Positions 1 to 64,000 of a stretch of 64,000 nt of DNA are shown here, in pieces. Source of the DNA: Cytophagales bacterium (GTDB lineage: Bacteria > Bacteroidota > Bacteroidia > Cytophagales > Spirosomataceae); assembly GCA_013298215.1 (NCBI GenBank), contig JAAFKE010000005.1:1-64000 (forward strand). Direction: 5' to 3'. Every line of letters begins with the position of its first letter. The stretch's first letter is position 1. The notes under the pieces were generated by a model. It worked only from the letters and a program-made list of their open reading frames with translations, searched no databases and had not been told where the DNA came from. The position numbers and the translations under genes were made by a program.

Positions 1-125
1 CAGGTGACCTAATAATTGCTAAAAGACAAAAAGAAAAAGCGATGTCTTGGTCGGAAAAAGGGTCAAATGCACTCGCGGTGCTGACCGCAATGTACAAAAA
101 CCGTGCAACGGAAAATTTACACTAA
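1..125 (+). CDS. C-terminal end of a possible transposase (cut by window start)
   Basis: A plus-strand frame is open from base 3 to a TAA at 123-125, giving about 40 residues of a C-terminus. It is basic and contains the stretch KAMSWSEKGSNALAVLTAMY. A tail of the form 'MSWSxKGSxALxxL' resembles the ends of DDE transposases seen in Cytophagales, but that assignment is from memory of the pattern and rests on few residues. The rest of the gene lies outside the window, so neither intactness nor terminal repeats can be judged. The next gene is on the opposite strand, tail to tail. Confidence 0.4.
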   Translation, partial: GDLIIAKRQKEKAMSWSEKGSNALAVLTAMYKNRATENLH

Positions 126-241
126 CCATTTTTTTAGCGTATTTTACCGAACGGGGCTTGGTGTTGGCGTAAAATTTGAAATTCGTCCGCCGCCCATTAT
201 TGAGCAAAGGTATGGGTTTATTGCCAGTGTTTCACGGTGTT

Positions 242-1366
242 TTAAAACCCGATTTGCACCCGCAAGCCACGGGTAAGGTTGCGATTAAAAAAGCCGTTGA
301 AATAAACTTCGGGCTGAATCTTGACAATACCCCGCGCGACTACGGTTATTGAAAAGTTCCAGGTATTGGGTTCAAAAATATCGCCGCTACGGGACACCAC
401 GCGCCCCAAGTAAATTCCAAACAACACGCGGTCGGTATCAACTGTTCCCGTTGTACCTTCCTTAGAATCATAGAACGTAACGCCCGCCTGCAACACGCTG
501 TTTCTGTGGGGAGTCCAGCGACCCGTTTGCGCGTCTTGGTTTGCCCAAGACATAGCCCGCCAACCTAACGTGTAACCCATGTTATGGTACTTGGTAGGCA
601 CAATTGATAATTCGATTTGTGAATTTGGCACCAACTGATTTCTAAAAACACCCACTCCAAAAGTTACATTTAAAGCAAAAAAAGGGGAAAGGCGTTTGGA
701 AGCTCTTGTGAATCGCTCTACCAAAGAATCACCGTTAGGCTTGGCATTTTTGGCCAAATAAATAAACTGATATTTCTCACTCATCAAATCATAACGACGA
801 TATGCTTTGGTTTTCTCTGTAATATGTCTCAGGTGCTGGTTGAGGTTATTACTTTCCCGTATTTTCTCGAGGTTATCAATGTTATTGACAATAAATTTTA
901 CTGATAACTCTCTGTTTTTTCGCTCTCCCCCACTCTTATTATAATTCGACGAATCGGAATTGATAAAGTTTATCAGCATTGTATCTTGCAAATACTTTAT
1001 TTGGGCGGGTTGTGGTAAGTCCTTATGAAATTGAAAACGCTGCATCGTTGCACTCGTTTCAGTAAATGTAAGTCTGCGCTGTCCGTCGGGCAAAAATTGA
1101 TAGTCAAAAGACTTCGCATTCGTGTTTTCGGTTAAAGTAGGTTTGATAACGGCATAATCAATTAAAAAAGCCCGAACGACCGAGTCGAGGTTTTGAATTT
1201 CTTGAAGGTCTTTTAAATAGCGCGTACTGATAATCATACGCTCATTATTTCCCAACTCAATTTGATAGCAAGAAAGCGAACGCTCGAATTTCATAGGAGC
1301 AAACGTTTGGGCAAAGGCGTGGCCGAAGATGCCCATTGAGAGCACCGCAATCAGAAGAGATTTCAT
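242..1366 (-). CDS. Secreted, probable outer-membrane beta-barrel protein
   Basis: A 374-residue protein of unrecognised family. It opens with a clear signal peptide (MKSLLIAVLSMG...AFAQ, cleavage near residue 20). The middle part (about 90-230) is charged and likely soluble. The last 130 residues alternate short hydrophobic and aromatic strands separated by turns and end in ...RVQIGF, with the terminal phenylalanine typical of outer-membrane barrels. It starts 21 bases after the anti-sigma gene and is the third gene of a sigma / anti-sigma operon. It may therefore be the envelope component sensed or controlled by that pair, which is inference from position. No function is claimed. Confidence 0.7.
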   Translation of the reverse strand: MKSLLIAVLSMGIFGHAFAQTFAPMKFERSLSCYQIELGNNERMIISTRYLKDLQEIQNLDSVVRAFLIDYAVIKPTLTENTNAKSFDYQFLPDGQRRLTFTETSATMQRFQFHKDLPQPAQIKYLQDTMLINFINSDSSNYNKSGGERKNRELSVKFIVNNIDNLEKIRESNNLNQHLRHITEKTKAYRRYDLMSEKYQFIYLAKNAKPNGDSLVERFTRASKRLSPFFALNVTFGVGVFRNQLVPNSQIELSIVPTKYHNMGYTLGWRAMSWANQDAQTGRWTPHRNSVLQAGVTFYDSKEGTTGTVDTDRVLFGIYLGRVVSRSGDIFEPNTWNFSITVVARGIVKIQPEVYFNGFFNRNLTRGLRVQIGF

Positions 1367-1387
1367 GATGTTTGGGTGTTTAGAAAG

Positions 1388-2116
1388 TTATTGGATTGAT
1401 TTTGAAGGTTTGTTTTTGAGCCACGTTAGCAGCGTGTTTTCGGAGGGCTGTTCGGTCTTTTTTCGCCAATTGACGACAATAAAACCATTATTTCCAGTCT
1501 CCTTTTCTAAGGCCACGGCTACTTCGGCGCGTTGGTAGTTGCCCAGTTCGTTGGCGTGCACGATTTTAAATTTAGGCTTGGCTTTCGGGCTAACGCGGGC
1601 AATCGTTTTTTGAACTTCTGGTATAACAGACTCATTGCTAACAACTTGAACCAACTCTTCGGGCCTTTCTTTGTTAATTTGGGTTGGCTGGTCAATCGCA
1701 AAATCGCTACTTTCAGCTACCAATACGGGCGAAGGGGCATTTTCTACACTCGGCTTGGTCTTCGTGTGGTTGAGTCGTTGGGTTTTCAAAGCCGCAGATA
1801 ATTTCGGCACTTCGGCTGGCGGCATTGGATCCGTTTTTGCAATCTGGTTTTTTGGCGTAAATACCTTTTTGTTTTCTTTTATTTTTGCCAAAGTCAAGGC
1901 TGGCTCGGGTTGGCTTTGCCACCAAATCGCGCCCACCAAGCCAGCTACCAACGCCGCCGCGTATGGCCACCAAACTGCTTTTTTGCGCGCTGGGGCGGTG
2001 TGCAGCTGCGTTTGGAGTTGCTGCCAAAGTTCGGCTTGCCGAAAAGCAACGGGCGCGTCGTCAAGGCTATTTAATGCCTGCCGCGCCCGTTCGTCAAATT
2101 CCTCCTGCTTGTTCAT
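1388..2116 (-). CDS. Probable membrane anti-sigma factor
   Basis: A 242-residue single-span membrane protein. Residues 1-45 form a short acidic cytoplasmic segment. A hydrophobic helix (about 49-64, WWPYAAALVAGLVGAIWW) follows a KK pair, and a long polar, proline- and lysine-rich periplasmic part completes it. This layout, with a start that overlaps the end of the ECF sigma gene by 23 bases, is that of the anti-sigma factors which hold ECF sigma factors at the membrane. There is no recognisable zinc-binding HxxxCxxC motif and no FecR domain, so the class is uncertain. The overlap suggests translational coupling, giving matched amounts of sigma and anti-sigma. Confidence 0.6.
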   Translation of the reverse strand: MNKQEEFDERARQALNSLDDAPVAFRQAELWQQLQTQLHTAPARKKAVWWPYAAALVAGLVGAIWWQSQPEPALTLAKIKENKKVFTPKNQIAKTDPMPPAEVPKLSAALKTQRLNHTKTKPSVENAPSPVLVAESSDFAIDQPTQINKERPEELVQVVSNESVIPEVQKTIARVSPKAKPKFKIVHANELGNYQRAEVAVALEKETGNNGFIVVNWRKKTEQPSENTLLTWLKNKPSKSIQ

Positions 2117-2648
2117 AGCCTCGGTTTTTTAGTTTTTGTTGCAACATGGCCCGCGCCTTACTCAATTGCGATTTGGAAGTTCCCGCGCTGATGCTCAATT
2201 GGTTGGCAATTTCTTCGTGCGTGTAGCCCTCCACCACATACAAATTAAAAACGGTGCGATAACCCGTTGGCAATTCTAAAATGGCCGCGTAAATGGCCTC
2301 GGCATCTAAATCAGAACGCGGCGCTTCGGCACTTATCCATTCGTCGGCCTCGCTGTTTTCTACAAAAACGGGCAGCGATTTTTGCCGCCGCAGGTGCATG
2401 AGCGCTTCATTAACCATGATGCGTTTGAGCCACACTTCCAAACTATTGTCGTCGCGATACTCAAAGGCGTTTAGTCCCCGAAAAAATTTCAAAAAGCCGT
2501 TCATCAGCACTTCCTCGGCCTCCTGCTGGTGCCGCACGTAGCGCATGCAAAGCCGAAAGAGCCGATTGGCAAAGGCTTCGTACAACCGATTTTGGGCAAA
2601 TCGGTTTCCCTGCTGGCACATCTCAATTACGTTTTGCCAATGCTTCAC
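2094..2648 (-). CDS. ECF-family RNA polymerase sigma factor
   Basis: A 184-residue sigma-70 family protein of the extracytoplasmic-function class. Region 2 (about residues 20-90) includes LFRLCMRYVR and the acidic EAEEVLMNGFLKFF stretch used for core binding and -10 melting. Region 4 (about 120-175) carries the helix-turn-helix with GYTHEEIANQLSISAGTSKS. It heads a three-gene operon with a membrane anti-sigma factor (23-base overlap) and a secreted barrel-like protein. A Bacteroidota -7 element TAACTTTG lies on the minus strand at 2678-2671, about 22 bases upstream of the ATG. The stimulus cannot be read from the sequence. Confidence 0.9.
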   Translation of the reverse strand: MKHWQNVIEMCQQGNRFAQNRLYEAFANRLFRLCMRYVRHQQEAEEVLMNGFLKFFRGLNAFEYRDDNSLEVWLKRIMVNEALMHLRRQKSLPVFVENSEADEWISAEAPRSDLDAEAIYAAILELPTGYRTVFNLYVVEGYTHEEIANQLSISAGTSKSQLSKARAMLQQKLKNRGYEQAGGI

Positions 2649-2670
2649 TTTTGTGGTTTTGGTTGCGTTT

Positions 2671-2678
2671 CAAAGTTA
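2671..2678 (-). promoter_or_regulatory. Bacteroidota-type -7 element for the sigma-factor operon
   Basis: The minus strand reads TAACTTTG, an exact match to TAnnTTTG, about 22 bases before the sigma-gene ATG. No TTG stands 19-20 bases upstream, so the -33 half is missing or weak. It could be read by an alternative sigma factor. Confidence 0.4.
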
Positions 2679-2716
2679 GAAATGCCGAAACAAAAAGAAA
2701 GGTTGCCTGGGGGTTG

Positions 2717-2760
2717 AAAAAAAAATAGCCGTTCCACTTTTTTAAAAAGTGGAACGGCTA
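2717..2760 (-). terminator. Rho-independent terminator of the Gfo/Idh gene
   Basis: A perfect 17-base inverted repeat (2726-2742 with 2744-2760; the inner bases are A/T and form the loop) has the core TAGCCGTTCCAC / GTGGAACGGCTA. Read on the minus strand it is followed by a nine-base U run (2725-2717). It sits 31 bases past the oxidoreductase stop codon and just upstream of the sigma-factor promoter region, so it insulates the two units. Confidence 0.85.
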
Positions 2761-2790
2761 ACTTACTACCGTCGGTTCTGTGAATGTCAG

Positions 2791-3912
2791 CTACCTACTA
2801 ATCGTTATCCTTTTCCCCGTTCTCGCTGCCTCATAAATCGCTTCGAGGACTTTCATATCTTTTAGTCCTTCTTCGCCAGTAATGTGGCTCGGCAGTGGCT
2901 CGTTTGCCAAAATCACTTTCCCAATCTCGTCCATTTGCTGTTTTTGTTGGTCAATATCTGGAAAACTCAACTCACCTTTACTGGTTCTTCCCCTAAATGG
3001 CCCATAACTTACGGCTGGACTCAACTCAAAAAAACCATCATCAGCAGAAGCATAAAATCGGTCTATACCGCCGTTGTAAGTGGCGGTTGAAGTACTGATA
3101 GCCCCACTCGGAAACTCCAATTGCCACGTGATAGCGGTTTCTACTTCCAATTTTTGGGTTTTATCAATCGCTGGGCCAAACTGGGCCGTTACCGCAATCG
3201 GCTCTTCGCCCAAAACATATCTGCAACTCTGCACACAATACACGCCCAAATTCATGAGCGGCCCACCGCCTGACAATGCCCTTTGAAAATGCCAATCTTT
3301 TGGATTTTTATCAATCTGATACCCCAAAGACACTTCAATGAGTCGAACCTGTCCAAAAACTTTTTCTTGCCCCAATCTTTTGATTTCGAGGTGATAAGGC
3401 TCAAAATGCAACCGATAGCCCATTGCCAACTGTACGCCCGCGTCTTTACAGGCTTGTATCATTTCTTCGCAGTCTTTGGCCGTCAGCGCCATTGGTTTTT
3501 CCACAATGACGTGCTTGCCCGCCTTTGCCGCTCTGATGGCGTACTCTTTGTGAAGGCCGTTTGGCACAATTACATAAACCACGTCAATGTCTTTATTCTT
3601 GGCTATTTCGTCAAGATTTTGGTAGTTATAAATATTTGGGGGGGCAATGTCGTATTTCTTACCCCAACTTTCGGCCTTGCTGGGCGTACCCGTAATGAGG
3701 CCAGCCAGTTTGCAATATTGAGAACTTTGCAAAGCATCTGCCATGAAGCCCGCATAACGCCCCAAACCACAAAGGGCAACATTCAGTCTTTTGCCCTCAA
3801 ATGGTTGTTGGTTGGCTTGTAGTGAATCCATTGGCAACGCCGAGGCGGTTATTCCAATGCTCATTTTCTGCAAAAATGTACGTCGGCTTTGTAGGTTTTT
3901 GTTCACGAGCAT
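2791..3912 (-). CDS. Gfo/Idh/MocA family oxidoreductase with Tat signal
   Basis: A 373-residue NAD(P)-dependent oxidoreductase of the glucose-fructose oxidoreductase type. The N-terminus has a twin-arginine signal (SRRTFLQK followed by a hydrophobic stretch), so folded enzyme is likely exported by Tat; tatC lies 9 kb away. The Rossmann nucleotide site is near residue 45 (VALCGLGRYAGFM). The family signature EKPMALTAKDCEEM is near 140. The C-terminal alpha/beta domain is about 160-350 and contains the GGGPLMNLGVYCVQ stretch. Members oxidise or rearrange sugars and cyclitols, but the substrate cannot be deduced. The gene is monocistronic, with its own terminator at 2717-2760. Confidence 0.88.
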   Translation of the reverse strand: MLVNKNLQSRRTFLQKMSIGITASALPMDSLQANQQPFEGKRLNVALCGLGRYAGFMADALQSSQYCKLAGLITGTPSKAESWGKKYDIAPPNIYNYQNLDEIAKNKDIDVVYVIVPNGLHKEYAIRAAKAGKHVIVEKPMALTAKDCEEMIQACKDAGVQLAMGYRLHFEPYHLEIKRLGQEKVFGQVRLIEVSLGYQIDKNPKDWHFQRALSGGGPLMNLGVYCVQSCRYVLGEEPIAVTAQFGPAIDKTQKLEVETAITWQLEFPSGAISTSTATYNGGIDRFYASADDGFFELSPAVSYGPFRGRTSKGELSFPDIDQQKQQMDEIGKVILANEPLPSHITGEEGLKDMKVLEAIYEAARTGKRITISR

Positions 3913-4116
3913 TTTTATAATCTGCTTGGTTTATCAAAATATTGCTCACCCACAACGCCTCAAATTCCTTTAAATTGTGCGACGAAAACGCAAATTTGCG
4001 TACTAATCACGCTTTGCCAATTATTCATTTCTGGGCGTAGTAGGCGAACGCTTCTTTTGAAAGGAAGCATTCGTTTTAAGCGTTTTTTTTATAGTTTATC
4101 AAAAATTTCTGATGTC

Positions 4117-4230
4117 TAAGGAACATAAAATAAATGAGTAGTTGGATTTTCAATTATAAATAGCTGACCATCAGGCATTATTCAATCACTGCGCGGGCGG
4201 CCCCGTCGGTAATTCAAAACTCATTCCTAA
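4117..4230. repeat. Dispersed intergenic repeat A, copy 1
   Basis: Bases 4117-4190 match 41137-41210 at 65 of 74 positions without gaps, in the same orientation. A perfect 20-base match follows (4211-4230 with 41223-41242). Between these blocks copy 1 carries a 20-base GC-rich piece (4191-4210) where copy 2 has 12 A/T-rich bases. It lies in the 620-base gap 3913-4533, which has no convincing gene. No terminal inverted repeats or target duplications were seen. Confidence 0.75.
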
Positions 4231-4401
4231 AAACGGGAACAATCGATTGTTTTTGTGTTCATAACGGGTAGGTTTTCGCCAAGCAACACTCGCCATGGTC
4301 TTGTCTCTTTTTTAAAATCTTGTTTCAAAGAATCTAAAAGCACCAAAACTTACTCCTCTGCCACGTAGCCGAAGTCAGAGCAAGAAAGCGGTGCAAGAAG
4401 C

Positions 4402-4474
4402 GCGGCCGAATTTCTAAACGTTTAGGTACTTTTATTGGTGGCTCGGCCAAACGCTCAAACAATAAACGTAGGTC
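4402..4474. repeat. Direct repeat B, copy 1
   Basis: This 73-base block matches 5330-5402 at 66 of 73 positions, no gaps, same orientation. The two copies bracket the lipoprotein gene at 4534-5145. It contains the 12-base palindrome CTAAACGTTTAG at 4414-4425. On the minus strand both copies keep an open frame over the block (DLRLL.ERL.E.PIKVPK.LEI), and most differences change the residue. The frame has no start codon or homologue I recognise. Confidence 0.75.
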
Positions 4475-4533
4475 ACCAATATACAGCGACTTACACTTCA
4501 ACGAGAAGTCTATTTCAAAAATAGGACGTTAGC

Positions 4534-5145
4534 TCAAAATTTTGCGTCCGTAAAAATATGTTTCATTCTAAATTTGCCTTTGATAACTCGGTCTTTGATG
4601 TTGGGGTCATTTTGTTTGTTGTCTCCACCAAAAACCTTCACATTAAACGTCCCTGTAATGATTCTGCCATCGGTAATTCTTTCGCTTTTGGTTATTACAA
4701 TTGCATCAGGAACTGGCGTTGAAGTAGCAGCATCACCCGTGTCGAAACTGTTGAAAGCGTAATTTTTTTCGGGATAATTTTGCAACGAAACACTCCCCTG
4801 GGTGATTTGCTCATCATAATCAGTTGAGCCCGAAGGCGTCGAAGAGGGCTTTGTCATGTCGGCGGTTGTGGTGAGCGTTACAGCAATTTTACCATAGCCA
4901 CCACCCGCAAAAATCTTGAAAGTTGGCTTCTTCAAGGCAGTATTGTAAGAACTCGAAACATCATCTGGAGTAAAACTCATTTCTTTACCATCAACGGTAA
5001 AAGTGAAATAAAAATCTGCGTTTGCGGCAGCTACGTTTTGGGTTTGAGTAGTGCTTTGGGTATTTTCTTCCGTTTTTCCATAGCAACTCAAAAAAGCCAA
5101 GATAAGTACACAGAAGTTAATGTTGGTCATTAAGCAATTTTTCAT
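4534..5145 (-). CDS. Hypothetical lipoprotein
   Basis: A 203-residue protein of unknown function. It has a lipoprotein signal peptide ending in a lipobox (AFLSC, cysteine near residue 21), followed by a Thr/Gln/Asn-rich linker. Residues 45-200 look like an all-beta domain: a start of the form FYFTFTVDGKEMSFTPDDV, alternating strands, and a late SERITDGRIITGTFNVKVFG. This 'small secreted protein with a beginning beta-hairpin and a late GTF' style is common in Bacteroidota, but I cannot name a family. It is isolated between two 73-base direct repeats, and its intergenic flanks are unusually long (about 620 and 370 bases). Confidence 0.65.
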   Translation of the reverse strand: MKNCLMTNINFCVLILAFLSCYGKTEENTQSTTQTQNVAAANADFYFTFTVDGKEMSFTPDDVSSSYNTALKKPTFKIFAGGGYGKIAVTLTTTADMTKPSSTPSGSTDYDEQITQGSVSLQNYPEKNYAFNSFDTGDAATSTPVPDAIVITKSERITDGRIITGTFNVKVFGGDNKQNDPNIKDRVIKGKFRMKHIFTDAKF

Positions 5146-5329
5146 GTGATTCTTTGTGTTTAGTTGGTTTTGTCAAAAATTAAACGGCGAGCAAGTATTG
5201 AAACGCTATTTCACTTATTATATTTCTTGCAAAAATACAAGCTTTTGGCAATCAACTATTTATACTAAAACATGAACCATATATTATGGCTTTTCTAACC
5301 CTGTTGCTATGCCACTCGATGGTTTGAGT

Positions 5330-5402
5330 GCGGCCAAATTTCTAAACATTTAGGTACTTTTATTGGTAGCTCGACCAAACGCTCAGGCAATAAACGTAAG
5401 TC
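5330..5402. repeat. Direct repeat B, copy 2
   Basis: Second copy of the 73-base block at 4402-4474 (66 of 73 bases identical, same orientation, starts 928 bases apart). The palindrome has one change (CTAAACATTTAG). It occupies the 367-base gap between the lipoprotein gene and rdgB, in which I see nothing else convincing. Confidence 0.75.
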
Positions 5403-5512
5403 GCTAAAAATCAGAGAAAGGCAGGTCTATTTCTGCCATAATTTATTGTATTTCGAGTGTCGCTCAAATAGTAGAGCGAAAGTTAAAACCATCAATTTAA
5501 TTGTTTTTTCTA

Positions 5513-6088
5513 CTACATATTTTGCAAAAAAACCACCAGCTTTTCAACTGCGCGAGCGCGGTGGCTGACGGTACTTTTTTGGTCGAGGGTCATCTCGGCA
5601 AACGTAGTGTTGTAGCCGTCTGGCACAAAAACCGAATCGTACCCAAAACCCATACTACCACGCTGTTTTTCAATAATTTGCCCCCGAACAATGCCTTCAA
5701 ATTGGTGCACAACGCCGTTCAAAATAAGGGTAATGACGGCCTTAAACTGCGCACTTCGGTTGGTATGGTGGCGCAGATTACCGAGCAGGAGGTCAATATT
5801 GTCCTGGCTATTTTTGTGTTCGCCAGCGTAGCGCGCCGACACCACCCCAGGTGCACCGTCCAGTGCCGCCACCTCCAGCCCAGTATCGTCGGCAAAACAA
5901 TCGACGCCGTAGTGCTCGAACACGTACTGGGCTTTGAGCAACGAGTTTGCCTCGAGGGTGTCGCCCGTTTCGGGAATGTCTACGTGGCAGCCGATCTGCG
6001 TGAGGGTTTGTATTTGAAGAGGTGGCCCCAGCAGAGCGGCCACCTCTTCGGCTTTGTGTGCGTTGTTGGTTGCAAAACAGAGCTTCAT
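5513..6088 (-). CDS. rdgB: XTP/dITP diphosphatase (RdgB/HAM1 family)
   Basis: A 191-residue pyrophosphatase that hydrolyses the damaged nucleotides XTP, dITP and ITP to monophosphates and so keeps them out of DNA and RNA. The N-terminal substrate motif CFATNNAHKAEEV is at about residues 4-16. The metal/catalytic signature DDTGLEVAALDGAPGVVSARYAG is at about 67-89, and FGYDSVF is near 150. Length is normal for the family. The start lies 10 bases after the thiolase stop codon on the same strand, so the two are probably cotranscribed, although the functions are unrelated. Confidence 0.95.
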   Translation of the reverse strand: MKLCFATNNAHKAEEVAALLGPPLQIQTLTQIGCHVDIPETGDTLEANSLLKAQYVFEHYGVDCFADDTGLEVAALDGAPGVVSARYAGEHKNSQDNIDLLLGNLRHHTNRSAQFKAVITLILNGVVHQFEGIVRGQIIEKQRGSMGFGYDSVFVPDGYNTTFAEMTLDQKSTVSHRARAVEKLVVFLQNM

Positions 6089-6098
6089 TTCGGAATTT

Positions 6099-7277
6099 TT
6101 AGTTCAAAAATTCGTAGACGCCCGCCACACCCTGGCCGCCGCCCACGCAGGCCGACACCATGCCGTACTTCTGGTCGCGGCGGCGCATTTCGTTCCAAAG
6201 CTGCACCGACAACCGCGCCCCCGTCGAACCCAGGGCGTGCCCCAGCGCAATGGCACCGCCGTTGTGGTTTATCTTCGACCGATCGAGCCCCAGTTCTTGG
6301 ATCACGGCCAAAGACTGCGCCGCAAAGGCTTCGTTGAGTTCGATCTGGTCGATGTCGGCGATGCGCAGACCCGCCTGTTTGAGGGCAATCGGAATGGCAG
6401 CCACTGGCCCAATGCCCATGATGCGCGGCTCCACGCCAGCGCTGGCGTAGGCCATCATGCGGGCAATGGGCTTAAGACCGAGTTGGTTCACCATGCGCTC
6501 CGACATAACCACGGCAAAGGCCGCACCGTCGGAGGTTTGCGACGAATTACCCGCCGTCACCGAGCCGCCCGCCGCAAAAACGGGCCTCAACTTGGCCAGT
6601 GCCTCCACCTTCGTGTCGGCGCGGGGACCTTCGTCTTTGGCCATCGTATATTCCTTATTTTTTTTCTTACCCGCCTCGGCATCAAAATAGGTTTCTTTTA
6701 CGAGGTAGGGCACAATTTCGGCATCAAATTTACCGTCGGCTTGGGCGGCAAGGGCTTTTTGGTGCGACTCAAAAGCAAATTCATCCTGCGCTTCCCGGCT
6801 AATTTTGAACTGCTGCGCCACTTGCTCGGCGGTGAGGCCCATGCCCACGTAATAGTCGCCGTGGTTTTTGGCAATGTCATAATTAAGGGCTGTTTTCCAG
6901 CCCGTCACTGGCACCATCGACATAGATTCTACGCCGCCCGCCACGATACAGTCGGCAATGCCCGCGTGAATTTTGGCCGCAGCAATGGCAATGGCCTCCA
7001 AACCCGAGCCGCAATAGCGGTTTATGGTAAAACCTGGCACCGATTTAGGGAGCGACAGCAGGGCAATGAAACGGGCAATTTGCATTCCTTGTTCGGCCTC
7101 GGGAACGGCATTGCCCACAATCAGGTCGTCCACTTGGGCGGGGTCGAGTTGCGGAATTTGCGCCAAGGTATGTTTAATAACGGCGGCGGCCAAGTCGTCG
7201 GGGCGGGTGAAACGAAACCCACCTTTGGGGGCTTTACCAACCGCCGAGCGGTAACCAGCTACGATGTAAGCATTCAT
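6099..7277 (-). CDS. fadA: Acetyl-CoA acyltransferase (thiolase)
   Basis: A 392-residue thiolase. It cleaves 3-ketoacyl-CoA with CoA, the last step of fatty-acid beta-oxidation, or runs in reverse. The nucleophilic cysteine is Cys89 in [11 protein letters not shown]. The second active-site block [16 protein letters not shown] lies near residue 345, and the third, [11 protein letters not shown], is near the C-terminus. The glutamate-rich NEAFAAQ block is present near 315. Sequence style favours the FadA/degradative branch over acetoacetyl-CoA thiolase, but that is a judgement. The usual FadB partner is not in the window. The next gene on the strand is rdgB, 10 bases on. Confidence 0.92.
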
Positions 7278-7330
7278 GCTAATTTGATTTTTGAGTTGTG
7301 AAGTTCTGAATTTTAGGGCAATATACGCAA

Positions 7331-7366
7331 AAACAAAAAAGGCCAGCTCATAAGAACTGACCTTTT
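7331..7366 (-). terminator. Rho-independent terminator after rpmB
   Basis: Bases 7337-7346 (AAAAGGCCAG) pair with 7357-7366 (CTGACCTTTT) with one G-U pair and a 10-base loop. Read on the minus strand a U-rich tail follows (7340-7331). It lies 25 bases after the rpmB stop codon. Confidence 0.75.
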
Positions 7367-7390
7367 GGCAAAAGTAGGATTGGTTTACGC

Positions 7391-7627
7391 CTAAACGGCC
7401 ATTCCTTTGGCGCGTGCTTCTTTCAGCACCACCTCAATACCTTTTTTGTTGATTGTCCGCATCACCGACGTGGCCACTTTCAGGGTGATCCATTTGTCTT
7501 CTGATGGTACATAGAAGCGTTGCTTTTGCAGGTTTGGATAAAACTTGCGCTTCGTATGGTTATTGGCGTGGGATACGTTGAAACCAGTTGCCGTTCTTTT
7601 TCCTGATATTTGACAAACCTTTGCCAT
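7391..7627 (-). CDS. rpmB: 50S ribosomal protein L28
   Basis: A 78-residue ribosomal protein of the large subunit. The N-terminus [20 protein letters not shown] and the following [17 protein letters not shown] block are the L28 signature. A CxxC zinc pair is absent, as in many L28 proteins of this phylum. It is very basic, of normal length, and transcribed alone here, without the rpmG (L33) that often follows it in other Bacteroidota. It has its own promoter (7675-7705) and terminator (7331-7366). Confidence 0.95.
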
Positions 7628-7674
7628 AATTGCCTTGTATTAGTATTTCGTTAATAAATTTCAAAATGAGGGTG

Positions 7675-7705
7675 CAAAGGTGCGCAAAAAATACGGGAAT
7701 CACAA
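7675..7705 (-). promoter_or_regulatory. Probable promoter of rpmB
   Basis: On the minus strand TTG (7705-7703), 20 bases, then CACCTTTG (7682-7675), one base off TAnnTTTG. It lies about 50 bases before the rpmB ATG. The arrangement fits the Bacteroidota primary-sigma promoter, but the -7 element is imperfect. Confidence 0.5.
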
Positions 7706-7768
7706 AATTGTACCGAAAAATAAAAACTAAGCCGTATTTTTTGCCAATTAGGGGCAAATTCGCTTATT

Positions 7769-8299
7769 TTGTGTTCCAAGTTAATAGCTGATTCGTTGAG
7801 CCAAAAAAAACTTTTCAATACAAAAGACCTCGCCGCGTACTTTCTGGTAGCGGGTGCGGGCGTGGTTGTTCAGTATATTGCGGGGAGTTTTGCGGCAGAT
7901 TATTGGGGCTTAGACTTCGAGTCGTCGGTTAGTTTTGGGTATGCTGTCTCATTTTTTGTGGGTTTCGCGCTCACCAAATACTTTGCTTTCGATGTGCGCA
8001 ACACCCAGCAGACGCGCCGCGAAATGGTCAAGTTTGTGATGGTTGCCACACTGTCGGGCTTCATCACGGTGGGCGTGTCGAGCGTAGCCAAAGACGTGAT
8101 CGGCTCATTTGTTAGACCCACCATTTTCGAGATTCCACTCTCGATTATTCCCCCCAAAATGAGGCAGATCGACATCAACCGAACTTTGGCGTTGCTGGTA
8201 GGCGTTGGCTTTAGTTTCATAAACAATTTTGTGTTGCACAAAACCTTTACCTTCCGCAGCACTGGTTTCTACGATCGGCTGAAGACCTACCTGAAATAA
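7769..8299 (+). CDS. GtrA-like small membrane protein
   Basis: A 176-residue membrane protein with four hydrophobic segments (about residues 23-42, 55-75, 88-110 and 145-165) and short basic loops. The end of the second span (VGFALTKYFAFDV) and of the last one (FINNFVLHKTFTFR) match the paired 'N/T-x-W/Y-x-F' ends of GtrA-family proteins, which are thought to help flip polyprenyl-linked sugars. An extended loop between spans 3 and 4 (VRPTIFEIPLSIIPPKM) is not usual. No ATG is available near the front: TTG at 7769 or TTG at 7796 are candidate starts, and the true one is uncertain. No glycosyltransferase is adjacent. Confidence 0.65.
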   Translation: MCSKLIADSLSQKKLFNTKDLAAYFLVAGAGVVVQYIAGSFAADYWGLDFESSVSFGYAVSFFVGFALTKYFAFDVRNTQQTRREMVKFVMVATLSGFITVGVSSVAKDVIGSFVRPTIFEIPLSIIPPKMRQIDINRTLALLVGVGFSFINNFVLHKTFTFRSTGFYDRLKTYLK

Positions 8300-8609
8300 C
8301 TCCCATTTTGCTGCCCACACTGCGAGCTTACAGCACCCACAAGACCTGTCGGGTTTATTAGTGTGTCCCAAGCGACTGTATGACATGGTTTTTATTTTCT
8401 ACGGAAAAAACCACACTACCACCAATTGTGTATATTACAACACGAACTGATACGGCAATTGAGCCGCCGCGCATTGCAAGTGGCTGGTGTTTCGGAGGCC
8501 GCCCGTGCGGACCCGCCCTCAGTTAGCGTGACAAATATCTATAAAGCACTAATAATCAGCAGATTAATTTTTATATAAACTTAAAAACTAAAATTTTACA
8601 CCCACTCAC
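8300..8609. other. Intergenic stretch without a supported gene
   Basis: About 310 bases between the GtrA-like gene and the ArsS cassette. The only structure noted is the GC-rich piece GGCCGCCCGTGCGG at 8497-8510, which resembles pieces at 4191-4202 (reverse) and 56804-56817. The last 60 bases are A/T-rich and presumably hold the promoter of the next operon, but no good -7/-33 pair was found. Confidence 0.5.
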
Positions 8610-8945
8610 ATGACAAATTATTACAATTCCGAAGACCTCAAAAAGTTTGGTAAAATTGGCGAGTTTGGAGCCAAAGACATGGCCGCCGATTTTTTCAAAT
8701 ACTACGGCGGCGTGTTTGCCGATGGTGCGCTGTCGGGCCGCGAAAAAGCGTTGATTGCCTTGGCCGTGTCGCACGTTTTGAAATGCCCCTACTGCATTGA
8801 TGCCTACACCAGTACAACCCTCGAAAAAGGCTGTTCGGAAGACGAAATGATGGAGGCCGTACACGTGGGAGCGGTTATGGCGGCGGGCGTTACGCTCGTG
8901 CACAGCACCCAAATGATAAACAAGGCCAAAGAACTGATGATGTAG
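8610..8945 (+). CDS. Arsenosugar-associated AhpD-like (carboxymuconolactone decarboxylase fold) protein
   Basis: A 111-residue protein of the AhpD/carboxymuconolactone decarboxylase superfamily. The redox pair is CPYC (Cys59, Cys62), preceded by ALIALAVSHVLK and followed by IDAYT. The C-terminal helix has the EAVHVGAVMAAGVTLVHS pattern of the family. AhpD proteins use such a pair as a peroxidase or disulphide reductase. It ends 57 bases before the ArsS start. A small AhpD-like protein is a known companion of ArsS in arsenosugar clusters, where it is annotated as peroxidase-like with no proven reaction, and I assign it on domain plus neighbour. Confidence 0.82.
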   Translation: MTNYYNSEDLKKFGKIGEFGAKDMAADFFKYYGGVFADGALSGREKALIALAVSHVLKCPYCIDAYTSTTLEKGCSEDEMMEAVHVGAVMAAGVTLVHSTQMINKAKELMM

Positions 8946-9001
8946 TTGAATGTCGAGGCATACACCCTTTCGCCATGCTAACTGCCCACCACACCCAGAC
9001 A

Positions 9002-10063
9002 ATGAACCCAGTAAAATCTCTCAAAGCCCTCAAACACGCACTTGGCGACAGCGGCTACCAAATCCAAGTATTGAACGACCACGACAAACTGGGGCGGCAC
9101 TTGCCGCTGTTTCGAGAAAAAATTGCGCCGTTTGGCCTGTTTCCGCTCAAACCCACGCAAATTGACATCTTTCAGGTGAATGTGGGCAAGATGTGCAACC
9201 AAGTTTGTAGCCATTGCCACGTGGACGCTGGCCCCGACCGCAAAGAAATAATGACCCAAGAAACGATGCAAGAATGCCTTGACGTGTTGAGAAAACACAA
9301 GTTCAAGACCATTGACCTCACGGGCGGCGCACCCGAAATGAACAATAATTTTAGGTGGTTTATTGAGGGCATCAGGGCCATTGACTCGGAGATTAAGATT
9401 ATTGTGCGCTGTAACCTCACGATTATTTTGGCCAACAAAAATTACCACGACTTGCCCGAGTTTTTCAAGCAACACCGCATCGAGGTCGTGTCGTCGTTGC
9501 CGTTTTATACGGCCAGCCGCACCGACTCGCAGCGCGGAAATGGTGTTTTTGAGGATTCGATAAAAGCCTTGCAGATGCTCAACGCCATGGGATACGGCCA
9601 AGAAGGCTCCGGCTTAACGCTCAATTTGGTCTATAACCCAGCGGGGGCTTTTTTGCCGAGCGGCCAAGACGGATTGGAAAAAGAGTTCAAAAAAGCCTTG
9701 AAAACCAAATATGGCATTCATTTCAACAGCTTGTTTTGCATTACCAACATTCCCATTAGCCGCTTTTTAGACTACTTACTGGTGAGCGGTAACTACGGCG
9801 AATACATGGAAAAACTGGTAAACGCCTTCAACCCAACCGCCGCCAGCAACGTGATGTGCCGCAACACGCTCTCGATTGGCTGGGACGGCTTTTTGTTCGA
9901 CTGCGACTTTAACCAAATGCTCGACCTCAAAGTGTTGGGGCGGTCGCAGCACCTGCGGGAGTTTGATATGTCGGAACTGACGAACAGAAAAATTAGCATC
10001 AATCAGCACTGTTATGGCTGTACGGCGGGCGCGGGCAGCAGTTGCGGCGGAGAAGTAGCCTAA
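9002..10063 (+). CDS. arsS: Arsenosugar biosynthesis radical SAM protein ArsS
   Basis: A radical S-adenosylmethionine enzyme of 353 residues from this start. The iron-sulphur motif is CNQVCSHCHVDAGP (CX3CX2C, near residue 66). ITLTGG-like glycine-rich contact DLTGGAPEM follows near 105. A C-terminal domain (about 225-350) ends in the cysteine-rich CYGCTAGAGSSCGGEVA. ArsS transfers a 5'-deoxyadenosyl group to dimethylated arsenic to make the arsenosugar core. Some relatives are selenoproteins; here the motif cysteines are ordinary codons and no in-frame UGA is used. ATG 9002 (MNPVKSLKAL) fits the family; ATG 8975 adds nine unlikely residues. The methyltransferase ArsM is not in the window. Confidence 0.88.
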   Translation: MNPVKSLKALKHALGDSGYQIQVLNDHDKLGRHLPLFREKIAPFGLFPLKPTQIDIFQVNVGKMCNQVCSHCHVDAGPDRKEIMTQETMQECLDVLRKHKFKTIDLTGGAPEMNNNFRWFIEGIRAIDSEIKIIVRCNLTIILANKNYHDLPEFFKQHRIEVVSSLPFYTASRTDSQRGNGVFEDSIKALQMLNAMGYGQEGSGLTLNLVYNPAGAFLPSGQDGLEKEFKKALKTKYGIHFNSLFCITNIPISRFLDYLLVSGNYGEYMEKLVNAFNPTAASNVMCRNTLSIGWDGFLFDCDFNQMLDLKVLGRSQHLREFDMSELTNRKISINQHCYGCTAGAGSSCGGEVA

Positions 10064-10288
10064 ATAGATGAGTAAGTGTATTTTATTTATGGCATGACTG
10101 GCAATAAAATTCTGATTATCAAAGATTTACGCTAACTTATCCCGTAAATATTTGTCAGTTATTTACGCTCCAGTATTTAAAAAATAAAGAAACGGACAAG
10201 TATTCGATCCCATTCACCTCTGGTTGGAGCACTTTTTGGGATTAGTTGGTGTGGTTCACAATTGCACAGCTCAATCTCGGTGTAGCCA

Positions 10289-12520
10289 CTACCGAACCAC
10301 TGCAAGTTTGCCCGCCAGGCTCTCAGAGCCATCTTGGTTTACCACCAAAATAAGATAAACGCCCGTCTGGGCGCGGTTGCCTTGGTAGTCGGTTAAGTTC
10401 CAGGTGGCAGTGCCGCCCTGCGAGCGGGTTTCGTGAACGAGCCGTCCCGTGATGTCGGTAATTTTTACGTTACAGTCTGTCGTGAGGCCTTTGATAGCCA
10501 CCGATCCCGTAAAATTTGGCCGCACGGGGTTTGGGTATACCTGTATGTCGGAGAGGGCTTGGCTGGGGGCCGACGCATCGCCGCCGTAAGAAACCAGGCC
10601 ACGCGGTGTAGCCACAAAAACCTGACCTGAGCTGGGCAACACCGCCACGTCGGTTATAACATCGGTGGGTAGTGGACTGTTGGCCACGGTAAAGTTTTGG
10701 AGCAGTTCAGTACCATTCTCGTTGAACAAAAACAGCCCGTTGCGCGTCCCGATCCATTTGCGGTTGCCAGCATCAACGGCAATGGTGGTACAAACTTCGT
10801 TTCGGAGCAAGAATCCTGTGCCAAAAACGGGCCAAAACGCATCGGGGCGGCGGGTGGCAAAGACCTGCGCGGGGTTATCGAAAACGGCCACGCCACTGTT
10901 GGTAGCCAGCCAAACGCGCCCGTCGGCATCCACCACAAAATCGTTCACCACGGCGTTTGGCAGGTTTCCCGATCCCTGCCCCGTTCCTAAAAATAGTGTG
11001 CGGAGGGTTGCGCTGGTGGCATCGCAAACCAAGAGGCCGCCCGCTTGCAGGCGCAGCCATTGGTAGTTGGTTTGGCTGTTTTGGGTTATTAATACATCGG
11101 CAACACTGCCCACCCCGAGCGGAAACGCGCCCGAGTTTGCCTTGGCATTCAGAAACAAGGTAGCTTCGCCAAAGCGAGCATCGGCCACCGACCACAAGCT
11201 GGCGGCGCGGTCGGTGGCCAAGCCAGTGAGGCGGGCGCGTTGGGTGGCGGGCGTGTTGGCCGCCGCCGTTGTTAGGCTGCCGTCGGGCATCAGTTGCCAA
11301 AGTCCGCTGCCGTAGTTGCTAAGGTATATTTTATTATCAGAGGCACTAAAAACCGCGCCCGAAAACGACCCCGTGGCGGTACTCGTAGCCGTTTTCCAGG
11401 TATTTGCGTCGTAGTAGTCGAGGGTGGCGTTGGATTCGGTGGTGTTTTCTTTGAGCGCCATCAACCGATCTGCGTGGGCGTACAACCGCCGAAAGACATC
11501 GGTCGAGGGGCCGTTTGGGGTGTCGGTTTGGAGGTTATTCCCCGTTTTTGCCGACAATAAACCAGTGCCCGCGTCGGCAATGTACCACGTTCCGTCCTCG
11601 GCTTGGGTGGCTTCTTGGGGCTGGGTTATTTGGGGCGAACTGAAAACGATTCCGTCGGTGGTTCGGAGTTGCTGAGTGGTGCCAATGGCAAGGCTGTTGG
11701 GTAGTTCGTTGAGCTGCAAAAAAGCGGAGGTGGTGGCAAAGGCGGTTTCAAATCGCCCGCGTTCGTATCTTACTACCCCCACCCCGCGCAAGGCTAAAAA
11801 AAGTGTATTTTTAAAAGCCGCTACGCCCGCCACGCCCGCGTTTGAAGGCAGCGACAGTGGTGTCCAGTTGCCAAAAAACTGCAGATTAACGTTGGAGGCA
11901 AAACGAGCCGCCAACACCGAGCCAGGCGTTGAGATATACAGACTGTCGTTGGCAAATGCCGTAGCTAATGCCCTGATTGGCAGCCCGTTTGTGCCAATGT
12001 TTCTGATGGTAGACCTTATTTCTTGCCTGATTAAATCAAAAACCACAACCCCAAAATCGCAGGACAGGTAGGCGTTCGACTGGTTGATGTTGATGTGGTT
12101 TATGCGCCGACTACCCTCTATTTGGGGCGCGTTTTTGATGGCCGCAAAATTATCAATTTTTTCGGGTGCGCCCGATGGCGTTAGTTTTAGAAGGTCTAAG
12201 TTGCCGCTTTCGTAGGCAATTAAAAGCGTGTTTTGCAGCGGTTCGTACTTAATACGGCTAATGGAGGTCTCGCTGAGGCCGTCTTTGGAGTCTAAAAGTA
12301 CCGTTTTATTTTCGGAACGTTTGCGGTAAAAAAAACCATTTTTGGTGGCGCAATACACGTAGTCTTTGGCCGCAGCCACACTCTGCGCCGACGCATAATT
12401 GAAATGCGTTTGCCACTGGCCAATTGGCTGGGCAAATGCAGCTTGGGCGCGTAGGCACAAAAAAGCCAAAACGACCGAACCCTTTATTATTCCGTTCCCA
12501 AATTTTCGATCATAATTCAT
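10289..12520 (-). CDS. porZ: Type IX secretion protein PorZ
   Basis: A 743-residue secreted beta-propeller protein. The signal peptide (MNYDRKF...AAFAQ, about 30 residues) is followed by [18 protein letters not shown], the characteristic PorZ start, and by repeated blades with [15 protein letters not shown]- and [15 protein letters not shown]-type motifs of two-component-regulator propellers. The last 80 residues (YPNPVRPNF..., ending [10 protein letters not shown]) are a type A sorting domain. PorZ belongs to the surface attachment complex (PorU, PorV, PorQ, PorZ) that links A-LPS to secreted cargo. The ATG at 12520 overlaps the end of tdk by 11 bases. The open frame continues upstream inside tdk, but that part looks like antisense noise and lacks a signal peptide. 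Confidence 0.85.
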
Positions 12521-13142
12521 ACGACCCGCTTTGATGTTGCTCGACGGCGTGGGGACTGGTGTGCTCGGCCAGGTTGTAGCAGCGTCGGCAGCGGGCTTCG
12601 TAGGCGTTGGTTTCGCCGAGCAGCACGCGCTCCGTGGAGGCTGCGGTGCGGTATGAGTAGGAAGCAATGTCGCCGCAGACCACGCAAATGGCGTGTACTT
12701 TGGTCACGTATTCGGCTACGGCCAGCAGCTGGGGCATCGATCCGAAGGGCTTGCCGAGGAAGTCCATGTCCAAACCCGCCACGATCACGCGTTTGCCAGC
12801 CGTGGCCAGTTTCACGCACACATCCACCAAGGCGGTGTCAAAAAACTGGGCTTCGTCAATGCCCACCACGTCGCAGTTGCCCGCCAACAGCAAAATTTCT
12901 TCGGCGGCCTGCACGGGCGTAGATCGAATGGCGTTTTGGTTGTGCGACACAATGTTGGTTTCGTTGTAGCGGGTGTCGATGCTTGGTTTGAAAATCTCGA
13001 CCCGCAAACGCGCTATTTTAGCGCGGTTCAATCGTCGGATCAGTTCCTCGGTTTTGCCCGAAAACATGGAGCCGCACACTACTTCTATCCAACCAGCGCG
13101 CAACTGGCTGGGGTTTCTAACGGGGTTTGGTTCAATAAACAT
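12510..13142 (-). CDS. tdk: Thymidine kinase
   Basis: A 210-residue type II thymidine kinase that phosphorylates thymidine with ATP in pyrimidine salvage. The P-loop [11 protein letters not shown] is near residue 27. DEAQFF (metal/catalytic) is at about 95. The lasso and substrate loop with [12 protein letters not shown] are near 120. Four zinc cysteines lie in CVVCG (about 150) and CRRC (about 184). It is the first gene of a pair with porZ, overlapping it by 11 bases, and diverges from tatC across a 130-base gap. Confidence 0.95.
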
Positions 13143-13211
13143 TCTCTCTAAAACAACAATTTGGTGGTAAGATTAAGCTGGTACAATGCCGTCCGTTTTG
13201 CGGGTAGGTTA

Positions 13212-13241
13212 TTGTTGCCAACCGATAAAATCGTAACTTTG
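13212..13241 (+). promoter_or_regulatory. Promoter of tatC (Bacteroidota type)
   Basis: TTG at 13212-13214, exactly 19 bases, then TAACTTTG at 13234-13241, a full match to TTG-N19-TAnnTTTG. The expected transcript start near 13246 leaves a leader of about 27 bases before the tatC ATG. No Shine-Dalgarno sequence is visible. Confidence 0.75.
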
Positions 13242-13272
13242 AACATTATCAACCCAAAAGTACCGATTAGGA

Positions 13273-14124
13273 ATGGCATTAGATCAAGATTTTGAAAAAG
13301 AGACCGAAGACGGGTCTGAAATGGGGTTTTTAGACCACCTCGAAGAACTTCGTTGGCATATTATCAGGGCGGTGGCGGCCATTTTGATTTTTACGATTGC
13401 GGCTTTTGTGTTCATAAACGACATCTACCACGGCGTTATTATGGGGCCGTCGCGGCCCGATTTTTGGACTTACCGAATGCTCTGCAAAGTGGCCGCGCTC
13501 ACGGGCGCGCAGGGGCTTTGCATCGATAAATTAGATTTCGAGCTGCAAAGCATCGAACTTGGGGGGCAGTTTTCCATGGCCATGGTGTCGGCGTTGGTCA
13601 TTGGGCTCTTGTTTGCTTTTCCCTACGCCTTCTGGGAAATCTGGCGTTTTATTAAACCTGGTTTGCGCGGCTCCGAAAAAACCATCACGCGCGGGGCGGT
13701 TTTCTACGTCACGGCCCTGTTTATGTGCGGTGTTTTGTTTGGGTACTACATTGTGGCACCGTTGGCCATCAATTTTTTAGCGACTTTTAAGTTAGACGAA
13801 AGCATCAAAAACCAGTTTAGCGTCAATTCTTACGTGTCGCTGTTGGCCGTCCTGACGCTCGCCTGCGGGCTCACCTTCCAACTGCCAGTGGTTGCTTTTG
13901 TGTTGTCGCGGGTGGGCATCATCAACCCGCGCCTCATGCGCGAGTACCGGCGGTACGCCTTCGTGGCCATTCTGATTATTGCGGCCATCATCACGCCGTC
14001 GCCCGATGTACTGAGCCAGATTTTGGTTTCAATACCGCTTTGGATACTTTACGAGATCAGTATTTTTGTGTCTGCCTACGTCGAGCGCGCCAAAAAAGCG
14101 GATGCCGAAGCCGAAACGCCGTAG
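13273..14124 (+). CDS. tatC: Sec-independent protein translocase TatC
   Basis: A 283-residue polytopic membrane protein, the twin-arginine signal receptor of the Tat system. The N-terminal FLDHLEELRWHIIRAV motif (about residues 19-34) is the TatC hallmark. Six hydrophobic spans follow, with PYAFWEIWRFIKPGL near 120 and the LTFQLPVVAFVLSRVGI block near 200. It has about 20 residues more than minimal TatC, mostly an acidic N-terminus. No TatA/B gene is in the window. Plausible clients here are the Gfo/Idh enzyme at 2791-3912 and, less surely, the Rieske protein at 22258-22782. Confidence 0.96.
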   Translation: MALDQDFEKETEDGSEMGFLDHLEELRWHIIRAVAAILIFTIAAFVFINDIYHGVIMGPSRPDFWTYRMLCKVAALTGAQGLCIDKLDFELQSIELGGQFSMAMVSALVIGLLFAFPYAFWEIWRFIKPGLRGSEKTITRGAVFYVTALFMCGVLFGYYIVAPLAINFLATFKLDESIKNQFSVNSYVSLLAVLTLACGLTFQLPVVAFVLSRVGIINPRLMREYRRYAFVAILIIAAIITPSPDVLSQILVSIPLWILYEISIFVSAYVERAKKADAEAETP

Positions 14125-14216
14125 ATAGCCGCCATTATAAAAACGACCCAAAAGTAAAAGAACATTTATACTATTTTCAGTACGGCGATGTGCTTTTTTT
14201 GTAACATTGTAAAAAT

Positions 14217-14255
14217 AAACGCCTATCAAGTAGCCAAACAATAGACAGGCGTTTT
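14217..14255. other. Stem-loop between tatC and the DUF6978 gene
   Basis: AAACGCCTATC at 14217-14227 pairs with GACAGGCGTTT at 14243-14253 with one mismatch, loop about 15 bases. Only four Ts follow, so it is a weak terminator candidate for tatC. It lies 33 bases before the DUF6978 start codon and could instead act in that leader. Confidence 0.35.
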
Positions 14256-14287
14256 GAAAACGAAAATCGACAAAATAAACATAATAC

Positions 14288-14725
14288 ATGAGCGAATTAT
14301 CTCAATCAGAATTTGACTATTTAATAGGTCAAGAAAAAAGGTTTGAGGACGAATCAACGATATTGCTTGGCCCAGCACCTTTGCAGTGGAGCAAGAAAAT
14401 TCAATCTACTTCTACAAAAGACACATTCTCACTTGACTTTTACAGAGGAACTTTCCGATTAGAAAAATATACCTACAATCATCGCTTCAAGCAAACTACG
14501 GTATTGATGCGATTTGACTCTTACGGAGAGCACTCAAATCCAGATGGAGAAAGAATTAGCGGTCATCATGTACATATCTACAAAGAAGGCTTTGGCGATA
14601 AATTTGCCTATCCAGCGTCTAACTATGGCATAGAGAGTTCTGACACTATTGAGGTCGTTCTGCAAAAAATATTGGTATATTGCAACATTAAAATAATACC
14701 ACCCATTGAAATCCCGATGAATTAA
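14288..14725 (+). CDS. DUF6978 family protein (uncharacterised)
   Basis: A 145-residue soluble protein without signal peptide. The core (about residues 55-105) has the series TFRLEKYTYNHR, LMRFDSYGEHSNPDGERISGHHVHIYKEGFGDK and an ending FAYPA. I recognise this as the DUF6978 pattern, with several conserved histidines (H80, H92-93, H95) that could bind metal or RNA; the function is unknown. It is followed after 5 bases by a DUF1828/1829 gene, a pairing that recurs in bacterial genomes. Codon use is strongly A/T-biased compared with tatC or the DUF1080 gene on either side, which suggests recent acquisition. Confidence 0.7.
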   Translation: MSELSQSEFDYLIGQEKRFEDESTILLGPAPLQWSKKIQSTSTKDTFSLDFYRGTFRLEKYTYNHRFKQTTVLMRFDSYGEHSNPDGERISGHHVHIYKEGFGDKFAYPASNYGIESSDTIEVVLQKILVYCNIKIIPPIEIPMN

Positions 14726-14730
14726 ATAAA

Positions 14731-15495
14731 ATGGAGTTCCAAAAAATTATCGACGACTACATCAAATTTGTAAAAGATAATACAATAGTGAAAACTATTG
14801 CCGATGGACGTTTATGCTCAGTAACAACGCCATTTTTAGACAGGCATAACGACCATTTAGAAATTTACATCGAAAAAAAAGGAGACAAAATAAAGCTAAC
14901 TGACGATGGATACACCATTGCAGACTTAAAAATGTCTGGACTTGAAATAAACTCACCAAAAAGAGAAAGCATACTTCGAACAGTATTGAATGGCTTCGGT
15001 GTTAAAATGAACGGGCATGATGAGCTATTTATTGAAGCAACGCCTGCAAACGTAGGGCAGAAAAAGCATTATCTTTTACAGGCGATTTTGACGGTAAATG
15101 ATATGTTTAATTTGGCTTCTGAAACAGTACAATCTTTGTTCAAGGAAGATGTTGAAATGTATTTCAAAAGCAATGATATTTATTACTCTAAAGACATTAA
15201 AATATCTGGAAAAAGTGGATATGACCATAACATTGACTTTTTGGTAACAGCTACCCGAACTAAACCTGAGCGTTTCATAAAAATAATAAACAATCCTAAA
15301 AAAGATTCGGCACTTGCTTCGATAATGACACTCACAGATATTTCTCGGGAATCACAGCCGAAAAAATTTGTCTTGTATAATAATTTAGAAAAGACTGTTT
15401 CTAACGACTTTGTTAGTGCGTTGGAGAGATACGGAATATATCCAATACCTTGGACAGAAAAAGAAAAGTGCCTTTACGAATTTTCATTAAATTAA
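14731..15495 (+). CDS. DUF1828/DUF1829 domain protein (uncharacterised)
   Basis: A 254-residue soluble protein. Residues 28-120 match DUF1828: TPFLDRHNDHLEIYIEKKGDKIKLTDDGYTIADL, then a GLEI/SPKRESIL stretch. Residues 150-245 match DUF1829, with DHNIDFLVTATRTKP and ending RYGIYPIPWTEKE. Both are domains of unknown function often found near restriction and toxin-antitoxin genes. The C-terminal domain has an acidic residue and lysine on adjacent predicted strands (NIDFLV... FIKIIN), reminiscent of but not matching a PD-(D/E)XK nuclease. It forms an A/T-rich operon with the DUF6978 gene (5-base gap). A two-component defence or toxin-antitoxin role is a hypothesis only. Confidence 0.78.
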   Translation: MEFQKIIDDYIKFVKDNTIVKTIADGRLCSVTTPFLDRHNDHLEIYIEKKGDKIKLTDDGYTIADLKMSGLEINSPKRESILRTVLNGFGVKMNGHDELFIEATPANVGQKKHYLLQAILTVNDMFNLASETVQSLFKEDVEMYFKSNDIYYSKDIKISGKSGYDHNIDFLVTATRTKPERFIKIINNPKKDSALASIMTLTDISRESQPKKFVLYNNLEKTVSNDFVSALERYGIYPIPWTEKEKCLYEFSLN

Positions 15496-15677
15496 CCTTT
15501 TGCTTCGATGGACATTTAATCCCGCCAACACGAAAAAAAACGAACGGTTAACATGGTATTGGCAAGAGACGTTCGGACGGAAGTGATTGATCTGTTGTAG
15601 AAAAGTCGAACAGTTGGAAGTTACTCAACACTTGAGCTTTGAAACCCCGCCCCTCGGCAATACCTATCCGATAACCC

Positions 15678-17510
15678 CTACCAGATTATTGCGTAATTGA
15701 GCGGTGTATTTGCAAGGGGGGCAATGAGCTCCTGGCCATTTTTGCCGTCGCGCACTTTTGCCGTTTGGCCTTTCACTTCGAGGTAATAAGTTTTGTCGAT
15801 GCAGTATATTTGCGCGGTCGCACCGGCGGCGGCTGGTAATGTTTCGATCTGTGCGCCTTGTGCCAGCCGATACCACAAACTGCTCGGGGCATTGGTCGCG
15901 CTGATGACCCGGTTGAGCCGCTTGTTGTCGGGGTCGGGCGTTGTTTTGTCTTCTATGCTTGCGCCGAGCGTTTCGTACTTGAAAGTAGGTTGGTTCTTAG
16001 CGTCGGTGTCGTAGCCCCTAAATCGGTAGTTTTGTGCCTCGGGGCTGGCGGTTGGCCACGCCAAACTTTCGTCGGTAAGTACGGCCATTGGGTTGTCGGT
16101 TCCCAGGTCGAGGACACTTCCGAGTGGACTGCTAAAACCGTTTCCTCGGTCGTTGAACATGGCGGTGGCATCCAAAAATCCCCCGCGCCAAACTCGCACC
16201 AAGGCTCCGTTTTCTAAATCGACCGAGTAATGCAAACCAGTTGGGTCGCCGACTGACACGCCGTGGGGTAGTTTTTTGTTGCCCACCTCTACAAAACTGC
16301 GGTGAACGACCGTTTCGGCGGCTGGCGACACCAAAATAGGATTTGTCGGGTCGGACAGCACGTAAGAATCGAGCGCGTGGAGGTTGGTGGGGCGCACACC
16401 CGGCCCGCTCATCGTTAAGCCCAGCGAGGCATACGTCCAGTTGGCATTCTTGGCATACGCGACCTCAAACGGCAAATCCCCAACTGAGAGATCGACGGAG
16501 GCGGTGTTTTCCCACCATTTCCAGGGCAATACTGTTTTACCCCCAATTTTCAAGATGGCACTTCCAGACCGGCTCGTAATGGCGAAGTAGTACTTTCCAG
16601 CCTCATTTATTGATAAAGTACCCTTGAAACGAACCAAATAATCGTTATCAGTTTTGGAATATGTATAAGAAATTCCGTTGGTGGCCTTTCCTTCTTCGGC
16701 TGGTTTTATGGTGTCGAAATTGGGTTCTTCCGAATAAACCCCCTTGTAGAGTGCATACGTGAGGCCGCTGATTTTTGGGGCGGGCTTGTTGTAATTTTGC
16801 AGCACGATGTTCCTAAATGCCACTGGGCCGTGGTCGCCCTGAATGAGCAGCGGGCCCGTGGCATTTTCGTTTTCAAGCATCGGGCCGCGCGTTGGGCCAG
16901 TTACCTCCACGTTTTCGTGAATCACCACGCCGTTAAACACCACTTTAATAAACTTGGCGTTGGCCATTTTGGCACCGCTGGCATCGAACTTTGGGGCTTG
17001 AAACTCAACTTTTAGGTGCTGCCAAAGCCCTGGTGCTTTGCAAACGTTGGTGCGGGGCGGCACGCCCTCGAAACCCTTGTAGCCAGGGCGGGTGTCGTCC
17101 CAGCGTTCGTATATGGCTCCGCAGTCGTGCACGTTTGGGTTTGTAAGCCCCCAACTATCAAGGAGTTGCAACTCGTAGCGTCCCTGAAAGTAAATCCCAG
17201 AGTTAGAGCCCTTAGCCATCATAAAGTCAAACTCCAGGTCAGCATCGCCGTGTTCGAGTTTGGTTATTAGGTTGTATTGCGGGCCATATTTGGCTTCGAC
17301 GGGGTCGTTGAGGAGAATGCCCGTGCCAGGTTTACTGGTCACGGTGTTCTTTTGGTTTAAGTCGGCCCCTACCTCGCCCACTATTTTCCAGTTGGGCGCG
17401 GCGGGTCTAAAAGCACTCAGATCGGTCAGTTCGAGCCGAACTTGAGCCAGTGCAACATCGGTGTTTAAGAAACTGCACAGCAGGATAATACGAAAAGCGA
17501 GTGTTTTCAT
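15678..17510 (-). CDS. Secreted DUF1080 (3-keto-disaccharide hydrolase-like) and PA14-like protein
   Basis: A 610-residue secreted protein with signal peptide (...NTDVALAQ, about 22 residues). Residues 30-240 form a DUF1080 concanavalin-like domain, with the typical YELQLLDSWG, YERWDDTRPGYKG and FKNIVLQNY-like ends (here FRNIVLQNY). Residues 245-385 resemble a PA14 domain (GKYYFAITSRSGSAILKIGG). The remainder (about 395-610) has VWRGGFLDATAMFNDRGNGFSSPLG, resembling segments attached to sorbosone-dehydrogenase-like proteins of Planctomycetes and Cytophagales. DUF1080 proteins are linked to glycan or 3-keto-glycoside breakdown. The gene stands alone and the substrate is unknown. Confidence 0.75.
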   Translation of the reverse strand: MKTLAFRIILLCSFLNTDVALAQVRLELTDLSAFRPAAPNWKIVGEVGADLNQKNTVTSKPGTGILLNDPVEAKYGPQYNLITKLEHGDADLEFDFMMAKGSNSGIYFQGRYELQLLDSWGLTNPNVHDCGAIYERWDDTRPGYKGFEGVPPRTNVCKAPGLWQHLKVEFQAPKFDASGAKMANAKFIKVVFNGVVIHENVEVTGPTRGPMLENENATGPLLIQGDHGPVAFRNIVLQNYNKPAPKISGLTYALYKGVYSEEPNFDTIKPAEEGKATNGISYTYSKTDNDYLVRFKGTLSINEAGKYYFAITSRSGSAILKIGGKTVLPWKWWENTASVDLSVGDLPFEVAYAKNANWTYASLGLTMSGPGVRPTNLHALDSYVLSDPTNPILVSPAAETVVHRSFVEVGNKKLPHGVSVGDPTGLHYSVDLENGALVRVWRGGFLDATAMFNDRGNGFSSPLGSVLDLGTDNPMAVLTDESLAWPTASPEAQNYRFRGYDTDAKNQPTFKYETLGASIEDKTTPDPDNKRLNRVISATNAPSSLWYRLAQGAQIETLPAAAGATAQIYCIDKTYYLEVKGQTAKVRDGKNGQELIAPLANTPLNYAIIW

Positions 17511-17648
17511 CGGATGAGGTAGTTGAGACTTTGACGTCGAAAGATAATGTTATTTCCTAACATACAGAACACCAAGTCTTAAAAATAGTGTCTGCGAAAA
17601 ATGGGCTCTTTTTTAAAACTTTTAACGCACTAATATTGTCTAATGTCA

Positions 17649-17656
17649 TATCTTTG
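17649..17656 (+). promoter_or_regulatory. -7 element upstream of nrdB
   Basis: TATCTTTG matches TAnnTTTG and lies 30 bases before the preferred nrdB ATG. It falls inside the longer open frame that begins with GTG 17588, which argues for the shorter protein. No clear -33 TTG is at the expected distance. Confidence 0.4.
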
Positions 17657-17686
17657 TTTTCAATAATCTTTCAACCCCAAGATTTT

Positions 17687-18682
17687 ATGCACCCGGTCGT
17701 CAAGCTCGAACCAATCCTTCAAGAAGATCCACTTCGCTTTGTGTTGTTCCCAATCAAACACCGCGACATTTGGGAGATGTACAAAAAACATGAAGCCTCC
17801 TTTTGGACTGCCGAGGAGATCGACCTTAGCTCAGACATTAAAGACTGGGAGCGGCTCAACGACGGCGAACGCCACTTCATATCCCACGTGTTGGCGTTTT
17901 TTGCCGCCTCCGACGGCATCGTAAACGAAAACCTGGCCATCAACTTCCTCACCGAAGTGCAATACGCCGAAGCAAAGTGTTTTTACGGATTTCAGATCAT
18001 GATGGAAAACATCCACTCCGAAACCTACTCGTTGCTCATCGATACCTACATCAAAAACCCAATCGAGAAAGACAAGATGCTACGTGGCATCGACACCATT
18101 CCTTGCGTTCGCAAAAAAGCCGACTGGGCCATGCGCTGGATCGAAAAAGGTACTTTCGCCGAACGCCTCATTGCCTTTGCCGCCGTGGAGGGCATATTCT
18201 TTTCGGGGTCGTTTTGCTCTATTTTTTGGATGAAAAAACGCGGCCTCATGCCAGGGTTGGCTTTCTCAAACGAACTCATCTCGCGCGACGAGGGCTTGCA
18301 CCGCGACTTTGCGTGTTTGCTCTACACCCAACATATTCAAAACAAACTGCCCGACGATGTCATCTACGACCTCATTAAAGATGCCGTAGAAATTGAGCAG
18401 GAGTTCGTCACCGACGCGCTGCCCGTGTCGCTCATTGGCATGAACGCCAAACTGATGAACCAATACATTGAGTTTGTTGCCGACCACCTGCTGGTGTCGT
18501 TGGATCTCAAAAAAATATACAACGTCGCCAACCCTTTCGATTTCATGGACATGATTTCGTTGCAGGGCAAAACCAATTTCTTTGAAAAACGCGTCGGCGA
18601 ATACCAAAAATCGGGCGTACTCGCCAGCGGCGATGCTACCAAGAATGAAAAACCGATCTTTGCCATGGACGAAGATTTTTAA
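17687..18682 (+). CDS. nrdB: Ribonucleoside-diphosphate reductase, beta subunit
   Basis: A 331-residue class Ia R2 protein, which houses the di-iron/tyrosyl radical cofactor used by NrdA to reduce ribonucleotides. Iron ligands fall in [11 protein letters not shown], the helix [26 protein letters not shown] (Tyr, Glu, Glu, His) and [13 protein letters not shown]. The C-terminal tail ...FAMDEDF is the peptide that docks on NrdA. ATG 17687 ([12 protein letters not shown]) is chosen; the open frame runs on upstream to a GTG at 17588, but that extension is hydrophobic and unlike R2. The alpha subunit is not adjacent on either side. Confidence 0.95.
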
Positions 18683-18703
18683 TATTTTCTCATTATCAAA
18701 AAG

Positions 18704-18742
18704 CAAAGCCGACGACACCACCTGCCGTCGGCTTTGTTTTTT
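18704..18742 (+). terminator. Rho-independent terminator of nrdB
   Basis: CAAAGCCGACG (18704-18714) pairs perfectly with CGTCGGCTTTG (18726-18736) around an 11-base loop. Six Ts follow (18737-18742). It lies 21 bases past the nrdB stop. Confidence 0.88.
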
Positions 18743-18772
18743 AGGCCAAATAGTACCCATTAAACCGTAGGT

Positions 18773-20122
18773 ATGCTCCTTTTTTTTCGCGCACTTTATT
18801 TTTCAAATCGTACCTGGGGCTCGCTCGTTGGCTTGGCGCTGCTGTTGGTGGTGAGCTATATTTTTCCAGTGCTTTTTCCGACCGCAAGAATGTTGGTGCT
18901 ACTTTTTTTTGCGCTGGTTGCGGCAGATGCTTGGCTGCTTTTTAGGCACAAAAGCAGTTTTTTTGCCCGCCGACAAACCCCCGAACGCCTGTCGAACGGC
19001 GACGAAAACCCAATTACAATTTATGTAGAAAATCAATATACTTTCCGTGTTTCAGTGGAGATTATCGACGAGATTCCGTTTCAGTTTCAGCGGCGCGACG
19101 TACTCTTTGAAACAGACCTGCAACCCGCCCAGACCCAGTTGCTCAACTACACCCTGCGCCCAGTGAAGCGCGGCGAATACAGTTTTGGTAATGTTAATGT
19201 GTTTGTAATGAGCACGTTGAAGCTAACAAAACGCCGTTTTACTTTCGCGCAGGCGGTTACGGTGCCCGTTTATCCGTCGTTCGTGCAGATGAAACAGTAC
19301 GCGTTTTTAGCGATCTCTAACCAACTCATAAACGCTGGTGCTAAAAAAATTAGACACGTAGGCCGCAGCACAGAGTTTGAGCAGATTAGAACCTACGTGG
19401 CTGGCGACGACGTGCGAACGCTCAACTGGAAAGCCACCGCCCGCCAGCAAACTCCCACGGGCCTGGGGCTGATGGTGAACGTCTATCAAGAAGAAAAATC
19501 GCAGTCGATATACTGCCTCATCGACAAAAGCCGCGTGATGAAGTCGCCCTTCGCGGGGCTGTCGCTTTTAGATTATGCCATCAACGCCACCCTTGTTTTG
19601 AGCAACATTGCCCTGCTAAAACAAGACCGCGCGGGGGTGCTGACTTTTGGCGACACGCTGGGGCAACTGCTACCCGCCGAAAAAAAAACGGGGCAGCTGC
19701 AACGAATTTTGGAGTTGCTCTACAAACAAAAAACGCGTTTCTTAGAGGCCGACTACCAAGCCTTGTCGGCCTGTGTGCAAACTCAGATTCGGCAGCGGAG
19801 TTTACTGGTGCTTTTTACTAATTTTGAGACCATGGCCGCCCTCAACCGGCAAATGCCCTACCTGCGAAAAATGGCAAAAGCGCACTTGCTGATCGTGGTC
19901 TTTTTTGAAAACACCGAGCTGACGGACACGCTCCACAAACCAGCCCAAACCGTGGAGGAAATTTACCTGAAAACAATTGCCGAAAAATTTTTCTACGAAA
20001 AGCAACAGATCGTTAAAGAACTCCAAAAGTATGGTGTGCAGGCCATACTCACGACCCCCCAAGACCTGACGGCCAACACAATAAACAAGTACTTAGAACT
20101 CAAAGCCCGGGGAATGATCTAA
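18773..20122 (+). CDS. DUF58 domain protein
   Basis: A 449-residue protein. Two hydrophobic spans (about residues 12-30 and 38-57) precede a beta-rich region. The DUF58 signature RSTEFEQIRTYVAGDDVRTLNWKATARQQ lies near 200-228, and a vWA-like fold follows (IYCLIDKSRVMKSP, aspartate and serine at the expected first MIDAS places, near 245). DUF58 proteins usually sit with a MoxR-type AAA ATPase and are thought to act as chaperone-like assembly factors. Here no MoxR gene is next to it: the upstream gene is nrdB and the downstream one is a methyltransferase. Function is therefore inferred from family only. Confidence 0.88.
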   Translation: MLLFFRALYFSNRTWGSLVGLALLLVVSYIFPVLFPTARMLVLLFFALVAADAWLLFRHKSSFFARRQTPERLSNGDENPITIYVENQYTFRVSVEIIDEIPFQFQRRDVLFETDLQPAQTQLLNYTLRPVKRGEYSFGNVNVFVMSTLKLTKRRFTFAQAVTVPVYPSFVQMKQYAFLAISNQLINAGAKKIRHVGRSTEFEQIRTYVAGDDVRTLNWKATARQQTPTGLGLMVNVYQEEKSQSIYCLIDKSRVMKSPFAGLSLLDYAINATLVLSNIALLKQDRAGVLTFGDTLGQLLPAEKKTGQLQRILELLYKQKTRFLEADYQALSACVQTQIRQRSLLVLFTNFETMAALNRQMPYLRKMAKAHLLIVVFFENTELTDTLHKPAQTVEEIYLKTIAEKFFYEKQQIVKELQKYGVQAILTTPQDLTANTINKYLELKARGMI

Positions 20123-20240
20123 GGGAGAGCGGCGTGTATGTGTGTGTTTTAGACGTTGGGCGCAAAGCGACTGTGCAACAAAGACAATCAGGCAAAAAAT
20201 AGATTTTGTAGCTTTACAAAATTAACCAATACAGAGAGAT

Positions 20241-21245
20241 ATGGTAGCGGAAAAGACACTAAACCAAACATTACACGTAGCAAAATTTGCTAAGAAAGAC
20301 GAGTTCTATACCCAACTATCAGACATAGAAAGTGAATTAAAATACTACGAAAACCACTTTAAAAATAAGGTTGTTTTTTGTAATTGTGACGACCCGAGAA
20401 ACAGTAATTTCTTTAACTATTTTGCTCACAACTTTGAGAAATTAGGGTTAAAGAAGCTAATAACAATCTGTTATAAAAATCAAGAAAGAGATTTGTTTGG
20501 TCAGGATGAATCAGAAGACGCAGTGTTTCTTGAATACACAGGCGATAAAAACGAAAACAAAACCCCTAATGCCGAAAAAATTGGCTTGACCCCATTGAAA
20601 GGCAATGGTGATTTTCGCAGTAAAGAAAGCATCGATTTGCTAAAGCAAGCCGATATTGTCGTTACCAATCCACCGTTTTCGTTGTTCAGAGAATACGTTG
20701 AACAATTGGTAAAATACAAAAAAAAATTTCTAATAATTGGGAATATCAATGCAATAACCTACAAAGAAATCTTTAAACTCATTAAAGAAAACAAGGCTTG
20801 GCTGGGTATAAATATGGGTAGGGGCATTTCGGGCTTTATCGTCCCAGACTACTATGAACTATACGGAACGGAAACTCGGATTGACAATTTGGGAAATAGA
20901 ATAATTTCCCCCAATAATTGTCTGTGGCTAACAAATTTGGATACATTTAAACGACACGAAGATATTTTTCTCGCCAAAACATATTATGGTAACGAGATCG
21001 AATACCCTAAATTTGATAATTACGATGCAATAAATGTAAATAAAACCCAAGATATACCCCTTGATTATGAAGGAGTTATGGGCGTTCCGATTACGTTTTT
21101 ACACAAATACAATCCAGAACAGTTTGAGCTAATTAAGTTCAGAAAAGGGAATGACGAAAAAGATTTAGCTGTAAATGGTAAGTGCCCATACTTCAGAATC
21201 TTGATCAAAAACAAAAGACTCCCAAATTTCGATACAAAAAGATAA
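20241..21245 (+). CDS. Type II DNA adenine methyltransferase, EcoRI family
   Basis: A 334-residue N6-adenine methyltransferase of the M.EcoRI type. The S-adenosylmethionine region VVFCNCDDPRNSNFFNYFAH (about residues 44-63) and the catalytic NPPF (143-146, in DIVVTNPPFSLFREYV) are in the order seen in M.EcoRI. The protein protects the host by methylating the site cut by the downstream endonuclease, predicted to be GAATTC with methylation of the second A. Its TAA ends the base before the endonuclease ATG, so the pair is one transcript. It is A/T-rich against its neighbours, as expected for a transferred restriction system. Confidence 0.92.
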   Translation: MVAEKTLNQTLHVAKFAKKDEFYTQLSDIESELKYYENHFKNKVVFCNCDDPRNSNFFNYFAHNFEKLGLKKLITICYKNQERDLFGQDESEDAVFLEYTGDKNENKTPNAEKIGLTPLKGNGDFRSKESIDLLKQADIVVTNPPFSLFREYVEQLVKYKKKFLIIGNINAITYKEIFKLIKENKAWLGINMGRGISGFIVPDYYELYGTETRIDNLGNRIISPNNCLWLTNLDTFKRHEDIFLAKTYYGNEIEYPKFDNYDAINVNKTQDIPLDYEGVMGVPITFLHKYNPEQFELIKFRKGNDEKDLAVNGKCPYFRILIKNKRLPNFDTKR

Positions 21246-22055
21246 ATGGCAAAAAAGCAAACAGACCGATTAAGAACAGAAAAAGTAAGAGGTCAAGGGC
21301 CGAAAGAAATATTTGGAGAGAATGCACAAATACATGATAAATCAGTGAATAGTTTTTCAAAAGCAGTTTTTGAAACCTTGAAAAACGATTTCCCCAATCT
21401 TGAGTTTCGTTTCAGAGATAAGATTAAAAAAAAGGAGATCAACGAAAAACTCAATTCGGTTGATGCAAGATTAGGCGTGACTGTATTTGTTGGAAACGCA
21501 TCAATAAAACCCGATGGTGGAATTATTGAAGTGAAAGACAATGGCGACAAATGGCGTGTTGTGTTAGTCTGTGAAGCCAAACACCAAGGAAAGGACATTG
21601 AAAATATTACCAAAGGAATTTTAGTTGGTAAAAATAGCAACCAAGATTTAATGGTCGCGGGAAATGCGATTGAGCGTTCTCACAAGAACATCAATGAGAT
21701 CAGAAACTTGATGATTGATGAAAAGCACTTTCCTTATATTTTGTTTTTGCAAGGTTCAAACTTCCTGACAGAACCAATAGCCGTATTGAGGCCAGATGGA
21801 ACTGAGGTAATTTTGAAACACGATGCAGGTTCACTAAACCGCATTGACAGGCTGACTTCTGCAAATTATAGTTTGCCCATCAACCAAAATAGCTGCGCAA
21901 ACATATTCATCACCATTGATGGAAAAGCCGTTATGTTGCAAGCGGTATCAATTTACACAAAATCGACTGAATGGACTGTTGAAGAAATGTTGCCAATAAT
22001 GATGGACGTTTCAACAACTTCACTAAGAATTTTGGGTTTGACTGAAAATAAATGA
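21246..22055 (+). CDS. Type II restriction endonuclease, EcoRI family
   Basis: A 269-residue endonuclease that resembles EcoRI along its whole length (EcoRI has 277 residues). Catalytic residues are in place: SIKPDGG gives Asp90 and CEAKHQGKDI gives Glu110 and Lys112, one position off Asp91, Glu111 and Lys113 in EcoRI. The DNA-recognition block AGNAIERSHKNI (Asn140, Arg144) is identical to EcoRI's. LTSANYSLPIN and STTSLRILG also match. It most likely cuts GAATTC, though specificity is inferred. The methylase lies directly upstream with no gap, the reverse of the R-then-M order known for the EcoRI plasmid genes. No control-protein gene is seen. Confidence 0.93.
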   Translation: MAKKQTDRLRTEKVRGQGPKEIFGENAQIHDKSVNSFSKAVFETLKNDFPNLEFRFRDKIKKKEINEKLNSVDARLGVTVFVGNASIKPDGGIIEVKDNGDKWRVVLVCEAKHQGKDIENITKGILVGKNSNQDLMVAGNAIERSHKNINEIRNLMIDEKHFPYILFLQGSNFLTEPIAVLRPDGTEVILKHDAGSLNRIDRLTSANYSLPINQNSCANIFITIDGKAVMLQAVSIYTKSTEWTVEEMLPIMMDVSTTSLRILGLTENK

Positions 22056-22257
22056 ACGAAAACGACTGCGCCCAGTAAGGTGCTGCCCAAAACCCCCATT
22101 TTCAAAACCAACTTCCTTAACCCTAAGTACTTGATTCATAAAACAATACGGCACATTAGAAAAAGAAACCCCAAAACCTTACAACCATTTTTTGCGTTTA
22201 TACGTAAGTGAAGGGGCAAGTGTCTTTGCCTAAACAACCTTAATAAATCTAAATTAT

Positions 22258-22782
22258 ATGAAACAAGAAACAATTAGCCGAGGCCAGTTTTTGAAAGAGC
22301 TTGGTTTAAGCTCTACCGCACTTATGGCGTTTTACTGCATGGGCACAACCCTAACCGCTTGCAGCAGTGGCAGCGACTCGCCCACGCCCGCTACCCCAAC
22401 TACCCCCACTACGCCTGGCACAGGTACTGCCGCCACGGGGCTGACGGGCAACACCGACTTGGCAAGGGGGAAAATTGACTTTGCGCTCGACCTGACAGCT
22501 GCCAATTATAGCCGACTCAGAACTTTGGGCGAGTATGCCTGGGTGGGCGATGTGATGGTGGCTTTTGTGCGCGGAAATACGTACATTGCCCTTGCGAAAG
22601 CCTGCACCCACCAAGGTTCGAGTGTGCAGTATCGTTTGGCCAACGACGACGTGTGGTGTGCCAACCACGGATCAGTTTTTAGTACCGATGGTATGCGCCA
22701 GAGCGGGCCAGCCACTGGGCGGCTCACGATGTTCGCAACGGCACTCAGCACAAACGGCAACACCCTAACTATCAAAGAATAA
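22258..22782 (+). CDS. Rieske [2Fe-2S] lipoprotein
   Basis: A 174-residue exported Rieske protein. The iron-sulphur cluster is held by CTHQGSS (Cys, His) and WCANHGSVF (Cys, His), about residues 118-145. A hydrophobic N-terminus ends in a possible lipobox (TLTAC, near residue 36), followed by a Pro/Thr-rich linker. The start SRGQFLKELGL resembles a Tat signal but has Arg-Gly where two arginines are expected, so export could be Sec or atypical Tat. It heads a compact three-gene cluster with a DUF5777 barrel protein (5-base gap) and a YceI-like protein, suggesting periplasmic electron transfer. Confidence 0.87.
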   Translation: MKQETISRGQFLKELGLSSTALMAFYCMGTTLTACSSGSDSPTPATPTTPTTPGTGTAATGLTGNTDLARGKIDFALDLTAANYSRLRTLGEYAWVGDVMVAFVRGNTYIALAKACTHQGSSVQYRLANDDVWCANHGSVFSTDGMRQSGPATGRLTMFATALSTNGNTLTIKE

Positions 22783-22787
22783 CGAAT

Positions 22788-23705
22788 ATGAAATTACGCG
22801 CAAAATTTGTTTTGGTCATTGTTTTGTTGTGGTCTACGGGCGCAAAGGCGCAAGACGACCTGTTGAAAATGCTCGAAGCCGAGGATAAAAAAGTGACTAA
22901 TTACACCAGCGCGACTTTCAAAAGTACCCGGCTTATCAACGGCCATTCGGTGGAGACAGTGAAAGCCAAGCACATGGATTTTTTGATTCAGCACCGCTTT
23001 GGGGCGTTGAACGACGTGGATAACTTCTACGGCCTCGATTTTGCCACCCTGCGGTTGGGGTTCGAGTTTGGGGTCACAGACCGCCTCATGGTGGGTATTG
23101 GCCGCACCACCGTTCAGAAAGCCGCCGACGCGTTTGTGAAATACAAGCTGCTGGAGCAATCGTCGGGAGCCAAAAATATGCCAGTTTCGGTTTCGTTGTT
23201 TGGGAGCACAGTTTATCGAACCCTAAAAGACTCGCCGACCGAAATATCGACGCAAAACAAAATGACTTATTGCGCCCAGGTGCTCATTGCCCGCAAATTT
23301 AGCGATCGGCTTTCGTTGCAAGTCTCGCCCACGTTTTTGCACCGAAACCGCCCCGAAACCGCCGACGAACAGCGTGCGCTGTTTGCCATTGGAGTGGGTG
23401 GCCGTTTCAAAGTAACCAAGCGTTTGTCGATTAATGCCGAGTATTTTTGGACTGCCCGCGACGACAAAGCATTCGTCGGCCGCTTCGGACAGGTGGTGCA
23501 ATACAACGACGCGCTGTCGATTGGGGTGGATTTAGAAACGGGCGGCCACGTGTTTCAGATGCACTTTACGAACGTGATCGGAATGAACGAAAAACAGTTT
23601 ATCGGCGAAACCACGGGGGCTTGGGGCAAGGGCGACATTCGCTGGGGTTTCAATATATCGCGCACGTTTAGTTTCGACCGCAAGGCAAAAGAAACCCATA
23701 AGTAG
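22788..23705 (+). CDS. DUF5777 family outer-membrane beta-barrel protein
   Basis: A 305-residue protein with a signal peptide (...STGAKAQ, about 21 residues). It has successive amphipathic strands, including DFLIQHRFGALND, YGLDFATLRLGFEFGVTDRLMVGIGRT and the late VFQMHFTNVIGMNEKQFIG, matching the DUF5777 barrel family. The barrel probably lies in the outer membrane, function unknown. It sits between a Rieske lipoprotein and a YceI-like protein, a grouping I recall from other Bacteroidota, where cytochromes can also be near; none is seen here. Confidence 0.8.
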   Translation: MKLRAKFVLVIVLLWSTGAKAQDDLLKMLEAEDKKVTNYTSATFKSTRLINGHSVETVKAKHMDFLIQHRFGALNDVDNFYGLDFATLRLGFEFGVTDRLMVGIGRTTVQKAADAFVKYKLLEQSSGAKNMPVSVSLFGSTVYRTLKDSPTEISTQNKMTYCAQVLIARKFSDRLSLQVSPTFLHRNRPETADEQRALFAIGVGGRFKVTKRLSINAEYFWTARDDKAFVGRFGQVVQYNDALSIGVDLETGGHVFQMHFTNVIGMNEKQFIGETTGAWGKGDIRWGFNISRTFSFDRKAKETHK

Positions 23706-23775
23706 CTTGCCAATTCCCTGGTTATGAATACGTTGTAGAAATTCAATGGACAGTTCCAAACAGACACAAACAGTA

Positions 23776-24330
23776 ATGAAAGCAATAAATCGATTTTGGG
23801 GGCTGGCACTGACGCTGGTTAGTACGCTGGCCACGGCCCAGAACTTGCACTCGACCTCGACGGGGGAGACCAATTTTTTTTCTAAAACGCCCGTCGAAAA
23901 CATTACGGCCACCAACAAAAAAGTGCAGTCTATCCTGAACACAGCCACGGGCGAGGTGGTGGTGCGGATGAACATGAAGCAGTTCGATTTTCCGAACAAG
24001 CTCATGGGCGAACACTTCAACGAAAGCTACATGGAGTCAGACAAATATCCAACGGGAACGTTCAAGGGGAAGATCAACGAAAAAATTGATTTTGCGAAGG
24101 ACGGGATCTATGACGTTACCTCCGACGGACAGTTCACGGTCCACGGCATCACCAAAGACCGCCAATTGAAGGGTAAACTCACCGTTTTGAACAACGTAAT
24201 CTCGTTGGTTTCGGAGTTTGAGGTGGCTCTGGTAGATCATAAAATAGACGTACCTAAACTGGTTTTTGTGAAGATTGCCCAAATCGTGTCGGTCAAAAAT
24301 AAGTTTGTTTACGCCCCGATGAACAAATAA
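23776..24330 (+). CDS. YceI-like periplasmic lipocalin-fold protein
   Basis: A 184-residue secreted protein (signal peptide MKAINRFWG...ATAQ). The rest is an all-beta domain with YceI-type features: an early FFSKTPVENITATNKKV, MGEHFNESYMESDKYPTGTFKGKI, and DVTSDGQFTVHGITKDRQLKGKLTV. YceI proteins bind polyisoprenoid or amide lipids in a barrel; the ligand here is unknown. ATG 23776 is preferred because the signal peptide begins there; ATG 23746 only adds ten polar residues. It ends the Rieske / DUF5777 / YceI cluster, with a terminator 60 bases downstream. Confidence 0.82.
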   Translation: MKAINRFWGLALTLVSTLATAQNLHSTSTGETNFFSKTPVENITATNKKVQSILNTATGEVVVRMNMKQFDFPNKLMGEHFNESYMESDKYPTGTFKGKINEKIDFAKDGIYDVTSDGQFTVHGITKDRQLKGKLTVLNNVISLVSEFEVALVDHKIDVPKLVFVKIAQIVSVKNKFVYAPMNK

Positions 24331-24390
24331 AACAGGCGACAGTATTTGTAAAGATCAGTGCATTTACGGATTTTTACGGTTGAACAAAGG

Positions 24391-24421
24391 CGCAAACTCT
24401 GGATCGGGTTTGCGTTTTTTT
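24391..24421 (+). terminator. Rho-independent terminator after the YceI gene
   Basis: CGCAAAC (24391-24397) pairs with GTTTGCG (24408-24414) around a 10-base loop and is followed by seven Ts (24415-24421). It separates the Rieske/DUF5777/YceI cluster from the CaiB gene. Confidence 0.75.
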
Positions 24422-24446
24422 GTTGTAGCAATAACAAAAGCAGTCG

Positions 24447-25607
24447 ATGAGCGAACACAGAACACCCACTACTGGCCCGTTGGTGGGCCTCCGAATTTTA
24501 GATTTGACGCGCCTCCTGCCTGGGCCGCTCGGCACAATGCTCATGGCCGACATGGGGGCGGAGGTTATAAAAATAGAAGACCCCGAAAACCCAGACTACG
24601 TGCGGGCTTTTCCGCCATACGTAAACGGCGAGTCGGCCAATTATTTGGCCTTCAATCGGTCAAAAAAAAGCATGGCCTTAGACTACAAAACCGACGAAGG
24701 CCGAGCGGTTTTTATGAAACTGGTAGCCACCGCCGACGTGGTGGTGGAACAGTTTCGGCCTGGTTTTTTGGATAAAATTGGCATTGGCTACGCCGCCGCT
24801 CGGGCCACAAACCCGCGCATTATTTACGTGTCGATAACTGGCTACGGCCAAACGGGGCCTTATGCCTACTTGGCTGGCCACGACCTCAACTACACGGCCT
24901 ACGCGGGTGTTTTGGGGCTCACGGGCCAGCCAGATGCCGCCCCAACGGTGGCTGGCGTTCAGCTTGCCGACATTGCGGGTGGGTCGTACATGGGAGTTAT
25001 TGCCACGCTGGCGGCCGTCCACGCGCGCAGCCAAACGGGCGTTGGCCAGCACGTAGATGTGTCTATGACCGACGGGGTGATGCCGCTGTTGTCGGTGAGT
25101 TACGCCACTTTTGCGGCCCAAGACCACACACCCCAGCGTGGCGAGCTGCCGCTTTCTGGCGGCGTGGCCAACTACGGCGTGTACCAGTGCCAAGACCAAA
25201 AATACGTAGCATTGGGCACGTTGGAGCCTAAGTTTTGGGCTAAATTTTGTAAACTAATCGAAAAACCCGAGTGGATGCCATTCATTGTGGCGCGGTCGGC
25301 CGACGAGTTGGCGGGCTTCAAAACCCAAATTGGTGCCCTTTTTATGACCAAACCCCAACGCGATTGGGTTGATTTTGGCCTAAAAAACGATATTTTGGTC
25401 TCGCCCGTTTTAGACCTCCCCGACCTCCAAAACGACCCGCACCTGCAAGCCCGGCAAATGGTCTGCGAGCAAGATCATCCGCGCGCGGGCAAGTTTAGGA
25501 GCATTGGTGTTCCGCTGAAGTTTTCTGAAACACCCGCCGCACCCGCCTGGCCCGCACCCGCCATGGGGCAAGACACCGAGGCTATTTTGCGAGAATTAGG
25601 AAGTTAG
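24447..25607 (+). CDS. CaiB/BaiF family CoA-transferase (alpha-methylacyl-CoA racemase-like)
   Basis: A 386-residue class III CoA-transferase or racemase. The N-terminal LRILDLTRLLPGPLGTMLMADMGAEVIKIEDP and NRSKKSMALDYKTDEGR are CoA-binding signatures. GHDLNYTAYAGVLGLTG carries the catalytic aspartate (about residue 151) with the preceding histidine, as in alpha-methylacyl-CoA racemase, where His-Asp exchange the alpha proton; the paired His126 region is conserved less clearly. That favours racemase over transferase, but it is not decisive. A bile-acid/branched fatty-acid oxidation role would fit with the thiolase 17 kb away, which is only inference. Confidence 0.85.
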   Translation: MSEHRTPTTGPLVGLRILDLTRLLPGPLGTMLMADMGAEVIKIEDPENPDYVRAFPPYVNGESANYLAFNRSKKSMALDYKTDEGRAVFMKLVATADVVVEQFRPGFLDKIGIGYAAARATNPRIIYVSITGYGQTGPYAYLAGHDLNYTAYAGVLGLTGQPDAAPTVAGVQLADIAGGSYMGVIATLAAVHARSQTGVGQHVDVSMTDGVMPLLSVSYATFAAQDHTPQRGELPLSGGVANYGVYQCQDQKYVALGTLEPKFWAKFCKLIEKPEWMPFIVARSADELAGFKTQIGALFMTKPQRDWVDFGLKNDILVSPVLDLPDLQNDPHLQARQMVCEQDHPRAGKFRSIGVPLKFSETPAAPAWPAPAMGQDTEAILRELGS

Positions 25608-25633
25608 TGACACCTTAACAAACCAAGTAAAAA

Positions 25634-26158
25634 ATGACGCATATTGACATAAAAAAAGTAGTTCTTAGTGATATTGACCAGTTACAAAAAATTGGTAGAC
25701 AGACCTTTTCTGAAACATTTTCTGCCGTGAATACAGCAGAAAATATGACCAGTTATTTAGACGAAAGTTTTTCTACTGAGAAGCTGACAACGGAGCTTAA
25801 CGACAAGAATGCGGAGTTCTATTTTGCAATAATTGATGCAACTGCAATTGGCTATTTGAAATTGAACTTTGGACAATCTCAAACAGAATTGAAAGACGAT
25901 AAAGGACTTGAAATTGAACGTATTTATGTACTGAAAAAATACCACGGAAAAAACGTTGGGCAAACACTGTTCGATAAAGCACTTGCAATAGCAACACAAA
26001 AAAACGCTGACTATGTTTGGCTGGGCGTTTGGGAAGAAAATGCAAGAGCCGTAAATTTCTACAAAAAAAATGGCTTCATGGCGTTCGACAAACACATTTT
26101 TAGGTTGGGCGACGACCAGCAAACAGACATCATGATGAAACTAAGGATAGACAAGTAG
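25634..26158 (+). CDS. GNAT family N-acetyltransferase
   Basis: A 174-residue acetyltransferase that uses acetyl-CoA. The core is at about residues 80-150: LEIERIYVLKKYHGKNVGQTLFDKAL holds motif A with the Q/RxxGxG-like pyrophosphate loop (KNVGQTL), and WLGVWEENARAVNFYKKNGFMAFDKH is motif B. Its substrate (amine or protein N-terminus) cannot be told. The gene is more A/T-rich than the CaiB gene before it, so a separate origin is possible. It lies 26 bases after CaiB and may share its transcript. Confidence 0.9.
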   Translation: MTHIDIKKVVLSDIDQLQKIGRQTFSETFSAVNTAENMTSYLDESFSTEKLTTELNDKNAEFYFAIIDATAIGYLKLNFGQSQTELKDDKGLEIERIYVLKKYHGKNVGQTLFDKALAIATQKNADYVWLGVWEENARAVNFYKKNGFMAFDKHIFRLGDDQQTDIMMKLRIDK

Positions 26159-26189
26159 CGTGGACGAAAAAAGGTTGCCTCCTATCTGT

Positions 26190-26232
26190 AAAAGCCAAAA
26201 GCCCCACCTGGTTGGTAGAGCTTTTGGCTTTT
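26190..26232. terminator. Stem-loop between convergent GNAT and infB genes
   Basis: AAAAGCCAAAAGC (26190-26202) pairs perfectly with GCTTTTGGCTTTT (26220-26232). Each strand ends its stem in four Us, and little U tract follows beyond it. It lies in the 121-base gap between two tail-to-tail genes and probably stops both transcripts. Confidence 0.7.
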
Positions 26233-26279
26233 ATGATAAATCTGACGTTGAACTCAGCACACTGCATTGGCAAATTGAC

Positions 26280-29200
26280 CTATAAAGATCGCTTCACCTC
26301 TTTCAGCTCGAAACTCTCGATGATGTCCCCCACCTGAATGTCGTTGTAGTTTTTGATGCTCAGACCACACTCGAAGCCCGCTCTGACATCCGACACGTCG
26401 TCTTTGAAACGTTTCAGGGCACTAATTTCGCCCGTGTGAACGACAATAAAGTCGCGGATAATCCTGATTTTGTTGTTTCGTTTCACTGTGCCATCCAACA
26501 CGTAGCAACCAGCCACCGTTCCGACCTTGCTGATCTTGAACACCTCACGGATTTCGATATTGCCCGTAATGGTTTCCTCAACGGTTGGTTCAAGCATACC
26601 TTGCATGGCATCTTTCACCTCATTGATGGCGTCGTATATAATCGAGTACAGGCGCACGTCGATCTGCTCGGCTTCGGCCATTTTCTTGGCGTTTACCGAC
26701 GGTCTCACCTGGAAACCAACGATGATGGCATCGGAGGCAATGGCCAGGTTTACGTCTGATTCGGATATCTGCCCAACTGCTTTGTGGATAATATTGACCT
26801 GAACTTCTTCGGTCGATAGTTTGAGCAACGAATCTGAGAGTGCCTCCACCGAACCATCCACGTCGCCTTTCACGATCAAGTTCAATTCTTTGAACGATCC
26901 AATGGCCTTGCGCCGACCTATTTCTTCGAGCGTAATGTGGCGGCGCGTCCGAATGCTCTGTTCGCGTAAAATTTGTTCGCGCTTGTTGGCAATTTCGCGT
27001 GCCTCGCGGTCGCTGTCCATCACATTAAAGCGGTCGCCAGCTTGTGGTGCGCCGCTCAGACCCAACACCTGCACGGGCGTTGAAGGCCCAGCAGTTTTCA
27101 CTTTTTCGCCCCGGCTGTTAAACATCGCCCGAATGCGTCCATAGTGTGCGCCCGCTAAAACTACGTCGCCCACGTTCATTGTGCCATTTTGCACCAGCAT
27201 GGTGGCCACGTAGCCGCGTCCTTTGTCGAGCATGGCTTCAATGACTGTACCCGATGCCTTGCGTTTTTCGTTGGCTTTAAGCTCCAGAAGGTCGGTTTCG
27301 AGCAGTACTCTTTCCAACAAATCGGAAATTCCCAGACCACTCTTGGACGAAATCTCTTGCGACTGGTACTTACCGCCCCAATCCTCGACCAGAATGTTCA
27401 TTTGAGAGAGTTCCTCTCTAATTTTTTCGGTATTGGCACCCGCCTTATCGACCTTACTAAATGCAAATACAATCGGAACGCCCGCCACTTGCGCGTGGTT
27501 GATGGCCTCGCGGGTTTGGGGCATAATGCTGTCGTCGGCCGCTATCACAATAATGGCGCAGTCGGTTACTTTGGCTCCGCGTGCACGCATGGCCGTAAAG
27601 GCTTCGTGGCCAGGGGTGTCTAAGAACGCAATTTTTCGTCCGCTGTCGGTATTAACGCTGTACGCGCCAATGTGCTGGGTTATTCCACCCGCCTCGCCAG
27701 CAGCCACTCGGGTGCGGCGAATGTAGTCGAGCAACGATGTTTTACCGTGATCGACGTGGCCCATAATCGTTACAATTGGGGCGCGTTCTACCTTGTCTTC
27801 GGGCAGATCGTCGTCTTCGGCAAAACCTGCGTCAATTTCTTCTTCCGCCGACACAAACTGGACTTCGTAGCCAAACTCGTCGGCCAAAATCGAAATCGCC
27901 TCAGCATCCAGACGCTGGTTGATCGACACAAACATTCCCATGTTCATACACGTGGCAATGATTTCTTGCACTGGCACGTCCATGAGCGAAGCCAGGTCGT
28001 TTGCCGACACAAACTCCGATACTTTCAATATTTTTGATTCTACTTCTTCGTCGCGCAGGCGTTGCTCGTTCACCTCGGCTCGGTCAATCCGCTTTTGCTT
28101 GCGGGCTTTTGCGCCAAAGTTGGCTTTGCCTCCGCGCAAACGCGCCTCGGTGGCCTTGATCGAATCTTTGATGTCGCTCTGAGTTGGCTCATCGCGGCGG
28201 TCGCGGCGTTTGTTGTCTTTGCCGCGCGCGCCACCTCCCGAACTGGTGCTGGCATTTGGAGTTCCAGCGGGGCGTTGGCCGCCCGTAGCAGATGTATTTT
28301 GGCCAACACCTGCGGCGGGTGCCGCTGTGCCAGTAGCAGGGCGGTTGTCTCTTTGTCCGTCGCGCCCAACGGGTCTATTATCCCGGTTATCTCGGTTGGC
28401 TGGGGCAGCGGTGGTAGTAGTGGTTGGGCCAGTTACCTTTTCTTTTATTCTGACCCGCTTGCGTTTTTTCTTCCGCTCCTCTTCGCTCATCGCGGCGGCA
28501 CTCTTGCCACGCGGTTTTTCGACTGGTAGTTCAATTTTACCCAAAACAGTCAATCCCTTCAACTGGTCGGCTTTGGCTTCTATGAGTTCTACCACTTCCT
28601 CCACAACGGGCTCAACTGCGCGTGGTGGCTGGGGTTGCGTATCTCTTTTGCGGTCAAACAACTTGTTGCGGTCGTTCGTGTCGCGCTCTGGTTTCGCGTC
28701 AGCAGCGGGTGGTCTTTGCGACTGCACTGCACCCGTTTTTGCCTCTGGTGCTGCGTCGGCTGGTTTTTTATACCCACCAAACGAGCCCGCTTGGGCTGGC
28801 TTCGGCGGCTGAGTTGCCGACGTTTTTGCGGCGGGCGGCGTAGATTTTGCGGCAGGTTTTGGGGGGTTGAGATCAATCTTACCCAAAATGGTAATGCCAG
28901 GCAATTTTGCTTCAATTTTCACGACCTCCGCCTCGGGAGCAACAATAGCGGTGGGCGGCAGTGGCTTCTCCTCGGCCTTTGGGGCTGGATCAGAAGCTGG
29001 AACCTCCACTTTTGTTTCGAGAACTACTGGTTTTGGCTCAATTTTTGGCTCGGGTGCTACCGCTTTTGGTTCTTCCTTCACCTCAATTTTTTGCTCAATT
29101 TTTGGCGCGGCTGCTACTTCTACCTTTGGTGTTGGCGCTGGTTCGGCCACGGGTGCAGGCTTGGCGGCTTCCACTGGCACTGCAACGGGCGCGGGCTTGG

Positions 29201-29564
29201 CAACCTCCACTGGTGCGGCGGCTTCAACGGGTTTTTCTATTGGTTTGGGCGCGGCGGGCGGAGCAACGGCCACCGCAGGCGGAGCGGACACTGTTGGCCT
29301 AAACCAGCCGATCTCGTCGTTCGACGGGTTTGCTTTTTGCTCAACGGCGGGTGCAGCGGGCTCTGGTTTTTTAGCACCCCCGCCCAACAGCTCGTCCGAC
29401 TTATACTCCTTCGCCAGGTAGTCGAGGTGTTCTCCACTTAGCTTGGCGTTGGGGTTCGATTCGACCTTAAAGCCTTTGACCGACAAACGCTCCAGCAAAG
29501 TGGTATGACCCACATTCAGGATTTTTGCCGCTTGGCTTAGGCGCATCATTCTTTCTTCTGCCAT
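26280..29564 (-). CDS. infB: Translation initiation factor IF-2
   Basis: A 1094-residue GTPase that brings initiator tRNA to the ribosome. ATG 29564 ([27 protein letters not shown]) fits the phylum; a TTG four codons earlier is the alternative. Residues 60-400 are a low-complexity Ala/Pro/Glu/Lys linker, long as in Bacteroidota. The G domain starts near 590 with [17 protein letters not shown] (G1) and DTPGHEAF (G3). G4 is [12 protein letters not shown], with Ser in place of the usual Asn. The C-terminal domains follow to residue 1094. It is last in the rimP-nusA-infB operon, 87 bases after nusA. Confidence 0.96.
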
Positions 29565-29651
29565 GTTGCAGTTCAATTGTTAGTTATTGTAAGTACAACG
29601 TACACAATTCATAAGTTCAACTACTCGCCATGGTGTACGCCGCACGGCGAG

Positions 29652-30899
29652 CTATTGCTCGAATTCACTCTTTAATATATCAAGGATTTCGAGTATGTTA
29701 TCTTCTTCGAGATCGGTGCGCCGCACGAGCTCTTCTTTGCTCAAACTCAATACTTGTTTGGCCGTATCTAAACCAACCCGGCGAAGTTCCTGAATCATCC
29801 ACTCTTCGATCTCGTCCGAGAACTCCATCAAATCCACATCTTCGTCGTCTTCCTGACCTTCTAAATCGCGGAACACGTCTAACTCTAAATTTACTAAGCG
29901 GCTGGCCAACTTTATGTTTTGGCCACCCTTGCCAATTGCCAACGAAACCTGGTCGGGCTTCAGATACACTGCCACGCGCTTGGCCTCATTGTCGATCACC
30001 ATTCGACTCACTTTGGCGGGGCTTAGGGCGCGGCCAATGAGCAGCTCCATGTTGTCCGTAAAGTTTATTACGTCAATGTTTTCGTTGTTCAACTCCCGCA
30101 CGATGGTATGGATGCGCGAGCCTTTCATGCCCACACAAGCACCCACTGGGTCTATTCGGTCGTCGTAAGACTCCACGGCCACCTTTGCGCGTTCGCCAGG
30201 CTCGCGCACAATGCGCCGAATACTAATTAGTCCGTCGTAGATCTCTGGAATCTCGTTCTCGAACAAACGCTCCAAAAACACGGGCGAATTGCGCGAAAGC
30301 GTAATTTTGGGTGTTCCGTTGTTGAGCTCTACCTTATGGATTACCGCCTTAACGGGTTCTCCTTTGCGGTAGCGGTCGCGGGGCATTTGTTCGTTGCGCG
30401 GCAGCGACAATTCGTTGCCGTCGGTGTCTAACAATATAACCTCGGTTTTGAGCGTCTGGTACACGTCCGCGTTCACTAAGTCGCCAACCTGGTCTTTGTA
30501 ACGCTCGTAGAGCATTTCTTTTTCCAGGTCTTTTATCTTTTGGATGAGCGTTTGGCGGGCGGTTTGCACCATTCTACGGCCAAAGTCTATCAGTTTCACC
30601 TCGTCGGCTACTTCTTCGCCAATCTCAAAATCTTGTTCGATGGCTTTGGCTTCCGACAGTTTAATTTTGTCTGGATCCCAAATATCTTCGGAGTTGTCGT
30701 CGACAATCTCACGCGTTCGCCACATTTCGAGGTCGCCACTTTCGGCGTTTATAATCACGTCGAAATTCTCGTCGGTACCATATTTTTTGCGAATCATCGT
30801 GCGGAACACTTCTTCCAGCACTTTAATCATCGTTGGTCGGTCAATATTTTTTGAGCGCGCAAATTCAGCAAACGACTCAATTAACTCTCCGCTGTGCAT
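29652..30899 (-). CDS. nusA: Transcription termination/antitermination protein NusA
   Basis: A 415-residue protein that binds RNA polymerase and RNA at pauses. The N-terminal domain is about residues 1-130. The S1 domain (about 135-200, VKAVIHKVELNNGTPKITLSRNSPVFLERLF) is followed by two KH domains with DPVGACVGMKGSRIHTIVRELNNENIDVI (KH1) and VSLAIGKGGQNIKLASRL (KH2). The C-terminal part is a short acidic helix-hairpin-helix, shorter than in E. coli, as in many Bacteroidota. It lies between rimP (66-base gap) and infB, the standard operon order. Confidence 0.96.
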   Translation of the reverse strand: MHSGELIESFAEFARSKNIDRPTMIKVLEEVFRTMIRKKYGTDENFDVIINAESGDLEMWRTREIVDDNSEDIWDPDKIKLSEAKAIEQDFEIGEEVADEVKLIDFGRRMVQTARQTLIQKIKDLEKEMLYERYKDQVGDLVNADVYQTLKTEVILLDTDGNELSLPRNEQMPRDRYRKGEPVKAVIHKVELNNGTPKITLSRNSPVFLERLFENEIPEIYDGLISIRRIVREPGERAKVAVESYDDRIDPVGACVGMKGSRIHTIVRELNNENIDVINFTDNMELLIGRALSPAKVSRMVIDNEAKRVAVYLKPDQVSLAIGKGGQNIKLASRLVNLELDVFRDLEGQEDDEDVDLMEFSDEIEEWMIQELRRVGLDTAKQVLSLSKEELVRRTDLEEDNILEILDILKSEFEQ

Positions 30900-30965
30900 C
30901 TTATTGTTGGTTCATTTTTAGTTCAAATTAGGATGGTTTCGATCAATTTTACGGGTCAGGTTCAA

Positions 30966-31442
30966 TTAGAATACAATCTGAACCTGCGCTTTTTTAATGT
31001 TTATAATTTCGATGGAAGCTGGTAGCACCACTTCATCTTTTTTCTTTTTTTTCCGTTCCTCAGCAATGGTAATGTGGGTTTGGGTCACGGCCTCAAGTTT
31101 ACCAGTCGTTTCGGTACCGTCTTGCTGGAGTACCTTCAAAATCCGACCCACGTTTTTTTGGTAACTACGCTGCGATGAAAGCGGAAAATCGACCCCTGGC
31201 GACGACACCTCGAGGGTGTACGGATCCTCAAAGAGTTCTATTTCCTCTATTTTATCACCCAGTTTGCGGCTTATGTCAGCACATTCATCTACCATTATAC
31301 CAGCGTCGCTGTCAATCAGAATGAGTATTTTTTTGGTTATTCGCCCCGCTGGTATCTGAACGCTCACCACGAATATCCTGCCATTTTCGAGGAATGGTTC
31401 TAAGAGTTCTTCTATCTTACTGCGAATATCCATTGCACTCAT
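30966..31442 (-). CDS. rimP: Ribosome maturation factor RimP
   Basis: A 158-residue 30S assembly factor. The family signature is a split alpha/beta plus SH3-like arrangement: KKILILIDSDAGIMVDECADISRKLGDKIE (about residues 38-67) and YTLEVSSPGVDFPLSSQRSYQKNVGRILKV (about 75-105). The C-terminal strand is a short KKKKKDEVVLP. It is the first gene of the rimP-nusA-infB operon and has a promoter of the Bacteroidota type at 31524-31554, about 80 bases upstream. Confidence 0.93.
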   Translation of the reverse strand: MSAMDIRSKIEELLEPFLENGRIFVVSVQIPAGRITKKILILIDSDAGIMVDECADISRKLGDKIEEIELFEDPYTLEVSSPGVDFPLSSQRSYQKNVGRILKVLQQDGTETTGKLEAVTQTHITIAEERKKKKKDEVVLPASIEIINIKKAQVQIVF

Positions 31443-31523
31443 AATGACTGATTTCTAAAAAGTGGGCAATAAAAAAAGGGAAAAAATTCCCCTTTCAAAA
31501 CGCCATTCTTTTCAATTGTGATG

Positions 31524-31554
31524 CAAATGTAATTGATTTATATGGTTTTAGCAA
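31524..31554 (-). promoter_or_regulatory. Promoter of the rimP-nusA-infB operon
   Basis: On the minus strand TTG (31554-31552), 20 bases, then TACATTTG (31531-31524), a full TAnnTTTG match. The leader to the rimP ATG would be about 75 bases and contains a small GGGAA/TTCCC hairpin near 31480-31493. Confidence 0.7.
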
Positions 31555-31721
31555 GAGATATTCTAACTTTATAAACGATTATAGGCGGCTCTACGCTAAA
31601 ATATCCTAATTTTGGGGCATCTTTCAAAGACAACAAAAACACCGAGGCGTTCCATCGTTTTAGCGATTATTTCGGAATGCTCTGAGTGGCAAAGCCATTT
31701 ATTAACACTTAAAATTATTGT

Positions 31722-33038
31722 ATGAAATTAGCCGTTGTAGGAACTGGGTACGTGGGGTTGGTTACAGGAACTTGCTTTGCCGAAACTGGGAATCAAGTCA
31801 TTTGCGTGGACATTGACGTTAAAAAAGTAGAAAAGCTCAACAACGGGATCGTTCCCATCTACGAACCAGGTCTTGATACGCTCTTCCACCGCAATGTGGC
31901 CGAAGGGCGTTTGAAATTTACTACCAACCTGGCCGAGGGTATAAAAGACGCGCAGGTTATTTTCTTGGCCCTGCCCACGCCACCTGGCGAAAACGGCTCG
32001 GCAGACCTCAAATATATTCTGAAAGTGGCCGACGACCTTGGTCTGATCTTAGAGAACTACGCTGTGGTGGTCGATAAAAGCACCGTGCCAGTGGGCACTG
32101 CCGAGAAAGTGCACGAACGGATTGCAAAAAATGCCAAGGTGGACTTCGACGTGGTGTCTAACCCAGAGTTTTTGCGCGAGGGCGTGGCCGTGGAAGATTT
32201 CATGAAGCCCGATCGCGTGGTGATTGGCACGCAGTCGGCCAGGGCTAAAAAAGTAATGGAGAAACTCTACGCGCCGCTGGTGCGCCAGGGAAACCCCGTC
32301 ATTTTTATGGACGAGCGGTCGGCGGAGATGAGCAAGTACGCGGCCAATTCTTTTTTGGCCATGAAAATTACGTTCATGAACGAAATAGCAAACCTTTGCG
32401 AATTGGTGGGTGCAAACGTGGACGACATCCGCCGGGGAATCGGCACGGACAGCCGCATCGGCAAGCGGTTTTTGTTTGCGGGCATCGGCTACGGCGGCAG
32501 TTGTTTCCCAAAAGATGTGCAGGCACTGGCGCGTACTTCGGAAGAGTTTAACTACGATTTCAAAATATTGAAGTCGGTTATGGAGGTAAACGAAGACCAA
32601 AAAACCAAGCTCATGCCCGCAGTGAGCGCGTATTTTGACGGCGATCTGACTGGAAAAACCATTGCCATCTGGGGGCTTGCCTTCAAACCCTACACCGACG
32701 ACATCCGCGAAGCACCCGCTCTCTACAACATCGAAGCCCTACTAAAAATGGGAGCCAAAGTAGTTGCCTACGACCCCGAAGCCATGGAAAACGTGAAAAC
32801 AATGACCGAAGTGGGCGGCAAGATTACGTTTGCCCACACCCCATACGCGGGCTTAGACGATGCCGACGCGCTGATGATTATGACCGAGTGGCCTATTTTT
32901 AGAACCCCCGATTTTGACAAGATGAACACCCTGCTCAAAAACAAGGTCATCTTCGACGGGCGCAATTTATACGAACTCGACCAAATGCGCGAACTCGGTT
33001 ATACCTATTATTCGATTGGTAGAGAGGTAGTTAAATAA
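31722..33038 (+). CDS. ugd: UDP-glucose 6-dehydrogenase
   Basis: A 438-residue NAD-dependent enzyme that oxidises UDP-glucose to UDP-glucuronate in two steps. The nucleotide loop [15 protein letters not shown] is at residues 7-21. [14 protein letters not shown] is near 123. The catalytic cysteine is in [16 protein letters not shown], about residue 264. The C-terminal UDP-binding domain includes [18 protein letters not shown]. It precedes a UDP-glucuronate decarboxylase by 20 bases, so the pair makes UDP-xylose (or its 4-keto intermediate) for surface polysaccharide. Confidence 0.95.
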
Positions 33039-33058
33039 TAAATATCGTAAAGAAAACA

Positions 33059-34045
33059 ATGAAAAGAACACTTATAACTGGTGCAGCGGGCTTCTTGGGT
33101 TCGCACCTCTGCGACCGATTTATTAAAGAAGGCCACCACGTGATCGGGATGGATAACCTCATTACGGGCGATTTGAAAAACATAGAGCACCTCTTTAAAC
33201 TACCCAATTTTGAGTTCTACCACCACGACGTGTCCAAGTTTATTCACGTACCTGGCGAGTTGGACTATATTCTGCACTTTGCGTCGCCAGCCAGTCCGAT
33301 CGATTATTTGAAAATACCGATCCAAACCCTCAAAGTAGGTTCGCTCGGCATTCACAACTGTTTGGGGTTGGCGCGGGTCAAAAACGCGCGGGTTATTATT
33401 GCCTCTACGTCGGAGGTGTACGGCGACCCGCACGTGCATCCGCAAGACGAAGACTACTGGGGCAATGTGAACCCCGTTGGCCCGCGCGGGGTGTACGACG
33501 AAGCGAAACGGTTTCAGGAGGCCATTACGATGGCCTACCATACCTACCACAACGTGGCCACGCGCATCGTCAGGATTTTTAACACCTACGGCCCCCGAAT
33601 GCGCCTCAACGACGGACGCGTGCTGCCAGCTTTTATTGGCCAAGCCTTGCGCGGCGAAGACCTAACCATTTTTGGCGACGGCTCGCAAACGCGGTCGTTT
33701 TGCTACGTAGATGACCTCGTGGAAGGCATATATCGGTTGTTGATGAGCGATTATGTGCAGCCCGTGAACGTGGGTAATCCGAGTGAGATTACGATCTCGC
33801 AGTTTGCCGAAGAGATCATAAAACTTACGGGAACAACCCAAAAGGTGGTCTATAAATCGCTACCCACCGACGACCCCAAGCAACGCAAGCCAGACATAAC
33901 CCGCGCCCGCCAAATTTTGGGCTGGGAGCCAAAGGTATCCCGCGAGGAGGGCTTGAAGATAACCTACGATTACTTTAAAAGTTTGCCCGACGAGGTGCTC
34001 TACAACTACGCCGATCACCGCGAGTTTGATAGCTTCAAAAAATAA
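33059..34045 (+). CDS. UDP-glucuronate decarboxylase (UDP-xylose synthase), SDR family
   Basis: A 328-residue extended short-chain dehydrogenase. NAD motif [11 protein letters not shown] is at residues 7-17. STSEVYGDP (Ser/Thr) is near 120, and the catalytic YxxxK is YDEAK in [12 protein letters not shown], about 145-149. NTYGPRM and the C-terminal [16 protein letters not shown]-like block (here [16 protein letters not shown]) are typical of UXS. The substrate, UDP-glucuronate, is supplied by the ugd gene just upstream, which supports the call over a dTDP-glucose dehydratase. The product UDP-xylose would feed envelope glycan synthesis; no glycosyltransferase is adjacent. Confidence 0.9.
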
Positions 34046-34086
34046 GATAAACCGCTGTTCATCAACCCAATAAGAAAAAGTAAAGC

Positions 34087-35508
34087 ATGAAATTTAGAAC
34101 TGAAAAGGACACAATGGGGCAGGTGCAAGTACCCGCCAACGTCTATTGGGGGGCTCAAACGCAGCGCTCAATCGTGAACTTCCCCATTGCGGCGGATATT
34201 AACAAAATGCCCAAAGAAATTATTCGGGCGTTTGCTTATTTGAAAAAAGCCGCTGCCCTTACCAATTTCGATGCGGGAATTTTGCCGCAAGAAAAATGCG
34301 AACTCATCGGGCGGGTGTGCGACGAAATACTGGCGGGCCAGTTGGCCGACCAATTTCCGCTGGTTGTTTGGCAAACGGGCTCGGGCACGCAGTCGAACAT
34401 GAACTGCAACGAGGTGATTGCCTACCGCGCCCACGTGCTAAACGGGGGGTCGTTGTTGGACGAAAAAAAGGTGCTCAATCCCAACGACGACGTAAACAAG
34501 TCGCAGTCGAGCAACGACACCTTCCCGACGGCGATGCACATTGCAGCCTACCAGATTTTAATGGAAGTGACCATACCTGGTATTCAGAAACTCCATGACA
34601 CCCTCCGCGCCAAAGCGGTGGCCTTCAAAGATGTAGTGAAAATAGGCCGGACGCACTTCATGGATGCCACCCCCCTAACGCTCGGGCAGGAGTTTTCGGG
34701 CTACGCCTCGCAGCTCAACCACGGCCTGCGCGCCATCAACAACACCCTGGCACACCTGTCGGAGCTGGCACTTGGCGGCACCGCCGTTGGGACGGGCATC
34801 AACACGCCCGCTGGGTATTCTGAGAACGTAGCCGCCCACATTGCGGCCCTCACGGGTTTGCCTTTTGTGACTGCCGAAAACAAATTTGAAGCCCTGGCCG
34901 CCCACGATGCCATTGTGGAGGCCCACGGGGCATTGAAAACGGTGGCGGTGAGCTTGATGAAAATAGGCAACGACATTCGGATGCTATCGTCGGGGCCACG
35001 GGCGGGTATCGGCGAAATTTATATTCCCGACAACGAACCTGGGTCGTCGATTATGCCTGGAAAAGTGAACCCCACCCAGTGCGAAGCCATGACCATGGTG
35101 GCCGCCCAGGTAATGGGCAACGACGTGGCCATTGGCATTGGCGGCTCCAACGGGCACTTCGAACTCAACGTCTTTAAGCCCGTGATGATTTATAATTTCT
35201 TGCACTCAGCGCGGCTCATCGGCGACGTTTGCTCGTCGTTCAACGACAATTGTGCCGTTGGCATAGAGCCCCTGCACGACAATATCAGCAAACACGTGGG
35301 CAACTCGCTGATGCTGGTGACGGCACTTAACCCCAAAATAGGTTACTACAACGCGGCTGCCATTGCCCAAGATGCCCACAAACGCGGCATTACGCTCAAA
35401 GCCGCCGCCTTAGAGATGGAATTGAAAGGTCTGGATTTTAAACACATTACGTCCGAGGAGTTCGATGCCTGGGTGCGCCCCGAAGACATGGTTGGCGCAC
35501 AAAACTAA
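34087..35508 (+). CDS. fumC: Fumarate hydratase, class II
   Basis: A 473-residue iron-free fumarase of the citric acid cycle, converting fumarate to L-malate. Signatures include [18 protein letters not shown] (about residues 97-114), [33 protein letters not shown] and the family loop [17 protein letters not shown] (about 318-334) with the catalytic serine. The length is standard. The next gene, a DMT transporter, begins three bases after the stop codon, so they are probably cotranscribed. Confidence 0.97.
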
Positions 35509-35511
35509 ACC

Positions 35512-36426
35512 ATGCCCAAACCCACACTGCGCACCCAATACTGGGTGGGCGCCTTACTGGTGCTGGCGGCGGCATTTTGCTTTGCCATGAAGGGTATTTT
35601 TATTAAGTTGGCCTACCAATACCACATCGACACCATCTCTTTGCTCACGCTTCGGATGCTGTTTTCGGCCCCCATCTACGCCGTCATCGCGCTCCAAAAT
35701 GGGCTGCGTCCGGCCACAAAACCACTCCCAGTGCGGCAACTGTGGCACACTGCCGCACTGGGAGTGATGGGCTACTACCTGGCGAGTTTCTTTAACTTTG
35801 AGGCTTTCAACTACATTACGGCCAACTTAGAGCGGATTCTGCTTTTTATTTATCCAACCTTCGTGTTGCTCATTTCGGTGGTATGCTACGGGCGCAAGAT
35901 CACCAAACTTCAGTATGCCGCCTTGGCACTGACCTACTTTGGCATTGCGCTGGCGTTTGTGGAAAACATAGACGCGAGCCAACAAAAAAATACCGTGCTG
36001 GGCGCGTTCTGGGTAATTTTGAGTGGCTTGGTGTACGCATTTTATCTGGTGGGCAGCGGCGCGGTCATTCCTCGGGTGGGGCCGCTGCGGTTCACGTGCT
36101 TTGCCATGCTGTTTGCCACCGTTCCCACGGTGTTGCACTGCGCCGTGGAAAATAATTTGCGCATTTGGCACTACCCCACCGAGGTATATTGGATCAGCCT
36201 GGCAATGGCCATTGGCTCAACGGTCATCCCAACTTTTATGGTTTCGGAGGGCGTAAAGCGCGTGGGGTCGAGCAACGCTTCGATTATTGCCAGTATTGGG
36301 CCGATCTTCACCATATTTTTGGCTACCTCCGTTCTCGGCGAAACAATCTCCGCCCTGCAAGTAGCTGGCACCGTGTTGGTACTAACTGGCGTATTTTTGG
36401 TCGGTTGGAAAGGCTCGGCAATCTAA
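35512..36426 (+). CDS. DMT superfamily (EamA) transporter
   Basis: A 304-residue integral membrane protein with ten predicted hydrophobic spans in two EamA repeats (about residues 10-145 and 155-300). The second repeat has the family ending GSSNASIIASIGPIFTIFLATSVLGETIS. Such proteins export metabolites or amino acids; the substrate is not deducible. It starts three bases after fumC and ends five bases before the convergent helicase gene. There is no sign of a regulator. Confidence 0.9.
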   Translation: MPKPTLRTQYWVGALLVLAAAFCFAMKGIFIKLAYQYHIDTISLLTLRMLFSAPIYAVIALQNGLRPATKPLPVRQLWHTAALGVMGYYLASFFNFEAFNYITANLERILLFIYPTFVLLISVVCYGRKITKLQYAALALTYFGIALAFVENIDASQQKNTVLGAFWVILSGLVYAFYLVGSGAVIPRVGPLRFTCFAMLFATVPTVLHCAVENNLRIWHYPTEVYWISLAMAIGSTVIPTFMVSEGVKRVGSSNASIIASIGPIFTIFLATSVLGETISALQVAGTVLVLTGVFLVGWKGSAI

Positions 36427-36431
36427 AAACA

Positions 36432-37763
36432 TTACTCCCGGTTTCGGTTCTCGTAAGAGCGCCCGTATTTCTTCTTTTTTTCTGCCACGTGGTTGCGCCG
36501 CACGTTCACCTTGCTATTTTTTTCGGATTTTTCGTGGAACGCTGGCCCCAGATTATCCTTCAACGATTTTTTTATGGGGGGTACTTTAAAAGGTATTTTT
36601 GGCTGTTCATCAAACAAAATTCGCTCCGAAATCTCCACGCCGTCGGGTAGCTCCGAGGCGGGCACGACGTAATTCATCAATTTTTCTATTTCTGTGAGGT
36701 ACTCCGCCTCTTTGTCGGTCACAAACGAAAACGCGATTCCTTTTCTGCCCACTCGGCCCGTCCTGCCGATGCGGTGTACGTATATTTCGGGCACATCGGG
36801 CAGATCAAAATTGACCACGTGCGTTACCTCGGCCACGTCCAAGCCCCGCGCTATCACGTCGGTGGCAATGAGCACTTGGCAAATGCCCGCGTCAAAATCT
36901 TGCACCACCCCAAATCGGTGGTTTTGACTTTTGTTTGAGTGAATAACGTTTACCGCCCCCGCACTAAATTGCTCCACTATTTGCTCATAAACGAGGTCGG
37001 CCATTGATTTTGTGGAGGCAAAAACCAACACTTTGCTCATATCGGCATTTTGGGTAAGCAGCACTTTGAGCAAATTTATTTTGGTATAAAAATTGGGTAC
37101 TCGGTAGTGCGTCTGCACGATGTTGTCTAACGGTGTGCCAACGGGCGTGGCCTCCACGCGCACTAAATTAGTAAAATAAACGTCGATGAGCTGCTCCACT
37201 TCGGGGGTTATGGTGGCCGAAAACAAGAGGTTCTGACGGCGCACGGGCAGTTGGTCAAAAATGTGTTTGAGCTGCGCCCTAAAACCCAAGTTGAGCATCT
37301 CGTCGAACTCATCGATCACCAATTTTTTAATGCTCTTGGGTTTCAAAACCCCCGTCGATAGCAAGTCCATCAGTCGGCCGGGTGTTCCCACCAACACATC
37401 CGCCCCGAGTGCTACTTGGGCGGCTTGGGGTTTTAGATTAACCCCGCCGTAAACGCCCACTACCCTCAAAGTCAGGTATTTACTTAGTTTTTCGACAGCC
37501 TCGACCACCTGCACCACCAGCTCGCGCGTGGGCACAATAATGAGCAACTGAGGGAGGGTATCTTTCGAAAACTGAAATTGCCGCAGGCAGGGCAGCAAGT
37601 ACGCGAAGGTTTTGCCAGTGCCCGTCTGGGCAATGCCACACACGTCTTTGCCCGACATAACCACCGAAAACACCTTTTCTTGAATGGTGGTGGGCTGCGT
37701 AAGTGCCAGGTCGTCGAGTGCCGACAGCAGTTGTTTGTTGAGGTTGAGGTCGTTGAAAGTCAT
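36432..37763 (-). CDS. DEAD/DEAH-box RNA helicase
   Basis: A 443-residue superfamily 2 helicase. Motifs in order: Q motif QPTTIQEKVF near 22, Walker A AQTGTGKTFAYLLP near 45, PTRELVVQV, GTPGRLMDLL, motif II as VIDEFDEML (Asp-Glu-Phe-Asp in place of DEAD), motif III FSATI, and the C-terminal helicase motifs VFASTKSMADL, ATDVIARGLDVAEVTHVVNFDLP and HRIGRTGRVGRKG. The C-terminus is a basic tail. It likely works in ribosome assembly or RNA decay. The 393-base gap upstream holds no gene. Confidence 0.93.
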   Translation of the reverse strand: MTFNDLNLNKQLLSALDDLALTQPTTIQEKVFSVVMSGKDVCGIAQTGTGKTFAYLLPCLRQFQFSKDTLPQLLIIVPTRELVVQVVEAVEKLSKYLTLRVVGVYGGVNLKPQAAQVALGADVLVGTPGRLMDLLSTGVLKPKSIKKLVIDEFDEMLNLGFRAQLKHIFDQLPVRRQNLLFSATITPEVEQLIDVYFTNLVRVEATPVGTPLDNIVQTHYRVPNFYTKINLLKVLLTQNADMSKVLVFASTKSMADLVYEQIVEQFSAGAVNVIHSNKSQNHRFGVVQDFDAGICQVLIATDVIARGLDVAEVTHVVNFDLPDVPEIYVHRIGRTGRVGRKGIAFSFVTDKEAEYLTEIEKLMNYVVPASELPDGVEISERILFDEQPKIPFKVPPIKKSLKDNLGPAFHEKSEKNSKVNVRRNHVAEKKKKYGRSYENRNRE

Positions 37764-38156
37764 GTATTTTGGAGCGCTCGCTCCCAGCTTTGTGTAAATC
37801 CTAATTTGTGGGTACTAAAACGGTGGGTTGCCTCGGCTATTTTCGGCAAAGACCTCCGCTACCACTGGTAAGTAGAAATTTTGAATTTTGAATGAATAAA
37901 TGATATAATAAACTAATAATCAAGATATTAGGTATTGGAAAAATGTTAATTTTTTAGTTATTACTAATTAAACAACAAAAGAAAGCTAAAACATTCACTC
38001 GAAGGCGATTTTAGGGGCGTTATTTGTTCGGTACACTCCCAAAAAGCCGCGCGTTGAACGCCAACAGCGGCGGCCAAATGAAAGCAAAATAGCCCGCGCG
38101 CGTCAATATCGACCCGCAGCCACCGAAATATGGTTGCGGTGGCGTACCTTTGCGGC
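37764..38156. other. Divergent intergenic region without a supported gene
   Basis: A 393-base gap between the helicase (leftward) and the ABC exporter (rightward). Bases 37870-37990 are markedly A/T-rich. A -7-like TACCTTTG stands at 38145-38152, immediately before the ABC exporter ATG (38157), with no -33 at 19-20 bases. Nothing else is supported. Confidence 0.5.
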
Positions 38157-39989
38157 ATGAAAACATACCTGAGGCTTTTGTCTTTTGCGCGTCCGGTTCG
38201 GCAATATGCCCTGCCTTTTTTTATTTTTTCGTTGTTGGCCAGTGTTTTTGGAATCCTAAATTTTACGCTGCTCATTCCACTTTTAGACGTACTATTCGAC
38301 CAGATCGACGGCACTAAAATAGCATCCTACCAAAAGCCCGAATTTCAGTTTAGTGTCAGCTACCTCACCAAATCGTTCGATTATTATTTCAACAGCACCG
38401 TGCGCGATTTTGGGCGGCAGCGCGCCTTGCAGCTGGTGTGTGGCACCATCGTAGTGTCGGTGTTTTTGGCCAACGTATGCAAGTATTTTTCGGCTCGAAT
38501 CCTCGAGCGTTTCAAGGCCAACATGGTGGCACGTTTGCGCCAAAGTGTTTTCGACAATGCCATCGGGCTGCACCTGGGGTTTTTCTCTAACCAACGAAAA
38601 GGCGACCTCATGTCTCGGTTGGTAACGGACGTTCAAGAAGTAGAAGGCTCAATTGCGGGTTCGTTTTCGGCGGCGTTCAAAGAGGTTTTTACGCTATTTG
38701 TTTATCTTTTTGCGCTCTTTAAGATTTCTACCACACTCACGCTTTTTGCTTTTTTGATAATTCCAGTTTCGGGTATTTTCATTTCTACGATCGTGAAAAA
38801 AATGCGCCAACAGGCCATCGAAGGCCAAGAGCGGCTCAGTAAAATCATCAGCGTGATGGACGAGGCTTTCGGTGGGATGCGGGTAGTGAAGGGCTTCAAC
38901 GCCGAGGCGTTCATAAGCCAGCGGTTCGACGCCGAGAACGAGGGCTACCGACGCGCTACCAGGGCGTTGGCCAACAAACGTGAGATGGCCTCGCCGTTTT
39001 CGGAGTTCATGGGGGTATCGTTGGTGGCGGTTATTTTGCTGTATGGCGGTTCGCTGGTACTGGCAGGCCAGTCTGAACTCACGGCCTCGCAGTTTATTTT
39101 TTACATCGCCACGTTCTCGCAGGTCATGCGCCCAGCCAAAGAAATTGCCAATGCCTTTAGCCAAACCCAACGTGGCTTGGCCTCCGGAGATCGAATCCTG
39201 TCGCTCTTAGACGCACAACCAGCCATTCAAGATGCGCCCGGGGCGGTGGCTATTCAGGCTTTTGAAAGCCAGGTCGAGTTTCAAAATGTGTCGTTTGCTT
39301 ACTTAGACGGCCCCGTGGTGTTGGAGAGTATTCATTTCAAAATGGCCAAGGGGCAAACCGTCGCACTGGTGGGTTCGTCGGGCGGGGGCAAATCGACGAT
39401 TGCCGATTTAGTGCCGCGTTTCTACGATCCGACGCGGGGCGAAATACGAATCGACGGGCTCGATCTGCGCCAAATCAAACAAAAATCGCTCCGTGGGCTC
39501 ATGGGCATTGTGACGCAAGAACCCATTTTGTTTAACGACACCATTCTAAACAACATTGCTTTTGGGAGCAACGCCAGCCTCCAAGCCATAGAGGAGGCCG
39601 CTAAAATTGCCAATGCCCACCAATTTATTATGGCCCAGCCCAACGGCTACCAAACCATGATCGGCGACCGGGGTACTAAACTCTCGGGGGGGCAACGCCA
39701 ACGCTTGAGCATTGCGCGGGCGGTGCTGAAAAACCCGCCAATTTTGATTCTCGACGAGGCCACGTCGGCCTTAGATACGGAGTCCGAAAAACTGGTGCAA
39801 GAGGCCCTGACCAACCTCATGCAAAACCGAACAACGCTCGTTATTGCCCACCGATTGAGTACCATTCAGCACGCCGATGCGATATTGGTGGTGCACCAAG
39901 GCCGCATTATTGAGCGCGGTACGCATCCCGAGCTTCTGGCCGTCGAAGACGGTTTTTACCGAAAACTTAGTTCGATGCAACAGGCATAA
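38157..39989 (+). CDS. ABC transporter, fused permease and ATPase (MsbA-like)
   Basis: A 610-residue exporter half-transporter. Six hydrophobic spans are in residues 15-310. The ATPase domain has Walker A GSSGGGKST (about 407), signature LSGGQRQRLSIARAVL (about 510), Walker B ILILDEATSALD and the H-loop AHRLST. It resembles MsbA/LmrA-type lipid or drug exporters of Bacteroidota; the cargo is not known. ATG 38157 (MKTYLRLLSFA) is preferred to 38130, which overlaps the putative -7 element. Its last 23 bases overlap the convergent DegT gene, tail to tail. Confidence 0.93.
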   Translation: MKTYLRLLSFARPVRQYALPFFIFSLLASVFGILNFTLLIPLLDVLFDQIDGTKIASYQKPEFQFSVSYLTKSFDYYFNSTVRDFGRQRALQLVCGTIVVSVFLANVCKYFSARILERFKANMVARLRQSVFDNAIGLHLGFFSNQRKGDLMSRLVTDVQEVEGSIAGSFSAAFKEVFTLFVYLFALFKISTTLTLFAFLIIPVSGIFISTIVKKMRQQAIEGQERLSKIISVMDEAFGGMRVVKGFNAEAFISQRFDAENEGYRRATRALANKREMASPFSEFMGVSLVAVILLYGGSLVLAGQSELTASQFIFYIATFSQVMRPAKEIANAFSQTQRGLASGDRILSLLDAQPAIQDAPGAVAIQAFESQVEFQNVSFAYLDGPVVLESIHFKMAKGQTVALVGSSGGGKSTIADLVPRFYDPTRGEIRIDGLDLRQIKQKSLRGLMGIVTQEPILFNDTILNNIAFGSNASLQAIEEAAKIANAHQFIMAQPNGYQTMIGDRGTKLSGGQRQRLSIARAVLKNPPILILDEATSALDTESEKLVQEALTNLMQNRTTLVIAHRLSTIQHADAILVVHQGRIIERGTHPELLAVEDGFYRKLSSMQQA

Positions 39990-41115
39990 AAATCGCTTGA
40001 ATACCATCGACAACGCGTTGCAAATCAGACACTTCGAGGTTTGATCCCGACGGTAAACACAGCCCGTTCTCGAAAAGTTGCTCGCACACGCGGCCGCCAA
40101 AAAACGGCGCATCGGCAAAGATCGGTTGCAGGTGCATGGGTTTCCAGAGTGGGCGCGATTCGATGTTTTGGGCTTCCAGGGCCAGTCTAATGCTTTCCCT
40201 GCCCACGCCCCCCGCCTGGGTTGCATCGAGCGTGAAACAACTCAGCCAGCGGTTCGAGAAACTGCCCTCTGCTTGGGGCTGGAACACCAGGCCGTCGATG
40301 TGGCCAAGGTTGCGCTGGTAGAAATCAAAATTGGCCCGCCGCGCCGCCACCCGCGCATCTATAACCCCCATCTGTCCGCGGCCAATACCCGCACAAATGT
40401 TGCTCATCCGGTAGTTGTAGCCGATCTCGGAGTGTTGGTAGTGCGGAGCGGCGTCGCGGGCTTGGGTGGCCAAAAAACGCGCTTTCTGCACCAAACTCTC
40501 ATCGTCCGACAGCAACGCGCCACCACCCGAAGTAGTAATAATTTTGTTTCCGTTGAACGACAAAACACCTATTTTGCCGAAGCTACCCATTTTTTGCCCG
40601 CCGTAGCTGGCACCCAGTGCCTCGGCGGCGTCTTCCACGATCGGTATTTCGTAGCGGGCACAAACGGCCATGATCTCGTTCATCTGGGCGGGCATTCCGT
40701 AGAGGTGAACGGCCATAACAGCCTTGGGCTTTTGGCCCTTTGCCACGTAAAATTTAATGGCTGTTTCGAGTGCTTCGGGGCAGATGTTCCAGGTTTGGGG
40801 CTCGCTGTCGATGAAAACGGGGGTAGCTCCTTGGTAGGCAATTGGATTGGCACTGGCCGAAAACGTAAACGATTGGCACAGCACCACGTCGCCACGGCCA
40901 ACGCCAAGCATAACCAACGCCAGGTGCAAGCCGGCCGTTCCCGACGACAACGCCGCCGCGTGGCCCGCGCCCACGTAGGCGCACAGGTCGCGCTCGAGGC
41001 CGTCCACGTTTGGGCCAAGCGGTGCCACCCAATTGTTGTCAAAGGCTTCATTTACAAACACTTGCTCGCGCCCACTCAGGTGCGGCGACGATAGCCAGAT
41101 TTTAGGTTTGGTCAT
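39967..41115 (-). CDS. DegT/DnrJ/EryC1/StrS aminotransferase
   Basis: A 382-residue PLP-dependent sugar aminotransferase from ATG 41115 (MTKPKIWLSSPHLSG). The cofactor lysine is in VLSFNGNKIITTSGGGALL (about residue 181). The glycine-rich SSGTAGLHLALVMLGVGRGD block binds the phosphate, and EDAAEALGASYGG is conserved. The GNNWVAPLGP-like start (here FDNNWVAPLGPNVD) resembles PglE/LegC-type enzymes that make bacillosamine-class amino sugars. This is an inference; no partner dehydratase is adjacent. The tail overlaps the ABC exporter by 23 bases. Confidence 0.88.
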   Translation of the reverse strand: MTKPKIWLSSPHLSGREQVFVNEAFDNNWVAPLGPNVDGLERDLCAYVGAGHAAALSSGTAGLHLALVMLGVGRGDVVLCQSFTFSASANPIAYQGATPVFIDSEPQTWNICPEALETAIKFYVAKGQKPKAVMAVHLYGMPAQMNEIMAVCARYEIPIVEDAAEALGASYGGQKMGSFGKIGVLSFNGNKIITTSGGGALLSDDESLVQKARFLATQARDAAPHYQHSEIGYNYRMSNICAGIGRGQMGVIDARVAARRANFDFYQRNLGHIDGLVFQPQAEGSFSNRWLSCFTLDATQAGGVGRESIRLALEAQNIESRPLWKPMHLQPIFADAPFFGGRVCEQLFENGLCLPSGSNLEVSDLQRVVDGIQAIFMPVASN

Positions 41116-41136
41116 TTTTAATTCAGCGTACAGCAT

Positions 41137-41242
41137 TAAGGAACATAAAATAAATAAGTAGTTGGATTTTGACATATAAATAGCTGATTATCAAGCGTTA
41201 TTCAACCACTCAATAATTCAATAATTCAAAACTCATTCCTAA
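41137..41242. repeat. Dispersed intergenic repeat A, copy 2
   Basis: Copy of the element at 4117-4230: 65 of 74 bases in the first block and a perfect 20 bases at the end (41223-41242), same strand orientation. Here 12 A/T-rich bases (AATAATTCAATA-like) separate the blocks. It lies about 20 bases upstream of the DegT ATG, so it may carry that gene's promoter. Confidence 0.75.
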
Positions 41243-41250
41243 GATTACAT

Positions 41251-41278
41251 TTCTCTGCAACGAAAATTTTGCAGAGAA
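41251..41278. other. Perfect stem-loop without U tract
   Basis: TTCTCTGCAA (41251-41260) pairs exactly with TTGCAGAGAA (41269-41278) around eight bases. Neither strand is followed by a run of Us, so it is not an obvious terminator. It begins nine bases after repeat A copy 2, between the DegT and TetR genes. Confidence 0.55.
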
Positions 41279-41381
41279 GTCCCAAAATTAACCAATCCAA
41301 ATTGCATAAAAGCACTTAGCTGGGCAAAAGTTACACCCAAACAAAACATGGTGCGTAAAATTGGGGTACGCGCACAGGAAT

Positions 41382-42017
41382 TTATTTATCCAGCGCCTTT
41401 TTGTAGAACTTACTCGTGGCGTATTCGCTTTTTCCAAGTTCGGTGGTGTGTGGCAGCACGATGTTCCAGAGGTGAGTTAGGTAGTTTTCGAGGGTGTCGT
41501 CGTAGATATTTACTATCTTGTTTTGTGATATCCAAAACAGCCCCATCATCCAAATTGTGTGCGTGAGCCTTGCGTAGCTAACAGAATCGGGCGGCGGTTT
41601 AATGCGGTCGGTTCGGATGTAATAATCGAACAACTTGTTGCCATCGGCGATAAATTTGGCCGACCGTACCTCGTTCATTTTTCTGATTTCTGGATACTGC
41701 TGCACAATTTCGAGCAGATCAGTAAAAAAGAAACTGTATTGGTGCTGAAAATGATAAAAGTTCATGTACATTTTTTCGAAGTGCAACAGCGTGGGAGCGC
41801 CAGGCGGCAAAACAAACGCCTCCGTTTCGTCGCGCATGGCTTCGTAGATTGCCCCTATCAGGCTTTCTTTGGTATTGTAGTGGTAGGTCAAATTGCCGGG
41901 GCTCATGCCCGCCGCATCGGCAATTTCTTTGATAGACACATTTTTGTAGCCCTTTTGGTTGAAAAGGCCAATGGCAGTAAAAAGTATTTTGTCTTTTGTT
42001 GAGTGCACGGATAGCAT
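41382..42017 (-). CDS. TetR/AcrR family transcriptional regulator
   Basis: A 211-residue DNA-binding regulator. The helix-turn-helix is in NVSIKEIADAAGMSPGNLTYHYNTKESLIGAIYEAM, about residues 22-57. The remaining helical part (60-205) is the ligand/dimer domain and has no further recognisable motif. ATG 42017 is chosen because a full promoter ends just upstream at 42024; a start at 42026 would lie inside its -7 box. It may act on neighbours or on itself; the divergent gene at 42215 encodes a vWA-like lipoprotein. Confidence 0.9.
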   Translation of the reverse strand: MLSVHSTKDKILFTAIGLFNQKGYKNVSIKEIADAAGMSPGNLTYHYNTKESLIGAIYEAMRDETEAFVLPPGAPTLLHFEKMYMNFYHFQHQYSFFFTDLLEIVQQYPEIRKMNEVRSAKFIADGNKLFDYYIRTDRIKPPPDSVSYARLTHTIWMMGLFWISQNKIVNIYDDTLENYLTHLWNIVLPHTTELGKSEYATSKFYKKALDK

Positions 42018-42023
42018 AAAAAC

Positions 42024-42054
42024 CAAATTTAAACTTAAAAAATAACTACCACAA
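42024..42054 (-). promoter_or_regulatory. Promoter of the TetR gene
   Basis: On the minus strand TTG (42054-42052), 20 bases, then TAAATTTG (42031-42024), a complete match. The expected transcript start is near 42018, at or within a base or two of the ATG at 42017, so the mRNA could be leaderless. Confidence 0.65.
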
Positions 42055-42214
42055 TTATTTTAGTATAAACGTACTAAATTTAGTTGCCGTGGGCGCAACA
42101 TACTAATCAATAAGGGAGTTGCGTTTCAATACTACTGTTTGAAAAAGATGGTAAAGATTGCCAAATCCGAATTTCTAAACCAACTTTGTACGCATACATT
42201 TTACGCAAAAAGCC

Positions 42215-42988
42215 ATGAACAAAAGAGTTTCGGCATCTATATTGGTGCTTTTTTTGGTTTGGGGATGCTCGCTCTTACCCAAAAAGGAGCAAAAACCAGC
42301 CATTACACCGCGCAACCACGCCATCATTTTTATCGATAAAACCCAAAGTGTAAACGTAAACAAGGCTTTTGTGGCTCAAAAGTATCAGCAAGCCATCCGC
42401 GACCTCGTCCAAGAAAACATTCGGCAGCGCGGCGATCAGTTAGAGATTTACTTCATCCACGAAAACACGTCGAAAGCCCGCGCGCTGTCGCTTACGTGCC
42501 AGGCCGAGCTCGAAAACACCCAAAATCTAAGCCCGACCGACCAAGAAGCCGCCCGAACTGTTTTTGATATGGCACTCAAACGCCAACACGCGCTATTTCT
42601 GAACCAGTCTTTGGCCAAACTAAACCTCCAAAACGAGGGTGTATCTAACCAGATGACCGACATCTGGGCCAGCTTGCCCATCATTGCCAAGGCCGCTGCC
42701 GACGACGCACAGGTGAACGTTTATTATTTGAGCGATATGATAGAAAGCGTAAGCGGTGCTGGACGGCGCGATTTTCACGTTCGAGCCCCCCAAGACAACG
42801 CCCAGGCCCAAGAGTGGGCCAAAACGGACGCGAAAAAACTACAAGAAAACAGCCTAAATGCCGCCCAAATAAAAATCTTTCTCCCTTTTGAAGCCACCGC
42901 CTCCACCCGCCAAAACAACCCAACAGTGACCCACTACTGGCAGACACTTTTACAAGAACTGGGCGCGGCAACGGTCGAAGAACGCTAA
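42215..42988 (+). CDS. Lipoprotein with vWA-like domain
   Basis: A 257-residue protein whose signal peptide ends in a lipobox (VWGCS, cysteine near residue 18). The first strand IIFIDKTQSVN (about 38-48) has the DxTxS pattern of a vWA metal-ion-dependent adhesion site. A later NVYYLSDMIESV gives a second strand with aspartate, as in vWA folds. The rest is helical and polar. I do not recognise a named family; role and partners are unknown. A CAACTTTG element 27 bases upstream (42181-42188) with TTG 20 bases before it could be its promoter, one or two bases off consensus. Confidence 0.6.
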   Translation: MNKRVSASILVLFLVWGCSLLPKKEQKPAITPRNHAIIFIDKTQSVNVNKAFVAQKYQQAIRDLVQENIRQRGDQLEIYFIHENTSKARALSLTCQAELENTQNLSPTDQEAARTVFDMALKRQHALFLNQSLAKLNLQNEGVSNQMTDIWASLPIIAKAAADDAQVNVYYLSDMIESVSGAGRRDFHVRAPQDNAQAQEWAKTDAKKLQENSLNAAQIKIFLPFEATASTRQNNPTVTHYWQTLLQELGAATVEER

Positions 42989-43072
42989 AAACGGGCAGTA
43001 TCTCGGCTGGTTTTGAAAAACAAAGGGTGGGGTGCAGTGTCGTTTAGCCTTCAAAAATAAGCATCTCGCCCC

Positions 43073-43101
43073 TTGTTACCCGCGCAAAATTCGTACCTTT
43101 A
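43073..43101 (+). promoter_or_regulatory. Probable promoter of lon
   Basis: TTG (43073-43075), 18 bases, TACCTTTA (43094-43101), one base off TAnnTTTG. The predicted transcript begins near 43106, leaving about 125 bases before the preferred lon ATG at 43233. Confidence 0.45.
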
Positions 43102-43232
43102 CTTTAAATAAGTCTGACACTTCGACCCATTTTGGGTTTGGCACGCTACTTGTACTTATGTTCGCTCCTTTGAGTACGCCGTTGCATTTTATAATTTATG
43201 AGCATGAAGCTGCCATTGTGGCAGTAAAAAAT

Positions 43233-45722
43233 ATGAGCTTTTTCAATCAAGAACTACAAAATCGCGTTTTTTTAGCAGAATCGGACATAGATAGCCTGGA
43301 AATTGTACCACTCGGTGGCATAGACGACCTGGACGAAAACTATGAGATGCCCGAAGAACTGCCCATTTTACCACTCCGAAACACCGTACTGTTCCCTGGC
43401 ATGGTGATCCCGATAACCGTCGGGCGGCAAAAGTCGATCAGGTTAGTTAAAAAAGCCTACCGAGGCAACCGCACCATCGGCGTAGTGGCGCAGGCCAATG
43501 CGCAAAAAGAAGAGCCAACATCGGCCGACCTGCACCAAGTTGGTACGATGGGCTACATTATTAAAATGATTACGCTCCCCGACGGCAACACGACGATAAT
43601 CGTGCAGGGACGCAAGCGTTTTAAGGTGACGGAATACCTGCGCGAAGACCCCTATATTACGGCATTGGTGAAGGGAATCGACGATTATTTTCCTAATCCA
43701 AACCGAAAAGAATCGAAAGCACTGATCCAGTCGATCCGAGATTCGGCCTCTAAAATCCTCAAGCTCAACCCTGAGATTCCTCAGGAAGCCCGAATTGCGC
43801 TCGATAACATCGAAACGCCGAGTTTTTTGGTGCATTTTTTGTCGTCTAATATCAACGCCGAAGTGTTTGACAAGCAGATGCTTTTGGAAACGGACGACAT
43901 TCCGAAGCAAGCCACCAAGTTGTTGGAATTGATGATGCGCGAAATTCAGATGCTCGAACTCAAGCGCGAAATTCAGAACAAAGCCAGTTCGGACATTGAC
44001 CAGCAGCAACGCGATTATTTTTTGCGCCAGCAAATGAAAGTGCTGCAAGACGAGCTGGGCGTGGACAGCCCCGACCGCGAACTGGAAAACCTGCGCCTCA
44101 AAGCCGCCAAAAAGAAATGGCCCGAGGCCGTGCGCCTGCACTTTGACAAAGAGGCCAATAAGCTGCACCGCATCAACCCGATGGCCCCAGAATACCCGGT
44201 GACGCTGAACTACTTAGAAACCCTCACCGACTTGCCGTGGAACGAGTACACCAAGGATAATTTTGACCTCAAACGCGCCGAAAAAATATTGGATGCCGAC
44301 CATTTTGGTTTAGATAAAGTAAAGGAGCGCATCATTGAGTACTTGGCGGTTCTGAAACTCAAAAACAACCTAAAATCGCCCATCTTGTGCTTGTACGGCC
44401 CGCCTGGAGTGGGTAAAACATCGCTCGGAAAATCGGTGGCAAAAGCCCTGGGGCGCAAGTACATACGCATGGCGTTGGGCGGCCTCCACGACGAAGCCGA
44501 AATACGCGGCCACCGCAAAACCTACATTGGTGCTATGCCTGGCAAACTGGTGCAAAATATCAAAAAAGTGGGCTCGTCGAACCCCGTTTTTATATTGGAC
44601 GAAATAGACAAGGTGAGCTCCGATTTTAGGGGCGACCCCGCGTCGGCGCTCTTAGAAGTGCTCGATCCCGAACAAAACTCGTCGTTTACCGACAACTATT
44701 TGGAGGTCGAGTACGACCTGTCGAAGGTGATGTTCATTGCCACTGCCAACTCGCTCGACTCGATTCATCCCGCCCTGCGCGACCGCATGGAGATCATTGA
44801 AGTGAGCGGCTACACGGTGGAAGAAAAACTGCAGATCGCAAAAAAATACTTGGTGCCCAAACTCCGCAAAGACCACGGGCTGACTCCGAAGGATTTTTCG
44901 ATCGACGATAAGGCCATTCTCCGAATCATTGAAGGCTACACGCGCGAGTCTGGCGTGCGGAATTTGGAGCAAAAGATTGCCTCCATTATCCGCAAAATGG
45001 CCAAGTTCGTCGCCAAAGGCGAAGAATTTCCCAAAGTAGTGAAACCCGAAACCGTGGAGAGACTCCTCGGAATGGAGGTTTTTGACAAAGACCTGTACCA
45101 AGGAAACGACATGGCTGGCGTGGTTACTGGCCTGGCCTGGACATCGGTGGGCGGCGAGATTCTCTTCGTGGAATCCAGCTTGAGTCGTGGAAAAGGCACG
45201 CTGACGCTCTCGGGCCAACTGGGCGACGTGATGAAGGAGTCGGCCATGACGGCGCTATCGTACCTCAAAGCCCATTCCGACGACCTGGACATCGACTACC
45301 GCGTGTTTTCGAACTACGACCTGCACGTACACGTACCTGCGGGCGCAACGCCCAAAGACGGGCCTTCGGCGGGGATTACCATGCTCACTTCGATGGCCTC
45401 GATTTATACCCAGCGCAAAATAAAAAACTACCTCGCCATGACGGGCGAAATAACCCTGCGCGGCAAGGTGTTGCCCGTGGGAGGGATCAAAGAAAAGATT
45501 TTGGCGGCCAACCGGGCGGGTGTAAAAGACATTATCATGTGCGCCAAAAACCGCAAAGACGTCGAAGAAATCAAAGGCGATTACATAAAAGACTTGCAGT
45601 TTCACTACGTCGAAACGGTGGATCAGGTCTTGGACGCAGCACTGCTGCCCGAGAAAGTAAAAAAGCCAATTCACTTTATTTTGCCCGAAGAAAAACGGAG
45701 CGATCTGCCAACTTCACTGTAA
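43233..45722 (+). CDS. lon: ATP-dependent protease La (Lon)
   Basis: An 829-residue AAA+ serine protease that degrades damaged and regulatory proteins. The N-domain begins ELPILPLRNTVLFPGMVIPI near residue 45. Walker A GPPGVGKTSLGKS is near 390 and the Walker B FILDEIDKVS near 450. The protease domain carries the catalytic serine in KDGPSAGIT (about residue 710) and the lysine about 43 residues later. ATG 43233 (MSFFNQELQ) gives a normal Lon N-terminus; the frame stays open upstream to 43032, but that part overlaps the promoter. A weak stem-loop at 45807-45837 may be the terminator. Confidence 0.95.
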   Translation: MSFFNQELQNRVFLAESDIDSLEIVPLGGIDDLDENYEMPEELPILPLRNTVLFPGMVIPITVGRQKSIRLVKKAYRGNRTIGVVAQANAQKEEPTSADLHQVGTMGYIIKMITLPDGNTTIIVQGRKRFKVTEYLREDPYITALVKGIDDYFPNPNRKESKALIQSIRDSASKILKLNPEIPQEARIALDNIETPSFLVHFLSSNINAEVFDKQMLLETDDIPKQATKLLELMMREIQMLELKREIQNKASSDIDQQQRDYFLRQQMKVLQDELGVDSPDRELENLRLKAAKKKWPEAVRLHFDKEANKLHRINPMAPEYPVTLNYLETLTDLPWNEYTKDNFDLKRAEKILDADHFGLDKVKERIIEYLAVLKLKNNLKSPILCLYGPPGVGKTSLGKSVAKALGRKYIRMALGGLHDEAEIRGHRKTYIGAMPGKLVQNIKKVGSSNPVFILDEIDKVSSDFRGDPASALLEVLDPEQNSSFTDNYLEVEYDLSKVMFIATANSLDSIHPALRDRMEIIEVSGYTVEEKLQIAKKYLVPKLRKDHGLTPKDFSIDDKAILRIIEGYTRESGVRNLEQKIASIIRKMAKFVAKGEEFPKVVKPETVERLLGMEVFDKDLYQGNDMAGVVTGLAWTSVGGEILFVESSLSRGKGTLTLSGQLGDVMKESAMTALSYLKAHSDDLDIDYRVFSNYDLHVHVPAGATPKDGPSAGITMLTSMASIYTQRKIKNYLAMTGEITLRGKVLPVGGIKEKILAANRAGVKDIIMCAKNRKDVEEIKGDYIKDLQFHYVETVDQVLDAALLPEKVKKPIHFILPEEKRSDLPTSL

Positions 45723-45806
45723 GAATAAGTAACAATGGTGACTTTTGACGAGACCCGTCGCCCACGCAAATACAGAACAAACGACTGACAATCAAGCTAT
45801 TGTACA

Positions 45807-45837
45807 CTAAACAAATGTCGATTGTTTAGCTATTTTT
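45807..45837 (+). terminator. Possible terminator after lon
   Basis: CTAAACAA (45807-45814) pairs with TTGTTTAG (45822-45829) around seven bases; CTATTTTT follows. The stem is A/T-rich and short, 85 bases past the lon stop, so it is a weak candidate. Confidence 0.4.
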
Positions 45838-45918
45838 ACTTAACACTTCCAGCAAATATTAGCTCAGACTTTAATGATCTTGACCTGTTTGTAGTAGACG
45901 AAGCCAACATAAGTAGTA

Positions 45919-46839
45919 CTATTTGGCCTTCACAAAAAAAATAGTTTCGTTGGCGGCAAGTATGATTCCGTAGCCGTTTTTGACGTTAGAAAAACGGGAT
46001 TTGGGCAACTGAAAGGCCACAAAAATATCTGTGGGTTGTAGTTCGTCTTGCAAAAAACGAAAATAGCTTTCTGACACGTTGGCAATGCTCACGCGGTAAA
46101 AATCAACGTTTCTTTGCCTCGTACCAGATGCTAAATTACTGTTTTGTAAGGATCCGAAAGAATTTAGGCCAAAACTAGTTTTGAAGGTTTGAGCAGGAAA
46201 ACAATTGTCTTTGAATACAAATCTTAGCCGATTTCTCGCAAAGCTGCACCCGTCTTCAACCTCGCCGTCTTTGCCAATATTAAATCCGCCAAGGCCAAGG
46301 TCTTGATTTTGGTAGAGCCCTTCGATGGTCACGAGGTAGTCGTTGGGGCTATTTTCAGCATCTTTCCATTCAACGTCCAATTGGCGCGTTATTGCTCCCG
46401 TAAGAATAGAAGCAATGGTGTCTTTCTGCAATACAGCCTGGGCGTTGGCTACGTTTTGCGGAATGACAACGGGCTGGGTATTTGCACTCGGGAACCCCGT
46501 TAATGCCACCTCAAATGAGTACGCAAAACCTATTTTGGGTTTCAGCCCCGATTGAGCAACGTAATTACCAGAGTCTGAATAGGCCAATTGGGTCTTAAAC
46601 AAGCCATTTTCAAATAATTTGACGCTCGCCCCTGCCAGTCCCGATGTTACGGTAAATTTGCCCGTGGGTGGATAGGTTTTGCTGAGGCGCAACTTCACCA
46701 CTTCACTGGGTTTCAATTCGGCATAAAGCACAAATCGGTCGCCTTCGTAGGGCAGGTCTGCCCCCAGCTCGGTTTCTTGGCAACTTTGCAACAAAACTGC
46801 CATTAGCAGTACCCACAAACGTTCACATTTTTGCCACAT
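45919..46839 (-). CDS. DUF4249 family lipoprotein
   Basis: A 306-residue outer-membrane-associated protein, partner of the TonB receptor whose gene it overlaps by 17 bases. The signal peptide ends in a lipobox (LLQSC, cysteine near residue 20). The main part is beta-rich, opening with FVLYAELKPSEVVKLRLSKTYPP, a typical DUF4249 start, and with the later SVKLFENGLF and YSFEVALTG. ATG 46839 is chosen; a TTG two codons earlier is possible. Such proteins are thought to sit on the receptor as an accessory, by analogy with SusD-type pairs, but the cargo is unknown. Confidence 0.82.
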   Translation of the reverse strand: MWQKCERLWVLLMAVLLQSCQETELGADLPYEGDRFVLYAELKPSEVVKLRLSKTYPPTGKFTVTSGLAGASVKLFENGLFKTQLAYSDSGNYVAQSGLKPKIGFAYSFEVALTGFPSANTQPVVIPQNVANAQAVLQKDTIASILTGAITRQLDVEWKDAENSPNDYLVTIEGLYQNQDLGLGGFNIGKDGEVEDGCSFARNRLRFVFKDNCFPAQTFKTSFGLNSFGSLQNSNLASGTRQRNVDFYRVSIANVSESYFRFLQDELQPTDIFVAFQLPKSRFSNVKNGYGIILAANETIFFVKAK

Positions 46840-49168
46840 AACCAACGTAAGGAATAATGGGGATTAACCCGTAAGAATAAAGACGGTAATCAAAAGTACC
46901 CTGCGGCTGCGGATTTTTTGAGCCGTTTACTTCGACATAGTACGGGTTTCGGCGGCTATACACATTGTAAGCGCCCACGCTCCAAGTTACGGTTCGGTTG
47001 CGTTTGCTGCGCCTGTCCCAATTAATGCCCGCGTCTAAACGGTGATAGGCGGGCAAGCGGTAGTTGTTGCGGTCTCCATAAATAAACTCGGGCTGAGACT
47101 GGTCAAGATTAGCTTTAATGATGGCAATGGGGACGGTTGCGGGGCGGCCCGTGTTGAAAACCCAATTAGCAGAAAAATTTACCGACGATGATATTTTATA
47201 ATTGCCCGTGAGACTGATGGAATGGCGACGGTCAAAATTTCCGTAAAACCACTGCCCGTTATTGATATTTTCAAACTTAGATTCGCTCCAAGCCAGTGTA
47301 TAGGCAAGCCAACCCGTAAAGTTACCTTCGGTTTTGTTCAAGAAAAACTCAACGCCGTAAGCCCGACCAACGCCGCCTTTTTCTATCAACGTCTCCCACG
47401 GTTTGCCCGCATCGGCAAACAACGATGAACCCGTTCTATAATCAATTTGGTCTTTTAACGATTTGTAATAGCCTTCTACACTGAGCGTTAATTTTTGGGC
47501 GGGGTAGTTTTTGAACACGCCCACGGAATATTGACGCGCAAACTGCGGACGAACTGCGGACGTGGCAGGTACCCAAACGTCGTTGGGTAAACCGATGGAG
47601 TTGGTGCTTAGTAAATGAATAAACTGCCGCATTTGGGCAAACCCACCTTTGATTGACCAGTTTCTGGGTAAAATCAAATTGGCCGAAAATCGCGGCTCAA
47701 ACGATGAGTAGTTTTGTTGTTGAACCGAAAACGCTCCCAGCCGCAGCCCCGCGTTGAAACGCAGTGCGTCAGAAACGGCTATTTCGTGTTCGGTAAAAGC
47801 CCCAAACTCATTGGCTTTAAATATTTTATTGCTGGCTTCCACAACCCGTGGATCTAACTCAAAAGTAGTTTCCACTTTGGTGGGTTGGTACGAGTGCCTG
47901 GTTGCTTCTACGCCCACTCGGATGGTATAATTGGGGTTTGCAAAATATTCCAACGAGGTTTTGGCGGTTACATCGGCCAGCGACGATTGCAAAGAATAAG
48001 CGTCGGTTGTTTTGAATGTATCGTCTATTTTTTGGGAGGTAGCCACCCCAATGTCGTATTGATAACGGGTAAAAAGTAACACCGATTTTAGAAATAAATT
48101 AGGTTTCAAAATGCGATTATAGCGCAGCGTTCCCGTCAAATTACCCCAGTTTATGTTCAAGCGACCTCGGCTGTCTGCCGCATATTTTTGGCGTGAGTCC
48201 CAACGGTCATAACTATTGTAAAAACTGAGATACAGGCGGCTTTTATCGTCAATTTTATAGTTTATTTTGGCGTTTATGTCGTACAACAAATAGTTGAAAT
48301 ATTGCTGACTATTGCCAAACTGGTACAAAAACCACAGGGGTAAAGTGGCCAAACCCAAGTAGGCGGCTCGCCCCGAAACGAGGTAAGAACCCCTTTCTCG
48401 ATTTTTGTAGGAAAGCGGCCCGTCTAACAACATGCTCGAAGTCACCAATCCGATGCCGTGGTCTTTTTTATGGCGTTTGGTGTTTCCTTCTTTCATCGTT
48501 ACGTCAATCACCGACGACACGCGCCCGCCATACTGAGCGGGCAAAATACCCTTGTACATAGCTACTTTTTTGAGGGCTTCCGAATTGAACACCGAGATAA
48601 TTCCAAAAAAATGAGCCGAGTTATAAATCGGAGCTTCGTCCAGCAAAATCAAGTTTTGGTCGGGCGTGCCGCCGCGCACAAACAAGCCCACCGTTCCTTC
48701 GTTGCCGATGCTCACGCCTGGCGTGAGTGCCAACGCCCTAAAAATATCCTTTTCGCCAAAAATCGTCGGAATAGTATTGAGCCTTTCTAATGGAATGGAG
48801 AGGTAGCCTATTTGTTGATTTTGAGAATCATCTTTGGTAGCCTTTATCTCTACTTCATCTAATTGATATTCAGCGGGTTTTATCTCAAAAATGCGGCTTT
48901 TATCAGATGCTTGGGCGATGCAAAAAGTACTGGTTTGGTAGCCCACCGAAGAAAAGTAAAGCGTGGCGGGAATCTTGACTTTTAACGAAAAAAAGCCGTA
49001 TTGGTTGGTAATCGTTTTCTTTAAGCTGGCCGAATCTGTAACACTCACTCCCGCCATGGTTTCGCCCGTGAAATGGTCTTTTACAAAGCCGTTTGTTGAG
49101 CGCTGCGAATGGGCAGTAGTGAAAAATAGCAGAAAAAATAAGAAACATAACAATGTTCGGTGCGTCAT
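46823..49168 (-). CDS. TonB-dependent outer-membrane receptor
   Basis: A 781-residue receptor. Signal peptide ...FTTAHSQ (about 21 residues), then a carboxypeptidase-regulatory-like domain (residues 25-110). The plug follows, with LNTIPTIFGEKDIFRALALTPGVSIGNEGTVGLFVRGGTPDQNLILLDEAPIYN in several parts. The 22-strand barrel (about 250-781) ends GYVAKM, not in the usual aromatic residue. The start lacks a separate TonB box that I can identify. It is followed by DUF4249 with a 17-base overlap and preceded by the SMP-30-like gene (29-base gap), so it can be part of a four-gene run. Substrate unknown. Confidence 0.92.
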   Translation of the reverse strand: MTHRTLLCFLFFLLFFTTAHSQRSTNGFVKDHFTGETMAGVSVTDSASLKKTITNQYGFFSLKVKIPATLYFSSVGYQTSTFCIAQASDKSRIFEIKPAEYQLDEVEIKATKDDSQNQQIGYLSIPLERLNTIPTIFGEKDIFRALALTPGVSIGNEGTVGLFVRGGTPDQNLILLDEAPIYNSAHFFGIISVFNSEALKKVAMYKGILPAQYGGRVSSVIDVTMKEGNTKRHKKDHGIGLVTSSMLLDGPLSYKNRERGSYLVSGRAAYLGLATLPLWFLYQFGNSQQYFNYLLYDINAKINYKIDDKSRLYLSFYNSYDRWDSRQKYAADSRGRLNINWGNLTGTLRYNRILKPNLFLKSVLLFTRYQYDIGVATSQKIDDTFKTTDAYSLQSSLADVTAKTSLEYFANPNYTIRVGVEATRHSYQPTKVETTFELDPRVVEASNKIFKANEFGAFTEHEIAVSDALRFNAGLRLGAFSVQQQNYSSFEPRFSANLILPRNWSIKGGFAQMRQFIHLLSTNSIGLPNDVWVPATSAVRPQFARQYSVGVFKNYPAQKLTLSVEGYYKSLKDQIDYRTGSSLFADAGKPWETLIEKGGVGRAYGVEFFLNKTEGNFTGWLAYTLAWSESKFENINNGQWFYGNFDRRHSISLTGNYKISSSVNFSANWVFNTGRPATVPIAIIKANLDQSQPEFIYGDRNNYRLPAYHRLDAGINWDRRSKRNRTVTWSVGAYNVYSRRNPYYVEVNGSKNPQPQGTFDYRLYSYGLIPIIPYVGYVAKM

Positions 49169-49197
49169 TTTTCACTTTTTTAGCTGGTGTCTATTTG

Positions 49198-50136
49198 TCA
49201 GTGCGGGGCTGAGGCCACAAACCCTTGCATCATTGCCCACTCGCGCCCTGGGGTGTCGGTCTCAAAAGTCTCCAAGCAGCCCCTGTCTTGCAGCGTCACG
49301 TAGCAGGTTTTGCCTTTTTTGCCGCCAAAACAAATGTTAGATACGTTCTTGCCCTTGGTGGCTACGGTGTGCAGCACCTGCCCCGCTGGCGACAGTACCG
49401 CCACCTCGCCCTTGCCCCAGCGCGTCACGTAGAGGTTGCCGTTGGCATCGCAGCGCATTCCGTCCAACCCGCCGTCTTCAAATTTGTGCAACAGTCTTTT
49501 GTTGGCAATCTGGCCGTCGGCCATGAGGTCAAACGCCCACACGTTTCGCTGTGCGCTTTCGTTCACGTACAGTGTTTTTTCATCGGGGCTCACCTCAATG
49601 CCGTTGGTTGTGCCCATGTCGGTGGCTATTTTGGTAGTTGTGCCGTCGGGGGCCACGTGCCATACTTGCCCCGTGGAAGTTTTCCAGTTGGGGTCGGAGC
49701 AAAAAATGTGTCCCGTGGTCGTAATGGCCAAATCGTTGGGTTGGTTCATGCCAGCTTGGTGGGCGTGTATGGTCACTTTTCTGGTCGTTATATCTACTTT
49801 TAGTACGTTGTGGGCCGTAAAATCGGCCACGTAAAAAGTGTTCATCGCCCCAAACCTAATGCCGTTGCCCGTGCTGCCTTTGGGGAGCGTAACAAAAAAA
49901 CTTGATTTGCCTTTTTTGTCAATCTGGGCAATCGTACCATCGTTGGCGTAATTAACGGCGTAAACATTGCCGTCAGCATCCACCGACGGCCCTTCGCAGT
50001 TGGTCGTAAACTCGTGTTCGGGCGAAAAATCCTTGGCCACGAAGCATTTCTGGGGCTCGGTCAAACTCCCCCCAAACCCCGCGCAAATGCAAAATGCCGC
50101 AGCCGCGATACTCCAAAAATAGGATTGTTTTTTCAT
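49198..50136 (-). CDS. SMP-30/gluconolactonase-like beta-propeller protein
   Basis: A 312-residue exported protein. The N-terminus is a hydrophobic signal (MKKQSYFWSIAAAAFCICAGFG). The propeller has the SMP-30 pattern: EGPSVDADGNVYAVNYAND, MNQPNDLAITTTGHIFCSDPN (Asn, Asp metal contacts), GTTNGIEVSPDEKTLYVNES and LDGMRCDANGNLYVTRWGKG, with acid and Asn ligands as in lactonases. It probably hydrolyses a sugar lactone in the periplasm. It starts 13 bases after the S41 protease stop and ends 29 bases before the TonB receptor gene. Confidence 0.88.
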   Translation of the reverse strand: MKKQSYFWSIAAAAFCICAGFGGSLTEPQKCFVAKDFSPEHEFTTNCEGPSVDADGNVYAVNYANDGTIAQIDKKGKSSFFVTLPKGSTGNGIRFGAMNTFYVADFTAHNVLKVDITTRKVTIHAHQAGMNQPNDLAITTTGHIFCSDPNWKTSTGQVWHVAPDGTTTKIATDMGTTNGIEVSPDEKTLYVNESAQRNVWAFDLMADGQIANKRLLHKFEDGGLDGMRCDANGNLYVTRWGKGEVAVLSPAGQVLHTVATKGKNVSNICFGGKKGKTCYVTLQDRGCLETFETDTPGREWAMMQGFVASAPH

Positions 50137-50149
50137 GTCTATGAAAGCA

Positions 50150-51544
50150 TTAATGATCCAATTGATAGCCGCCAGGTTTACGGTCCAACGACGAGCCGAC
50201 TGCGTTTTGGTCGGCGGCAGTGGTTCGGGCGGCGTTGAGGCGCATGGTTCGGCTGCCAGTGATTTGAAACATGGCCTCGCTCAAAAGAGGGTCGCGCACG
50301 TCGCCAATCGGCACCATATCTACCGACAGCAGTTCTCTCACCGTCACTTTGGGGCTAAAACCCGCCGTGTAGTCAGATTTGCCCAAGCTGTTAAAAGACT
50401 TGGCCACAATGGGTTGCATCCCCCAGCTTATCTTGCGGGTGTCGTCTTTGACGGTAATCGACCCCACGTTTTTGCCCACCGTTTTGTCGCCAATCACAAC
50501 CACCTCCATGTAGGGTTGCAGCCCGTTGATGACCAACTCGCTGGCCGACGCCGTTCGGGTCGAGGTCAGCACGTAAACGCGGCTCAGGTTGTTGCCCACG
50601 TTTTGGGCTTTGGTCTGAAACTTATCGAGCAAAAAACTGGCCCCGTACTGCTTTTCGATGGCCGCCTGGAAGACTGGGTTGTACTGCCGACGGGCAAAAA
50701 TATCGTTGGCCGTCACGCCCTTGGCCACCAAGCTGGCAAGGTTGTTGGAGGCCACCGACGAGCCGCCTGGGTTGTATCTCAAATCCAAAATGAGCTCGCT
50801 GATGCCCCGGGCTTTGAAGCGCGCAAAAATCTGGTCCATTTTTTGGTTAAAAATCGGCTCTTTGGCACCGTTTGGGGTCGCCACAAACTGGTTATACATC
50901 AGGTACCCAATCGTTTTGCCGCCCCGCACGTACACCGAGTCCAAATGGAGCGGGTCTTCTTGATACACCACCGCGTTGAGGGTTTTGCTCTCGCCGGTAG
51001 GCACAAAATCGTTCTGGTAAATGCCCCTAAAAAAAAGGTATTCGTTAGATGTACCCAAAAGGGTCGCATAATTGTCGCGCGTTAGCACTTGACCGTCCAC
51101 GAGCAACCTAAAAAAAATATCGCCCCGTTTCAATCCACCACGGGAGGCTGGCGAGTTGGGCATCACGTACAGGATGCGCCCCGCCAGCTCGTTGCTGTTG
51201 GTTTTTAGGTACAATTGAAACTCCGCGCCCGTGGTTCGGCTTTCGCCCGCCAGGGCGGCCACCAGCTGGTCGGCGTTGGGCTGAATCCACGAAAACCGAT
51301 CGCCGTCGGGCCGCTGCGCGGCGTCGAAACGGTAGAGCAGCGTCTCAAAAAACTCCTGCGGCACCAAAGCTTTGTTGGGATTTGCTGGTATTTTGTCGTT
51401 CCAATAATACACGTCCCGCAGGTTATCAACGATCCAAGTATTTATGTTTTCGACCTCGTTGGTGGCTTCGACGGATGTTTTTTTGCACCCCACCGTGGTC
51501 ATCAGAACAATATTGGCCAAGGCCAAAACGATAATTTTTTTCAT
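50150..51544 (-). CDS. S41 family C-terminal processing peptidase, lipoprotein
   Basis: A 464-residue peptidase. The signal ends in a lipobox (TTVGC, cysteine near residue 20). A PDZ region lies near 110-190 (GRILYVMPNSPASRGGLKRGDIF). The catalytic part has ELILDLRYNPGGSSVASNNLASLV, the serine in TRTASASELVINGLQPY (about 345) and the lysine in GDKTVGKNVGS about 25 residues later. It resembles Bacteroidota Ctp/tricorn-core proteases that cut periplasmic proteins or lipoproteins. It is upstream of the SMP-30-like gene with a 13-base gap and may lead the four-gene run. Confidence 0.9.
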   Translation of the reverse strand: MKKIIVLALANIVLMTTVGCKKTSVEATNEVENINTWIVDNLRDVYYWNDKIPANPNKALVPQEFFETLLYRFDAAQRPDGDRFSWIQPNADQLVAALAGESRTTGAEFQLYLKTNSNELAGRILYVMPNSPASRGGLKRGDIFFRLLVDGQVLTRDNYATLLGTSNEYLFFRGIYQNDFVPTGESKTLNAVVYQEDPLHLDSVYVRGGKTIGYLMYNQFVATPNGAKEPIFNQKMDQIFARFKARGISELILDLRYNPGGSSVASNNLASLVAKGVTANDIFARRQYNPVFQAAIEKQYGASFLLDKFQTKAQNVGNNLSRVYVLTSTRTASASELVINGLQPYMEVVVIGDKTVGKNVGSITVKDDTRKISWGMQPIVAKSFNSLGKSDYTAGFSPKVTVRELLSVDMVPIGDVRDPLLSEAMFQITGSRTMRLNAARTTAADQNAVGSSLDRKPGGYQLDH

Positions 51545-51727
51545 TTATGTAAGTCGGGTTTTGTGGATATTTATTACGTACTATGGCCAAACGCCGAGAA
51601 TGGATTATTTGAACGTCGATAATTATATAACTGCCTATTAACCAGTATTATAATTGTTTTGTTTCCAATCTTCGTACAGCACCAAAAACAGCATCTCTAA
51701 CGTTCGCTAATTGGTAATTTTGAGTCG

Positions 51728-52465
51728 CTACGTAAGCATTAATTTCAAACTCGCTATTGTGAGTCCAATTGCCAATAAATACCTCAGCGTCGGCACGTTG
51801 AACTTTTGACTGCCAAAGTAAGAACCCAAAAGTCCACCAAAAATTGTTGCTAAAACTGCGTATTGTAAATTGTCGGTGAGATTGATTCCACCTTTGTTCA
51901 TTTGTCCAAAAAGACCAGACAACGAATTTACGAAAATGAAAAGTGCCGATACCGCAGCCGTTTCTTTAAGTGTTGCCCAACGCATCAACAACATCAGCGG
52001 ACTTAAAATTATTCCGCCGCCTATGCCAATCATACCCGACAAAAGTCCGATGAGGCCGCCCGAAAGCAAACCCGCCCAAACTGGAATGTCCTTGTTTTCT
52101 TCGTTAGCTTGTCTGAACGTATAAAGCAATCTTACAATCGAAATTAGTAAACATGCGGCTAATATTTTTTTGTAAATACTGTCCGATAAAGTCATTGTTC
52201 CACCCAGATACGCCATCGGAACGCTCGCAAGCGCGAAAGGAAGGAAGAGTTTTAACCGAAAATGTCCTGCTTTGTAAAAACCAATGAACGACATCAACGA
52301 AACTGCCAAGTTCATAACCAAAGCCGAGGGTTTCATCATCAAAGGTGCAACCCCAGCCAAAGCCATAACTGCCAAATAGCCACTTGCTCCGCCGTGCCCA
52401 ACGGAAGAATACAAAAACGCAACAACTGAAAGCAAAGCAAGTAATAGTATTAGATCGAAATCCAT
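51728..52465 (-). CDS. TauE/SafE family permease
   Basis: A 245-residue membrane protein with seven to eight hydrophobic spans. The two repeats have the signature SSVGHGGASGYLAVMALAGV (about residues 20-39) and the second-half GLLSGMIGIGGGIILSPLMLLM (about 138-158). TauE/SafE proteins export sulphite or organosulphonates; the actual anion is not deducible. The gene stands alone and is more A/T-rich than the S41 gene next to it. Confidence 0.9.
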   Translation of the reverse strand: MDFDLILLLALLSVVAFLYSSVGHGGASGYLAVMALAGVAPLMMKPSALVMNLAVSLMSFIGFYKAGHFRLKLFLPFALASVPMAYLGGTMTLSDSIYKKILAACLLISIVRLLYTFRQANEENKDIPVWAGLLSGGLIGLLSGMIGIGGGIILSPLMLLMRWATLKETAAVSALFIFVNSLSGLFGQMNKGGINLTDNLQYAVLATIFGGLLGSYFGSQKFNVPTLRYLLAIGLTIASLKLMLT

Positions 52466-52618
52466 TGTAAGTTTTGAGGTTTTTGGTGCAAAAGTTATCG
52501 TTAAATGCGTTTGATTTTAATACTTTTTAGCCCTTTTATGTAACTGTAGTTAGATGACCAAAAATTTTCAACTATTTAATTATTAGGCACTTACCCAACA
52601 ATCCAAAATTCAATAGTA

Positions 52619-52783
52619 TTACTTATCTGCGGCCTGCCCTTCGGCAATTTTAGAAAATGAAACCGTTTTTGTACCGTCGATAAGTCCAAAAATTGTAATC
52701 TCGTTGGTAGCCTCTACTTGTTTTTGAGGAGACAAAACGGTCGAGAGAAATAAAAAAAGCGGTAACAAGTGGATTTTTTTCAT
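52619..52783 (-). CDS. Tiny secreted protein or gene remnant
   Basis: A 54-codon ATG-to-TAA frame on the minus strand: signal peptide MKKIHLLPLFLFLSTVLS then QKQVEATNEITIFGLIDGTKTVSF in two pieces and an ending AEGQAADK. The signal peptide and composition look genuine, and the frame is the only sizeable one in the 549-base gap 52466-53014. Its length is small for a secreted domain, so it may be the 5' remnant of a truncated gene. No homologue is recognised. Confidence 0.45.
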   Translation of the reverse strand: MKKIHLLPLFLFLSTVLSPQKQVEATNEITIFGLIDGTKTVSFSKIAEGQAADK

Positions 52784-53014
52784 GTATGTGGTTGATTTTT
52801 AGGGTTTTTATTAAACGATTGCAACAATCCGTTTTTCAAACTTACTCAATAAAGATCGAATTTTGTTTTCTTATCGCAAGCGAAAAGTTGCAAAAACCGA
52901 AATAATGCCAAACGATAATTGGCGCGTAGTCAGAAACTGCCCTGCTAATTATATACCTGACACCATAATTTAGCGTTTAAGTGCTTAAATTTGGGTCAAA
53001 GTCTTTCCTAACTC

Positions 53015-56000
53015 ATGAAACAGTATCGTCCGTTGCGTTTTTTGGTATTTTTGATTGTTACAGTATTCGGCCTGGCATTCGGTGCATTTGCCCAGCCCAG
53101 CGGAGCGTTCAAGATCGCGGAGTTTTCTAAACCCAAGGCCACCGAAAATATTGCGCAGGTGGCAGTAGAAGAATACACCCTCATGGTGCAAACAACCGAC
53201 GCGCTCACCAACAAGGTTATTCCCGCCGTGGTGTCGGTGATTCCAGAAAACAGTGCCACCGAAGTAGCGGGGCGGCGCCTGCAAGGGCAGCACATTTTTA
53301 AGGTGAAGGCGGGCAATAAATACCTGCTGGTGGCGGCCTTGCACGGGTTTCAAACCTACCGAAAAGAACTCTCGCTCGATGTGGTTAATACGGCCAACGA
53401 ACGCGTACAAAGCCTGTCTTTGCCGCTCGACCCCGAGCCAACTACGACGCTCGTTTTGCGGGCAAAAGACAAGGTGAGCGGCCAACCTATAAATGATGCT
53501 ACGTTTTCTGTTTTTTTATCGGGAAAAAACGAAACGCTCACTGGCGATGCCATAAAAGGGGAGTACCGCCTGGTGATTGACCAAGACGACCGGCTCGAAA
53601 TTGAAGCCAATGCCGATGGCTACCAAACTGTTCGGAGGGTTCAGAGCGTGAAAATAACCAAAAAATCGTCGCTCGTCGAGGTAGATTTGCTTTTTATTAA
53701 GGCTCAAAACACCGAGCTCGCCGTGCGGGTCATCGACAAGGCCGACCGAAAGGTGCTCTCAAACGCCAAAGTGACCATTACCGACTTGACCACCAACCGC
53801 GATGTTTACGCGGCCGTTGCTCCGCGCGGGGAGGCCAAGATTGCCACCGACGATGGCCACAACTACCGCGTGCAGGTGTCGGCGCAGGACTATTTGTTTT
53901 ACGAATATTTTGTAAAAAACACCAACGATTCCAGCCCGATTGTGTTGGAACTGACCCGCAAAAATAATTCTTTTGTCAATCTGAAAACAATCGATGCCGC
54001 CACCAGCAAGCAGATTGCGGCCACCTACAAAATAACCACCCTGCCAGGTAAAGACTTTGTGGTGGTTGAGGGTTTGGGAGCTGCCGATAGATATAACCTG
54101 ACCGATCCCGCCATGTTGCAGATCGAGGTGTTGGCCAAGGGATACAAGCCCCTCACCGAGCAACTGAACGCCACGCAGCTGGGCGCGGGAAAAACGTTTA
54201 ATTTTGAGGCCCGCTTGGTAAAAGACGCGGGCAGTAGCCAATATACCATCGTGATCGTCGATTTAGAGCAGCGTTCTATTGTTCCCAACCCAACGATTGT
54301 GGTCAAAGACAGCCAGGGGCGCGTGGTGCGGGCGGTGCGCAAGGCCGAATCGAACGATTGGTTGGTGGTGCTACTGAGCGACGAAAAGTATACCATCGAA
54401 ACCACTGCCCCCGATTATTTGCCCTACAAGGCCGACGTTGGAGTGCCCAAAAACGGCATCATAAACGTGGGTATGACGCGCATTCCCACGCCCGAAGTGG
54501 CCATTACGGCCGTAGATGCCCTCACAAAACAACCCGTGGCGGCCAACTTTAAGCTCATCGGCACCGAAACCGAGCTCAACGGGGTGGCGACGGTGGCGGT
54601 TCCCTACAAAACCAAGCTCCGCAACATGGCCTACGACATGGCCGTGAACGCCCCCGAGTATCGGCCCCACCAAGAAAAATTTACGCAGGCCGACGGCTCG
54701 CCGCCGCAGCGCACAGTGGAGTTGTATCGGCTGACTTACACGCTGGTTTTTCAGGCCATAGACGCACAGAGTAAAAAAATAATACCAACCGCGACGCTCA
54801 AAATTACGGATGTTAAAAACAACCAAACCTCCACCTCCAACGGTGAAACGAAACCGATTTCGTTCGCCGCCGACGGTTCGTTCAGCATTGAGGCGGTGGC
54901 GGCAAATTACGAACCCGTCCAACTAACGCTGCGGCCGTTTGAGTGGTTGTCTAAAAATTCAAATAGAAACGCGGAGGGCATCATTGCGTTTTTGCCCAAA
55001 ACTTTTGCCATTAATCTAACGCCCGTTGCCACCACCACGCTCGCAATAAAAGCCACCGACCGCAACACCAGCCAACCCATCGAAGCCGACATTACCGTGA
55101 CCGAAGAAGGCACGGGCAAGATAACTGCGCTAAGAGTAACGGTGAAACAGCCCGAGCAAAAGATGATTTTTACGGCCAACCAAAGCCTAACCATCAACGT
55201 GTCAGCTCCCCAATACAAGGCTGTCAATCAGTTGGTTAAGATAGAGATAAGCAAGCCTAATTTTTTGTTTGAAGCCCGTTTAGAACCCGTTCCGTTGCCG
55301 CCCGTGGTGGTGCTGAAAGAGGTAACGATTTCGGCCGTTGATGCCCTCACCAAACAGCCAGTGGCGGCGGTTTTTAAGTTGGTGGGCACCGAAACCGAAC
55401 TCAACGGGTCGTCTTCGGCCACGGCGGGTTATAAAACCAAGCTGGCCAACATGGCCTACGACCTGGCCGCCACCGCCCCCAACTACCGCCCCTACCAAGA
55501 GAAGTTTACGCAGACCGATGCCGACGCCGCCGTGCGCGTGGTGGAGTTGTATAGGCTCACCTACCCGCTGGCATTTCAGGCCATCGATGCCAAAACGAAA
55601 AAGCCAGTGCCTACGGCCGCCATTAAAATACTGGACTTGAAAACCAACCAGACAACCAACTTTGTGGGCGAAACCAAACTGATGGACTTGCCCGCCGACG
55701 GCCGTTATACCCTCGACGCCACCAACGCTGGCTACGAACCCATTAAATTAGACCTCCAACCGCTGCAATGGCTCACCCAAAATGCCATCAGAAATGCCAA
55801 AGGGGAGATCACGTCGTTGCCCAAGTTGTTTGCGCTCAACCTCACACCGTTGCCGCCAGTTGCGGTGGTATTGCCCCCCAAACCAGCCAAAAAATCGGAT
55901 ATTTTTGAGGACTTAAAAGTGGGGCAAGCCATCACGCTCGATAACGTGTATTTTGACCAAAGTGCCTACGTGCTGCGCCCAGAGTCTTACGCGCAGTTAG

Positions 56001-56269
56001 ACAAATTGGCCACAACCATGATTAGAAACCCCAAATTGAAGGTGGAGATCGGCGGCCACACCGACAACGTGGGCGACCCGCGCCTCAATTTGGCGCTGTC
56101 GGAAAACCGTGCGAAGGTGATTTCGAGTTATTTGATAAACAAGAATAAAATTGCCGAAAACCGGCTAACCTACCGAGGCTACGGCCAAACCAAACCCGTG
56201 GCGGCCAACGACAGCGAAGAAAACAAGAAGAAAAACCGCCGCGTGGAGTTCGTCGTGATCGAAAATTAG
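53015..56269 (+). CDS. OmpA family protein with repeated beta domains
   Basis: A 1084-residue envelope protein. Signal peptide ...FGAFAQ (about 27 residues), then many immunoglobulin/carboxypeptidase-like beta modules, each starting with a TALT or AVDALTKQP type strand. Two modules, residues 494-670 and 769-945, are gapless copies of each other with 109 of 177 residues identical. The C-terminal domain (about 965-1084) is OmpA-like: YFDQSAYVLRPESYAQLD, EIGGHTDNVGDPRLNLALSENRAKVISSYL and YRGYGQTKP bind peptidoglycan. It probably links the cell wall to a surface structure. Beginning and end are intact, and no operon partner is seen. Confidence 0.85.
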   Translation: MKQYRPLRFLVFLIVTVFGLAFGAFAQPSGAFKIAEFSKPKATENIAQVAVEEYTLMVQTTDALTNKVIPAVVSVIPENSATEVAGRRLQGQHIFKVKAGNKYLLVAALHGFQTYRKELSLDVVNTANERVQSLSLPLDPEPTTTLVLRAKDKVSGQPINDATFSVFLSGKNETLTGDAIKGEYRLVIDQDDRLEIEANADGYQTVRRVQSVKITKKSSLVEVDLLFIKAQNTELAVRVIDKADRKVLSNAKVTITDLTTNRDVYAAVAPRGEAKIATDDGHNYRVQVSAQDYLFYEYFVKNTNDSSPIVLELTRKNNSFVNLKTIDAATSKQIAATYKITTLPGKDFVVVEGLGAADRYNLTDPAMLQIEVLAKGYKPLTEQLNATQLGAGKTFNFEARLVKDAGSSQYTIVIVDLEQRSIVPNPTIVVKDSQGRVVRAVRKAESNDWLVVLLSDEKYTIETTAPDYLPYKADVGVPKNGIINVGMTRIPTPEVAITAVDALTKQPVAANFKLIGTETELNGVATVAVPYKTKLRNMAYDMAVNAPEYRPHQEKFTQADGSPPQRTVELYRLTYTLVFQAIDAQSKKIIPTATLKITDVKNNQTSTSNGETKPISFAADGSFSIEAVAANYEPVQLTLRPFEWLSKNSNRNAEGIIAFLPKTFAINLTPVATTTLAIKATDRNTSQPIEADITVTEEGTGKITALRVTVKQPEQKMIFTANQSLTINVSAPQYKAVNQLVKIEISKPNFLFEARLEPVPLPPVVVLKEVTISAVDALTKQPVAAVFKLVGTETELNGSSSATAGYKTKLANMAYDLAATAPNYRPYQEKFTQTDADAAVRVVELYRLTYPLAFQAIDAKTKKPVPTAAIKILDLKTNQTTNFVGETKLMDLPADGRYTLDATNAGYEPIKLDLQPLQWLTQNAIRNAKGEITSLPKLFALNLTPLPPVAVVLPPKPAKKSDIFEDLKVGQAITLDNVYFDQSAYVLRPESYAQLDKLATTMIRNPKLKVEIGGHTDNVGDPRLNLALSENRAKVISSYLINKNKIAENRLTYRGYGQTKPVAANDSEENKKKNRRVEFVVIEN
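54494..55024 (+). repeat. Intragenic duplication, unit 1 (in the OmpA gene)
   Basis: 531 bases coding 177 residues, matched by unit 2 at 55319-55849 with an 825-base offset. The protein units align without a gap at 109 of 177 positions (62%). A 98-residue spacer module lies between them. Confidence 0.9.
55319..55849 (+). repeat. Intragenic duplication, unit 2 (in the OmpA gene)
   Basis: Second 177-residue copy of the module at 54494-55024. The best-kept parts are the module start (AVDALTKQPVAA.FKL.GTETELNG) and RLTY.L.FQAID. It is followed directly by a proline-rich hinge and the OmpA domain. Confidence 0.9.
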
Positions 56270-56342
56270 GGAGCAATGAACCCTTTCTTGGGTTAAACTA
56301 CCTACCTTTGTGTTTTAAAATGTACAACAAATAATACTGAGA

Positions 56343-56756
56343 ATGACAACCAACAAAACATTTACGATGATAAAACCCGATGCCATCGGGAACATCGGTG
56401 CCATTACAAAAATGATCGAAGAGGCGGGCTTTCGGGTGGTGGCCATGAAAAAAACGCGGCTCACGCCTGCTCAGGCGGGGCAGTTCTACGCCGTTCACAG
56501 CGAGCGTCCGTTCTATAACGACCTCTGCGCCTATATGTCGTCGGGGCCAATTGTGCCGATGATCTTAGAAAAAGAAAACGCGGTTTTAGATTTCCGCACG
56601 CTCATTGGGGCCACCAACCCCGCCAACGCCGCCGACGGAACAATCCGTAAGATTTTTGCCAAGTCGATCGAGGCAAATGCCGTTCACGGGTCAGACTCTG
56701 ACGAAAACGCTGGCATCGAGGGCAGCTTCTTTTTCTCGCAGTTGGAGCAGTTCTAA
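56343..56756 (+). CDS. ndk: Nucleoside-diphosphate kinase
   Basis: A 137-residue kinase that equilibrates nucleoside di- and triphosphates. The start [11 protein letters not shown], the Kpn-loop region [22 protein letters not shown] and the phosphorylated histidine in [13 protein letters not shown] (about residue 119) are all present. Length is standard. A TACCTTTG element at 56303-56310 lies 33 bases before the ATG and may be its -7 box, with no -33 at the right distance. A strong terminator follows at 56871-56922. Confidence 0.97.
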
Positions 56757-56798
56757 CAGTAAAGTTTCTACCTGTTGTTTGTCATCGTAGGTTTGTAG

Positions 56799-56819
56799 GA
56801 CGGGGCCGCCCGCGCGGGC
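56799..56819. repeat. GC-rich palindromic element
   Basis: GACGGGGCCGCCCGCGCGGGC contains the 12-base perfect palindrome GCCCGCGCGGGC (56808-56819). Its first 17 bases are the exact reverse complement of 4191-4207, inside repeat A copy 1. A 14-base relative with one change is at 8497-8510. Confidence 0.6.
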
Positions 56820-56870
56820 ATCTATTCTCTGACTGGTAGCCCCATCGGGGTGAAATTTTTCAAGCACTAA

Positions 56871-56922
56871 ACAATCAAACCCACAAGGAACTGAAACCTG
56901 ACGGGTTTGATTGTTTTTTTTT
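56871..56922 (+). terminator. Rho-independent terminator after ndk
   Basis: ACAATCAAACCC (56871-56882) pairs perfectly with GGGTTTGATTGT (56903-56914) around a 20-base loop; the U run continues to 56922. It lies between ndk and the convergent methyltransferase gene. Confidence 0.85.
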
Positions 56923-56934
56923 GCAACGAAACAC

Positions 56935-58134
56935 CTACTTTTTCAGCAAGCAAGCCACGTAAAAACCGTCGAATCGGTCGGTGGCGGGCGAGTAGCGCCG
57001 CTCGGAGATCAGCTCCCACCCGTCGGGTTGTTCAGCGAGCAGTCGCCGAACTTGGTCTTCGCTTTCGGAGGGCATAATGCTGCACGTGGCATAAACCATT
57101 TTGCCGCCAGGTTTCAGCATCGAGCCGTAGTTGCTCAAAATGTCCCATTGCACCAAATGCAGTGCCTCAAATTGCTGTCGGCTAAGGTTCCATTTGGTGT
57201 CGGGATTGCGCCTCAAAACCCCTATTCCTGAACACGGTACGTCCAGCAGGAGTCGGTCGGCGGAGGCTTTTAGTCTTTTAATGGTCTTAGAGTCAATCAC
57301 TTTTATTTCTACGTTGCCCACCCCAGCGCGTCGGGCGCGTAGTTTGAGGTCGGTGAGTTTGTAGTCTTCAACGTCTAAGGCTATGATGCGGCCTTTGTTT
57401 TCCATGAGGGCGGCCAAGTGGAGTGTTTTGCCCCCCGCGCCCGCACAAGCGTCGATCACCCTCATGCCCGCCTGCGCGTCGAGCGCACGCGCCACCATCT
57501 GCGACGACGCATCCTGAACCTCAAACCACCCCTCTTTGAAAGCGGGTGTCCAAAACAGGTTTTGCTTTTGTTTCACCAGCACCGCATCGGGATAATCTGG
57601 AATAGTCTCGGCCTCAATGTGGTCAAAATCAAGCTCTTCGATTAATTTTTTGGGAGTGCTTTTTAGGCTATTAACCCGTAGAATCAATTGCGACGACTGG
57701 TTAAGGGCGTTTATCTCAACGGCCCAGTTTTCTTTCAACTCGCCGTAGCCAACTTTATCCATCCAGTCGGGGAGCGACAGCAGCACGGCGCGGGTCGATC
57801 TGGCCTCTTTGTAGAGCCTCCCCACGCGCGTGGCGTTGAGGTGTTTAAACTCGCTCCACTCGGGCAGTTCGTGCTCTTGAAGCAACCAATACGCCCCAAA
57901 AGTGAGCCAGCAGCCCCAATAATCGTCCTTTTTTACCTCGCCCACGTACTGCGCCAGGCGTTTCCAGCGCACAATTTCGTAAACTCCCTCGGCCACAAAG
58001 GCGCGTTCGCGGGGTTCTAAATTTCGGTTGTTTTTCAGGATCGTCTCGATCACTTTTCCAGCCGAGCGGCCTTCTTCAAAAACTTGACCAAGGCCCCAAA
58101 CGATGGCCTCGACGGATGCGCGTTCTATTTGCAC
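56935..58134 (-). CDS. RsmB/NOP family 16S rRNA (cytosine-C5) methyltransferase
   Basis: A 399-residue RNA m5C methyltransferase from GTG 58134 (VQIERASVEAIVWGLG). The N-terminal NusB-like part (about 1-130) has RAFVAEGVYEIVRWKRLAQYV. The Rossmann domain has DACAGAGGKTLHLAALM (about 245), IALDVED, and the two catalytic-type cysteines in LLDVPCSGIGVLRRNPDTKW and YATCSIMPSESEDQV. The open frame continues upstream into dxr, but that extension lacks similarity, so GTG or TTG in the 70-base gap after dxr is preferred. It is on the same strand as dxr. Confidence 0.88.
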   Translation of the reverse strand: MQIERASVEAIVWGLGQVFEEGRSAGKVIETILKNNRNLEPRERAFVAEGVYEIVRWKRLAQYVGEVKKDDYWGCWLTFGAYWLLQEHELPEWSEFKHLNATRVGRLYKEARSTRAVLLSLPDWMDKVGYGELKENWAVEINALNQSSQLILRVNSLKSTPKKLIEELDFDHIEAETIPDYPDAVLVKQKQNLFWTPAFKEGWFEVQDASSQMVARALDAQAGMRVIDACAGAGGKTLHLAALMENKGRIIALDVEDYKLTDLKLRARRAGVGNVEIKVIDSKTIKRLKASADRLLLDVPCSGIGVLRRNPDTKWNLSRQQFEALHLVQWDILSNYGSMLKPGGKMVYATCSIMPSESEDQVRRLLAEQPDGWELISERRYSPATDRFDGFYVACLLKK

Positions 58135-58204
58135 TGTTTTGTATTTTAATTGAAACCACCAGGGCGGCCTTGAAAAATTGATTTGTGTTGTGGCAACGCG
58201 CCCT

Positions 58205-59368
58205 TTATTTGCTTTGGGCAATGCGCCGCGTTTCAGCGTCGGTTTGCACGTAGTCGTCGAGCGTGGGCTTGGCCACAAACGTTGCCTTGTCCATGCACTT
58301 TTCTATTAAGTCCGATATTTCTAAGAACTTTATTTCGTCGTTCAAAAACGCCGCTACGGCCACTTCGTTGGCTGCATTAACAATGCAGGGCATATTGCCG
58401 CCCTTTTCGAGGGCTGTAAAAGCAAAGCCCAGGTTGCGAAACGTTTTCAGATCGGGCTGCTCGAATGTGAGCGAAGGATACTTGGTGAAGTCGAAGCGGG
58501 GAAAATCGGCCGCAAGCCGATGCGGAAAACTAAGCGCAAACTGGATCGGCACGCGCATATCGGGCAGGCCCATCTGAGCTTTCATGCTGCTGTCTTCAAA
58601 CTGTACAATAGAATGAATGATACTCTGCGGATGCACCACCACCTCGATCTGGTCGGGGCGCAGGTCGAAGAGCCATTTGGCCTCGATCACCTCCAAACCC
58701 TTGTTCATGAGCGTGGCCGAATCGATGGTAATTTTAGCTCCCATGCTCCAGTTGGGGTGTTTGAGGGCCTGCGCCTTGGTGACGTGCCGCAGAAAATCGC
58801 GGTCTTTGCCCCTGAACGGCCCCCCCGAAGCGGTCAAAATGATCTTTTCGATTGGGTTGTGGTGCTCCCCCACCAAGCACTGAAAAATGGCCGAGTGCTC
58901 CGAATCAACGGGAAAAATATTCACGCCCTTGTCGTCGGCCAATTTGGTAATGAGTTCGCCCGCCACCACCAGCGTTTCTTTGTTGGCCAGTGCAATGTGT
59001 TTGCCCGCCTCAATGGCCCGAATAGTTGGCAGCAAACCAGCGTAGCCCACCATGGCCGTTAGCACCACATCGACGGTGTCCATCTGCACAACCGATAAAA
59101 GCGATTCGGCCCCCGCATAGACCTTGATGTGGAGTGGATTGAGAGCTGCAAAAACCTGCTCGTACAAATCTTCGTTGCCGATCACGACCACGTTGGGCCT
59201 GAATTGGGCCGCTTGGGCAATGAGCAATTTGGCGTTGTTTTGCGCCGAAAGTACCTCCACCTCGAAAAAATCGGGGTGCGCCGCCATTACCTCCAACGCC
59301 TGCGTGCCGATCGACCCCGTTGAGCCGAGCAATGCAATGCGGCGTTTTTGAAAATTAGTATTTGACAT
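58205..59368 (-). CDS. dxr: 1-deoxy-D-xylulose 5-phosphate reductoisomerase
   Basis: A 387-residue NADPH-dependent enzyme of the MEP isoprenoid pathway that rearranges and reduces DXP to MEP. The N-terminal GSTGSIGTQALEVM (about residues 15-28) binds NADPH. The metal and substrate block NIFPVDSEHSAIFQCL (about 146-161), the SGGPFRG flexible loop and the HPNWSMGAKITIDSATLMNKGLEVIEA block are all present. A TACTTTTG element lies upstream on the minus strand (59394-59387), with no -33 at 19-20 bases. The rsmB-like gene follows after 70 bases. Confidence 0.97.
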   Translation of the reverse strand: MSNTNFQKRRIALLGSTGSIGTQALEVMAAHPDFFEVEVLSAQNNAKLLIAQAAQFRPNVVVIGNEDLYEQVFAALNPLHIKVYAGAESLLSVVQMDTVDVVLTAMVGYAGLLPTIRAIEAGKHIALANKETLVVAGELITKLADDKGVNIFPVDSEHSAIFQCLVGEHHNPIEKIILTASGGPFRGKDRDFLRHVTKAQALKHPNWSMGAKITIDSATLMNKGLEVIEAKWLFDLRPDQIEVVVHPQSIIHSIVQFEDSSMKAQMGLPDMRVPIQFALSFPHRLAADFPRFDFTKYPSLTFEQPDLKTFRNLGFAFTALEKGGNMPCIVNAANEVAVAAFLNDEIKFLEISDLIEKCMDKATFVAKPTLDDYVQTDAETRRIAQSK

Positions 59369-59531
59369 TTATAAAGAATATTTTCACAAAAGTACGCATA
59401 AAGCCCGCAAAACAGAAAGCAAAACCAATATGCTCTTTTTAGACACAACACCCCTATTTTTAGTCTTGATAACGCCCCTTTGGTTGGCTTTTCTTACTTT
59501 TGTGGATTAAGTTTTATTTTTGGGTCAATAA

Positions 59532-60977
59532 ATGCAACGTATGCGTACCATTCAGATCAAACAAATTCTTAGCCAAGCCCGCGTTGGCGACACCGTGACG
59601 GCCAAGGGCTGGATACGAACCAAACGCGAAAGCAAGAACGCCACCTTTCTGGCAATCAACGACGGCTCGACGATCAACAATATTCAGGCAGTGGCCGAGC
59701 CAGGGCAGTTTTCGGAAGAACTGATGCGGGTCATCACAACGGGCGCGTGCGTGGCCGTGACGGGCGTGCTGGTCGAGTCGGCGGGTTCGGGGCAATCGGT
59801 CGAGCTGAAAGCGCAAAACATTGAAGTCTATGGCGGGGCCGATCCGGATAAATATCCGCTTCAACCCAAAAAACATTCGCTCGAATTTTTGCGGGAGATC
59901 GCCCACCTGCGCCCGCGCACCAACACGTTCAGTGCCGTTTTGCGTTTGCGCCACGCACTGGCTTTTGCGGTGCACAAATACTACAACGACAACGGTTTTT
60001 TTTACCTTAACACGCCCATCATTACGGCCTCCGATGCCGAGGGCGCGGGCGAGATGTTTAGGGTGACAACGCTCGACATGAACAAGCCGCCCCGCACCGA
60101 CGATGGCAAGATTGATTACAAAGAGGACTTCTTCGGGCGCGAAACCAATCTGACCGTTTCGGGTCAGTTGGAGGGCGAACTGGCCGCCTTGGCACTTTCA
60201 AAAATTTATACTTTTGGGCCTACCTTCCGTGCCGAAAACTCCAATACGACCCGCCACTTGGCCGAATTTTGGATGATTGAACCCGAAATGGCCTTTTTTG
60301 AACTCGAAGACAACATGAATCTGGCCGAGGATTTTGTGAAGTATGTCATTAAATACGCCCTCGAGAACTGTACCGACGACCTAAATTTTTTGGATAAGCG
60401 ATTGGCCGAAGACGAAAAATCGAAACCCCAAAACGAGCGTTCCATTCCGCTGCTCGAAAAACTATGGTTTGTGGTCAATAATCCCTTCGAGCGCCTCACC
60501 TACACCGAAGCCATCAAGATACTGGTTGCGTCGAAACCCCACAAAGAAAAAAAGTTTAAGTACGACGTGGCGTGGGGCATCGACCTGCAATCGGAACACG
60601 AGCGTTATTTGGTCGAAAAACACTTTAAAAAACCAGTGATTCTGACCAACTATCCGCGCGAGATCAAGGCTTTTTACATGAAGCAAGACGACGACGGCAA
60701 GACCGTGCGGGCCATGGATGTGCTGTTTCCGGGCATCGGCGAGATTATTGGCGGCTCCCAACGCGAAGACAACTACGACAAACTGCTGGCGCGCATCCAC
60801 GAGGTGGGCATCGAGCCCGAAGCCCTGTGGTGGTACTTAGAAACGCGGCAGTTTGGCAGCGCACCCCACGCAGGTTTTGGGTTGGGTTTCGAGCGGTTGG
60901 TGCTGTTTGTGAGCGGCATGACCAACATCCGCGACGTTATTCCGTTTCCGCGTTTCCCAAAAAGTGCCGAATTTTAA
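59532..60977 (+). CDS. asnS: Asparaginyl-tRNA synthetase
   Basis: A 481-residue class IIb synthetase. The N-terminal OB fold (about residues 15-110) starts [22 protein letters not shown]. Class II motif 2 is [24 protein letters not shown] (about 236-259), and motif 3 is [27 protein letters not shown] at the C-terminus, with the GFG-L/FE series that separates AsnRS from AspRS. Length is standard. ATG 59532 or the ATG three codons later are both plausible starts. A TACTTTTG element lies at 59495-59502. Confidence 0.97.
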
Positions 60978-61039
60978 GCAGTCTTAAAGGTGGGTAATAT
61001 AAAAAATGGCCATTGTAACCGATACAACAATACAATTAG

Positions 61040-62137
61040 ATGAACAAAATTCCCTGTCTTGATTTAAAAAAACAGTACGCCCAAATAAGAACCGAAGTAC
61101 TAAAAGCGACCGAAGAGGTGTTTGATTCGACGGCTTTTTCGGGGGGGTATTACGTAGATGCTTTCGAGAAAAACTACGCCGCCTACTGTGGCACGCAATA
61201 CGCTATGGGCGTAAACAATGGCACAACGGCACTGCAACTGGCCATGCTGGCACTTGGCGTTGGCCCTGGCGACGAGGTAATAGTGCCCGCCGACACTTTC
61301 ATTGCCACCGCCTGGGGGCCGTCGCACGTGGGGGCAACGCCCGTATTTGTAGATTGCGACCCCGACACGTGGGAGATCGATGCCACCAAGATTGAGGCGT
61401 GCATAACCGAGCGCACCAAGGTTATTGCGGGCGTGCACCTCTACGGCCAGCCCTTCGACGTGGATGCTGTCAGAGAAGTTGCTGGTAAACACGGCCTTTT
61501 TATGATCGAAGATGCCGCCCAAGCCCACGGTGCGCGCTACAAGGGCGTGCGCGTGGGTGGCTTTGGCGAGATGGCCTGCTTTAGTTTTTATCCAGGCAAA
61601 AACCTCGGGGCATACGGCGAAGCTGGCGGCATGACCACCAACCACAAAAAATACTACGACCGCGTGGCCAGCCTCCGAAACCACGGATGCCAGGTGCGCT
61701 ATTACCACGATGAGATCGGATATAATATGCGCATGGACGGTTTGCAGGGTGCGATTTTAGACATTAAGCTCAAATATATTGATGCCTGGAACGGCCGCCG
61801 CCAGCAAATTGCCAAGATGTACCAAAATGGCATTGTGCACCCAGGCGTGAAACTCCAAAAACAGCCAGATTTTGCCGAGTCGGTCTATCATTTGTTTGTG
61901 GTGACGGTTGAAAACCGCGACGATTTTATGCAGTACCTAAACGCCAACGGCGTGGCCCCAGCGTTGCACTACCCCGTGCCGTGCCATTTGCAAAAAGCCT
62001 ACGCCCACTTAGGTCACCAGCGCGGCGACTTTCCGAATGCCGAGTACCTGGCCGACCATTGCGTGTCGCTGCCGATGTTTGCCGAACTTACCGACGATGA
62101 GGTGAACCACGTCATCGACACCATTAACAAATATTAG
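61040..62137 (+). CDS. DegT/DnrJ/EryC1/StrS aminotransferase
   Basis: A 365-residue PLP-dependent sugar aminotransferase. N-terminal IPCLDLKKQYAQIRTEV, the phosphate-binding NNGTTALQLAMLALGVGPGDEV (about residues 58-79), EDAAQAHGARYKG, and the cofactor lysine in CFSFYPGKNLGAYGEAGG (about 184) are present. It resembles 3-keto- or 4-keto-hexose aminotransferases (QdtB/WecE type), substrate open. Its TAG is followed immediately by the ATG of a glycosyltransferase, so the two likely act in one glycan pathway. Confidence 0.9.
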   Translation: MNKIPCLDLKKQYAQIRTEVLKATEEVFDSTAFSGGYYVDAFEKNYAAYCGTQYAMGVNNGTTALQLAMLALGVGPGDEVIVPADTFIATAWGPSHVGATPVFVDCDPDTWEIDATKIEACITERTKVIAGVHLYGQPFDVDAVREVAGKHGLFMIEDAAQAHGARYKGVRVGGFGEMACFSFYPGKNLGAYGEAGGMTTNHKKYYDRVASLRNHGCQVRYYHDEIGYNMRMDGLQGAILDIKLKYIDAWNGRRQQIAKMYQNGIVHPGVKLQKQPDFAESVYHLFVVTVENRDDFMQYLNANGVAPALHYPVPCHLQKAYAHLGHQRGDFPNAEYLADHCVSLPMFAELTDDEVNHVIDTINKY

Positions 62138-62851
62138 ATGAACCAGACGTGGAGTATTGTCGTTTTTTGTTTCAACGAAGTGCATACAGTGCAAAAAGTA
62201 GTAACTAAGTTGGTGGCTATCTTTGATATTTATCGCCCAGGTTTGTACGAAATAATAGTGGTTGATGACGGCAGTTCGGATGGCTCGCAGGGAGTTATTC
62301 AAAAAATGGCCCAGGAGTATCCTTGCGTTCGCCCGTTGTTTCATGCCACCAACCTGGGCATTGGCCACGCCCTCCGCACTGGATACGCCAACGCCCGCCA
62401 CGAAAACACCACGGCCGTACCCGCCGACGGACAATTTGACACCAACGAGCTCGTTGCCCACATCAACGTAGATGCCCAGGCTTACGTGTCGTTTTACCGC
62501 ATCGAAAACACCACCTATACCTTTGCCCGAAACGTGCTTTCGTTCGCCAACCGAATGGTGAACAAGCTCTTTTTGGGGTTTGATCTGAAGGACGTGAATT
62601 GGGTAAAAATCTACAAAACTGCCGACTTGCAGCAATTAGACTTGGAGATCGAAAGCTCGCTGGTAGAAAGCGAAATCTGCGCGAAGCTAAAAGCCATCGG
62701 GCGGCGGGTGGTTCAGGTAGAGTCGCGCTACTACCCGCGCGAAGCGGGTGTGAGCAAAGGTGCGTCGTGGAAAATAGTGCGCCAAGCCCTCGGCGACACC
62801 CTCGCGCTGGCGCGGGTGTTGCGGCGTTTTCGGAACGAACAAAAAAAATGA
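62138..62851 (+). CDS. Glycosyltransferase family 2 protein
   Basis: A 237-residue GT-A glycosyltransferase. The N-terminal strand IVVFCFNEV precedes the nucleotide-sugar motif [13 protein letters not shown] (about residues 42-54). The metal DxD is replaced by [16 protein letters not shown] (about 85-100), a DGQ variant seen in dolichyl-phosphate mannose synthase-like enzymes. It lacks obvious membrane spans at the C-terminus. The DegT aminotransferase directly upstream (no gap) suggests the product is an amino-sugar-containing glycan, which is inference. Confidence 0.88.
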
Positions 62852-62918
62852 TCCCGAGCCCCCAAACCAAAACGCAAACATTTTGTTAGTCCCAAATACA
62901 ACCATTAAAACTGAACCA

Positions 62919-64000
62919 ATGAAAGTCAATCTGCACCAGCAAGAATCTTTTGAACGCCGCCACCACGGGCAAAGCCAAGCCGCCATGCAAACCATGTTGC
63001 AGACCGTTGGGGTGGCTACCTTAGACGAACTCATTGACCAGACCATACCCGCTGCCATTCGCCTGCAAGCACCCATGCACCTGCCCGAGGCCATGTCTGA
63101 GCGCCAGTTTTTGGACAACTTTAAGCAGTTGGCGGCTCAAAATCAGGTGTTTAAGTCTTTTATTGGAACGGGCTACCACGACACCATCACGCCAAATGTA
63201 ATACTGCGGAATATTCTCGAAAACCCCGCTTGGTACACCGCCTACACGCCCTACCAAGCCGAAATTGCGCAGGGACGTTTAGAAATGCTGCTCAATTTCC
63301 AGACGATGGTGATTGACTTGACTGGCATGGAGATTGCCAACGCCTCGCTCTTGGACGAATCTACGGCCGCCGCCGAAGCCATGACGATGTTCCACAGTGT
63401 GCGGGTGGCAGCCAAGAAAAATGCCGACACCTTCTTTGTGTCGGAGCTTTGCCATCCTCAAACAATAGATTTAATAAAAACCCGCGCCACTCCCCTCAAT
63501 ATCAAGGTAGTGGTTGGTTGCCACCAAAAAATAGACATCACCGATGAGTCAATCTTCGGTGCGCTGTTGCAATACCCAGCCACCAACGGCGAGGTATATG
63601 ACTACACCGACATGATTGCTGCCGCCCACGAACAAAACGTTTTTGTGATCGTGGCCGCCGACCTACTGAGCCTCACGCTCCTCAAAGCACCAGGCCAGAT
63701 GGGTGCCGATGCGGTGGTGGGTTCGGCGCAGCGTTTTGGTGTGCCAATGGGATACGGCGGCCCGCACGCGGCATTTTTTGCCACCAAAGATGCTTTTAAA
63801 CGCCAAATGCCAGGGCGTATTATTGGCGTTTCGATAGACGCGCAGGGAAACCGCGCCCTGCGAATGGCTCTTCAAACGCGCGAGCAGCACATTCGGCGCG
63901 AGAAAGCAACCTCTAATATTTGCACCGCCCAGGTGCTGCTGTCGGTTATGGCGGCGGCCTACGGCGTTTACCACGGCCCAGACGGCCTCAAAGCCATCGC
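62919..64000 (+). CDS. gcvP: Glycine dehydrogenase (P-protein), 5' part
   Basis: An open frame from ATG 62919 to the window end (360 codons, no stop). It begins [17 protein letters not shown] and continues [63 protein letters not shown] in parts, [19 protein letters not shown] and [28 protein letters not shown]. These are characteristic of the GcvP N-terminal half, which decarboxylates glycine with PLP in the glycine cleavage system. The catalytic PLP lysine lies in the missing C-terminal half. No other gcv gene is in the window. Confidence 0.95.

Follow-up and report, generated by a model that had tools for sequence, protein, structure and literature searches.

A DUF6978 and DUF1828/DUF1829 Gene Pair in a Cytophagales Genome Is a New Member of a Widespread, Mobile Candidate Phage-Defence Pair

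Introduction

What do two short, adjacent genes whose products carry domains of unknown function do in a bacterial chromosome, and do they act together? The question is raised by a locus in a Cytophagales bacterium (GenBank assembly GCA_013298215.1, contig JAAFKE010000005.1, positions 1 to 64,000), a stretch of 64,000 nucleotides hereafter termed the window, in which a gene for a DUF6978 protein (gene A) is followed by a gene for a protein with DUF1828 and DUF1829 domains (gene B). A first-pass annotation had singled out this pair as a candidate for an undescribed system. The features concerned are as follows:

14288-14725, + strand: gene A, DUF6978 / PADLOC PDC-M24A, 145 aa, with PF22398, PDLC04538, and phrog_17771 matches; proposed effector
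14731-15495, + strand: gene B, DUF1828 and DUF1829 / PADLOC PDC-M24B, 254 aa, with Pfam, PDLC04539, and phrog_5059 matches; proposed holder and sensor
14761-15123, + strand: segment of B on the DUF1828 side, type III secretion chaperone matches of the structural model
15118-15492, + strand: B residues ∼130-254 (DUF1829), predicted PD-(D/E)XK nuclease fold, canonical ExK absent
14510-14575, + strand: codons of the conserved cluster of A, namely R75 (14510-14512), H82, N84, H94, and H96 (14573-14575)
14217-14254, no strand: inverted repeat with 11-nt arms and a 16-nt loop, between tatC and A

Composition and Surroundings of the Gene Pair

Both A and B are real open reading frames of the window and are separated by five bases. 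Their G+C contents (0.375 for A and 0.337 for B, compared with 0.491 for the window) agree with the earlier description of two A/T-rich genes five bases apart. The domain names given in that description also hold by Pfam: DUF6978 (PF22398) matches A over the entire model (positions 1-133 of 133, E 7e-33) and is the sole family above the Pfam cut-off in this protein, while B matches DUF1828 at residues 33-122 (E 4e-28) and DUF1829 at residues 160-244 (E 9e-22). The characterization of the DUF6978 protein as histidine-rich stands only in part: histidines account for 5 of its 145 residues, which is not a high overall content, but they are clustered and conserved.

The immediate neighbors are housekeeping genes, as had been stated, with a TatC gene upstream (13273-14124, + strand) and a gene for a 3-keto-disaccharide-hydrolase protein downstream on the opposite strand (15678-17510), and a single place was found for each of A and B in the window's own genome. 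The arms of the inverted repeat between tatC and A read AAACGCCTATC and GACAGGCGTTT, and this element could be the tatC terminator or an operator of the pair. The terminator scan made no terminator call there, the promoter scan gave little excess (7 matches, compared with 5.2 ± 2.4 in shuffles), and the Rfam search of 13000-16500 returned nothing informative. In 27 tatC-bearing relatives, neither the thymidine kinase gene nor the hydrolase gene was found within ∼1.5 kb on either side of tatC, and thus no empty site could be defined at tatC. Farther downstream, 4.7 kb from the DUF6978 pair, lies an EcoRI-type restriction-modification pair (20241-22055, + strand) with Pfam matches to EcoRI_methylase (PF13651, E 2e-134) and the EcoRI endonuclease (PF02963, E 8e-120); it is A+T-rich, as is the DUF6978 pair, and its endonuclease start follows immediately after the methylase stop.

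Database Listing

PADLOC-DB already lists both genes as the candidate system PDC-M24 (M24A and M24B), where PDC denotes "phage defence candidate" (as given in PMC11514479). The M24A model (PDLC04538) matches A over residues 1-142 of 145 (E 2.2e-39), and the M24B model (PDLC04539) matches B over residues 3-248 (E 1.1e-88), with membership judged here by these model matches and by adjacency (5 bases) rather than by PADLOC's own system rule. Both proteins also belong to PHROGs families of unknown function (phrog_17771 on A, E 1e-16; phrog_5059 on B, E 2e-73). The pair had thus already been put forward as a candidate, and the window copy is a new member of a listed, very widespread, and mobile candidate phage-defence pair. 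A search of the open-licence literature, with supplements outside its range, found no paper characterizing PDC-M24 or the DUF6978 and DUF1828/DUF1829 pair; DUF6978 is named a single time, where a table gives it as the name of a gene (PMC13210130), and DUF1828 is mentioned in passing (PMC10821479; PMC7970244). PDB sequence searches with the two proteins gave no match at a meaningful E-value, and the NCBIfam search gave sub-threshold matches only.

Partnership and Co-inheritance

Gene neighborhoods were tabulated from both sides of the pair. The B-led set derives from one scan of GTDB species genomes with two short peptide patterns, which located 359 places with a B relative, of which the best 80 were kept. 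A lies directly upstream of B in 73 of these 80 loci: 71 have an open reading frame with the motif HxN...HxH that ends at the start of B, and A is also present in L047, where the contig end cuts it, and in L083, where it has an unusual start. A broken A is kept in five further loci (L069, L086, L102, L113, and L120), and the remaining two have a 25-residue trace of A at most (L071) or begin at a contig edge (L081). The spacing between A and B in the 71 pairs is -4 in 46, -1 in 10, +2 in 6, and other values in 9, such that the genes overlap (-4 or -1) in 56 of 71, whereas the window copy has a 5-base gap instead. The pair shares with toxin-antitoxin systems its make-up of two small coupled genes.

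For the A-led set, 395 Bacteroidota genomes, the window's own among them, were scanned for DUF6978; it has 30 places in 25 of them, and 22 genomes exceed the cut-off. B adjoins A at 27 of these places, two others are at contig ends, and one is a sub-threshold match without B. DUF1828 occurs more broadly, at 62 places in 53 of the 395 genomes. Furthermore, the distances among A proteins and among B proteins are correlated across 72 pairs (r 0.89; the best of 1000 permutations reached 0.21). A and B are partners that form one unit, usually translationally coupled, which bears out the earlier impression that the two proteins look like partners; the outcome named at that stage as refuting, an absence of conserved co-occurrence, is contradicted from both directions (73/80 and 27/30). 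We infer that the two proteins form a complex.

Distribution and Mobility

Among the best 80 of the 359 B relatives, hosts include Bacteroidota, Planctomycetota, Acidobacteria, Proteobacteria, Nitrospirae, Chloroflexi, and Actinomycetes, as well as Bacillota, Armatimonadetes, Elusimicrobia, WOR-3, WWE3, and Methanophagales archaea. Within this range the distribution is patchy: of 59 genomes, three have DUF1829 (the window's own and those of two relatives), and DUF6978 exceeds the cut-off in the 22 of 395 genomes given above. DUF1828 additionally reaches the cut-off in the Escherichia coli control genome. The window B shares 60-67% identity with copies in Bacteroidales, a Flavobacteriaceae, and Paracnuella (best match 67%), and only 33% with the copy in its own family (G030), while two Methanophagales copies share 62-67% identity with their nearest bacterial copies. 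The pair is mobile and has spread among very different bacteria, archaea, and some viruses.

B matches were also recovered in 10 of 72,556 plasmid records and 18 of 50,697 phage records; the scan of viral_contigs with B confirmed no relative. Eighteen of these 28 plasmid and phage records were opened, and A is full-length in 16 of them, interrupted in L222 (phage UPMK_1, where the pair lies beside leukotoxin genes), and reduced to a remnant in L226. An integrase or tyrosine recombinase gene occurs at most three genes downstream on the same strand in all 11 copies from bacterial phages, a satellite phage, and phage-gene-rich plasmid records (L007-L009, L011, L013, L221, L223-L225, L227, and L228), a set to which neither L222, with no integrase in the stretch, nor the archaeal virus L010, with its integrase on the other strand, belongs. 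In 9 of the 11, the annotation places a repressor or HTH regulator upstream, the exceptions being L013 and L223. Other carriers are a conjugative IncP plasmid (L006), a haloarchaeal plasmid (L012), and a haloarchaeal virus (L010). In the Lactobacillus prophage Lj965 (L007), a gene annotated as "superinfection exclusion" (7505-8029) is the second downstream of the pair and precedes the integrase. In Streptococcus thermophilus phages, the superinfection exclusion gene ltp lies in the lysogeny module and is expressed in the prophage state (PMC3952083); other phages thus have such a gene in the module in which the pair is found, and this was counted in favor of the anti-phage reading.

Defence-Gene Neighborhood

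Genes of at least 150 aa within ∼4.5 kb of the pair were scanned with PADLOC models (E 1e-15) in 20 Bacteroidota loci and compared with those of 18 control stretches from the same genomes. After 14 copies of A had been removed by hand from 105 near genes, the remaining 91 matched 239 models, with the single-gene scan covering 20 of the 91, and the 102 control genes matched six other PADLOC models, one gene each and no restriction model among them. In L155, a type I specificity gene lies upstream of the pair, and HEC-01A, HEC-01B, and a type I restriction enzyme (HsdR) lie downstream, all on the same strand; HEC-01A/B is itself another PADLOC candidate. In L164, HsdM is upstream and HsdS and PDC-S05 are downstream on the same strand, and A itself is broken there (L034). 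In L157 the pair is followed by genes for a type III restriction enzyme and a DNA methylase, and in L172 it is directly preceded by an Eco57I-type methylase gene (by Pfam only). Four of the 20 Bacteroidota loci therefore have restriction genes next to the pair, which in two of them (L155 and L164) is embedded in a type I operon. The probability of 4/20 against 0/18 by chance is ∼0.07 (hypergeometric sum), where L172 is counted by Pfam and the controls were scanned by PADLOC only; the association with restriction genes is small. Among the 25 of 138 families listed, the most frequent families near the pair are mostly ordinary. The PADLOC candidate models for both genes and these restriction neighbors count in favor of a defence role, which is supported by context. 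The earlier reading of the context as pointing to defence or toxin-antitoxin was right, with a toxin-antitoxin nature of the pair putative.

Protein A: Fold and Conserved Residues

The predicted structure of A is beta-rich and well defined (pLDDT 90.5, pTM 0.83), and no clear solved relative of DUF6978 was listed by Foldseek (best E 0.28) or VIA (best Z 5.3 over 91 residues at 4.5 Å), the VIA list being a re-examination of Foldseek's rows that excludes nothing. All 66 A proteins of a first alignment share R75, H82, N84, H94, and H96, and these residues remain at 100% in 90 A proteins after the addition of a second clade and phage copies, with K17 at 93%; left out of the 90 are the A proteins of the phages Javan249, Javan197, and Javan642, which break the pattern, and those of L003 (which contains masked bases), L005, L012, and L013, which keep it. 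The aligned A proteins share 25-55% identity with the window A. The invariance of the four H/N residues is partly circular in the 71 named loci, because A was accepted there by a pattern containing HxN...HxH; that pattern had no part in selecting R75, the 11 second-clade proteins, or the copies from the window, phages, plasmids, and G030. The three upstream open reading frames of at least 90 aa that fail it (L069, L086, and L113) are truncated or frameshifted.

The second clade was observed in Bacteroidota (L134, L135, L143, L147, L149-L151, L153, L154, L229-L231, and others). Its A proteins are diverged, with the motif RRYNGxSHxHxN...HIH, and are mostly missed by the Pfam DUF6978 model, and its B proteins are diverged in the C-terminal half. 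Many of the 62 DUF1828 places in the 395 genomes belong to this clade.

Protein B: Predicted Folds and Conserved Residues

All 79 B proteins that were aligned have both DUF1828 and DUF1829, and the 18 families that they match at E 0.1 do not include DUF3037. The model of B has a pLDDT of 86.3 and a pTM of 0.50, the latter making the placement of its domains relative to one another uncertain. For residues 10-131 (local pLDDT 70-92), structural comparison gives type III secretion chaperones at Z 7-9, aligned over ∼90-112 residues (3cxj 9.2, 8q8o 9.1, 1xkp 8.9, CesT 8.5, and Spa15 8.1), and AmyR of the YbjN family, which is described as having a chaperone-like fold (PMC5398634), was matched by Foldseek only (E 0.2). 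DUF1828 is thus predicted, on moderate scores, to be a secretion-chaperone-like domain. Residues 130-254 match PD-(D/E)XK proteins over ∼110 residues (1y88 Z 11.3, Can2 11.2, Cdn1 10.6, and VC1899 10.2), with further matches to EcoRII (Z 9.1), NucC, and McrC at Z 7.1-9.1 and Foldseek matches to VC1899 (E 1e-3) and Card1 (E 2e-3), and DUF1829 is accordingly predicted to adopt the PD-(D/E)XK nuclease fold.

Across 103 B proteins, P34, D58, L66, Q117, and F137 are conserved at 100% and D41 at 99%, while E139 (91%), D140 (96%), and D169 (95%) are nearly so. The strand-2 aspartate of the PD-(D/E)XK fold is present as D169 in the window B, and it is replaced by N or P in some full-length copies. The (D/E)xK motif of strand 3 is absent: residues 181-186 of the window B read RFIKII, and the segment is hydrophobic in the alignment rows shown for both clades. 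Judged from the model and alignment, DUF1829 of B looks catalytically impaired.

Broken Copies and Variant Lineages

Decay of the pair was surveyed in 61 Bacteroidota loci. A is broken or absent beside a full-length B in seven (L019, L034, L131 with no trace of A, L138, L141, L142, and L234), B is broken with A present in three to four (L035, L237, and L239, plus the fusion L025), both are broken in two (L144 and L145), and A was not found in five (L173, L232, and L240-L242). In L025 (G256:C20), A and B are fused in frame by an apparent deletion that joins the start of A to B from residue ∼77. The pattern has no clear asymmetry and does not decide which protein would be toxic. A toxin-loss reading of the five broken A genes among the 80 loci was likewise rejected as decisive, because those loci were chosen for good B matches; the 61 loci give 7 versus 3-4.

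In one lineage of streptococcal phages (L011, L224, and L225; Javan249, Javan197, and Javan642), A is without H94 and H96 and keeps R75, H82, and N84, and B has Asn at position 169, both proteins being otherwise complete. With H94/H96 and D169 lost in this lineage, neither the A nor the B center is kept everywhere. This joint substitution, read from the sequences, hints that the sites of A and B may work together, and a joint loss of activity or a changed function is possible in this lineage.

Proposed Mechanism and Alternative Explanations

The reading that we would narrowly call probable is that the pair is a mobile two-gene anti-phage module of the abortive-infection or toxin-antitoxin type, in which A would be the effector and B its holder and sensor. 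Its observed foundations are the pair itself, its coupling, co-inheritance, patchy mobile distribution, and prophage position, and the polar cluster of A; to these the predicted folds are added, and the complex, the identity of the effector, its trigger, and its target are proposed. B would hold A through its chaperone-like N-terminal DUF1828 domain, and its C-terminal PD-(D/E)XK-like DUF1829 domain would read nucleic acid or infection. Upon infection, A would be released or switched on. With its Arg/His/Asn/His/His center, to which Lys17 is added, it would act as a small enzyme, most probably a nuclease, and stop phage growth at the expense of the cell (abortive infection). The chemistry assigned to A is a guess, since its fold matches nothing solved. 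A is favored as effector on account of its near-invariant polar cluster and the incomplete nuclease site of B, and through the precedent of a DUF1829 protein that partners a HipA kinase in a validated defence system. A more specific proposal, which we regard as possible yet doubtful, is that DUF6978 represents an unrecognized enzyme fold, an R-H-N-H-H effector held inactive by a chaperone-like protein with a dead PD-(D/E)XK sensor, and that DUF1829 would be a reusable sensor or holder for different effectors.

The roles might instead be reversed: B would act as an unusual PD-(D/E)XK nuclease through E139/D140 and D169, with A serving to sense for it, activate it, or inhibit it. The fold of DUF1829 is matched by active defence nucleases (Can2, Card1, NucC, McrC, and EcoRII), the three acidic residues are the highly conserved ones reported above for the 103 B proteins, D169 and the H94/H96 of A were lost together in one phage lineage, and seven of the 61 loci keep a full-length B where A is broken or missing. 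We nevertheless consider this reversal somewhat unlikely: strand 3 is without (D/E)xK in the rows shown for either clade, some full-length copies have N or P in place of D169, and DS-6B, also a DUF1829 protein, is the partner of an active kinase and not the effector according to the hypothesis of its authors (PMC13092281). It is less probable still that the pair serves lysogeny or the maintenance of mobile elements (control of a repressor or integrase, or plasmid or prophage addiction) rather than defence. Plasmid carriage and the nearby integrase in 11 of 11 temperate-phage-type copies opened would fit such a role, but the window copy lies between housekeeping genes, ordinary families also predominate among those seen most often around 20 other chromosomal copies, two copies are embedded in type I restriction operons, and PADLOC picked the pair as a defence candidate; addiction and defence are, moreover, not mutually exclusive.

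Carriage by phages and a conjugative plasmid, together with the restriction genes near some copies and the EcoRI-type system 4.7 kb away in the window, could also be read as counter-defence, e.g., anti-restriction. In the opened phages, however, the pair shares its strand with the repressor and integrase and stands away from the lytic genes, and this function appears very improbable to us. A role in ordinary metabolism, or a chance meeting of neighbors, has the housekeeping genes next to the window copy in its favor, but A and B are coupled in bacteria, archaea, and viruses alike, and DUF6978 exceeds the cut-off in 22 of 395 genomes (own genome included), which leaves this explanation a negligible likelihood; we rejected it, as the adjacency counts (73/80 and 27/30) and the patchy distribution contradict it.

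Significance and Comparison With Known Systems

To the existing database entry, this analysis adds predicted folds, a residue map, a second clade, the prophage position, restriction-operon neighbors, and co-inheritance numbers. It also names candidate functional residues and sites, namely H82, H94, and H96 of A, D140 and D169 of B, and the DUF1828 surface as a candidate site for holding A. If B, as a dead nuclease, indeed both keeps hold of a new-fold enzyme and senses infection, two long-standing DUFs would be explained at once, in a pair that is very widespread (359 B relatives in one scan, across bacteria, archaea, and viruses).

The closest known entity is PDC-M24 of PADLOC-DB, whose models both window proteins match near full length; no difference from it was found, and the entry is itself a candidate. 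For the separate domains of B, likeness lies in predicted fold: DUF1828 resembles the type III secretion chaperones and AmyR, although in B this domain is fused to a nuclease-like domain, and no secretion genes were seen in the stretch of the window examined; DUF1829 resembles Can2, Card1, EcoRII, NucC, and McrC, but is without the ExK half of the active site. The proposed order of a toxin-like gene followed by a chaperone-like partner recalls AvrRxo1-Arc1, in which the toxin gene comes first and a small chaperone-antitoxin second, with low G+C and varied neighbors (PMC4938570). AvrRxo1 belongs to the zeta-like toxins, Arc1 is small and helical, and the comparison is an analogy only. In DS-6/HipAD, an experimentally validated phage defence, a HipA kinase is paired with the DUF3037-DUF1829 protein DS-6B, and the authors hypothesize a toxin-antitoxin (PMC13092281). 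There the partner of DS-6B is a HipA-family kinase, whereas in the window it is DUF6978 with no such kinase, and the other half of the window B is DUF1828 where DS-6B has DUF3037; what the two systems share is a DUF1829 domain in the partner protein, DS-6B there and B here (E 9.4e-22).
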